Below, piece by piece: positions 1 through 39,746 of a stretch of DNA of 39,746 nt. The stretch is taken from assembly GCA_024277935.1 (NCBI GenBank), contig JAJRUF010000095.1, forward strand, positions 1 through 39,746. Direction: 5' to 3'. Each line of letters starts with the position of its first letter. Position 1 is the stretch's first letter. Under the pieces are notes generated by a model. The model searched no databases and was not told where the DNA came from. It saw only the letters and a list, made by a program, of their open reading frames with translations. Source of the stretch: Gammaproteobacteria bacterium. GTDB taxonomy: Bacteria; Pseudomonadota; Gammaproteobacteria; Methylococcales; Methylomonadaceae. The position numbers and the translations under genes are program-made.

Positions 1-74
1 AAAAAAACTGAAAAATAAGATCCAAGAACAGATAAAGACAAAAAAAGAGGAGATTATTTTTTTAAAAAATACGA

Positions 75-572
75 ATGAGAATTGTTCGCAAATATAGGGC
101 TGTGAAATTTGGAGTTTTGCAAGAGGCTCAAGGGTTAACGCTTAATTACATTATTCCTGAAAATAAAACAGTATCCATTGTGAGTAATGGGGATATTAAT
201 ATTTATGGTGATATTTTCGTAGCCCAAAAAGCTAAGATTTCATTTCTCTCAAAAAGGGGGAGTATTTCTATTTTTGGTCGTATTAATGCGGACTTGATAG
301 GGTTAAATACAATAACGGGTAGAGCCCACACTGAAAATGCTTCATTTTTTACGAGTTCCTCAGGTATAGACCCTAAATCTGGACTGCTTTTACCTTCACT
401 ATGGTGGAATATACAGCGCCCAGAACCAAGTTATTACACAAGCAGCGGTGCAATCACTACTTCAGGGACAATTACTTTACCAGCAATTATTCCTCTTCCC
501 TCATCCATCTTATTATTTCTTTCAGCATTTCTAGCTTTGTTTATTACCAATAAACCGAACCTAGTTACTTAG
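75..572 (+). CDS. Fragment of a repetitive surface protein with a VPLPA/PEP-CTERM-like C-terminal sorting signal
   Basis: The first 60 or so residues alternate short hydrophobic strands with G/N turns (NGDINIYGDI, then RGSISIFGRI), the spacing of a beta-helix like that of filamentous-haemagglutinin-type adhesins. The C-terminus, from about residue 138, reads IPLPSSILLFLSAFLALF followed by a short tail. This matches the layout of VPLPA/PEP-CTERM signals: a proline motif, one membrane segment and a few polar or basic residues. Such tails are processed by exosortase. No signal peptide is encoded. A stop codon lies 12 bases before the ATG, and the GAGGAG motif is 22 bases away, too far to serve this start well. 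I infer the 3' remnant of a longer exported protein, or a gene whose 5' part is broken. It overlaps the end of ampD by 8 bases, convergently. The function is unknown. Confidence 0.5.
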   Translation: MRIVRKYRAVKFGVLQEAQGLTLNYIIPENKTVSIVSNGDINIYGDIFVAQKAKISFLSKRGSISIFGRINADLIGLNTITGRAHTENASFFTSSSGIDPKSGLLLPSLWWNIQRPEPSYYTSSGAITTSGTITLPAIIPLPSSILLFLSAFLALFITNKPNLVT

Positions 573-1110
573 AGATTTCAGACAAAAACCAATCCCAATT
601 AAATGACTCACCTGGGTCTGTTTTTCTACCAGGTGATATATCGCTATGTCGGGTAATATGCTCGACTGATAAGTTAGGGTAATATTTAATTAAAGCCTGA
701 CTCACTGAAATTAATTGCTGGTACTGGTTCTCAGTATAGGGCTGGTTTTCTGAACCTTCCAACTCAACCCCAATTGAAAAATCATTACACCTCTCCTTGC
801 CTTGATACACTGATAACCCCGCATGCCATGCTCGTTTATCAAAAGGCACATATTGAACAATTTCCCCCGTACGCTTGATTAACAAGTGAGAAGAAACTCT
901 TAATTGATATATTTCCTTAAAATATGGATGTTCTTCTGGGTTTAGTTGATTACAAAATAATTGATTAATATAATTCCCACCAAATTGTTCAGGTGGAAGA
1001 CTGATACAATGAATCACTAAAAGAGACATAACCTCACCAAAAGGGCGGTCATCATAATTAGGTGAAATAACTCTGGATACTTGTTGAAACCAATGGTTCT
1101 TAATTTTCAT
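565..1110 (-). CDS. ampD: 1,6-anhydro-N-acetylmuramyl-L-alanine amidase AmpD
   Basis: AmpD is a cytoplasmic zinc amidase that cuts the peptide from 1,6-anhydroMurNAc during murein recycling, and in many species this indirectly controls beta-lactamase induction. The 181-residue protein is one Amidase_2 domain of normal length. The zinc ligands expected from the family are visible as H34 (in LLVIHCISLPP), H155 (in ITRHSDISPGRKTDPG) and D165, with the catalytic glutamate in GVELEG at E116. No signal peptide is present, as expected for AmpD and unlike AmiD. It is divergent from nadC with only a few tens of bases between the start codons, the arrangement also seen in enterobacteria. Mpl, which re-uses the released tripeptide, is also in this window. 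Confidence 0.96.
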   Translation of the reverse strand: MKIKNHWFQQVSRVISPNYDDRPFGEVMSLLVIHCISLPPEQFGGNYINQLFCNQLNPEEHPYFKEIYQLRVSSHLLIKRTGEIVQYVPFDKRAWHAGLSVYQGKERCNDFSIGVELEGSENQPYTENQYQQLISVSQALIKYYPNLSVEHITRHSDISPGRKTDPGESFNWDWFLSEISK

Positions 1111-1149
1111 AAATCAATCAAACTATAAATAGTGTCAGTATTTAAACAC

Positions 1150-1992
1150 ATGAATAATCAACCCACGACAACTGAAATAAAAAATTTTCTTGCTGAAGAT
1201 ATTGGGAGTGGAGATATAACTGCCAGTATTATTCCAGCATCCAGGCAGGCAAAAGCACGTGTTATAACCAGAGAAACCATGGTGCTATGTGGTCAAGCTT
1301 GGTTTGATAGCGTATTTAAAACCTTAAACCCAAATATCAATATTAACTGGTTTAAAGCTGAAGGTGATATTTGTACTGAAGATACATTATTATGTGAGTT
1401 AAATGGGTCCGCAAGAGATTTATTAACGGGTGAACGAACCGCATTAAATTTATTGCAAACATTATCCGCTACTGCCTCAGTAGCAAAGCAATATGCAGTT
1501 GCAGTTGCAGTTGCAGGGACTCATTGTAAGGTATTGGATACAAGAAAAACAATTCCTGGGCTTAGAAGGGCGCAAAAATATGCTGTCACATGTGGCGGTT
1601 GTGTCAATCATAGAACCGGCTTATATGATGGCGTGTTGATTAAGGAAAATCATATTATGGCGGCAGGTTCAATATCCCAGGCAATTAATGCAGCACGTAC
1701 AGTAACTGATGTTATGGTTGAAGTTGAGGTTGAATCACTAGCTGAATTTCAACAAGCATTAGCCGCCAAGCCAGACCGTATTATGCTGGATAATTTTTCC
1801 AATGCCGATATGAAAGCTGCTGTTGCTTTAAACCATCAAGGTATAGAACTAGAAGCCTCTGGAGATATTACCTTAGAGACTATTAGAGAGGTTGCAGAAA
1901 CCGGTGTTGACTATATTTCTATTGGCGCTTTAACTAAGCATGTTAAAGCCGTAGATTTATCAATGAGAATTTTTATGGAGACAGCAAAATGA
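1150..1992 (+). CDS. nadC: Nicotinate-nucleotide pyrophosphorylase (carboxylating) NadC
   Basis: NadC converts quinolinate and PRPP to nicotinate mononucleotide in de novo NAD synthesis. The hallmark stretches are present: DTRKTIPGLRRAQKYA, GGCVNHRTGLYDGVLIKENH, VEVEVESLAEF, DRIMLDNFS, and ISIGALTKHVKAVDLSMR near the end. The ORF can begin at GTG 1132, but the ATG at 1150 gives an N-terminus of reasonable family length. Neither start has a good ribosome binding site. Just before the DTRKT motif lies a hexanucleotide repeat (GCAGTT, about 3.7 copies) that encodes AVAVAVAG and makes the loop about two residues longer than in relatives I can recall. The stop codon overlaps the ATG of the next gene (ATGA). 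Confidence 0.96.
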   Translation: MNNQPTTTEIKNFLAEDIGSGDITASIIPASRQAKARVITRETMVLCGQAWFDSVFKTLNPNININWFKAEGDICTEDTLLCELNGSARDLLTGERTALNLLQTLSATASVAKQYAVAVAVAGTHCKVLDTRKTIPGLRRAQKYAVTCGGCVNHRTGLYDGVLIKENHIMAAGSISQAINAARTVTDVMVEVEVESLAEFQQALAAKPDRIMLDNFSNADMKAAVALNHQGIELEASGDITLETIREVAETGVDYISIGALTKHVKAVDLSMRIFMETAK

Positions 1993-2465
1993 TTAAAAAT
2001 GCAACTGCAATATGTAAACATATTACTCATGGTGTTTATATTATTAGTGTTGATAATGGCAAACAAAAAAATGCCTTTACCGCGGCATGGGTGATGCAGG
2101 TATCTTTTGACCCTTTATTAATTTGTTTTAGTATTAATCCACAAAATCACTCCTATAAGTTATTACAGGAAGGTGGTATTTGCTGTATTAGTGTTTTAGA
2201 TAATGAGCAATATCCTGCAGCTGAGCATTTTGGCAAATCAGATATTAAAGATAAAATGGCGGACTTTTTATGGCTAGAAACTACAAAAGCACCTGCATTA
2301 GCCGATAGTTTGGCTTATTTTGATTGCCAGGTGGATCATTATTCTGATGCAGGTGACCATAAGCTTGTGGTTTGCCGAGTCGTGGATGCAGCTATTTTAA
2401 ATGATGGCGACCCTATGTTGTATAACGATACAGATGATATGGATAACAGTGACGAGCTTTATTGA
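1989..2465 (+). CDS. Flavin reductase-like FMN-binding domain protein
   Basis: This 158-residue protein looks like the split-barrel flavin reductase family (FMN-binding, Pfam Flavin_Reduct). The N-terminus has the pattern HGVYIISVDNGKQKNAFTAAWV, followed by VSFDPLLICFSINPQNHSYKLL and CCISVLDNEQ. These correspond to the barrel strands that cradle FMN and the conserved DPP/DPL region. The likely role is NAD(P)H:flavin oxidoreduction, but the physiological partner cannot be told from the sequence. Its ATG overlaps the nadC stop by four bases, so the two are probably translated together. The tail is acidic (DTDDMDNSDE). The downstream 430 bases hold no intact gene, only an IS630 fossil. Confidence 0.8.
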   Translation: MIKNATAICKHITHGVYIISVDNGKQKNAFTAAWVMQVSFDPLLICFSINPQNHSYKLLQEGGICCISVLDNEQYPAAEHFGKSDIKDKMADFLWLETTKAPALADSLAYFDCQVDHYSDAGDHKLVVCRVVDAAILNDGDPMLYNDTDDMDNSDELY

Positions 2466-2552
2466 CTTTAATATGGCTATTATAAAAAAACCTTGATTAC
2501 GCTTTGGTTAAGGGTCTATACTCCGCGCGGTCAAGTTTTCGGTTTTTCTCAA

Positions 2553-2850
2553 AATAACTGAAATTTCATAGTCATCAAACTTTCCATCTCAGTTTTAAAA
2601 CGAGTGCTGAAATCACTAAAATGCTATTTCTAAATGCATTGAAGTTATCATGGTGCTTAAGGTGGCAGATAAAATAATTCGATACCTAACTCTTTCGCCT
2701 TGTTTGTCACTGATTGACACTTCTGATATCGGTCATTATCCAGCACCATAGTCATTGGCAGTTTACTATTACTATCAGAATAAGCATGGGCTATTTTTTC
2801 GAGGAACTCACAAAAAAAAACTAGTACAACGTACTGAAACTATACGATCT
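2553..2850 (-). pseudogene. IS630-family transposase remnant (DDE domain fragment)
   Basis: On the minus strand, one frame reads FLEKIAHAYSDSNSKL, then PMTMVLDNDRYQKCQSV and AKELGIELFYLPP, followed by a stop. This is the IS630/Tc1-like DDE pattern in which a catalytic aspartate sits in VLDNxRYHK and the segment before the final catalytic glutamate reads LPPYSP. After a gap the homology resumes out of frame as SDFSTRFKTEMESL, matching the C-terminal part of the family. Upstream, a run of nine A/T bases breaks the frame just before CEFLEK. The piece is internally deleted and interrupted by stops, so it is inactive. It fills most of the 433-base gap between the flavin reductase gene and the UPF0182 gene. 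The ends of the insertion cannot be recognised. Confidence 0.75.
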
Positions 2851-2898
2851 CTCGTTATGATTGCAGTCTTATTTTCCAATTGTGGTTCCTGTTCCTGA

Positions 2899-5508
2899 TT
2901 ATTTTTTCTCCTTGGCTCCTTTGATAAAGTGATCTTTTAAGCGTTTAAATGCAGACCACAAGGTTTTATCCATCACAACTTTATTACCAATTGAAACAAT
3001 AACCCTTGTAAGCTCAGGTATCTTAGTTTTAGTTGATATCATGTAAATTGGCTGTACATAGAGCACTGAATTTTTCATCGGCAAAATAATCATTCTCCCC
3101 CTTTTAACCGTTGAACCGTGCTGATCCCACAAAGTAAATTGTTCAGAAATCTCTGGACTCTGATCAATCAGTGCATCTACTTGCGCCGGTCCATTAACCT
3201 GAATATCTTTATTAAACTTATATATCGAAATATTAGGCAAATAGGCTTCAGTACACCTCTTGTTATCAGCAGTACCCGCAACACCCACCATACTCAAATT
3301 ATCACGATTAATAGGGGTCATAGGGTTAATCATCACAAACTCTTCTCTATTATTACAATGATTAAAATCCATAGTAATAAAGTAAGGCAAAACCAGTTTT
3401 TTATTTACACTCGCAAATTGCCATGTTTCAGCCTGCTCATAAAATAATGCAGGTGTTTTCTGATGGTATTTTGCATAGACTCTCATCTGCATATGATACA
3501 AATCACGAGGATAGCGTAAATGATGTTGCAATTCCTCAGGCATTTTATCCAATTCTAAAAAAACGCCAGGATAGGCTCGACTATAGGCTTGTATAATGGG
3601 GTCTGCGGGGTTAGAAATATAATATTTCACCTTTCCACTATAAGCATCTACAATAATTTTTACTGAGTTACGAATATAGTTAAATTTATGGTTTCCATCG
3701 AGGTAATCATGCTCAGCCGGTTTTGAAACAGGGTAATAATTAGAAAGCGTATAAGCATCTTGAATCCAATAAAACCGATCCTTAGTAATCACTAGATAAG
3801 GGTCTCTATCTAAATGTAAAAAAGGTGATATATGATTAATTCGATCAATGATGTTTCTATGCAACATCACCTTACTTTGTTTACTAATATTTGAAGAGAA
3901 GAACACTTTTTCATCTTTAAGATAAAAAGCTAATAATGCCTTTCTAAAATACGAAGGAACAGGAACACCTGAGTTGTCTTTGTACCCAAGATCTAAACTC
4001 GGATCATTACCTGAAAGCCCTTCTATGTTTAATTTATTAGGTACTACTGCATATTTATAGTTTTCTTGCCCAAAATATATATCAGGGTTTTTAACATTAA
4101 ACCCTTTTGTTGAAGACATATTCAGATCACGTAAATACCAGGTAATCGGTTTCGCTGCATCTTGTGCAGCCGGTGTTACAACCGCACCATACCCATGAGT
4201 GTAACGTAAATGTGTATTCTCCCAGTCTTGAGCAGCAAGGGGTAATTTTTTTATATTCATTTCCCTTGCAGCCAAATTAACTTGTTGAAAATGACCATTT
4301 ATAAAATAACGATCTTCATCAACCTCAACAAACTGATAATAAGGCCTTAATCCCTGTAACTGCATATATACATCAGTTAAAAACTGCCTGTCCCAAACAG
4401 GAATATTTTCAAAATGTTGTCGAGTACTCCATGCCTCAATATCTTTAGTCGCATCCAGATTTACGGAAAAATCAATCGTATTTATATTATTCAGGTCATA
4501 AGCATCCAATGTTGCATCTATATTATTCTGCATAAAGAACTTTTCAGTACTTACGGGGCTGGGCTTAACTATAAACTTGGTCATTAGGTCAGGAATAAAC
4601 GTAGAATGTTGTAAACCTATAACAACTAAAAAAGAAACTAATGAGATGTAAAAAGGCATCTTGACTCGATGCCTTTCAGAAAAAATAAAAATAATGGCTG
4701 AAATTGCTGTCCCTATAAAAGTAACAATAGACATCCATATTAGAGGTAGTTGATACCGTATCTCTATAAAACCGGGACCAAAAAATACCGGCTCATGACT
4801 ATCTACATACAATAAAGAAAACCGATCTAGTAAGAAGCCCCAAACAACAAAAAGAACAATAAAACCAATTAATATCGTTAAATGTATTTTTGCACCTACG
4901 GGAAATTCTTTATTCTGGTTAGGTACAAAAATATGCTCTAACCAATACAAACAACCTACCATTACAAACAAAAGACTTGCCGTTATCACTAATTCCTGCT
5001 GAATTAACATATAAACAGGATAAGAAAACAGGTAAAAACTAACGTCATTACCATAAACAGGATCAGTCACTCCTGCCGTGCTACCAAAAAAGAACAGAAT
5101 GGCAGATTCCCACTGCTCATAAAAGGGTATGGCAATAACAATAGCGAGTACTAGCGATAAAGGAGTATATATTTTGGATGAGCCATCCATAAATACATCG
5201 GCAAAGCGTTGAAAGCGTTGCCGTTTATCAACATCCAACAATACTTCATCGGGTGGGTTTAGACCTAAATAACGCGAAGCTATCCAAAAATGGAAATAGA
5301 AAATGGCAAAAAATACTAGGGTTACGCCACCTGATAAAATAAATCTATAAAGTAACCTTAACCAGTAATACCCTTCTAGTTCTAATGATCTAAACCACCA
5401 TAAATCTACTAATAAATCTAAGAATAGAAAATAGAAAGCAACATATAAAATAATGGCAATAACAAGGGTTGCTGCAGCCAAAGCAGGTAACAGTTTCCAG
5501 TTACGCAT
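2899..5508 (-). CDS. UPF0182 family multi-pass membrane protein
   Basis: This large 869-residue protein has about seven or eight strongly hydrophobic segments in the first 310 residues, beginning with residues 8-32, followed by a long non-membrane domain. The overall plan and motifs such as DLWWFRSL near the N-terminus, NNIDATLDAYDL after the last membrane segment and YRYTHGYGAV-like HLRYTHGYGAVVTPA match the UPF0182 (COG1615) family. The molecular role of the family is not established. The C-terminal part probably lies outside the cytoplasm, which is an inference from membrane topology. The gene stands alone, starts at ATG with an AGAGAGGAA motif upstream, and ends next to the IS630 fossil. 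Confidence 0.9.
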   Translation of the reverse strand: MRNWKLLPALAAATLVIAIILYVAFYFLFLDLLVDLWWFRSLELEGYYWLRLLYRFILSGGVTLVFFAIFYFHFWIASRYLGLNPPDEVLLDVDKRQRFQRFADVFMDGSSKIYTPLSLVLAIVIAIPFYEQWESAILFFFGSTAGVTDPVYGNDVSFYLFSYPVYMLIQQELVITASLLFVMVGCLYWLEHIFVPNQNKEFPVGAKIHLTILIGFIVLFVVWGFLLDRFSLLYVDSHEPVFFGPGFIEIRYQLPLIWMSIVTFIGTAISAIIFIFSERHRVKMPFYISLVSFLVVIGLQHSTFIPDLMTKFIVKPSPVSTEKFFMQNNIDATLDAYDLNNINTIDFSVNLDATKDIEAWSTRQHFENIPVWDRQFLTDVYMQLQGLRPYYQFVEVDEDRYFINGHFQQVNLAAREMNIKKLPLAAQDWENTHLRYTHGYGAVVTPAAQDAAKPITWYLRDLNMSSTKGFNVKNPDIYFGQENYKYAVVPNKLNIEGLSGNDPSLDLGYKDNSGVPVPSYFRKALLAFYLKDEKVFFSSNISKQSKVMLHRNIIDRINHISPFLHLDRDPYLVITKDRFYWIQDAYTLSNYYPVSKPAEHDYLDGNHKFNYIRNSVKIIVDAYSGKVKYYISNPADPIIQAYSRAYPGVFLELDKMPEELQHHLRYPRDLYHMQMRVYAKYHQKTPALFYEQAETWQFASVNKKLVLPYFITMDFNHCNNREEFVMINPMTPINRDNLSMVGVAGTADNKRCTEAYLPNISIYKFNKDIQVNGPAQVDALIDQSPEISEQFTLWDQHGSTVKRGRMIILPMKNSVLYVQPIYMISTKTKIPELTRVIVSIGNKVVMDKTLWSAFKRLKDHFIKGAKEKK

Positions 5509-5633
5509 AAATTCCTCTCTCTAAAAATTGATATATTTTGTAGATTTTGCTAGTTTTAAGCATAACCCACTGTATTATATGAGGGTATTATTCCTCCCTC
5601 ACCTCAAACACGATATAAGAAGTATTTTAACAC

Positions 5634-6122
5634 TCAACGCTTACTTTTTGCCTTATATCCTTTCTCTCTAATTGCAATACTTGCAGTAATTTTTGTACAT
5701 AAAGACCCATCAGCCAAATAATAAGCATATTCAAAAATTGGAGTACTCCGTCCCTTTTGCCTTAACTCCATCCGAATTGAAGCTTCTTGCTCTGAGGTCA
5801 TAGCAAAACGTAATTCTAAATCAGTAACTCCTTCATATTTAAAATCAAGGTGTAATGACCGAGTCCATACCGAATAACCTGGAAAAACTTTAATACAAAC
5901 CATAGCTGCTATCGGATCGGCAAGACAAGCTTGAAAGCCTCCAAACATACTTCCGCCTGTATTGGTTGCCACCCAGCTGTGAGGCAATAAAATCTTAAGT
6001 TCTCGCCAACAGGGGGATAACTCCAGCACTTTAGGCCTGATTAACCAAAAGGCTGGATACCATTCAATCCGTTGCTTATCAGTTAAGCAACGAGCATTCC
6101 AAATTAATTTTCGTAAATTCAA
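5634..6122 (-). CDS. Hotdog-fold DUF4442/PaaI-like thioesterase-like protein, TTG start
   Basis: This 162-residue single-domain protein has the DUF4442-type hotdog pattern: an N-terminal LIRPKVLELSPCWRELKILLP, then a glycine-rich turn, GGSMFGGFQACLADPIA, which corresponds to the central helix of hotdog thioesterases. The family is related to acyl-CoA thioesterases, but the substrate here is unknown. The track start is a TTG at 6120-6122 whose last two bases overlap the pepN stop TGA (TTGA). No ATG occurs before residue 59, and that one lies inside the core motif, so a non-ATG start is required. The tight junction suggests translational coupling to pepN. The C-terminus is basic. Confidence 0.75.
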   Translation of the reverse strand: MNLRKLIWNARCLTDKQRIEWYPAFWLIRPKVLELSPCWRELKILLPHSWVATNTGGSMFGGFQACLADPIAAMVCIKVFPGYSVWTRSLHLDFKYEGVTDLELRFAMTSEQEASIRMELRQKGRSTPIFEYAYYLADGSLCTKITASIAIREKGYKAKSKR

Positions 6123-8761
6123 AGCAGACTTTTACTAGCAACTTCAAAAACATCCTTTGAAATACCATCAACACTCACAATCCGCTCCAATTCCTTTTTA
6201 ATGAGTGCTTGCCTATTTTTATCAAACCGTTTCCATTGCGTTAAAGCGGCAACCATTCTGGATGCAACTTGGGGGTTAATACTATTTAGTGCAATGACTT
6301 GATCAGCTAAAAATCGGTACCCTTGTCCATTTGCGGCATTAAAATGTAATGGGTTTGCCTGACTAAAAGCACCAATTAATGAACGAACCCTGTTTGGGTT
6401 GGTTAATTCAAAAGCTGGATGTTTCAATAAGGTTTGAACAATAGAAAAAGTATCATCGGCACTACTACTGGCTTGTATAGTAAACCATTTATCAATGACT
6501 AGAGCTTCATTCTTCCACTGCTGATAAAAACTTTCCAGGCATTCAGCCTTGGCCGAGGATTTACTTTCAACAATGACAGATAATGCGGCCATTTGATCTG
6601 TCATATTTTTTGCTGAAGCAAATTGCTGTTCTGCCCGCTTATAGCTTTCTGCTGTTTCCAGTGCTGTCAAATAAGCCAAACAGACATTTTTAATACGCCT
6701 TCTACCTATAGCACCTGCATCAAACTGTCCTGATTCATCTTTATGGTACCGCTGATATAAATCAGTAAACTGATTTTGTAATTTCTCCGCCAAACCTTTT
6801 CTAACAAACTCTCTAGCTTGATGAATGGCATCAACATCAACCACATCCATTTGTCCGGCTAAATAATCTTCTGCAGGTAAACCCAATAATAATGAAAAAT
6901 ATGATAAGTCTTCCCAAGAATATTCTATAACATTGGCATAAGCCTCAACTAATAAAGGGTTAAGTTGTAGCTTTTGGCCTTGTTGAATATCTGCAATTAA
7001 ACCAAAAATAACTTGGCTACACATTTTTTGCCCAGCATCCCAGCGATTAAAAGTATCACCATCATGACTTAATAAAAAAGCCAACTCAGCTAAACTTTGT
7101 TGCTTATTTAGCCGCACTGGAGCAGAAAAGTCTCGCAATAATGAAACAACTGGTTTGCTATCTAACTGCTCAAACACAAAGTCCTGCTGTTCCTGAAGCA
7201 ACTCCAAAACAATTTCATCTGTCTCAAGGCCATCCATACAAATTTTTGCTATTGAGCCATCACTGGCTAGCAGACCCAATTTAACAGGAATATGCAATGG
7301 TTTTTTAGTCTCTTGCCCCGCCGTTGCTACACAACTTTGCTTTAAAGTGAGCGTGAGTGTTTTATCTTGCTCACTATACGCTTCCGTTGCTTCCAAAACA
7401 GGGGTTCCTGCCTGTGAATACCAACGCCTAAATAAACTTAAATCAATATTTGCAGCAGCCTCCATTGCATTAATAAAATCTTCACAGGTGACTGCTTGAC
7501 CATCATGGCGCTGAAAATATAAATCACTGCCTTTTCTAAACTTATCTCCACCCAGTAAGGTATGAATCATACGAACCACTTCTGCACCTTTTTCATACAC
7601 CGTTAGGGTATAAAAATTATTAATTTCTATATACGATTCTGGTCGAATAGGATGAGATAAAGGCCCTGCATCTTCAGCAAACTGCCTGACTCTCAATAAT
7701 TTAACATCTTCAATTCTTTTAACAGCTTGAGAAGTTTGCTCCCCAGTAAATTGCTGATCTCGAAAAACAGTAAAACCTTCTTTTAAACTTAATTGAAACC
7801 AATCCCGACAGGTAATTCTATTACCCGTCCAATTATGAAAATATTCATGTCCTATAACACCCTCAATATGTTCATAATCCGTATCAGTTGCTGTATCAGG
7901 TCTTGCCAACACAAATTTTGTATTAAAAATATTCAGCCCCTTGTTTTCCATTGCCCCCATATTAAAATGACTAACAGCAACAATCATATATAAATCCAGA
8001 TCATACTCACGTCCATAAGTCTGCTCATCCCATTGCATTGCATTCTTAAGAGATTGCATCGCATGCTCACACTTATCTATATCATGCGATTCAACAAAGA
8101 TTTGCAACTTAATTTCACGCCCGGTCATCGTAGTAAATGAGCCTTGAATACATTCCAACTGCCCAGCAACCAAGGCAAATAGATAACAGGGTTTTTTAAA
8201 AGGATCTTCCCAAGTGACCCAATGTCGATTATTTTGTAATTCACCTTCTGCCACTTTATTACCATTTGATAATAAAATAGGATACTTATCTTTATCTCCA
8301 ATCAATGTTGTTTTAAACAGAGTCATAACATCAGGACGATCAAGAAAATAGGTTATTTTTCTAAAACCTTCTGCTTCACATTGAGTACAAAGCATAGTCT
8401 TTGAAAGGTATAAACCTTCAAGTGAGGTATTAGTTTTAGGGTTAATAGTATTTTCAATCGCTAATATAAAGACTGAGTCTTGTGGCATACCCTTTATTGT
8501 TAAAGATTCTGTATTTTGCTGATATTGTGTTTGCGTTAATGCGACACCATCCATCGCGACACTTAGCAATTCCAGATTTTCACCCTGTAAAACTAAAGTT
8601 GCACACTCTACTTTACTATTTGGATTTTTTTGTAGCCTAAGTTTTGAAACAACGCGAGTTCTTGACTCATCTAAAATAACAGTCAGTTCAACACTTTTAA
8701 TTAAGAACTCAGGAACCGTATAGTCTTTTAAGTAGATTGTTTGAGGTTTTGTATCTTGCAT
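6119..8761 (-). CDS. pepN: Aminopeptidase N (M1 family)
   Basis: PepN is the main cytoplasmic broad-specificity zinc aminopeptidase and trims N-terminal residues from peptides. The 880-residue length is normal for the proteobacterial type. The exopeptidase motif GAMEN is at residues 269-273, the zinc motif HEYFH at 305-309 and the third ligand E328 in LKEGF. The C-terminal half has the DUF3458 Ig-like and ARM-repeat layout of E. coli PepN. There is no signal peptide. It starts at ATG, is divergent from guaD across 139 bases, and its stop overlaps the TTG start of the hotdog gene. Confidence 0.97.
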   Translation of the reverse strand: MQDTKPQTIYLKDYTVPEFLIKSVELTVILDESRTRVVSKLRLQKNPNSKVECATLVLQGENLELLSVAMDGVALTQTQYQQNTESLTIKGMPQDSVFILAIENTINPKTNTSLEGLYLSKTMLCTQCEAEGFRKITYFLDRPDVMTLFKTTLIGDKDKYPILLSNGNKVAEGELQNNRHWVTWEDPFKKPCYLFALVAGQLECIQGSFTTMTGREIKLQIFVESHDIDKCEHAMQSLKNAMQWDEQTYGREYDLDLYMIVAVSHFNMGAMENKGLNIFNTKFVLARPDTATDTDYEHIEGVIGHEYFHNWTGNRITCRDWFQLSLKEGFTVFRDQQFTGEQTSQAVKRIEDVKLLRVRQFAEDAGPLSHPIRPESYIEINNFYTLTVYEKGAEVVRMIHTLLGGDKFRKGSDLYFQRHDGQAVTCEDFINAMEAAANIDLSLFRRWYSQAGTPVLEATEAYSEQDKTLTLTLKQSCVATAGQETKKPLHIPVKLGLLASDGSIAKICMDGLETDEIVLELLQEQQDFVFEQLDSKPVVSLLRDFSAPVRLNKQQSLAELAFLLSHDGDTFNRWDAGQKMCSQVIFGLIADIQQGQKLQLNPLLVEAYANVIEYSWEDLSYFSLLLGLPAEDYLAGQMDVVDVDAIHQAREFVRKGLAEKLQNQFTDLYQRYHKDESGQFDAGAIGRRRIKNVCLAYLTALETAESYKRAEQQFASAKNMTDQMAALSVIVESKSSAKAECLESFYQQWKNEALVIDKWFTIQASSSADDTFSIVQTLLKHPAFELTNPNRVRSLIGAFSQANPLHFNAANGQGYRFLADQVIALNSINPQVASRMVAALTQWKRFDKNRQALIKKELERIVSVDGISKDVFEVASKSLL

Positions 8762-8900
8762 ATTTTTAACGTAAATTAATTTTTATAATAAGAATCTATT
8801 TCAAGATGATAGCATAGGACTCAACATCAACTAAAAACACATTGTTTATCTGCTATATTATCTATTAGCTGGTTTTTTAATCCAGGTAGGCCAAAAAAAA

Positions 8901-9368
8901 ATGCATAAACAATACTTACAACAAGCTGTAGATTTAGCCAATCAAAATGTAATCAATCAACAGGGCGGCCCTTATGGTGCAATTATTGTAAAAGACCAGC
9001 AAATTATTGCAGTCAATGGGAACTGTGTCACTATCAACAATGATCCCACAGCACATGCTGAAATCATGGCTATACGCCAGGCTTGTAAAATATTGGATGA
9101 TTTTCAATTAAAAAATTGCACGCTTTACACTAGTTGCGAACCTTGCCCTATGTGTTTAGGGGCTATTTACTGGGCCAGGCTTAAAAAAGTGTATTTTGCT
9201 TGTAACCGCCAAGATGCCGCTAAAGCAGGGTTTGATGATAGTTTTATTTATGATGAAATAAAATTGAATCCACACAAGCGATACATTCCAATGCATCATT
9301 TAAGTATAGAAAATGCAGAAAAGCCTTTTCTCGAATGGACTAGGAAAGTTAAAAAACAAATTTATTAG
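8901..9368 (+). CDS. guaD: Guanine deaminase (CDA-fold, GuaD)
   Basis: This is a 155-residue cytidine-deaminase-fold enzyme. The zinc site is HAE (H52, E54) plus PCPMC (C82, C85). The surrounding sequence, NDPTAHAEIMAIRQACK, YTSCEPCPMCLGAIYWAR and AGFDDSFIYDEI, follows Bacillus subtilis guanine deaminase much more closely than tRNA adenosine deaminase TadA. The likely reaction is guanine to xanthine plus ammonia, in purine salvage. The start ATG at 8901 is preceded by an AGGTAGG motif. It is monocistronic. After its stop the 204-base gap holds a large hairpin repeat. Confidence 0.9.
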   Translation: MHKQYLQQAVDLANQNVINQQGGPYGAIIVKDQQIIAVNGNCVTINNDPTAHAEIMAIRQACKILDDFQLKNCTLYTSCEPCPMCLGAIYWARLKKVYFACNRQDAAKAGFDDSFIYDEIKLNPHKRYIPMHHLSIENAEKPFLEWTRKVKKQIY

Positions 9369-9489
9369 GTAGCTAGAATAAATAACCCACCCAAATTATA
9401 ACACTGAAGGCTGACAAAAGACCAACAAGGCTATTTTTTACTGGTTGCCTTAGCTTACAAAATTATTTTAATATTTGAACCAATAAGAA

Positions 9490-9546
9490 TTGGAAGTGAG
9501 ACTTTAGTCTCGCTTCATTCGTGCGAGGCTAAAGCCTCACTTCCAA
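9490..9546. repeat. Dispersed hairpin repeat, copy 1 (GAGGCTTTAGCCTC family)
   Basis: Two 24-base arms (9490-9513 and 9523-9546) are inverted copies with two mismatches, separated by a nine-base loop. Each arm contains its own near-palindrome (GAGACTTTAGTCTC in the left arm, GAGGCTAAAGCCTC in the right). The right arm is identical to the right arm of the hairpin at the far end of the window (39662-39685). This is REP-like architecture. It lies between guaD and the convergent exported-protein gene and could also act as a transcription stop, although no T-run follows it. Confidence 0.8.
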
Positions 9547-9572
9547 ATATTAGGCCTTTTATTCTCTCTTAC

Positions 9573-10004
9573 TTACTCTTCCGTTTCAGTTGCTTTTTTT
9601 ACTTTTATTAACCAACCACCTTTAGCCTTACAAGCTCCGCCTTCTCCCAAGGAACTTGCATAAAGGTTTATACGCGCATATTTACCATTAAGCTCTGCAG
9701 GCAACTTAATCCTGACTATGCCATAAGAGTTTCTATTTTCAATATCTAGTTTAAGTTTAAGCTTTCTAACTTCTGCACGAATCGTTGACAGATCAGCTCC
9801 CCTATGTACTGAAAACTGCACAACAGCCCCTGCTTCCACTTCTGGCACAGGGCCACCTTTTACCTGTTCAGCAGGAATAAAATTGCTAAATGTAGGTACA
9901 GTACATTTCTCCTCAAAATTACCTGCATTATAAGCGAATGCAGTACCTGTAAAACACATCGCGCCCAAAATAATACCAGCTTTTAACCTTTTTATTATTT
10001 TCAC
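9573..10004 (-). CDS. Small exported protein of unknown function
   Basis: This 143-residue protein has a clear type I signal peptide: MKIIKRLKAG, a hydrophobic stretch and an AFA cleavage site around residue 24. The mature part of about 120 residues carries two cysteines (EEKCTVP near the new N-terminus and GGACKAKGG near the end), probably joined in the periplasm. Alternating charged and hydrophobic stretches (AEVRKLKLKLDIENRNSYGIVRI-type) suggest a small beta-sandwich. I do not recognise the family. The start is GTG, chosen by the track and supported by a GAGGGG motif seven bases upstream. It lies just outside the accessory region, and the next gene to its right is a decayed integrase. Confidence 0.7.
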   Translation of the reverse strand: MKIIKRLKAGIILGAMCFTGTAFAYNAGNFEEKCTVPTFSNFIPAEQVKGGPVPEVEAGAVVQFSVHRGADLSTIRAEVRKLKLKLDIENRNSYGIVRIKLPAELNGKYARINLYASSLGEGGACKAKGGWLIKVKKATETEE

Positions 10005-10072
10005 TATCTGCCCCTCTTTAGATTATTTTTACTCATATAAAATGCAATATTAGCACTCTCTCACCTATGACT

Positions 10073-10504
10073 TTACTTATTTTTAGAAAGCAATTCAACA
10101 GTCGAGTGAAATTTAATTACACGAAGTATAAACTGACCACAGTTTAATTTTAAATTTATGCCACAATAGTGGTTTAGCCTTACCCCTTTGAAAAAAAAGT
10201 AGTTGAAGGATGTTTTATAGAATAGGGGAGCAAAAATCAAACATGGTTGTATACAATCCATATTGAAAAAATTTGATTTACTTCCTCCTTATAATTTTTT
10301 ATTACTGTGCTATTCAGAGTAATCAAAGAAACTAGCTTTTAATTTACCATCTGTTTTTAAAGCCATGCTCACCATTTTGAACTTCAATAATTCTCTATGG
10401 TGCTTTAATTTGTCTTTAGGAATTTTTTTATGACCATGATAGAACTCAAGCCATAAGCTCTTTATTCCAGCCTTTCCCTTACTTTTACTGATAGTTACCT
10501 TCAT
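10073..10504 (-). pseudogene. Decayed integrase, N-terminal half, related to the intact one at 16782-17918
   Basis: The 64-residue ORF at 10310-10504 begins MKVTISKSKGKAGIKSLW and continues to KLKHHRE, closely matching the intact integrase N-terminus. It then jumps to GKLKASFFDYSE in the arm/core-binding region. At the DNA level, the deletion joins two AGAGAAT copies that lie about 110 bases apart in the intact gene and shifts the frame. Past the ORF stop, nucleotide similarity continues (the shared stretch AGTAAATCAAATT and others), weakly to about 10080, with stops and frameshifts. The 62-residue track ORF at 10073-10261 is a piece of this remnant. The catalytic half is missing. Confidence 0.75.
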
Positions 10505-10538
10505 TTCTCACCACCTTTACAATACTTTTTGTATTACT

Positions 10539-10555
10539 GTAAATTTGGTGTAAAT
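10539..10555 (+). repeat. Arm-type repeat beside the decayed integrase
   Basis: TGTAAATTTGGTGTAAA is identical to 12107-12123 and differs in one base from 17955-17971. Here, as at the intact integrase, it sits just upstream of the integrase start codon. It is probably an integrase or excisionase binding site left by an older related element. Confidence 0.6.
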
Positions 10556-10572
10556 GCACTAAAAAACAGAAT

Positions 10573-10887
10573 TTATTCAAACATTTCCAATAATGTGGAG
10601 TGCCATAGTTTGATCTCTATTTCTCCCATTCTTTCTAGTAAACGCCTTTTGTCTACTGAACCCATTTGATCTAACAATAATCGAGAAAGACGGTTATTAA
10701 AAACTATTTCAGGCCTACAGCCTAAAGACTGACCTTTGCTTGTTAAAGGTGCAATGATAACCCTTGGCAAAGCATCATTTAAATCATCAGGTGATACAAC
10801 CAATGCAGGGCGTGTTTTCTTAATCTCTGAGCCAAAAGTAGGATCGAGGTTAACCCAATAAACCTCCCCACACTTTACCATTGCCAT
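10573..10887 (-). CDS. mazF: MazF/PemK-family endoribonuclease toxin
   Basis: This 104-residue protein has the full PemK/MazF pattern: VKCGEVYWVNLDPTFGSEIKKTRP, ALVVSPDDLNDALPRVIIAPLTSKG, LLLDQMGSVDKRRL and a C-terminal LLEMFE. The conserved loop (GSEIKKTRP) and the RVIIAPLTS strand that form the RNA-binding cleft are intact. MazF toxins cleave single-stranded RNA at short motifs. The start may be ATG 10887 or ATG 10881 (MVKCGE). Both overlap the relic of the antitoxin gene upstream, which is frameshifted. No terminator is obvious. It lies between the decayed integrase and the mobile element. Confidence 0.88.
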   Translation of the reverse strand: MAMVKCGEVYWVNLDPTFGSEIKKTRPALVVSPDDLNDALPRVIIAPLTSKGQSLGCRPEIVFNNRLSRLLLDQMGSVDKRRLLERMGEIEIKLWHSTLLEMFE

Positions 10888-11103
10888 TCCTCGGTAATAT
10901 CATCGGGTATAAGCTGTCATTCCATACATCACCCTTTATCTCCTCCTCTTCTTTATAACTATCAAACCAACCTTCTCTTGGTTTCTTTAATGCTTTAATG
11001 CTTTAATAATTAAAGTTTTACCTTCAATTCTTAAATCAACATCATTTTTTAACGAGCCAATAATTCCTTGAGAATTACCTACTTTTCTTAAATGAGTTTC
11101 CAT
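10875..11103 (-). pseudogene. mazE: Broken MazE/AbrB-type antitoxin gene
   Basis: From ATG 11103, five bases after GGAGG, the frame reads METHLRKVGNSQGI, the swapped-hairpin AbrB/MazE signature. It then passes directly to KNDVDLRIEGKTLIIKALKH and stops at 10987. Compared with family members about ten residues are missing after SQGI. The stop is caused by a tandem 8-bp duplication (GCATTAAA GCATTAAA). Removing one copy restores KALKKPREGWFDSYKEEEE. A second frame change follows WND, after which DDITEEWQW and a TAA at 10875-10877 overlap the toxin start, as expected for the original operon. At least two frame changes and a deletion make a working antitoxin unlikely. Confidence 0.82.
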
Positions 11104-11134
11104 CATTGCCTCCATTAAAACCAACAAATAATAA

Positions 11135-11150
11135 CTATGTTATAACATAG
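11135..11150. promoter_or_regulatory. Perfect 16-bp palindrome, probable mazEF operator
   Basis: CTATGTTATAACATAG is a perfect dyad about 30 bases upstream of the mazE relic start, inside AT-rich promoter-like sequence. Toxin-antitoxin operons of this class usually repress themselves through such dyads. This assignment rests on position and symmetry only. Confidence 0.55.
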
Positions 11151-11284
11151 GTTTTATAAATAAGCTAAACCCCTTATTGCAAATAAGCCTTATTTTGTTT
11201 TTACCTGTCAAGTCTTTTTTGGTTTTTTATGGGGGAGCGAGAAATTACGTTTTTTAAGGGTTTAAATTCACCTCGGCCACTTAC

Positions 11285-11312
11285 TTGACAACCTATACAA
11301 GGTTGCTATAAT
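11285..11312 (+). promoter_or_regulatory. Consensus sigma70 promoter with a dyad in the spacer
   Basis: TTGACA (11285-11290), a 16-base spacer and TATAAT (11307-11312) match both consensus hexamers exactly. The inverted repeat AACCT-ataca-AGGTT (11290-11304) overlaps the end of the -35 box and most of the spacer, so a repressor or spacer-distorting activator could bind there. It points to the orphan ORF that begins 47 bases after the -10 box. Confidence 0.65.
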
Positions 11313-11359
11313 CAGAAAATATTTTAAATCATAGCAATAACTAAATAATCAACTGGTTT

Positions 11360-11884
11360 ATGTCTTTCAGAATTTTTGCAAGTGGTACAGGCCACTTCCG
11401 CTACATCAAAACTGGAATCGATTTTGGCGATGTTTATAATTTAGAGGATTGCCTAAACCGAATGATGTCGGTAAGTGCTGGAGCCAGATCATTCGTTCAA
11501 GACGAGGTTACTGAAGCCGCTACGCCGGATTCCCCTGTGCAGAAGACGTTGAATGCCATGGGACAGATTGTTGCTCTTGATTTATTGAGGACTGCAGTGA
11601 CCATCACACTTGCTGAAATGAGCCCAATCCATATCCACCTTTCGGCTTTTCAATCAAATTTGTTGATGGATGATGTAGAGGGACGTTCGCTATTACTTTC
11701 ATCGCTTGATGATGCCTCGGTAAGAGACTTTTTACGGGCCATCACCCCAGTGCTGGATGCAACAGGAATGCGAACCTTTGGTGTTTTAACTGCCATTGCC
11801 ACAGTTTTTTCTAATTTTTCAGTGGCCGGAGGACGAGCGCCAGTAGACGGCAGTTATCGACTGAATATCCAACTCTCGCATTAA
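11360..11884 (+). CDS. Orphan hypothetical protein with base composition unlike its neighbours
   Basis: This 174-residue ORF has no family I recognise. It lacks a signal peptide and membrane segments. The middle and C-terminal part look helical (LNAMGQIVALDLLRTAVTITLAEM, then FLRAITPVLDATGMRTFGVLTAIATVF). Two short clusters of glycine and aromatic residues lie near the N-terminus (GTGHFRYIKTG). By eye the coding sequence is clearly richer in G and C, with codons such as GCC, GGC and CGC rare in adjacent genes, which suggests recent arrival from another genome. The ATG at 11360 has no Shine-Dalgarno match, but a consensus promoter lies just upstream. It sits between mazEF and the left end of the mobile element. 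Confidence 0.6.
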   Translation: MSFRIFASGTGHFRYIKTGIDFGDVYNLEDCLNRMMSVSAGARSFVQDEVTEAATPDSPVQKTLNAMGQIVALDLLRTAVTITLAEMSPIHIHLSAFQSNLLMDDVEGRSLLLSSLDDASVRDFLRAITPVLDATGMRTFGVLTAIATVFSNFSVAGGRAPVDGSYRLNIQLSH

Positions 11885-12045
11885 AACAGACACAAAATAG
11901 CTTCACATGTAAATGGGGGGAAGTCTTGCAGAACCACATTTTACGTTATTACAAGATTTTACCCCATTCTTTTTTATACAGTGTTTTCCTTTGGGTTTAA
12001 GAGATAAAAACTTCATTTAACTGGCAGAGCTTCTTGATTTTACAA

Positions 12046-12064
12046 GTTACTTTCCTATACAGAA
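12046..12064. repeat. Left attachment site of the mnmE-targeted element
   Basis: GTTACTTTCCTATACAGAA matches the mnmE terminus at 18079-18097 except at two positions. On the minus strand it reads TTCTGTATAGGAAAGTAAC, which would encode the C-terminal FCIGK-stop of MnmE with a changed glycine-lysine segment. Its similarity to the 18-bp SGI1 attachment repeat at trmE, as I recall it, supports the call. Confidence 0.78.
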
Positions 12065-12106
12065 AGTACAAAAAGATATAATAACAAATACTTATAATTA
12101 GAATAT

Positions 12107-12123
12107 TGTAAATTTGGTGTAAA
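12107..12123 (+). repeat. Arm-type repeat inside the left end
   Basis: TGTAAATTTGGTGTAAA lies 42 bases inside the left attachment repeat and recurs, with one mismatch, inside the right end. This is the geometry of integrase arm-binding sites. It could also influence the dinJ promoter. Confidence 0.6.
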
Positions 12124-12178
12124 AAAGTTGATTTATTACTAAACTAGCTTTATTTTACTGACTTATGTTATATTGTAG

Positions 12179-12188
12179 CCCAATTGGG
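12179..12188. promoter_or_regulatory. Palindrome upstream of dinJ, possible autoregulatory operator
   Basis: CCCAATTGGG is a perfect 10-bp dyad 17 bases before the dinJ ATG and directly after a TATGTTATATT stretch that could serve as a -10 region. RHH antitoxins such as DinJ normally bind their own promoter. The assignment is by position. Confidence 0.45.
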
Positions 12189-12205
12189 TAAAACTAGGTA
12201 GTGTT

Positions 12206-12463
12206 ATGAAATCAGCAACCATTAGAGCAAGAATAGAACCTGAATTAAAAGCTAATGTAGAAAATATCTTAGTTTCTTTAGGACTTAATACCAGTGATGC
12301 TATTACAATATTTTACAAACAAATTGAACTGCATAATGGCTTACCTTTTAAAGTAGAAATTCCTAATTCAGAAACCAGAAAAGTATTGGATGAATCAGAC
12401 CGTGGGGAAAACCTTATAGAATGCAAAGACGCTCAAGATATGTTTGATAAACTGGGTATCTAA
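12206..12463 (+). CDS. dinJ: DinJ/RelB-family antitoxin
   Basis: This 85-residue protein has an N-terminal ribbon-helix-helix: SATIRARIEPELKANVENIL is the strand and first helix, and GLNTSDAITIFYKQI the second helix. This is the RelB/DinJ pattern. The C-terminal half (KVEIPNSETRKVL onward) would wrap the toxin. The stop overlaps the toxin start by one base (TAATG), the usual coupling in these pairs. It protects against YafQ and probably represses the operon with it. Placed about 140 bases inside the element end, it likely stabilises the integrated element. Confidence 0.92.
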   Translation: MKSATIRARIEPELKANVENILVSLGLNTSDAITIFYKQIELHNGLPFKVEIPNSETRKVLDESDRGENLIECKDAQDMFDKLGI

Positions 12464-12735
12464 TGCCTTTAATACCTAAAATAACAAAAGGCTTTCAAAA
12501 GGATATGAAGCGAGCCACCAAGCGTGGTAAAGATACTCATAAAATCAAAACAGTCATGCAGTTACTAATTGGCAAGCAAGCCCTAAATAAAAAATACAAA
12601 GACCACTCACTAATAGGTGATTATTCAGGGCATAGAGAGTGCCATATAGAACCAGACTGGCTATTAATCTACAAAATTGATGATGAATATATCAGTTTTG
12701 AGAGAACAGGTACTCATTCAGACCTTTTTAAATAA
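12463..12735 (+). CDS. yafQ: YafQ/RelE-family mRNA interferase toxin
   Basis: This 90-residue RelE-superfamily toxin closely follows E. coli YafQ: KDMKRATKRGKD near the start, YKDHSLIGDYSGHRECHIEPDWLLIYKI in the centre and FERTGTHSDLF at the end. The four catalytic residues of YafQ have counterparts at H48, H61, D65 and H85, all shifted by two from E. coli numbering. YafQ cleaves mRNA on the ribosome. It ends three bases from the convergent 79-residue ORF, so there is no room for a dedicated terminator. Confidence 0.93.
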   Translation: MPLIPKITKGFQKDMKRATKRGKDTHKIKTVMQLLIGKQALNKKYKDHSLIGDYSGHRECHIEPDWLLIYKIDDEYISFERTGTHSDLFK

Positions 12736-12738
12736 ATA

Positions 12739-12978
12739 CTATAAGCCCGTTAAATAGCGATTAAATAAAGCTCCCCATACTTCAATATCATTTGTTTTTA
12801 TTTCAGGGTTACCTTTTAATAAATCAGCATAATCTAAACTTAAACTGAATACCTTGCAAAAACGGGTCATTTCTGTATTAGGTTCTAAAACTAATAAATC
12901 AACCTCCATTTTAAAGTTCAATATTAGCTCGTGTAGTGGGGCTGGCTTACAGTCATTGACAAACCGCTTAACCAGCAT
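12739..12978 (-). CDS. Small hypothetical protein of the mobile element
   Basis: This 79-residue ORF follows the terminase-small-subunit-like gene by two bases on the same strand, which is the main reason to believe it. The sequence is mixed helical (LHELILNFKMEVDLLVLE, FCKVFSLSLDYADLL) with no recognisable motif. In phages the gene after a terminase small subunit is usually the large subunit, but this protein is far too short and lacks a Walker motif. The overlapping plus-strand ORF at 12854-13036 is a shadow. Confidence 0.5.
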   Translation of the reverse strand: MLVKRFVNDCKPAPLHELILNFKMEVDLLVLEPNTEMTRFCKVFSLSLDYADLLKGNPEIKTNDIEVWGALFNRYLTGL

Positions 12979-12980
12979 AA

Positions 12981-13367
12981 TTAAAACCCATAACTATCTA
13001 GTAAGCTATCCTCTTCAGACTGCTTTTGTAATGTAGTTGGGTTGCTTGAACCTATCCTGCCCTGCTTTAGCCTTGTTAGCTCCAACACCTTAAAAGCGGC
13101 TGTTATTTTATCCCTGTGAGGGGCTTCATTATCTACCAATACACTTTCAATGGTTTCTAGTGCAACACTGGTTAAGCTTCTTAATTTATCTTGCTGAGCT
13201 TCAAGGTTAGCATTTAGCAAGCTGTTTAATTCTGCCTTGAAATTAAAATCAGCCTTATATCTGCTTATTGTTTCTGGGGCTAATTTTAGCTGTTCTGCTA
13301 CTTCTTTATTATTTAGCCCCTCTGATAATAGGATAATGGCTTTATGGTGCTGTGGGGTTAATTTCAT
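12981..13367 (-). CDS. HTH protein resembling phage terminase small subunits
   Basis: This 128-residue protein opens with a helix-turn-helix, LTPQHHKAIILLSEGLNNKEVAEQLKLAPETISRYKAD, of the LuxR/transposase-like kind. It is followed by FKAELNSLLNANLEAQQDKLRSLTSVALETIESVL and a segment (HRDKITAAFKVLEL) typical of the oligomerisation part of phBC6A51-type terminase small subunits. In phages this subunit recognises the packaging site. In satellites it can redirect a helper's packaging. A plain transcription regulator is the alternative. No large subunit or capsid gene is nearby. Confidence 0.6.
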   Translation of the reverse strand: MKLTPQHHKAIILLSEGLNNKEVAEQLKLAPETISRYKADFNFKAELNSLLNANLEAQQDKLRSLTSVALETIESVLVDNEAPHRDKITAAFKVLELTRLKQGRIGSSNPTTLQKQSEEDSLLDSYGF

Positions 13368-13426
13368 GATGATTTGTGAGCTTTATTGAGAGTTAATAAG
13401 CCGTTTTTCTGTATGGTGTATTTTTT

Positions 13427-13438
13427 AGGTTACCTTTT
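13427..13438 (+). repeat. AGGTTACCTTTT motif, inverted partner of 13924-13935
   Basis: AGGTTACCTTTT overlaps the stop codon of the 155-residue gene. Its exact reverse complement lies just upstream of that gene's start, and a third related copy lies 14 bases further on. It is a candidate protein-binding site of the element. Confidence 0.45.
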
Positions 13439-13904
13439 AATTATTTTTCTGCTGATTGCTCACCGTTTTAAAATGCTGAGTACATACATTTAGTTCTATA
13501 CCTTGCCAACTAGCTTTCAACTTTGCTGGTTTTGTACACCTTGCCCCTGTTTTAATTAATACTTGGCAATCATGCTCTTTATGCTTTAACTGTTCATATC
13601 GAGCTTCAAGGCTTCTAATTTCAGATTTTAACAATCGGGTTTCACTTTCTAGGCTTACCGCTTTTCTATGTTCATCATCATATTTTTGCACCTGCTTCAA
13701 GCTGGCATTATTAGCTATACTTTTACCGTTCAGAACATTAAACAGGTTTTGCAGAATATCAGGGCTTAAACTGCCTTTTTTGAGACTGCCTTTTAATTGA
13801 ATGACAAAAGGTAAAATAATACTGTTAATTTTAACCGTGGCTTGGGGTGGTTTTCTCTTGTTTTCTGGTAGTGCTTTCCTGCCCCTTGTTTCTTGTTTAG
13901 CCAT
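13437..13904 (-). CDS. Coiled-coil protein with a C-terminal Cys/His cluster
   Basis: This 155-residue protein has a basic, proline-containing N-terminus (RGRKALPENKRKPP), a central coiled coil (LESETRLLKSEIRSLEARYEQLKHKE) and a C-terminal cluster with spacing C-x8-C-x17-C-x2-H (CQVLIKTGARC ... VCTQH), plausible for zinc binding. I recognise no family. The charged N-terminus, coiled coil and possible zinc site suggest a DNA- or protein-binding accessory factor. The position immediately downstream of the Rep-like gene fits a replication role. ATG at 13904 has a GGA motif six or seven bases upstream. It is flanked by inverted AGGTTACC motifs. Confidence 0.65.
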   Translation of the reverse strand: MAKQETRGRKALPENKRKPPQATVKINSIILPFVIQLKGSLKKGSLSPDILQNLFNVLNGKSIANNASLKQVQKYDDEHRKAVSLESETRLLKSEIRSLEARYEQLKHKEHDCQVLIKTGARCTKPAKLKASWQGIELNVCTQHFKTVSNQQKNN

Positions 13905-13921
13905 ATCAGTTCCAAAATAAT

Positions 13922-13960
13922 AAAAAGGTAACCTTATTATAGTTTATTAAAAGGTTACCT
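13922..13960. repeat. Paired GGTAACC/GGTTACC motifs between Rep and the coiled-coil gene
   Basis: AAAAGGTAACCT (13924-13935) and AAAAGGTTACCT (13949-13960) sit 25 bases apart, about two helical turns and a half. The first is the exact reverse complement of 13427-13438. They fill the 61-base gap upstream of the coiled-coil gene. They may be an operator or part of the replication origin of the element. Confidence 0.45.
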
Positions 13961-13965
13961 GTAAA

Positions 13966-14889
13966 TTATCTATAAAACTCTCTTGCTTGCTTAACTTTCA
14001 TATCAAGCTCTGTAATTAGCTCTGACTCTTCAGTTAAAATCTTATCATTGCTAAGGTCTAAAATTTTATCTTTAAGTCTTTTTGCCTGCCCCCTATTGTT
14101 TAATTTACCCTCTGCCCTTGACCTGTCTATTATTCTTAAAAATTCCTGTTCTCCTCCATAAGCTTCCAGCCCTTTTAGCATTAACTGCCTTCCCAGTAAT
14201 TTAGCATTATTCATAGTTTCTTTAGTAAAGCTGTGTAATCTGATTTTATTAACTTGCTGGTAATGATTAAACCATCCATCAACCATTTTCATATAAACAC
14301 CTTCATCATATAGATTTTGAGCTGTAAACATTGGCATATCAAGAAGCTCATGAGGTTTTTTCATATATCTAAATTCATACCTTAATACTTGTTTGTTATT
14401 CCATGCTTCAGGCAATTTTAGCCCTCTATGCTTGCCTTCAGCCACCTTATTATAAAACACTAACTGTTTCTTTGAATTACTGTAATAAATACTTTTAGGC
14501 TTTTCTTGTCTTTCTAATCTGGGGCAATCACCCAATAAATCATAATAGGCTTGGTGTTTATGCTTCATTATTAGATTTTCTGCTATATCCACCCTTTTTA
14601 CTCCTGCTTTATTTACATTAATACCCAACTTATCAGAAAGGCTTTCAATGGCTTCTTCTGTCCCTTTTCTTGTGAGAGTCTGGAAATTATCCCCTAAATA
14701 ATACTTGGCTAAACTTCCCTTTAGACTGATACCATAATTATAAATTGAAACTTTGTAATTACCAAGATACCCAAAACATGAAACTTTTGCTGTAGTGAGG
14801 GAATATACTTCACTCACCCTTTCCAGATTGTTAAGAATTGCTGTTGATGTGTGGCTTTGTGGTAGCCATAAATTGACTGTATCTAACAT
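13966..14889 (-). CDS. Rolling-circle-type replication initiator (gene II/X or Rep_trans-like)
   Basis: This 307-residue protein starts MLDTVNLWLP, the opening typical of phage/plasmid gene II/X replication proteins. It follows their motif order: LKGSLAKYYLGDNFQTLTR near residue 80, an R-x-D motif (VKRVDIAENLIM), a Y-x-K motif (SIYYSNSKKQLVFYNKVAE) and an R-x-E motif (LRYEFRYMKKPHEL). Enzymes of this kind nick their origin by a tyrosine and start rolling-circle replication. I infer that the element can replicate after excision. The catalytic tyrosine is not certain from sequence alone. The closest proteins I can recall are from Bacteroidetes elements. Confidence 0.75.
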   Translation of the reverse strand: MLDTVNLWLPQSHTSTAILNNLERVSEVYSLTTAKVSCFGYLGNYKVSIYNYGISLKGSLAKYYLGDNFQTLTRKGTEEAIESLSDKLGINVNKAGVKRVDIAENLIMKHKHQAYYDLLGDCPRLERQEKPKSIYYSNSKKQLVFYNKVAEGKHRGLKLPEAWNNKQVLRYEFRYMKKPHELLDMPMFTAQNLYDEGVYMKMVDGWFNHYQQVNKIRLHSFTKETMNNAKLLGRQLMLKGLEAYGGEQEFLRIIDRSRAEGKLNNRGQAKRLKDKILDLSNDKILTEESELITELDMKVKQAREFYR

Positions 14890-14894
14890 TAGAC

Positions 14895-14913
14895 TGTAAC
14901 CAAAACTGTTACA
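14895..14913. promoter_or_regulatory. Dyad upstream of the Rep-like gene
   Basis: TGTAAC-caaaact-GTTACA is a six-base inverted repeat starting six bases before the Rep ATG. It may be a Rep operator or a nicking-site hairpin. The half-site GTTAC recurs in the GGTTACC motifs and in the attachment repeat, possibly by chance. Confidence 0.35.
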
Positions 14914-14944
14914 AAATACACTTACTATAGAAGAATGGATAAAT

Positions 14945-14971
14945 AGCCCTGAAAATCAACCTAACAGGGCT
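14945..14971 (-). terminator. Hairpin after the 162-residue gene
   Basis: AGCCCTG and CAGGGCT form a seven-base stem with a 13-base loop, placed between the stop at 14988 and the Rep gene. T-rich sequence follows weakly on each side (ATTTAT on the minus strand, GTTTATTATTT on the plus strand). It is probably a partial terminator or an mRNA-stabilising hairpin. Confidence 0.5.
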
Positions 14972-14987
14972 GTTTATTATTTCTAAA

Positions 14988-15476
14988 TTAAGATGCTTTT
15001 TGATAGTTAAAAAAAGGCATTGCCTGCTGTTTGATTTGCTCTATTTCTTCATCCAACTCACCATCAATAAATTGCTGAAAATATTGCTTCTTTAAGTGTT
15101 TGCCATTCTTGATAAGAAACATATCAATACTGCTTAAATCATTACTCAGTTTGAACAGTAAACAATCATTGCCATAATCACCATATCCATATTCTGAATA
15201 CTCAAGATTTGGAATAAAAATGGAGGATAGATTTTTTGAACCATGAGTTAAGCCTATATCTGATATTCTTTTTGCTTTAGCAGTTACATAATTTTCAGGG
15301 GCAGAACAATAAAAATACATCTGCCCTTTTCTATTAACAAACTGGTTGAGTGGTTTATCATCCAATAAGTTAAAATGCCTTGTGCAATCAAGCCTAGCTG
15401 ATGATTTTATTTTCCACTCTTTCTTAATATCTGCAGGTAATTTTTGAAGTTGATAATAGGCGGTTATATGGCTCAT
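14988..15476 (-). CDS. Hypothetical protein of the mobile element
   Basis: This 162-residue protein of no recognised family has an N-terminus (YYQLQKLPADIKKEWKIKSSARLDCTRHFN) that is basic and helical, a middle part rich in tyrosine and glycine (YSEYGYGDYGND), and an acidic helical end (DGELDEEIEQIKQQ). No membrane segment or signal is present. Its ATG overlaps the stop of the excisionase-like gene by four bases (ATGA), which makes it a real, co-translated gene. The conserved position between a HTH gene and a Rep gene suggests a role in element regulation or replication, but nothing more can be said. Confidence 0.65.
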   Translation of the reverse strand: MSHITAYYQLQKLPADIKKEWKIKSSARLDCTRHFNLLDDKPLNQFVNRKGQMYFYCSAPENYVTAKAKRISDIGLTHGSKNLSSIFIPNLEYSEYGYGDYGNDCLLFKLSNDLSSIDMFLIKNGKHLKKQYFQQFIDGELDEEIEQIKQQAMPFFNYQKAS

Positions 15477-15781
15477 TTAGAACCCCCTACTAAGTGATTG
15501 ACTGCTTTTTGTTCCAGTTCATCGGCTGAATAGACTTTATTCTTTAAAACCCATTTATCTAGCTCTGAGCGTTTAAAGTAAATCTTTTTCCCAGACGGTT
15601 TGTAATGAGGTATTAAACCCTGTGAAGTCAGTTTATAAAGATGTGAACGGCTGTGGTTTATGTATGAAGCAGTTTCATTAAAATCAAGAGTATCTTTTGT
15701 AGCTGTAAATACTTCGGCTAAAGTTGATTTTAAATCTACTACTTCTTGATGTAATGTTTCTAGTGTTATTGCTTGTGGCAT
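15473..15781 (-). CDS. Excisionase-like helix-turn-helix DNA-binding protein
   Basis: This protein has a short coiled N-terminal helix (LHQEVVDLKSTLAEVF) and then a winged HTH of the MerR/excisionase type: FNETASYINHSRSHLYKLTSQGLIPHYKPSGKKIYFKRSELDKWV, where the last part is the characteristic wing. The ORF track extends to 15832, but ATG 15781 has an AGGA motif six bases upstream and begins the conserved part, giving 102 residues. The ending (VYSADELEQKA) matches the style of Bacteroidetes element proteins of this class as I remember them. The likely job is directing excision with the integrase or controlling element genes. Confidence 0.75.
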   Translation of the reverse strand: MPQAITLETLHQEVVDLKSTLAEVFTATKDTLDFNETASYINHSRSHLYKLTSQGLIPHYKPSGKKIYFKRSELDKWVLKNKVYSADELEQKAVNHLVGGSK

Positions 15782-15858
15782 TTTTTGTCCTAATATTGAT
15801 AAGTAAGTAATCAATATAGGGATGAAAGGCAATTATTAGAATTAACAGAATATTACCG

Positions 15859-16779
15859 TTAATGAAGTGATAATATTTCCTTAATAATATTATCAATTAT
15901 CAGTTTAGGATTATCAGTTATTTGCCTAGCCCCTGATTTTAGGCTATCCCCCTTAACACACTTTCCTTTTACTAAAAATATTCCCCCTGCAACTTTCCAA
16001 TTTTGATGTGTAAAAACAATACCCTTATTTTTAATTTCTTGAATAAAGTAACCTAATTGGCTTTGTAGTCCAGTCCATACAATAGAACCTTCACTATTTA
16101 AAAAGGCATTTTCAAAATCTTCTAATGTTATTTCTGCTATTAGCTTATTATCAATTAGGTCTTTATGTAGTGCTGGTATTGTTTTTTTTGGGTTTAGAAC
16201 TTGAAAGCCCTGATTGTTTTCAAATATTTTTTCAGGCTCACCCTTTTCTATTAACTCTTCTAAATATTCTCTAATCCATAACAACGCTTGAACCCTTGCA
16301 GAAAGCCACCATTTTTTATTATTTGGGTTATCAAGGTTTTCAGGTTCTAAACTCACACTACCTAAAGACAATATATCTAAATGCCCTTTAGTTAAAAAAG
16401 AATCAAAATTACCCCTAAGAAGCATTAAATACTGTTTAAATATTTCCTCTGGTAATAGTTCAACCTTAAACAATGGTTCAGAACTTCTAAAAATATGCTC
16501 TTCAATATTTACTGCCATTGATAGACTTTCTCCACATTCAAAGAATCTATCCAGCTCTCTTAATTCCATTTGTGCTAATTTATTTAGGTTAATCGACCTA
16601 ACACAAAAAGCATAAATACCTTTATGGATGCTATCAAAATCATTCTTTGCACATTGTAACCATTGTTTTAAAACCCCATTATCATCTTCACTATAATCAC
16701 CCATCATTGTATTTTTTAAAGTAAAGCGGCTTTCTAAACTTCTATCTCTTGAATTAAATAAAGGCTCTCTATCTGACAT
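15859..16779 (-). CDS. Hypothetical protein following the integrase gene
   Basis: This 306-residue protein starts two bases after the integrase stop, so the two are co-transcribed. The N-terminal two thirds are mostly helical (FKQYLMLLRGNFDSFL, SARVQALLWIREYLEELI) and unrecognised. The final 90 residues (LIDNKLIAEITLEDFENAF, then SIVWTGLQSQLGYFIQEIKNKGIV) resemble a short module found at the end of uncharacterised proteins in Bacteroidetes elements. No catalytic motif, membrane segment or signal peptide is apparent. Context suggests a recombination accessory or regulatory role, but this is speculative. Confidence 0.65.
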   Translation of the reverse strand: MSDREPLFNSRDRSLESRFTLKNTMMGDYSEDDNGVLKQWLQCAKNDFDSIHKGIYAFCVRSINLNKLAQMELRELDRFFECGESLSMAVNIEEHIFRSSEPLFKVELLPEEIFKQYLMLLRGNFDSFLTKGHLDILSLGSVSLEPENLDNPNNKKWWLSARVQALLWIREYLEELIEKGEPEKIFENNQGFQVLNPKKTIPALHKDLIDNKLIAEITLEDFENAFLNSEGSIVWTGLQSQLGYFIQEIKNKGIVFTHQNWKVAGGIFLVKGKCVKGDSLKSGARQITDNPKLIIDNIIKEILSLH

Positions 16780-16781
16780 GA

Positions 16782-17918
16782 CTAAAGCCCTATACTTGGT
16801 ATTTTGTGCATTGCTATCTTTCTTTGTTCATCAATAATATCTGCATAAATCTGGGTAGTTTTTAACTCACTATGCCCCAATAACTTACTAACTGTATAAA
16901 TATCAGTACCCATTGTTAGCTGAAGAACTGCAAAAGTATGCCTAGCACAATGAAAAGTTATATCCTTGGTAATACCTGCTCTCATACACCATTTAGTTAT
17001 TTCTGCATTGTGGTAAGCATCATATTTAAGCTTTTTAAAGACCCTTTGCTCTGGTTCATCTTCTACACCTAATAACTGATAAGCCTGCTCTGAAATATCA
17101 AGATATTGTAAAGTTTCAGTTTTTTTATGGTGAAAAGTGACCCTATAACTATCATTAAAAAGCTGGACTTCTGACCATGCTAATTTTTGAATATCTGACC
17201 ACCTAAGCCCTGTCAAACAACTAAATAGAAAAGCCCTTTTCAAAACTTCATATTTACATTCAGCTTGATTTAAAGCCTTAACTTCATCCAGTGTTAAATA
17301 TTCCCTTTTATTCTGTACTGGCTTAATTGATTTAACTTTGGTGATTGGGTTTTTTACAATAATTTCATCTTTAAAGGCTTGGTTCAAAGCGGCTCTAAAT
17401 TTATTAAAATAGGTGCTTGCTGAATTAGAGCTTAATTTGGTTTTACTTTTTGTGAGTGGGGTGGTTTGGAGGTAGTCCTTAAACCCCTCTACAAATTCAG
17501 GGGTAATCTGTGCAAAGGTCAAATCACCCTTGCCATGAAATGATTTAAGGTGATTTAGCGTGCTGTACCATATAGAATAATTTGATTTACTGCCTGTTTG
17601 TAACTTCTCATTACTCAACTTTTCAAAATAATCAAAGAAACTAGCTTTTAATTTCCCCCCTGATTTAAAGCTATGCTCACCATTTTGAGCTTCAATAATT
17701 CTCTTTGCTCTAATCGCTTCTGCTAATTGTAAGGATTGTTTGTTGTGCTGTTTTTCTGCTGGGGTTTTTGGAGTGGCATAAATAAAGCCATTAAGGTTTT
17801 CATATTCTCTATGGTGCTTTATTTTGCCTTCAGGGGTTTTAGTGTAACCATGATAGAACTCAAGCCTAAGGCTGAGTGTCCCTGCTTTAGCCTTTCTTTT
17901 ATTGATTGTTATCTTCAT
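16782..17918 (-). CDS. int: Tyrosine recombinase (integrase) of the mnmE-targeted element
   Basis: This 378-residue phage-type integrase has three parts. Residues 1-85 are an arm-binding domain of the kind typical of Bacteroidetes integrases (MKITINKRKAKAGTLSLRLE, IYATPKTPAEKQHNKQSL, AEAIRAKR). Residues about 90-190 are a SAM-like core-binding domain. The catalytic domain carries R239 (TGLRWSDI), K265/K266, H323 and R326 (HCARHTF), H349 (LLGHSELKTT) and Y358 (QIYADI). All catalytic residues are present, so it should be active. Its start lies beside arm repeats and 161 bases from the mnmE-side attachment site. A decayed relative lies at 10.1-10.5 kb. Confidence 0.95.
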   Translation of the reverse strand: MKITINKRKAKAGTLSLRLEFYHGYTKTPEGKIKHHREYENLNGFIYATPKTPAEKQHNKQSLQLAEAIRAKRIIEAQNGEHSFKSGGKLKASFFDYFEKLSNEKLQTGSKSNYSIWYSTLNHLKSFHGKGDLTFAQITPEFVEGFKDYLQTTPLTKSKTKLSSNSASTYFNKFRAALNQAFKDEIIVKNPITKVKSIKPVQNKREYLTLDEVKALNQAECKYEVLKRAFLFSCLTGLRWSDIQKLAWSEVQLFNDSYRVTFHHKKTETLQYLDISEQAYQLLGVEDEPEQRVFKKLKYDAYHNAEITKWCMRAGITKDITFHCARHTFAVLQLTMGTDIYTVSKLLGHSELKTTQIYADIIDEQRKIAMHKIPSIGL

Positions 17919-17919
17919 T

Positions 17920-17971
17920 TTTTTACACCATTTTTACACCAAGTTAGGCTTTAGTGTAAATTAGGTGTAAA
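17920..17971. promoter_or_regulatory. Cluster of integrase arm-type sites in the int promoter region
   Basis: Two direct TTTTACACCA copies (17921-17930 and 17932-17941) and the inverted TGTAAATTAGGTGTAAA (17955-17971) share the core GGTGTAAA. The last differs by one base from copies at 10539 and 12107. They lie directly before the integrase start, where arm-type binding and autoregulation are expected. Binding is inferred. Confidence 0.6.
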
Positions 17972-18078
17972 AAATAGTAAAGAAAAGGATAATTAAAAGA
18001 AGCTATAAACAAGACAATCTATCTAAATCATTGTTTTTGTTTTCTTATTTTATCTTATTTTTGGATGATATTTTTAAG

Positions 18079-18097
18079 GTTACTTCCCTATACAAAA
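18079..18097. repeat. Right attachment site, overlapping the mnmE 3' end
   Basis: GTTACTTCCCTATACAAAA read on the minus strand gives the FCIGK-stop end of mnmE. The near-identical copy at 12046-12064 marks the other end. The insertion leaves the mnmE reading frame intact. Confidence 0.78.
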
Positions 18098-19423
18098 CGA
18101 ACTAAAAATACGCCCTAGCAAATCATCCGAACTAAATGTACCGGTAATTTCTGCTAAACTATTTTGGGCTTGTCTTAAATCTTCGGCGACTAATTCACCC
18201 GCCTGATGTTGTAATTGCTCCCGTGCATTTTCTACACTTTTTTGGCCTTGGGTTAAAGCATCAATATGCCTTTTTCTAGCAATAAAAACATCATCTGTTT
18301 CACTATTAAAACCCACTGTTTGTTTAAGGTGATTAATTAATAACGCCATCCCAATACCCTTTTTTACTGAAAGATATATTTGGCTTCCCTGTTCATTTTC
18401 TATTATTTCTGGTTCTATACCTAATAAATCAATTTTGTTATAAACTTTAGTTATATCTAAATCAGTAGGCAGTACTTTCATCACTGAGTCTATCTCAGGA
18501 TCTGTGCTATCAATTAATAATAAAACTTTATCCGCTTGTTTAATTTCTTCATGCGCTCGGCGAATGCCTTCTTTTTCAACTAGATTATCACTTTCTCTTA
18601 ATCCTGCAGTATCAATAATATGAAGGGGCATACCATCAATTTGGATTCTTTCTTTTAGAATATCTCGGGTTGTCCCTGCAATATCTGTCACTATTGCTGC
18701 TTCATGTCCTGCCAATGCATTGAGTAAACTTGATTTTCCTGCATTTGGTTTTCCAGCTAAAACCACTGTCATTCCATCTCTTAATAAACGACCTTGCTGA
18801 GCAGTTTTTAGAATTTTTTGTATTCTTGTCGATAGGTTTATAATTTTATTTTCAACCACTCCATCGGTTAAAAAATCAATTTCTTCATCAACAAAGTCTA
18901 TTGCCGCTTCTACATATATTCTAAGTTCAGTAAGCTCTTCAACTAATTCATTGACTTGTTTAGAAAAAACACCTTGCATAGATTTTTGGGCCGATCGTAC
19001 AGATTGCTCTGTACTACTTTCTATTAAATCTGCAACAGCTTCTGCTTGCGCTAAATCTAGTTTATTATTGAGGAAAGCTCTTTCTGTAAACTCTCCTGGG
19101 TTAGCTAACCTTGCCCCTAGTTTCACCACTCTTTTTAACAGCATACCCAAAACCACGGCTCCACCATGCCCCTGTAGTTCAATAGTATCTTCACCTGTAT
19201 AGGAGGCAGGATTGGGGAAATATAGTAGGATGCCTGAATCTATTATAGAGTCACCTTCATCTCTAAATGAAGTAAAACACGCTTGTCTTGAAACAGGTGT
19301 TTTTTGCGTTATTTTCTGAGCAATTTCAAGAGCTGAAGGTCCTGAAATTCTGATAATACCCACACCTCCATTTCCGGGAGGTGTTGCAATGGCAGCAATG
19401 GTATCTTGTATAATTTGTTGCAC
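18080..19423 (-). CDS. mnmE: tRNA modification GTPase MnmE
   Basis: MnmE works with MnmG to install the 5-carboxymethylaminomethyl group on wobble uridine-34. The 447-residue protein has the N-terminal tetrahydrofolate-binding domain (IATPPGNGGVGIIRISG), a helical middle domain and an embedded GTPase domain: G1 GKPNAGKSS (from residue 224), G2 GTTRD, G3 DTAGLR and G4 NKID. It ends with FCIGK, whose cysteine is invariant. The start is GTG at 19423, which gives the normal N-terminus, without a clear ribosome binding site. The last codons are the target of the mobile element. A terminator separates it from yidC upstream. Confidence 0.98.
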   Translation of the reverse strand: MQQIIQDTIAAIATPPGNGGVGIIRISGPSALEIAQKITQKTPVSRQACFTSFRDEGDSIIDSGILLYFPNPASYTGEDTIELQGHGGAVVLGMLLKRVVKLGARLANPGEFTERAFLNNKLDLAQAEAVADLIESSTEQSVRSAQKSMQGVFSKQVNELVEELTELRIYVEAAIDFVDEEIDFLTDGVVENKIINLSTRIQKILKTAQQGRLLRDGMTVVLAGKPNAGKSSLLNALAGHEAAIVTDIAGTTRDILKERIQIDGMPLHIIDTAGLRESDNLVEKEGIRRAHEEIKQADKVLLLIDSTDPEIDSVMKVLPTDLDITKVYNKIDLLGIEPEIIENEQGSQIYLSVKKGIGMALLINHLKQTVGFNSETDDVFIARKRHIDALTQGQKSVENAREQLQHQAGELVAEDLRQAQNSLAEITGTFSSDDLLGRIFSSFCIGK

Positions 19424-19460
19424 TTTTTTAAAATAATTTGTGAAATAATTTAATAAAAAA

Positions 19461-19485
19461 GGGAGCTAAAAAGCTCCCTTTTTTT
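19461..19485 (-). terminator. Rho-independent terminator after yidC
   Basis: GGGAGCT-aaaa-AGCTCCC forms a seven-base GC-rich stem with a four-base loop, flanked by A6 and T7 runs, so it can work in both directions. It lies 15 bases after the yidC stop and ends the rpmH-yidC transcript, leaving mnmE to its own promoter or read-through. Confidence 0.92.
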
Positions 19486-19499
19486 AAATGTAATAGTTA

Positions 19500-21203
19500 T
19501 TACTTTTCTGCTTCGATTTGCTTAGTAATATACCACTGTTGAAGGATTGATAGTGTATTGTTACATACCCAGTAAAGTACTAAACCCGAAGGGAAGAACA
19601 AGAAAAAGACGGTAAAAATTATTGGAAACATTTTCATCACTTTCGCTTGTAATGGATCAATCGGTGCAGGATTTAAGCTTTGCTGAATCTTCATGGAAAT
19701 ACCCATAAGAATTGGCAAAATAAAGAAAGGGTCTTGTGCTGATAAATCTTGTACCCATAATATAAAGTCTGCTTGACGTATCTCAACTGTTTCAATCAAT
19801 ACCCAGTATAAAGAAATAAATACCGGTATTTGTACTATGATAGGAAGACACCCCCCCATTGGGTTTACTTTTTCCTTTTTGTACATTGCCATCATTTCTG
19901 TATTAAAACGCTGTCTGTCATCGGCAAATTTTTCTTGCAAGGCTTTAAGACGAGGCTGAATTTTACGCATTTTAGCCATCGAACGATAACTTGCTTGAGA
20001 TAACTTAAAGAACAGTAATTTAATACATAAAGTCACACCCATAATAGCGAAACCCCAGTTACCAACATGATCATGTATTTGGTTAAGTAACCAGTAAATT
20101 GGTTTTCCTACAACTGTTAACCAACCATAATCTACTGTTAGCTCTAGCCCTTTTGCTACCTTTTCCATCATTGGCTGAATTTTTGGTCCAGCAAATAAAT
20201 GTGCAGTAAAAATTTTATCAGTATGTGGTGCAACATCAACTGCTGGAGAATAAGAACCAATAACATAATGAGAATCTTTTAATTTTTTAGTATAAAAGTG
20301 ATTCTCTTGGTCTGCAGCTGGAACCCAAGCTGTTGCAAAATAATGTTGAATCATGGCACTCCAGCCACCAACAGTCGAAATACTTAGGTTTTCGTCTTCC
20401 ATGTCGTTATATTTTATCTTTTGATACTTTTCTTCTTCTGTATAAACTACACCACCGGCATAGGTTCTAATAAAAGTATTACCTTTATCATCTACATAAG
20501 GTATTCTCAAAAGTTGACTATACTGCCTACCCATCCAGTTTTGATTAGAATCATTACTTATTTTTTGGTCAACAGCAATATCGTAACTACCACGCGTAAA
20601 AGTAAAAACCTTAGTGACAACTAAACCTTGATTATTAGTCCATGTTAAAGGAACTGATAAGGTATTTTGTCCTTCAGTTAATTCATATTTTTGTTTTTCT
20701 GCCGTGTAAAAAGCATGATGGTCAGGACCTGCGACAGAACCACTGCTGGCAATTAAACCACTTTGCGCTAGAAAAAGCTTTTCTGTACTACTATCTAATA
20801 AGCGAATAGGAGAAAAATCTTTTTTCGGTGGCTCTAAGCCAACTAAAGCATACATTTTATTAACGACAGTATTTATTTTTTCATGAGGATACTGTAGTAA
20901 ATCTAAATTACGTATTGTCCCACCTTTAGTATCAACCTCAACTGAAAATACATCCGTTTTTATAGTGATAATATTATCAGCATGAATACCTAAAACAGGC
21001 ACTGCTCCTAAGTTTTGACCAGCACTCGAAATAGCTGAGTTATTTTTCCCAGTTCTTGGTAAGTCCTCCCCAGAATCCATAACAACAGGTTGTTCTAATG
21101 TTGCAACTACAGGCTTGGGACCATAGTCTATTTGCCATTGTTCCCAAAGCATATAAGAAACCATTGCAAAAGCAATGACTAGTAGAAATCTAATGTTATC
21201 CAT
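19500..21203 (-). CDS. yidC: Membrane protein insertase YidC
   Basis: YidC inserts and folds inner-membrane proteins, alone or with SecYEG. The 567-residue protein has the gammaproteobacterial plan: an N-terminal membrane anchor (FLLVIAFAMVSYMLW), a large periplasmic domain to about residue 350, and five-segment insertase core starting near YWLLNQIHDHVGNWGFAI. The core contains the hallmark MGGCLPIIVQIPVFISLYWVL and ends with GLVLYWVCNNTLSILQQWYI. A basic residue in the hydrophilic groove lies in ASYRSMAKMRKIQP. It starts two bases after yidD on the same strand, within the rpmH-rnpA-yidD-yidC operon. Confidence 0.98.
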   Translation of the reverse strand: MDNIRFLLVIAFAMVSYMLWEQWQIDYGPKPVVATLEQPVVMDSGEDLPRTGKNNSAISSAGQNLGAVPVLGIHADNIITIKTDVFSVEVDTKGGTIRNLDLLQYPHEKINTVVNKMYALVGLEPPKKDFSPIRLLDSSTEKLFLAQSGLIASSGSVAGPDHHAFYTAEKQKYELTEGQNTLSVPLTWTNNQGLVVTKVFTFTRGSYDIAVDQKISNDSNQNWMGRQYSQLLRIPYVDDKGNTFIRTYAGGVVYTEEEKYQKIKYNDMEDENLSISTVGGWSAMIQHYFATAWVPAADQENHFYTKKLKDSHYVIGSYSPAVDVAPHTDKIFTAHLFAGPKIQPMMEKVAKGLELTVDYGWLTVVGKPIYWLLNQIHDHVGNWGFAIMGVTLCIKLLFFKLSQASYRSMAKMRKIQPRLKALQEKFADDRQRFNTEMMAMYKKEKVNPMGGCLPIIVQIPVFISLYWVLIETVEIRQADFILWVQDLSAQDPFFILPILMGISMKIQQSLNPAPIDPLQAKVMKMFPIIFTVFFLFFPSGLVLYWVCNNTLSILQQWYITKQIEAEK

Positions 21204-21205
21204 TG

Positions 21206-21430
21206 TTATTTACCAATTTTTTTTGGAACTGGGTCGATACCCCCCTCATGAAAGGGGTGGCATTTTAATAATCTTTTTATTGTAAGATAAGAACCTTTGA
21301 CTGCACCATGAAGCTGAATTGCTTCCAGGCCATAACTTGAACAGCTAGGATAAAATCGGCATCTTGGGGGAAGTAAAGGACTTATAAATATTTTATAAAA
21401 CTTTATAAGATTTATGAGTATGAATTGCAT
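21206..21430 (-). CDS. yidD: Membrane protein insertion efficiency factor YidD
   Basis: This 74-residue protein carries the YidD signature [26 protein letters not shown], with three conserved cysteines (C24, C30 and another near [11 protein letters not shown]), and ends with DPVPKK. It is an inner-face peripheral membrane protein with an amphipathic N-terminal helix that assists YidC-dependent insertion. Its ATG overlaps the end of rnpA by 19 bases, the usual arrangement. Confidence 0.96.
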
Positions 21431-21780
21431 CGCTCAGTTAGTTTAAGCCAATGCTTATCTAATGATTTAGTTAATAAAGCAGGAGATGCATTGGCTGCAT
21501 CTCTTCTTGCTAATACCACAATATCAATATTAATTAAATCGTGTTGCTTCAATCTAAAATTTTCCCGAACAGACCTTTTAATTATATTCCTTGTCACTGC
21601 TTTTTTTATATTCTTTTTTGTAATGGCTAGGCCTAATCTAGGGTGATCCAAATTATTTCTGATGACTAATAGGGTAAAAAACTTATCAGTAGACTTTACT
21701 GGTTTCGCAAATACCTTTTTGTAAGCCGCTGGATCTTCTAGTTTTAACTGAGAGGGAAAACTATACTTTTTACCAGCCAA
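21412..21780 (-). CDS. rnpA: Ribonuclease P protein component
   Basis: RnpA is the basic protein that helps the RNase P RNA trim tRNA 5' leaders. The 122-residue protein has a [14 protein letters not shown] start, the strand [18 protein letters not shown], and the RNR motif [13 protein letters not shown] that contacts the RNA. The start is TTG (21778-21780), directly adjoining the rpmH stop with no spacer, so translation is probably coupled to L34. It overlaps yidD at the 3' end. Confidence 0.96.
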
Positions 21781-21915
21781 TTATACAGTTAGCTCTGCAC
21801 GGCCTTTTGCTCTACGAGCATTTATTACTTTACGACCACCTACAGTGGCCATTCTTGCACGAAAACCATGAGTTCTTGCACGCTTTAATTTACTGGGTTG
21901 ATAAGTTCTTTTCAT
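21781..21915 (-). CDS. rpmH: 50S ribosomal protein L34
   Basis: This gene is too short for the ORF track. Read on the minus strand it gives 44 residues: [20 protein letters not shown], then [20 protein letters not shown] and ELTV. This is the textbook L34 sequence and length. The gene begins the leftward operon rpmH-rnpA-yidD-yidC, and the promoter must lie in the 236-base gap before dnaA. Confidence 0.98.
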
Positions 21916-22151
21916 TTGCCTAAGCCTTAATATAGTGTTTTAACAAAAAACGGGTAAAAAAGACTCGGGATAATAAGACAAATCTATACTATCTGTCAAT
22001 GTAAATTACAAGTAAGCTGTGTTTAATTCTGTAAATAGCTTGTGTATAAGTTATATTTTTTATTAAAATATAATAACTTATCTACACCTTTTTCCTTTGA
22101 TAAGTATAAACTATCTAACTGATTTACCCCTAACCTAATTTAAAATAATCA
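21916..22151. other. rpmH-dnaA divergent intergenic region with DnaA boxes
   Basis: This 236-base AT-rich gap holds the divergent promoters of rpmH and dnaA. TGTGTATAA (22041-22049), a one-mismatch DnaA box in reverse, and TTATCTACA (22078-22086), a one-mismatch forward box, flank a 28-base stretch made almost wholly of A and T. These suit dnaA autoregulation or a secondary origin part. In Pseudomonas this gap also has origin activity. Confidence 0.65.
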
Positions 22152-23474
22152 ATGAGCTCAATTTGGAATACTTGTTTATCTAAACTTGAAAATGAAATCC
22201 CTTCTAATGATTTTAGTACCTGGATCAGGCCATTACAGGCAGTTGAAAAAGGTGATTCACTTAAATTATTAGCACCAAATCGCTTTATTATTGATCATGT
22301 AAAACAACATTTCATTAGTAAAATTGAAGATGCTGTCTATGAGTTTTCAAATGGTACCTTAATATTACAATTTGAAATTGGCTCAAAAAAAACCACGGCT
22401 CTTATTCAGCCAAAACCACAGAATAAAACAAATAGACAAGAAAAACCTAAACGTTCTACTTTTTTAAACCAAACATTCACTTTTGATAGTTTTGTGGAGG
22501 GCAAATCCAACCAGTTAGCAAAAGCCGCATCTATTCAGGTTTCTGAAAATATTGGTAAAGCTTATAACCCTTTATTTTTGTATGGTAGCTCTGGCTTAGG
22601 AAAAACGCATTTAATGCATGCTATTGGAAATGCAGCTATCGCTAAAAATCCTTCTGCACATATTGTTTATTTGCACTCTGAAAAGTTCGTACAGGATATG
22701 GTTCAAGCTTTCCAGCACAATACTATTAATGCTTTTAAAGATTACTATCGTAGTATTGATATATTACTTATTGATGACATTCAGTTTTTAGCAGGGAAAG
22801 AACGCTCTCAAGAAGAGTTTTTTCATACTTTTAATAATCTTTTAGATAAAAAACACCAAGTCGTTTTAACCTGTGATAAATACCCAAAAGAAATAGAAGG
22901 TTTGGAAGATCGTTTAAAATCGAGATTCGGTTGGGGCTTACCTGTTGCGATAGAACCACCTGACTTAGAAACTCGGGCGGCAATTCTCATTAATAAAGCT
23001 GCTTTAGTTAATGTTGAGCTGCCTCAGGAGGTCGCTTTTTTTATAGGCAAACGTATTCCATCGAATGTCAGAGACCTTGAAGGAGCACTTAGAAGAGTCG
23101 TGGCTAATGCCCAGTTTACGGGTAAAGAAATTACTGTTGATTTTACTAAAGAAGCTTTGCATGACTTAATTTCACTACAAGACAAATTAGTTAATATTGA
23201 TAATATTCAGAAAAAGGTAGCTGAATATTTCAAAATTCGAGTGGCAGATTTATCTTCAAAAAACCGTCGGCAATCCATTACTCGTCCCAGACAAATTGCC
23301 ATGTGTTTGGCGAGAGAACTGACTAGCCATAGCTTTCCTGAAATTGGAGATGCTTTTGGTGGAAGGGATCACACCACTGTCATGAATGCCTGTAAGCGTG
23401 TTAAAGCTTTAAGAGACAGTGATATTAAAGTTTCTGAAGATTATCAAAATCTATTGAGAACTTTATCACATTAA
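22152..23474 (+). CDS. dnaA: Chromosomal replication initiator DnaA
   Basis: DnaA opens oriC and loads the helicase. The 440-residue protein has domain I ([25 protein letters not shown]), a short linker, and the AAA+ domain III with Walker [10 protein letters not shown] (residues 145-153), Walker [14 protein letters not shown] and sensor region [21 protein letters not shown]. The C-terminal domain IV carries the DNA-binding signature [15 protein letters not shown]. Starts at ATG 22152 without a clear ribosome binding site. DnaA boxes lie on both sides, consistent with self-regulation. Confidence 0.99.
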
Positions 23475-24015
23475 TTGCGATAAAGCTGTGGATAAACCAG
23501 GTGTAAAATAATGACTGCTTTTTACTCACAACATAAAAACATACCAACAAAGGTCTTTAGCAACAAAGTAAATATTTGATTTATAAAATGTAAATAGGCT
23601 TATCCACAGTTATTAGCCTGTTTAATAGTAATAAGATAATAAAGATATATACTTTTATTATTAAAAAAGTCCTTGTTTGCTTGTTTTTTTCTTTAGGTGG
23701 TAAAAAAACATTTTCTAACAAGGTTTACAAATATAATTTTTTATAAGATCAGTGAAATTTGGCAAGTCTAGAATAAGTGTGGCATGATTTAATTTTAACT
23801 AACTTGTGGATAAACTTGTGTTTACAGTCAGGTTTATATTGTTTGTTAGTTGTAAACAATTTATACAGGCTAATTTAGAAACAAGTTATCCACAACTACC
23901 ATGGCACTAATTAACAAGCTTAAAAATAGTATATATATATGATTTTTAAGGTTAATTGTTGGTTTTCAACAGTTTTATTTTTACTAATAACAGTAATAAG
24001 TTTTAAATAAATATT
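23475..24015. other. oriC: Probable oriC between dnaA and dnaN
   Basis: This 541-base non-coding, AT-rich stretch contains four perfect DnaA boxes: TGTGGATAA at 23487-23495 and 23805-23813, and TTATCCACA at 23600-23608 and 23886-23894, so two point each way. Unwinding candidates are the AT-rich runs around 23640-23665, 23725-23745 and the TATATATAT stretch near 23930. Only one GATC is apparent (near 23747), so SeqA/Dam-type control is unlikely to act here. The dnaN promoter must also lie at the right end. I infer the chromosomal origin. Confidence 0.85.
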
Positions 24016-25122
24016 ATGTATTTTATTATTAATAGAGAGCAATTACTCTCGCCTTTGCAACAAATCGTGAGTGTTATAGAAAAAAAGCAAACTATGCTTA
24101 TTCTTTCTAATGTACTTATTGCAGTAAATGAAAATAAGTTAGTATTAACTGGAACTGATCTTGAAATTCAGTTGATTGCTAGAGTAAATCTTGATTCATC
24201 AGAGCCAGGAGAAATTACAGTTCCTGCTAGAAAATTATTAGATATTATTAGGTTGTTACCAAGTGATGTTGAAATTAAATTTGAATTAAAATTAAAAGAG
24301 GATAAAGTAAAAATATCTTCAGGGCGAAGTCGATTTTCCTTAACTACATTAGCTGCTGATGAGTATCCTGAATTCTCTGAAGCTGAATTAGATAAGCAGT
24401 TTTTAATTAATGCTGGGCAATTTAAAAAAGCATTAGATAAAACCATTTTTTGTATGGCAAACCAGGATATTCGCTATTACTTAAATGGCTTGTTACTACA
24501 TATTTCAAATAGTAAATTAAAGTTAGTCGCTTCTGATGGTCATCGCTTATCTATCTATGAAGATAATATTGGTACCGCGACGGGCTATGAATCACGTATT
24601 ATTTTACCTAGAAAAGGTGTTTTAGAACTTTCACGATTATTGGATGATGAAGAAGCTGAATTAAATATCCAATTTTCAGAGAGTAATATAAGAATTTATT
24701 TTAATGAAATTACTTTCTCAGCAAAATTAGTTGATTCAAAATACCCAGATTTTAGTAAAGTCTTTGATCAACCTTTTTTCAACCAAATTCATATTCAACG
24801 ACAATTACTAAAAGATGCTTTAACTCGTGTTGCTATTCTTGCTAATGAAAAAATTAAAGGAATTACTTTAAATATATCAGCTGATTTATTAAAACTCAAT
24901 TCACATAATCCTGAACATGATGAAGCCAATGAAGAGATAGTTATTGAATATCAAGGTGAACCTTTAAATATCTCCTTTAATTCGCAGTATATTTTAGATG
25001 CAGTGAGTAATTTAGATTCTGAATTAGCTGTACTTACTATTGCAAGTAATAGTAGTAGTTGTTTTATTGAAGAACCAGACCAACAACTTTATAAATTTAT
25101 TGTTATGCCTATGAAATTATAA
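24016..25122 (+). CDS. dnaN: DNA polymerase III beta subunit (sliding clamp)
   Basis: The clamp ring tethers polymerases to DNA. The 368-residue length fits three clamp domains. Typical stretches are ILSNVLIAVNENKLVLTGTDLEIQL in domain I, RYYLNGLLLHI and VASDGHRLS in domain II, and the C-terminal FIVMPMKL, which forms part of the partner-binding pocket (family MPMRL). Next comes recF after only 20 bases. Confidence 0.99.
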   Translation: MYFIINREQLLSPLQQIVSVIEKKQTMLILSNVLIAVNENKLVLTGTDLEIQLIARVNLDSSEPGEITVPARKLLDIIRLLPSDVEIKFELKLKEDKVKISSGRSRFSLTTLAADEYPEFSEAELDKQFLINAGQFKKALDKTIFCMANQDIRYYLNGLLLHISNSKLKLVASDGHRLSIYEDNIGTATGYESRIILPRKGVLELSRLLDDEEAELNIQFSESNIRIYFNEITFSAKLVDSKYPDFSKVFDQPFFNQIHIQRQLLKDALTRVAILANEKIKGITLNISADLLKLNSHNPEHDEANEEIVIEYQGEPLNISFNSQYILDAVSNLDSELAVLTIASNSSSCFIEEPDQQLYKFIVMPMKL

Positions 25123-25142
25123 GTTTCTAGTTTTATCAAAAT

Positions 25143-28674
<3,532 letters not shown>

Positions 28675-28711
28675 TTAATTTTTTATCTTCAAAATAATAC
28701 TCTATTTGGTA

Positions 28712-28737
28712 GGGCGGGCATTTGACCGCCCTTTTTT
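28712..28737 (+). terminator. Rho-independent terminator after gyrB
   Basis: GGGCGG-gcatttga-CCGCCC with six T bases directly after it lies about 40 bases past the gyrB stop. The stem core resembles the hairpin repeat at 30341-30370, so it may have been recruited from the same repeat family. Confidence 0.88.
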
Positions 28738-28773
28738 ATTTATATGTCTATTACAAATTACAGTTTATAAAAC

Positions 28774-28796
28774 TGTAGAGTGGACTTTAGTCCGCA
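28774..28796. repeat. Partial hairpin repeat (TGGACTTTAGTCCG)
   Basis: GTAGAGTGGACTTTAGTCCGC is a truncated relative of the hairpin at 30341-30370 (shared GTAG, GGA and TTTAGTCCGC). Only one half of the outer stem remains. It lies in the 239-base gap between gyrB and thyA. Confidence 0.6.
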
Positions 28797-28867
28797 ATAA
28801 CAAATACAAACGGTCTCTATAGCAAATTAAATTTTGCTCTATAAATGAATGGCCTTAATTTATTAAA

Positions 28868-28900
28868 TTAACTTGTGGTAAGTTAATCAGCATTTTTTTT
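28868..28900 (+). promoter_or_regulatory. Hairpin plus T-run in the thyA leader
   Basis: TTAACTT-gtggt-AAGTTAA (28868-28886) is followed, after five bases, by nine or so T bases, 14 bases before the thyA start. The stem is AT-rich and weak. It may be a minor terminator or leader structure. Function is inferred from shape only. Confidence 0.3.
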
Positions 28901-28913
28901 TAAACAAAATAGT

Positions 28914-29747
28914 ATGAAACAATATTTAGATTTACTGGGTAAAATACTTAATGAAGGTGTGCAAAAAGGTGACAGAACAGGGAGTGGTACTTTGTCTTTT
29001 TTTGGTTATCAGATGCGTTTTGACTTACAACAAGGCTTTCCTTTAGTGACCACTAAGAAAGTTCATTTGAAGTCTATTATTCATGAATTGCTTTGGTTTT
29101 TAAAAGGTGACACTAATATTGCCTATTTAAAGCAAAATGGAGTGAAAATATGGGATGAATGGGCGACTAAAGAGGGGGAGTTAGGGCCTGTCTATGGATA
29201 TCAGTGGCGGTCATGGCCAACACCCGAAGGAAATTATATTGATCAAATAGCAACTATTATTAAACAACTTAAACAAACACCTAATAGTCGGAGAATAATT
29301 GTATCAGCTTGGAATGTAGCGGATTTACCTGATGAAACTATTAGCCCACAAGATAATGTAAAAAACGGGAAAATGGCTCTACCTGCTTGTCATGCCTTTT
29401 TTCAGTTCTATGTAGCAAATGGAAAGCTCTCTTGTCAGCTCTATCAGCGCAGCTGTGACACGTTTTTAGGTTTGCCGTTCAATATAGCCAGTTATGCATT
29501 ATTGACGCATATAGTCGCTCAGCAGGCTGATTTTGAGGTTGGGGATTTTATTTGGACAGGTGGAGATGTACATTTGTATTTAAATCATCTACAACAAGCT
29601 AAATTACAATTAACCAGACAGCCTTATCCCTTGCCTGTGTTAAAAATTAATAGAAAAGCTAAATCAATATTTGATTATCAGTATAAAGATTTTGAAATTG
29701 AAGGCTACCAGGCACATGATCATATTAAAGCTGATATTTCAGTTTAA
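28914..29747 (+). CDS. thyA: Thymidylate synthase ThyA
   Basis: ThyA methylates dUMP to dTMP with methylene-tetrahydrofolate. The 277-residue protein has [19 protein letters not shown] near the start, the catalytic cysteine C159 in [13 protein letters not shown], and the nucleotide-binding [24 protein letters not shown]. Relative to E. coli it carries a short insert ([13 protein letters not shown]) before the active site, a common variant. No dihydrofolate reductase gene follows. Confidence 0.98.
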
Positions 29748-29866
29748 AGTAGATCTGTTATTTTCCAGTAGTAGTGACAACGGGTCTTTTTATACGCTTT
29801 ATAAATTAAGGATAAATAATATACTTGACATATTATCTAACAACCCTTGAAAATGGTGATTTAATA

Positions 29867-29884
29867 CTAGCTAATTTTAGCTAG
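29867..29884. promoter_or_regulatory. Dyad upstream of the 11-mer-repeat protein gene
   Basis: CTAGCTA-attt-TAGCTAG is a perfect seven-base inverted repeat 32 bases before the ATG. A TTGACA (29824-29829) and a TAATAC stretch lie upstream. It could be an operator or a leader hairpin. Confidence 0.4.
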
Positions 29885-29916
29885 TCGCGCCTGTATATAT
29901 TTAAGAGGGGAAATAC

Positions 29917-30336
29917 ATGTCTCTATTAGACACTATAAAAAGCATATTTTGTGGAGAAAAACCAAAAGACTCAGCGATAACAGAAAAAGTTGAGGATATC
30001 AAAGAAAAGGTTGAAGAGGTTGTTGAGGATTTAAAAGACAAAGCTGAGGAAGTTTTTGAAGATATTAAAGAAACTATTGAGGAAGCTGTCGATACGGTAG
30101 AAGAAAAAATTGAAGAGGTCGTAGCTGTTGATACTCCCCCTGTTGTTAAATCTGAATCAACAACAAAAGATAATACAGCAATACAACTTCCAGAAGATTC
30201 AGCGTTAAGACGCCATGCAATATCAGCACTGAAAATGGAAATTGAGTCAACTATGCCTGCCCGTCCTACTGATTCAACATTAAAGCGCCATTACGATGCT
30301 ACAGTACAAGCTAAGTTAGCAGAATTAATTGGCTGA
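29917..30336 (+). CDS. Acidic 11-residue-repeat coiled-coil protein with a duplicated DSxLxRH motif
   Basis: This 139-residue protein has three parts. Residues 1-20 are a short hydrophobic helix with one cysteine (LLDTIKSIFCGEK). Residues about 24-70 form a highly charged helix of 11-residue units (EVVEDLKDKAE, EVFEDIKETIE, EAVDTVEEKIE), the periodicity of LEA-like or amphipathic surface-binding helices. The C-terminus holds two copies of one motif, DSALRRHAISALKMEIES and DSTLKRHYDATVQAKLAE. I know similar doubled motifs from other proteobacterial proteins but no function. The ribosome binding site AGAGGGG is strong, so expression is probably high. No signal peptide is present. Confidence 0.75.
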   Translation: MSLLDTIKSIFCGEKPKDSAITEKVEDIKEKVEEVVEDLKDKAEEVFEDIKETIEEAVDTVEEKIEEVVAVDTPPVVKSESTTKDNTAIQLPEDSALRRHAISALKMEIESTMPARPTDSTLKRHYDATVQAKLAELIG

Positions 30337-30340
30337 TTAA

Positions 30341-30370
30341 TTGTAGGGCGGAGTTTAGTCCGCCCTACAA
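30341..30370. repeat. Perfect hairpin repeat between convergent genes
   Basis: TTGTAGGGCGGA-gtttag-TCCGCCCTACAA is a perfect 12-base stem starting four bases after the preceding stop. It belongs to the hairpin repeat family with a TTTAG core and probably also terminates the short gene. No T-run follows it. Confidence 0.8.
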
Positions 30371-30409
30371 AATTTATTGTATTGAGCCGTGATTTGTATA
30401 TCCAATAAT

Positions 30410-31783
30410 TTACAACTCACTCAATAAACGCTTATAAATCCCACCAAAACTACCATTACTCATTAATACAAAGTGAGCCTTTTCTTTAGCTTGTATTTTT
30501 AACTGCTCAATAATGGCTTCTAATGTTGTATATATCTCAATATTTTCAGCGAATTTTTTTAGTTCAGATAAATCCCAATCTAAATTCTCTGGTTGGTAGA
30601 TCATCGCAATATCTGCTTTAGCCAAAGATTCAGCTAACGACTGGGTGTGAACTCCCATTCGCATCGTATTTGATCTTGGTTCAATGATTGCCACAATTTT
30701 TTCAGTGCCGACTTGTTTTCTCAAGCCATCTAAAGTAGTTTGTATGGCAGTTGGGTGGTGAGCAAAATCATCGTAAATAATCACGTCTTTTATCTTAGCG
30801 ATTACTTCCATTCTGCGTTTCACATTTTTAAACTGTTTTAATGCTTTAATGGCGTCTATTGGTAATATGCCAATATGTTTTGCAGCCACAATAGCCGACA
30901 TTGCATTATAAACATTATGCTCACCTGTTAATTTCCAGCTTACAATGCCTTGTTCAGTACCTTCAAATAGCACCTTAAACTCACTACCATCAGTTTTAAT
31001 TAATTGTGCCTGCCATTGGGTTTGTCTGTTAATAGTGGTTCTTGCTACGGGTGTCCAACAACCCATGTCTAATACATCGTCAATATTACTTTCAGTTTCT
31101 GGCGCTATAATTAAACCTTCACTGGGTATGGTTCTCACTAAATGATGAAATTGTTTTTTAATAGCGGCTAAATTATCAAAAATATCAGCATGATCAAATT
31201 CAAGGTTATTTAAAATAGCAGTTCTAGGGCGGTAATGGACAAATTTTGAACGTTTATCAAAGAAAGCTGAATCATACTCATCTGCTTCAATCACAAAAAA
31301 ATCGGATTGACCAAGGCGTGCAGAAATTCCAAAGTTTAGGGGAATACCACCAATTAAAAATCCAGGATTAAAACCTTGATACTCTAATACCCATGCTAGC
31401 ATACTGCTTGTAGTTGTTTTTCCATGAGTCCCTGCTACCCCTAAAACCCATTTATCTTGAAGTACATGTTCAGATAGCCATTGTGGCCCTGATATATACT
31501 TAAGTCCTCGGTTTAATACGGCTTCAACTTCGATATTTCCACGGGATATAGCATTTCCAATAACGACCAAATCAGGTTTGCAATCTAAATTTTCAACCTT
31601 ATAGCCATTCATTAATTGAATGCCTTGTTCTTCCAGTTGTGTACTCATTGGTGGATACACATTTTGATCAGAACCACTGACTTTATAACCCAATTCTCTG
31701 GCAATTAGTGCCAAACCGCCCATAAATGTTCCACATATCCCTAAAATATGGATATGTAACGGTTTTTCTTTAGTATTATTCAT
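30410..31783 (-). CDS. mpl: UDP-N-acetylmuramate:L-alanyl-gamma-D-glutamyl-meso-diaminopimelate ligase Mpl
   Basis: Mpl joins the recycled murein tripeptide to UDP-MurNAc, short-cutting cell-wall synthesis. The 457-residue Mur-ligase has the N-terminal GICGTFMGGLALIARELGYKVSGSD, which distinguishes Mpl from MurC, the ATP loop GTHGKTTTSSML (about residue 118), FVIEADEYDSAFFDKRSKF and the conserved YDDFAHHPTAI with RSNTMR near the end. AmpD, which releases the tripeptide from anhydroMurNAc, is at the start of this window. The ankyrin-repeat gene precedes it by five bases on the same strand. Confidence 0.96.
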   Translation of the reverse strand: MNNTKEKPLHIHILGICGTFMGGLALIARELGYKVSGSDQNVYPPMSTQLEEQGIQLMNGYKVENLDCKPDLVVIGNAISRGNIEVEAVLNRGLKYISGPQWLSEHVLQDKWVLGVAGTHGKTTTSSMLAWVLEYQGFNPGFLIGGIPLNFGISARLGQSDFFVIEADEYDSAFFDKRSKFVHYRPRTAILNNLEFDHADIFDNLAAIKKQFHHLVRTIPSEGLIIAPETESNIDDVLDMGCWTPVARTTINRQTQWQAQLIKTDGSEFKVLFEGTEQGIVSWKLTGEHNVYNAMSAIVAAKHIGILPIDAIKALKQFKNVKRRMEVIAKIKDVIIYDDFAHHPTAIQTTLDGLRKQVGTEKIVAIIEPRSNTMRMGVHTQSLAESLAKADIAMIYQPENLDWDLSELKKFAENIEIYTTLEAIIEQLKIQAKEKAHFVLMSNGSFGGIYKRLLSEL

Positions 31784-31788
31784 CTTAA

Positions 31789-32319
31789 TTATTCTTTTGG
31801 TTTTTTAGGGTCAATTTTTTTATCTTCAGAAGAATCTTCAGCCGCTTTTTCTTCCACTGGTTTATCCTCTACTTTTTTCTTCAGTTCAATTGATTTTTCT
31901 AAAATCTTTACAATATTGACATATTTAGTTTTCTTAGCTTTTTCAATCACAGAAATATTTTGTTTATCCACTGCATTAACATTAGCACCTGCTGTTATCA
32001 GCAATTTAACCAGCTCTTCACTGCCAAAAATAACAGCATCCATTAATGCCGTTGAGCCTAAGTTATCGGCAATATTCACATTAGCCCCATAAGCCAGTAG
32101 GATTCGAGCGACGCGGATATTACCATTAAAGCTAGCGGCCATCATTGCAGTACGGCCAGTGGCTGTTATAGCATTAACATTTACGCCGTCAGAGAGTAGA
32201 GATTCAACTTTTTCTGTTTTACCAAAAATAGCGGCTGAAAATAGCTCATTAATGCCTGCAGAAAATACAGACATAGAAAAAAAAAGTAAAAAAAATAACA
32301 GTAATTTTTTTAAAATCAT
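31789..32319 (-). CDS. Exported ankyrin-repeat protein
   Basis: This 176-residue protein has a hydrophobic signal peptide (KKLLLFFLLFFSMSVFSAG, cleavage near residue 21). About three and a half ankyrin repeats follow, seen as NELFSAAIFGKTEKVESLL, TGRTAMMAASFNGNIRVARILLAYGANVN and LGSTALMDAVIFGSEELVKLLITAGANVN. The C-terminal 40 residues are a lysine/glutamate-rich tail. It likely works in the periplasm as a protein-binding scaffold. Partners are unknown. It is upstream of mpl in a tight pair, which may hint at a cell-wall link, though only by position. Confidence 0.85.
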   Translation of the reverse strand: MILKKLLLFFLLFFSMSVFSAGINELFSAAIFGKTEKVESLLSDGVNVNAITATGRTAMMAASFNGNIRVARILLAYGANVNIADNLGSTALMDAVIFGSEELVKLLITAGANVNAVDKQNISVIEKAKKTKYVNIVKILEKSIELKKKVEDKPVEEKAAEDSSEDKKIDPKKPKE

Positions 32320-32407
32320 CGAATAGGCTTTATTATGTTATTGATAGAATCAAGAATAGTATAAATTGCTTAAAGTATCATACCTCGATTTGTTATATCA
32401 TCTAACT

Positions 32408-32785
32408 ATGAGTGAAAAAAATAAAATAATAATTGAAGTTGTACCACAGTATATTGATGCACAATCATCACCAGAGGCTAATCGCTATATTTTTGCCTAT
32501 ACTATAACCATTACAAATGCAGGTATTATTCCTGCTAAACTATTAACTCGGCACTGGTTAATTACTGATTCAAATGGTAAAAAGCAGGAAGTAAGAGGGA
32601 GTGGGGTTATTGGAGAGCAACCCTATTTAAAACCAGGTGAGTCCTTTCGTTATACCAGTGGTGCAATGATTGAAACACCCGTAGGTGTGATGCAAGGTAA
32701 GTATGTCATGCTTTCGGATAGTGGAGAGCAATTTAAAGCGCCTGTTCCACAATTTACTTTATCCATTCCACGGACACTACATTAA
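32408..32785 (+). CDS. apaG: ApaG (ApaG/FBXO3-type domain protein)
   Basis: ApaG is a small immunoglobulin-fold protein next to apaH in many gammaproteobacteria; its precise role is unclear. The track ORF begins at a TTG (32366), but ATG 32408 gives 125 residues, the same length as E. coli ApaG, and the conserved start. Motifs are YIDAQSSPEANRYIFAYTITI, HWLITDSNGK, GSGVIGEQPYLKPGESFRYTSGA and IETPVGVMQGKYVM. The gene is 11 bases upstream of apaH. Confidence 0.95.
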   Translation: MSEKNKIIIEVVPQYIDAQSSPEANRYIFAYTITITNAGIIPAKLLTRHWLITDSNGKKQEVRGSGVIGEQPYLKPGESFRYTSGAMIETPVGVMQGKYVMLSDSGEQFKAPVPQFTLSIPRTLH

Positions 32786-32796
32786 TACATTTTAAT

Positions 32797-33627
32797 ATGT
32801 CTATTTACGCAATTGGTGATATACAAGGCTGTTTTGATGATTTGTTAAGATTATTAGAGCATATTAAATTTGATAAAAAAACAGACCAACTCTGGTTTGC
32901 AGGTGATCTTGTTAATCGAGGCCCAAAATCTTTAGAAACACTACGATTTGTTAAGTCTTTAGGTTCATCAGCAGTGACTGTTTTAGGTAATCATGACCTA
33001 CATCTACTGGCAACTGCATTTAAACAACGTACACCTCATAAACATGATTCCCTAACTGCTATTTTACAGGCAGCTGATCGGGATGAGCTGATAACATGGT
33101 TAAGACACCGGCCTTTATTTCACTATAACGATGATTTTTGTTTATTACATGCTGGCTTACCCCCCCAGTGGGATTTTGCAAAAACTAAAGAAATGGCTTT
33201 AAAAGCTGAAAAAGTTATGCAGGGTCATAATCACCTTGATTTTTTTAAAGCAATGTATGGTGACAAGCCTGATAAATGGAGCTCTGATTTAACGGGTATG
33301 AGAAAAATCAGGTTTATTGTTAATTGTTTTACCCGTATGCGATATTGCGATAAAAATGGCCAACTAGATTTTAAATATAGCTGTGCAATTGGAGGCCAAC
33401 CCAAACATTTAATGCCTTGGTTTACCGTGCCAAAACGGCAATCAAAAGATATGCAGATTATCTTTGGGCATTGGTCTACTTTAGGGTACTACCAAGGAAA
33501 CAATTGCTTTGCAATTGATACGGGGTGTCTTTGGGGAGGAGAGTTAACAGCAATAAAACTGGGTAAAAAAGTAAAACGGATGAGTATAGAGTGTCAGCAA
33601 AATTTAGCTAATTTAAAAAAATCATAG
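32797..33627 (+). CDS. apaH: Bis(5'-nucleosyl)-tetraphosphatase, symmetrical, ApaH
   Basis: ApaH hydrolyses Ap4A (and can remove Np4 caps from RNA). The 276-residue metallophosphatase has the three signature blocks GDIQGC (residues 7-12), GDLVNRGP and GNHDLHLLA, and later FGHWSTLGYY and DTGCLWGGELTA. Length is normal. It ends four bases from the convergent HD-GYP gene. Operon with apaG. Confidence 0.98.
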   Translation: MSIYAIGDIQGCFDDLLRLLEHIKFDKKTDQLWFAGDLVNRGPKSLETLRFVKSLGSSAVTVLGNHDLHLLATAFKQRTPHKHDSLTAILQAADRDELITWLRHRPLFHYNDDFCLLHAGLPPQWDFAKTKEMALKAEKVMQGHNHLDFFKAMYGDKPDKWSSDLTGMRKIRFIVNCFTRMRYCDKNGQLDFKYSCAIGGQPKHLMPWFTVPKRQSKDMQIIFGHWSTLGYYQGNNCFAIDTGCLWGGELTAIKLGKKVKRMSIECQQNLANLKKS

Positions 33628-33631
33628 TCTA

Positions 33632-34705
33632 TTAACTGGGGGGAATTATATCTTTATATTTTTCCTGAATTATCAATATTTCGGGAAGAGAATCCATAAA
33701 TAGTTTTACCAGTTGAGGGTCAAAATGTTCTCCTGACTCTTCCGTGAAAAGATTTAAGATTTTATCTAAAGGCCAAGATTTTTTATAGGGTCTTTCCATT
33801 GATAAGGCATCAAAAACATCAGCTATAGCAACTATTCTGCCTTGAATAGGTATTTTTAATCCCTTTAAAGCTTTTGGATAACCTTTTCCATTCCACTTTT
33901 CATGGTGTGATAAAGCAATTATTCTGGCTATTTTCATTACTCGGGCATTACTTTTACTTAGAATTTCTGCACCAACTTCAGCGTGCATCTGCATTAATTT
34001 AAATTCATCAGCATCCAGTTTGCCAGGTTTTAATAAAATAGTATCTGAAACTCCTATCTTACCAATATCATGCATAGGTGCCGCTTGTTGAATTAAATCA
34101 AGTTCATTTGCTCTAAAACCATATTTTTCTGCAATAATTCTCGAATACCAGCCGACTCTAACGGTGTGGTTAGCGGTATCCATATCTCTATATTCAGCAG
34201 CATAAGCCAAACAGTCGAGGATTTCTGCTTGAGTCTGTTCAATTTTTCTGGTTCTTTCTTGTACTGATTTTTCAAGAGTAATACTATATTTTTCAAACAT
34301 TTTTTGGCTTAAATGCATTTCTAATAAATTAGAAATACGGCAAATGGCTTCATCACTATCAAAAGGTTTTTCCAAAAAATCTCTTGCATTGGATTTTAAA
34401 GCTTTTATGCGAACTTCTTTATCTTTTAAGGCTGTCAGTATTAAAATGGGTGGGTGAATAGTTTTTAAAATACTGGAAAATTCACTCATAACTTGAAAGC
34501 CATCCATAACAGGCATATTTATATCCAATAAAACTAAGTCAAAATCCCTTTCCTTATAGAGCTGAACACCTTCAACTGGCTTACTGGTACCCGTTACATG
34601 AGTAAAACCTTCCAACTCCAGTAAATCTAATAAAATTTCTACATTGAAAGGCTCATCATCAATGATTAGAATAGAGGAGGCTTTAACTTCATGGCCCATT
34701 AACAT
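33632..34705 (-). CDS. Response regulator with REC and HD-GYP domains (c-di-GMP phosphodiesterase-like)
   Basis: This 357-residue protein of RpfG type has a receiver domain at residues about 10-130, with the acidic pair in IIDDEPF, phospho-acceptor D61 in LVLLDINMPVMDGF and the conserved lysine in LEKPFDSDE. After a short coiled linker, the HD-GYP domain carries NHTVRVGWYSRIIA, the HD motif MHDIGKIGV, LMQMHAEVGAEIL, HHEKWNGKGYP and AIADVFDAL. The full signature suggests active hydrolysis of cyclic-di-GMP under phosphorylation control. A partner kinase is not in the window. ATG 34705 has AGGAAG upstream. Fifteen bases from the DUF2058 gene, so probably in an operon. Confidence 0.94.
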   Translation of the reverse strand: MLMGHEVKASSILIIDDEPFNVEILLDLLELEGFTHVTGTSKPVEGVQLYKERDFDLVLLDINMPVMDGFQVMSEFSSILKTIHPPILILTALKDKEVRIKALKSNARDFLEKPFDSDEAICRISNLLEMHLSQKMFEKYSITLEKSVQERTRKIEQTQAEILDCLAYAAEYRDMDTANHTVRVGWYSRIIAEKYGFRANELDLIQQAAPMHDIGKIGVSDTILLKPGKLDADEFKLMQMHAEVGAEILSKSNARVMKIARIIALSHHEKWNGKGYPKALKGLKIPIQGRIVAIADVFDALSMERPYKKSWPLDKILNLFTEESGEHFDPQLVKLFMDSLPEILIIQEKYKDIIPPS

Positions 34706-34720
34706 TCGTTTCTTCCTGTA

Positions 34721-35263
34721 TTACCACATTAAATCATCAGGTATTTCATAACCCTGATATTCGTTATCTTCAGTAGCTTCTACGCTATCAGTAAATAAAA
34801 CAATAATTACTTTTTCATCACGTTGTTTAATTTTTTCTGCTACAGGAACAGGAACTACTTCATAATTTGATTTTGACTTAACTATAGCTAATTTTCCAGA
34901 GATTATATGGTTCTTGACTTCATCACTGATATAAATAACCTTAACTTTATTTTGATCAGTAAAATTATATGCCATACCGTCCTTATCTTGAGGTAATTTA
35001 TTTAAATCAATTAATTGATAAATCTGATTGATTATTTGTTTTTTTTCGGCTTCTGCATTACGTTTTTGGTTTAATAATCTATCTTTTTCTAGCTGTTTTT
35101 CTTTAGTTTCCAGCAGTTTCTGTTTAGCTTCATTAACAACTTCAACTTTATTCTTTTGTTGTTTTTTTGTTTGTTTTCTTTTTTCAGCTCTAACTTGTTT
35201 GGCTTTAGTTTCACTGGTTAGGCCCGCTTTTAATAATTGGTCCTGAAGAGATAGGTTTTTCAT
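34721..35263 (-). CDS. DUF2058 domain protein (YaiL-like)
   Basis: This 180-residue protein of the DUF2058 family opens with LSLQDQLLKAGLTSETKAKQVRAEKRKQ, the family signature. A long basic coiled coil (residues 25-90) follows, then the C-terminal fold (INQIYQLIDLNKLP, GMAYNFTDQNKVKVIYIS and IVLFTDS). It is described as nucleoprotein- or polynucleotide-associated, but the biochemical role is not established. It is upstream of the HD-GYP gene on the same strand. Confidence 0.88.
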   Translation of the reverse strand: MKNLSLQDQLLKAGLTSETKAKQVRAEKRKQTKKQQKNKVEVVNEAKQKLLETKEKQLEKDRLLNQKRNAEAEKKQIINQIYQLIDLNKLPQDKDGMAYNFTDQNKVKVIYISDEVKNHIISGKLAIVKSKSNYEVVPVPVAEKIKQRDEKVIIVLFTDSVEATEDNEYQGYEIPDDLMW

Positions 35264-35383
35264 GGGTTTATTAATAAATGATTGTTAGTACAAGTTAAGT
35301 TTATCAGTGCTATATGTTAAGTGTTTAAAATTATCTTAACAATTAAAGGTGAAACCACAAAGCCAAAAATTAAACCAAGTTCA

Positions 35384-35671
35384 ATGGATAAAGACGGGGA
35401 CTTAGAAAGTGATACCTCCTCTTCAAAAAAGAAAAAAGGCCCAAAACGTAGTAAAAAAGGGAATCTAACAATAGATGAAACCCAAATTATTCAGCCAGAT
35501 GAATTCCAAAGGGTTCACGTTTTAAGGCTACCAGGAGCGAGTTATTCAGGATATTACCTTTCAAACTCACAACGTGTGTTATCGATTGGCAGAATATATA
35601 ACCCCAGAGGGGCTTACGATTGTAGGCCAACCTGTAAGCTTAGGCAGGAGGTAGATCAATGCATGGAGTAG
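35384..35671 (+). CDS. Small basic hypothetical ORF, doubtful
   Basis: The track ORF starts at GTG 35321. ATG 35384 is an alternative that leaves 95 residues. The N-terminal half is a lysine/serine-rich low-complexity stretch (SSSKKKKGPKRSKKGN). The second half (FQRVHVLRLPGASYSGYYLS) looks more like folded protein. The last 25 residues are coded by DNA with an imperfect inverted repeat (GCTTAC ... GTAAGC) and may be read-through of repeat sequence. No ribosome binding site or family is recognised. It may be a decayed or spurious gene. Confidence 0.3.
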   Translation: MDKDGDLESDTSSSKKKKGPKRSKKGNLTIDETQIIQPDEFQRVHVLRLPGASYSGYYLSNSQRVLSIGRIYNPRGAYDCRPTCKLRQEVDQCME

Positions 35672-35847
35672 CGTAGCGGTGTGCTGAGAGGAGAAATAAA
35701 AAAGTTCTTTTTCCTTAACTTAATGACATTGATCATTACTCCATAAATCTAGCATCTGTAGGAAATAATTCTCTCTACCCTTCTGTTTTTCAGCACGTTA
35801 CAAAAGCTACAATTAAAAACTGGAACATAGAGTCCTATCAAGAAAAA

Positions 35848-36741
35848 TTATGCTTTAGTTAATATTGCTTCAGCTTCAGCATATTTAGCGGCGCAAACTT
35901 CAGTAACTTCTTTTGGTAAATTTGGTCCGGGAGCCGTTTTGTCCCAGTCTAGTGTTTCCAGGTAATCACGAATGTATTGTTTATCAAAACTGGGAGGGCT
36001 GATACCGACTTGGTATTGATCTGCTGGCCAAAATCTTGATGAATCTGGCGTGAGTGCTTCATCAATTAAATATAAAATCCCTTTATCATCTAAACCAAAT
36101 TCAAATTTGGTATCAGCAATAATAATGCCTTTTTCTTTGGCGAATATAGCAGCTTTATTATATAAAGAGATACTGACTTGTTTGATTTTTTCAGCAATTT
36201 CTTTACCTAATAAGGGGATGGTTTGTGCAAAAGAAATATTTTCATCATGATCACCCACTGCCGCTTTGGATGAAGGGGTATAGATTGCTTCAGGTAATTG
36301 CTGTGCTTGTTGTAAGCCTTGGGGTAAGGTGATACCGCAAATTGCCCCTGATTCTTGATAATCTTTCCAGCCAGAACCGATAAGATAGCCTCTTACAATC
36401 GCTTCAACGGGAAGTGGTTTTAAGCGCTTAACAATGATTGCACGGCCTTCAATTTGAGCACGTTCTGCTTCGTTGGGAATAACTTGTTCCAAACTAAGGT
36501 CTGCCAAATGATTAGGAATAACATGTTTGGTTTTTTCAAACCAAAAATTCGATACACTCGTTAATACCCGGCCTTTACCTGGAATAGGGTCAGGAAGAAC
36601 GACATCAAAAGCAGATAAACGGTCTGTTGTTACGATAAGCAAGTGCTTATCACCAACTTTATAAATATCCCGGACTTTACCTCGAGACAATAAGTTTAAA
36701 TTTGAAATTGATGATTCAAACAGGGCGGCAGGAGCAGTCAT
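35848..36741 (-). CDS. purC: Phosphoribosylaminoimidazole-succinocarboxamide synthase PurC
   Basis: PurC couples CAIR and aspartate to SAICAR in purine synthesis. This is the longer (about 300-residue) form: [33 protein letters not shown] near the start, [21 protein letters not shown], and DTKFEFGLD with [14 protein letters not shown] in the C-terminal half. The track begins at ATG 36774, but the family start fits the ATG at 36741 (MTAPAALFE). Neither has a strong ribosome binding site. The gene stands alone and diverges from the djlA-like gene. Confidence 0.96.
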
Positions 36742-36852
36742 AAAAGTGCAATAATAAATTAGGAAATGCTTCATTTTATCATTAAAAATGGGTTTAGACG
36801 AAACGAGCAGTGTTAAAATATACTTTGAAAAAGATTTTATATAGGAAAAAAA

Positions 36853-37641
36853 ATGAGTTGGCTGGGTAAGGTAATAGGTGGAGCATTTGGTTTTTTAATG
36901 GGAGGCCCATTGGGAGCAATTCTGGGGGCTTCAGTCGGGCACCAGTTTGATGAAGGCTTACAAAATATTGATGATGGAGAGGGCTTAAACCCTGGCGATC
37001 AACATCGAGTACAAATGGCTTTTTTTACTGCAACTTTTTCTGTGATGGGGCATATTTCAAAGGCTGATGGGCGTGTGACTTCTGATGAAATTAATTTAGC
37101 TAAACGGGTAATGGACGAGCTGGCATTATCAGGAGATATGAGAAAAACAGCCATCAACCTGTTTGAGCAAGGAAAAGACCCTCACTTCCCACTAGAAGAG
37201 GTACTGAATCAATTTCGTAGGGAGTGTCATAGAAGAACGAACCTTATACAAATGTTTCTGGAACTTCAAATTCAAGCGGCTTATGCAGATGGAAAGTTAG
37301 ATGGAGCTGAAGAGAATGTACTCTTTATAATCTGCGAACAACTGGGTATTTCAAGGTTTGAATATCAGCGAATTAAAATACAGTTTCAAGCGCAACAAAG
37401 GTTTTATGGCAGAAACCAGCAACAGCAGGCAAGTGACCGTCTTGATGATGCCTATGCTGTATTAGGCGTTGATAAATCAGCGACAGATGCTGAAGTTAAA
37501 AAAGCTTATCGCAGATTAATGAGCCAGCATCATCCCGATAAATTAGTGGCAAAAGGGTTGCCAGAAGAAATGATGACAATAGCTAAAGAAAAAACCCAGA
37601 AAATAAGAAAGGCCTATGAAGTGATAAAAGCAAGCAGGTAG
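36853..37641 (+). CDS. djlA: DjlA-like co-chaperone (TerB plus C-terminal J domain)
   Basis: This 262-residue protein begins with a glycine-rich hydrophobic segment ([21 protein letters not shown]), a likely membrane anchor. Residues about 55-170 form a TerB-like helical domain ([32 protein letters not shown]). The last 65 residues are a J domain with the diagnostic HPD in SQHHPDKLV. DjlA stimulates DnaK ATPase from the inner membrane. It is standard for the family in length and order. A 12-bp hairpin separates it from the convergent pilT. Confidence 0.92.
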
Positions 37642-37678
37642 TTATTCTTGCTAGTTGCCTTATCGCTCACAAGTGATT

Positions 37679-37708
37679 CCTAGAGACAAGATAAACCTTG
37701 TCTCTAGG
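37679..37708. terminator. Hairpin between convergent djlA and pilT
   Basis: CCTAGAGACAAG-ataaac-CTTGTCTCTAGG is a perfect 12-base inverted repeat, 37 bases after the djlA stop and 19 before the pilT stop. It lacks a T-run on either side, so it is a structural stop or RNA-stabilising hairpin rather than a classic intrinsic terminator. Confidence 0.6.
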
Positions 37709-37727
37709 ACAGCCTTCTAGCATTTAT

Positions 37728-38765
37728 TTAACGAAATATATCTTTATTAACCGATTTAACCATCGCTACTTTTGATGTCACCATCCCTCTGTCAACAAGC
37801 TCTTTCAAATTTTGATCTAAAGTCTGCATGCCATCTCTTTTACCTGTTTGAATGGCTGAATACATTTGAGCAACCTTAGCCTCTCTAATTAAATTACGAA
37901 TAGCAGGGGTGCCAACCATAATTTCATGGGCAGCGATTCGGCCGCCACCGACTTTCTTAAGTAAGGTTTGAGAGATAACGGCCTGTAATGACTCTGACAA
38001 CATAGATCGAATCATATCTTTTTCAGCCGCTGGGAAGACATCAATAATACGGTCAATTGTTTTAGCTGCTGAGGTAGTATGCAGTGTGCCAAAGACCAAA
38101 TGCCCTGTTTCGGCCGCTGATAAGGCTAAACGAATAGTTTCTAAGTCTCGCATTTCACCAACTAAAATAATGTCAGGATCTTCTCTTAATGCTGAGCGTA
38201 ATGCCGCATTAAAACTTTGGGTATCTCTATGAACTTCACGCTGGTTAATTAAGCATTTTTTACTTTCATGAACAAATTCGATAGGATCTTCAACAGTTAA
38301 AATATGCGCATAATCATTGGTATTAATGTAATCAACCATTGCGGCTAAGGTGGTTGATTTACCTGACCCTGTTGGCCCTGTCACTAAAACTAAACCACGC
38401 GGTTTTTTACACAGCTCCTCAAAAAACTTAGGTGCTTTTAAGATTTCCAGAGACAACACTTCAGAGGGAATAGTTCTAAAAACAGCCGCAGCCCCACGTT
38501 CCTGGTTGAAGGCATTAACACGAAAACGAGCAACGCCAGGTAAATCAAAGGAAAAGTCAGTTTCAAGAAATTCCTCGTAATCCTTACGTTGTTTATCATT
38601 CATAATGTCATAAATAAGTGCGTGAACTTCTTTATGGTCTAAATCAGGAATATTTATTCTACGGATATCCCCATCCACCCGTATCATAGGAGGCAGGCCA
38701 GCAGAAAGATGTAGATCTGATGCTTTGTTTTTAACTGAAAAGGTTAATAATTCAGTGATATCCAT
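37728..38765 (-). CDS. pilT: Type IV pilus retraction ATPase PilT
   Basis: PilT powers pilus retraction for twitching. From ATG 38765 (GGAG seven bases upstream) the protein has 345 residues and begins MDITELLTFSVKNKASDLHLSAG exactly like Pseudomonas PilT. The track adds four residues. The ATPase core has Walker A GPTGSGKSTT, the Asp box ILTVEDPIEFVH, Walker B IILVGEMRDLETI and the His box HLVFGTLHTTSA. The AIRNLIRE motif needed for retraction in other species is present. No pilU is found next to it. Divergent from yggS. Confidence 0.98.
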   Translation of the reverse strand: MDITELLTFSVKNKASDLHLSAGLPPMIRVDGDIRRINIPDLDHKEVHALIYDIMNDKQRKDYEEFLETDFSFDLPGVARFRVNAFNQERGAAAVFRTIPSEVLSLEILKAPKFFEELCKKPRGLVLVTGPTGSGKSTTLAAMVDYINTNDYAHILTVEDPIEFVHESKKCLINQREVHRDTQSFNAALRSALREDPDIILVGEMRDLETIRLALSAAETGHLVFGTLHTTSAAKTIDRIIDVFPAAEKDMIRSMLSESLQAVISQTLLKKVGGGRIAAHEIMVGTPAIRNLIREAKVAQMYSAIQTGKRDGMQTLDQNLKELVDRGMVTSKVAMVKSVNKDIFR

Positions 38766-38877
38766 AGGTGTCTCCACAACATTTAAATAAAATTATTCTT
38801 ATAAACATAGTTCAACTCTTTGTATTTTTAAAGGACTAGGGTTTAATAGAATGAAATCAAATTTAATTATTCTTTAA

Positions 38878-39555
38878 ATGAGCCAGATAAAACAACATTT
38901 AATAAAAATAAAAGCCAAAATTTACCATGCTGAGATTGCGGCAGAGCGAGAAAAAGGCAGTGTACGGTTGTTGGCCGTCAGTAAAAATAAACCTCTAGCA
39001 AGTATTGTGACTGCGTATCAAGCAGGGCAAAGATTATTTGGAGAAAGCTATTTGCAAGAAGCTTTACAAAAGCAACAAGCGCTAGCCGCTTTTGATATAA
39101 GCTGGCACTTTATTGGCCCAATACAATCCAATAAAACTAAAGCAATAGCAGCAAATTTTAGCTGGGTACACAGTGTAGACCGGTTGAAAATTGCTAAACG
39201 GTTAAGTGAGCAAAGGCCTAAACATTTACCCGCATTAAATATTTGTTTACAAGTTAATATCAGTAATGAAAAAACCAAGGCGGGGGTTATGCTTGAAGAA
39301 TTACCCCGTTTGATTGATGAGGTTGTGGAATTACCTCATATTTGCTTACGAGGTGTTATGGCTATTCCAGAGCCAAACACTGAATTTGAACGCCAATGCC
39401 AACCTTATAGAGAGTTATATAAAACGGTTAAAGCTTTAAATTTAGCCACGCTAGATACCTTTTCATTTGGCATGTCTGGGGATTTAAAAGCGGCTATTGC
39501 TGAAGGCTCAACGATAGTAAGAGTAGGAACTGCTTTATTTGGAGAAAGGTTGTAA
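38878..39555 (+). CDS. yggS: Pyridoxal-phosphate homeostasis protein YggS (PLPBP)
   Basis: This 225-residue single-domain alanine-racemase-fold protein binds PLP without catalysis and buffers vitamin B6. Signatures are RLLAVSKNKPLASI (PLP lysine K36), FGESYLQEALQK, WHFIGPIQSNKTKAIA, CLQVNISNEKTKAGV, and FSFGMSGDLKAAIAEGSTIVRVGTALFGER at the end. Length and order are normal. It lies divergent from pilT as in many gammaproteobacteria. Confidence 0.96.
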   Translation: MSQIKQHLIKIKAKIYHAEIAAEREKGSVRLLAVSKNKPLASIVTAYQAGQRLFGESYLQEALQKQQALAAFDISWHFIGPIQSNKTKAIAANFSWVHSVDRLKIAKRLSEQRPKHLPALNICLQVNISNEKTKAGVMLEELPRLIDEVVELPHICLRGVMAIPEPNTEFERQCQPYRELYKTVKALNLATLDTFSFGMSGDLKAAIAEGSTIVRVGTALFGERL

Positions 39556-39626
39556 AATTAATTTAACAAAAAATTGAGAGTGAAGAGTGATTACTACGTA
39601 GGTAGATAATTATATTTATTCTACCA

Positions 39627-39685
39627 TTTGGAGGTGAGGCTTTAGCCTCGCCTGAACTTTGCGAGGCTAAAGCCTCACTTCCAAA
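39627..39685. repeat. Dispersed hairpin repeat, copy 2 (GAGGCTTTAGCCTC family)
   Basis: Two 24-25 base arms that are inverted with a single mismatch, separated by about nine bases. The right arm is identical over 24 bases to that of copy 1 at 9523-9546. It follows yggS in the last 190 bases of the window, which hold no gene. Confidence 0.82.
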
Positions 39686-39746
39686 AATATTTTAATTCGA
39701 ATTTTTAGGATAATTTTAAACACTTATTTACGTGGCAATGCATTAT

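Follow-up and report, generated by a model that had tools for sequence, protein, structure and literature searches.

A solitary foreign gene between copies of the mnmE 3' end at an integration hotspot in a Methylomonadaceae bacterium

In the window analysed here, a stretch of 39,746 nucleotides from a Methylomonadaceae bacterium (assembly GCA_024277935.1, contig JAJRUF010000095.1), a single gene stands by itself behind a consensus promoter, and the question is how it came to be there and what kind of product it may encode. A first-pass annotation had described an open reading frame of 174 residues, an exact promoter and a dyad, all of which were present where it had placed them (Table 1). It had also proposed that the gene was cargo at an integration hotspot, and this was borne out: the hotspot is the 3' end of mnmE, and the gene, referred to below as the solo gene, lies between two att copies of that end.

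Table 1. Features of the solo gene and of the adjacent integrative elements (window coordinates)
Feature	Position	Strand	Basis
N-terminal remnant, with an internal deletion, of the integrase of older element C, beyond att3	10258..10503	-	sequence comparison
att3, diverged copy, TTACTT-GACAA-CCTATACA, holds the -35 box	11281..11299	+	site comparison
Exact consensus sigma-70 promoter TTGACA-N16-TATAAT, extended -10	11285..11312	+	sequence scan
AACCT-N5-AGGTT dyad overlapping the att core, candidate operator	11290..11304		weak evidence
Solo foreign gene, 174 aa, protein start MSFRIFASGTGHFR	11360..11884	+	ORF list, codon use, homologue alignment
Long terminator-like hairpin followed by TTTTTT, directly 3' of the solo gene	11912..11975	+	z = -2.7
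att2, copy of the mnmE 3' end, border of segment B and element A	12047..12061	+	site comparison
Integrative element A, 6 kb	12047..18094		gene content and att1/att2
Tyrosine integrase of element A, mnmE-specific family	16782..17918	-	homologue loci
att1, real mnmE 3' end, stop codon side	18080..18094	+	site comparison

The solo gene showed a GC content of 45.5%, versus 35% for the window, and a GC3 of 0.41, against 0.16 to 0.33 for all other genes checked. Its codon score, for which the preferences of 17 window genes served as the reference, was -0.078, versus 0.199 ± 0.046 for the same protein recoded in host codons (z of about -6). The other genes of the island scored between 0.05 and 0.25, and all other genes tested were positive. 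Codon use is therefore not normal, in agreement with the foreign composition assigned to the gene at first reading. That reading had also remarked on the lack of a ribosome binding site and of a recognisable family. No Shine-Dalgarno sequence was present upstream of the ATG at 11360, and the protein had no match in profile searches of Pfam, NCBIfam, PHROGs and PADLOC or in the PDB; for its part, Rfam gave no match in the region of the gene. AlphaFold models reached a pLDDT of 35 with one input sequence and of 39 with two, and because of these low values no fold search was made with them.

The designation of the gene as an orphan did not hold in the strict sense. Among about 2,000 genomes searched overall for homologues, one true relative was found, when 399 genomes sampled from the phylum were searched; it is encoded by G790, a member of another class of the same phylum (E = 1e-18, 36% identity over the full length). 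Both proteins begin with MSFRI, and the start of the G790 gene is preceded by a ribosome-binding site (GGGGGAGAG), which supports the ATG at 11360 as the start of the solo gene. The motifs MSFRIxAxGTGxFR, GDVY and DSPVQ are conserved between the two. The G790 homologue is a lone single-gene insert of about 670 bp between glnA and the next gene; in congeners such as L178 and L158 the corresponding flanks are separated by about 25 nt and carry no gene between them. A search for terminal repeats around the insert was negative; the insert is located away from mnmE, att sites are not visible there, and it has no recognisable toxin-antitoxin neighbour. Given this setting of the homologue, the gene need not travel with mnmE elements.

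Further searches yielded no other credible member. In the solo protein's own lineage there was, apart from the protein itself, no credible match in 101 relatives, in 310 other genomes of the order or in a sample of 369 genomes of the host's class. On the side of the homologue, 300 other genomes of the family of G790 and 288 of its class were equally negative, as were a tblastn search of phage and plasmid records with the solo protein and scans of genome contigs and of viral contigs for exact peptides. Two weak matches were rejected, one (G338) being a reading frame opposite a housekeeping gene and the other (G604) a 26% stretch within a frame of 3539 aa. The family is thus real and very sparse, and its gene stands alone both times. 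It is undescribed in the libraries searched; this kind of arrangement, on the other hand, is already known.

The att sites were studied by comparison with the mnmE 3' end. The sequence that ends mnmE (18080-18105) is found again at 12047, where about 33 of 40 positions are identical. In the whole genome of 3.28 Mb, TTACTT-N0-6-CCTATACA is present exactly three times, each time in the window and in one orientation: at the end of mnmE, at the distal end of element A and in the solo-gene promoter. Its reversed control occurs 0 times in the genome. The gap of 0 to 6 was set after the site had been seen, so that a chance match is possible in principle for att3. Relative to att1 and att2, att3 carries an insert of 4 nt, and its flanks show little identity to those of the other copies. 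A precedent for a length change at that very point is provided by two other loci (L101 and L107), whose distal att copies contain inserts of 2 nt.

Element A contains genes for the integrase, an HTH_17 (AlpA-like) protein, a G2P-like replication protein related to G2P of filamentous phages and a TerS-like HTH protein, plus a complete relB-yafQ pair. Neither a relaxase nor phage structural genes were recognised in it, nor, judging by gene content, any SGI1 backbone or IncC-dependent mobilisation genes. The integrase gene adjoins the 3' end of mnmE, and the target is duplicated at the far end of the element. Relatives of this integrase are encoded immediately 3' of mnmE in about 40 other loci, about ten of which show a distal att copy; the hosts comprise methanotrophs and other Gammaproteobacteria, Balneolota and Bacteroidota. 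The stretch 12981-17918, which includes the integrase, HTH, G2P-like and TerS-like genes and that of a 162-aa protein, is closely related to an element in Methylophaga (L082) and more distantly to elements in Balneola and Gracilimonas (L109 and L112), all of them at mnmE. Together they make up a family of small integrative elements that crosses phylum borders and carries replication genes of the filamentous-phage type.

A repeat, TGTAAATTTGGTGTAAA, is found at 10535-10557, 12104-12126 and 17952-17974, that is, close to each end of element A and next to the integrase remnant. It was first assumed to be the att sequence, an assignment that was dropped, given that it sits inside the elements, close to their ends; from its position it is probably a recombinase or excisionase binding site. 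Beyond att3, the remnant of the integrase of element C belongs to the same family as the integrase of element A. Also beyond att3, an intact frame for the toxin gene mazF lies next to a broken antitoxin gene, mazE, whose frame stops early at an 8-nt tandem repeat (10985-11007; both genes within 10573-11115). Further away, at 9484-9552, there is an intergenic 30-nt inverted repeat, 87% complementary (GAAGTGAGACTTTAGTCTCGC / GCGAGGCTAAAGCCTCACTTC), of REP-like or MITE-like appearance.

Between att2 and att3 lies segment B, of 0.77 kb, which has the solo gene as its sole gene. It contains no integrase or transfer gene, and the solo ORF is the only one of at least 80 aa between 11299 and 12047. 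The TGTAAATTTGGTGTAAA motif of the ends of element A is absent from segment B, which may be unable to excise. Segment B is best read as a CIME-like remnant or 'moron'-like cargo, in a tandem accretion at the mnmE (trmE) hotspot. Like a CIME (PMC5704250), it lies between two att copies, lacks integrase and transfer genes and adjoins an intact element with the same target site; it differs in comprising just 0.77 kb and one gene, in the divergence of att3 and in that no relaxase was recognised in the adjoining element. Similarly, element A shares with the trmE-targeting islands (PMC7449626) the target at the mnmE 3' end, a tyrosine integrase and the occurrence in tandem arrays, but it measures 6 kb and has a G2P-like replication gene.

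The promoter of the solo gene consists of TTGACA (11285-11290), a spacer of 16 nt and TATAAT (11307-11312), with TG ahead of the -10 box. As the first-pass annotation had it, the boxes are exact; they are, moreover, the only exact pair with suitable spacing in the window, where 0.07 would be expected, with 0.0002 expected in the 250 nt 5' of the ATG (frequencies calculated over the window alone). From these features the promoter is predicted to be active. The -35 box comes from att3 with its insert and the -10 box from segment B; the promoter therefore spans an old recombination junction and may have been created by recombination at that point. The claim that it is repressible was not supported. 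A 5-nt dyad is found in 3 to 9% of random stretches of equal size and is hence weak evidence of an operator; moreover, it shares bases with the att core, and none of the neighbouring genes was recognised as a regulator. The hairpin 3' of the gene is not listed by a simple terminator scan, which considers loops of 3 to 8 only.

The three att copies plus the integrase remnant beyond att3 point to a tandem array, mnmE-att1-A-att2-B-att3-C. We consider it probable that segment B is the cargo of a decayed element of this array, bounded by att2 and att3, and that the solo gene is self-contained. Elements with tyrosine integrases specific for the mnmE 3' end would have integrated repeatedly at the same place, and the older ones would have decayed, leaving A intact and C decayed, with segment B, presumably placed by site-specific recombination, retaining its cargo gene alone. 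Published work calls tandem islands at trmE 'not a rare occurrence' (PMC7449626), and the decay of elements to att-bounded CIMEs, with subsequent accretion, is described as the usual way in which tandem structures arise (PMC5704250). The solo gene would then be a 'moron'-like unit, with foreign composition, one frame, its own promoter and its own terminator-like hairpin, the last two of which would make it expressible alone. Phage 'moron' loci are horizontally acquired and independently transcribed (PMC6469090), and the solo gene resembles them in being foreign and single, with a promoter and terminator of its own as read from the sequence and unrelated genes on either side. It differs in not residing in a phage genome, although element A has one filamentous-phage-type replication gene.

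An origin in which the gene entered an existing island alone, between two of its genes, by illegitimate recombination or through a single-gene mobile unit of unknown type, att3 being incidental, appears rather unlikely. The divergence of att3 is compatible with it, as is the G790 homologue, a lone insert free of att sites and terminal repeats; yet the att pattern, found nowhere else in the genome outside the array, falls exactly on the upstream border of the solo gene. Less probable still is that the gene forms a minimal mobile cassette, flanked by two sites for mnmE-specific integrases that move it in trans, whose strong promoter is completed by the junction, the site supplying the -35 box and the cassette the -10 box, and whose product is a new anti-phage or stress protein.

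The position of the gene between the mazEF remnant and relB-yafQ, together with the small extra genes that such modules can have, would fit an immunity or antitoxin-like partner of one of them. We regard this as highly improbable, since relB-yafQ is already a complete pair, mazF, encoded on the opposite strand, has a broken mazE of its own, and the homologue stands apart from any recognisable toxin-antitoxin gene. Finally, the absence of a Shine-Dalgarno sequence and of a family match would be expected of a spurious ORF, a chance open frame in GC-richer DNA. However, an open frame of this length was reached in only 0.05% of shuffles, and the 36% identical protein with the same start in another class refutes this explanation, to which we attach practically no likelihood.

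As for the product, our best guess is an accessory trait, perhaps defence. The role in defence or stress response suggested by the first-pass annotation exceeds the present evidence; the PADLOC models of known anti-phage families gave no match. The likeliest class, put forward tentatively, is a solitary accessory protein with a target in the host or in a phage (defence-like).

The solo gene is a clean example of a rare foreign gene arriving, and staying as a solitary unit, at a hotspot in a tRNA-modification gene. It draws attention to a very sparse protein family that the searched libraries lack, and the locus shows the breadth of the mnmE-specific integrase family, which extends over Gammaproteobacteria, Balneolota and Bacteroidota. 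If the att junction does complete the promoter, this would be a simple way for an integrated gene to gain expression.
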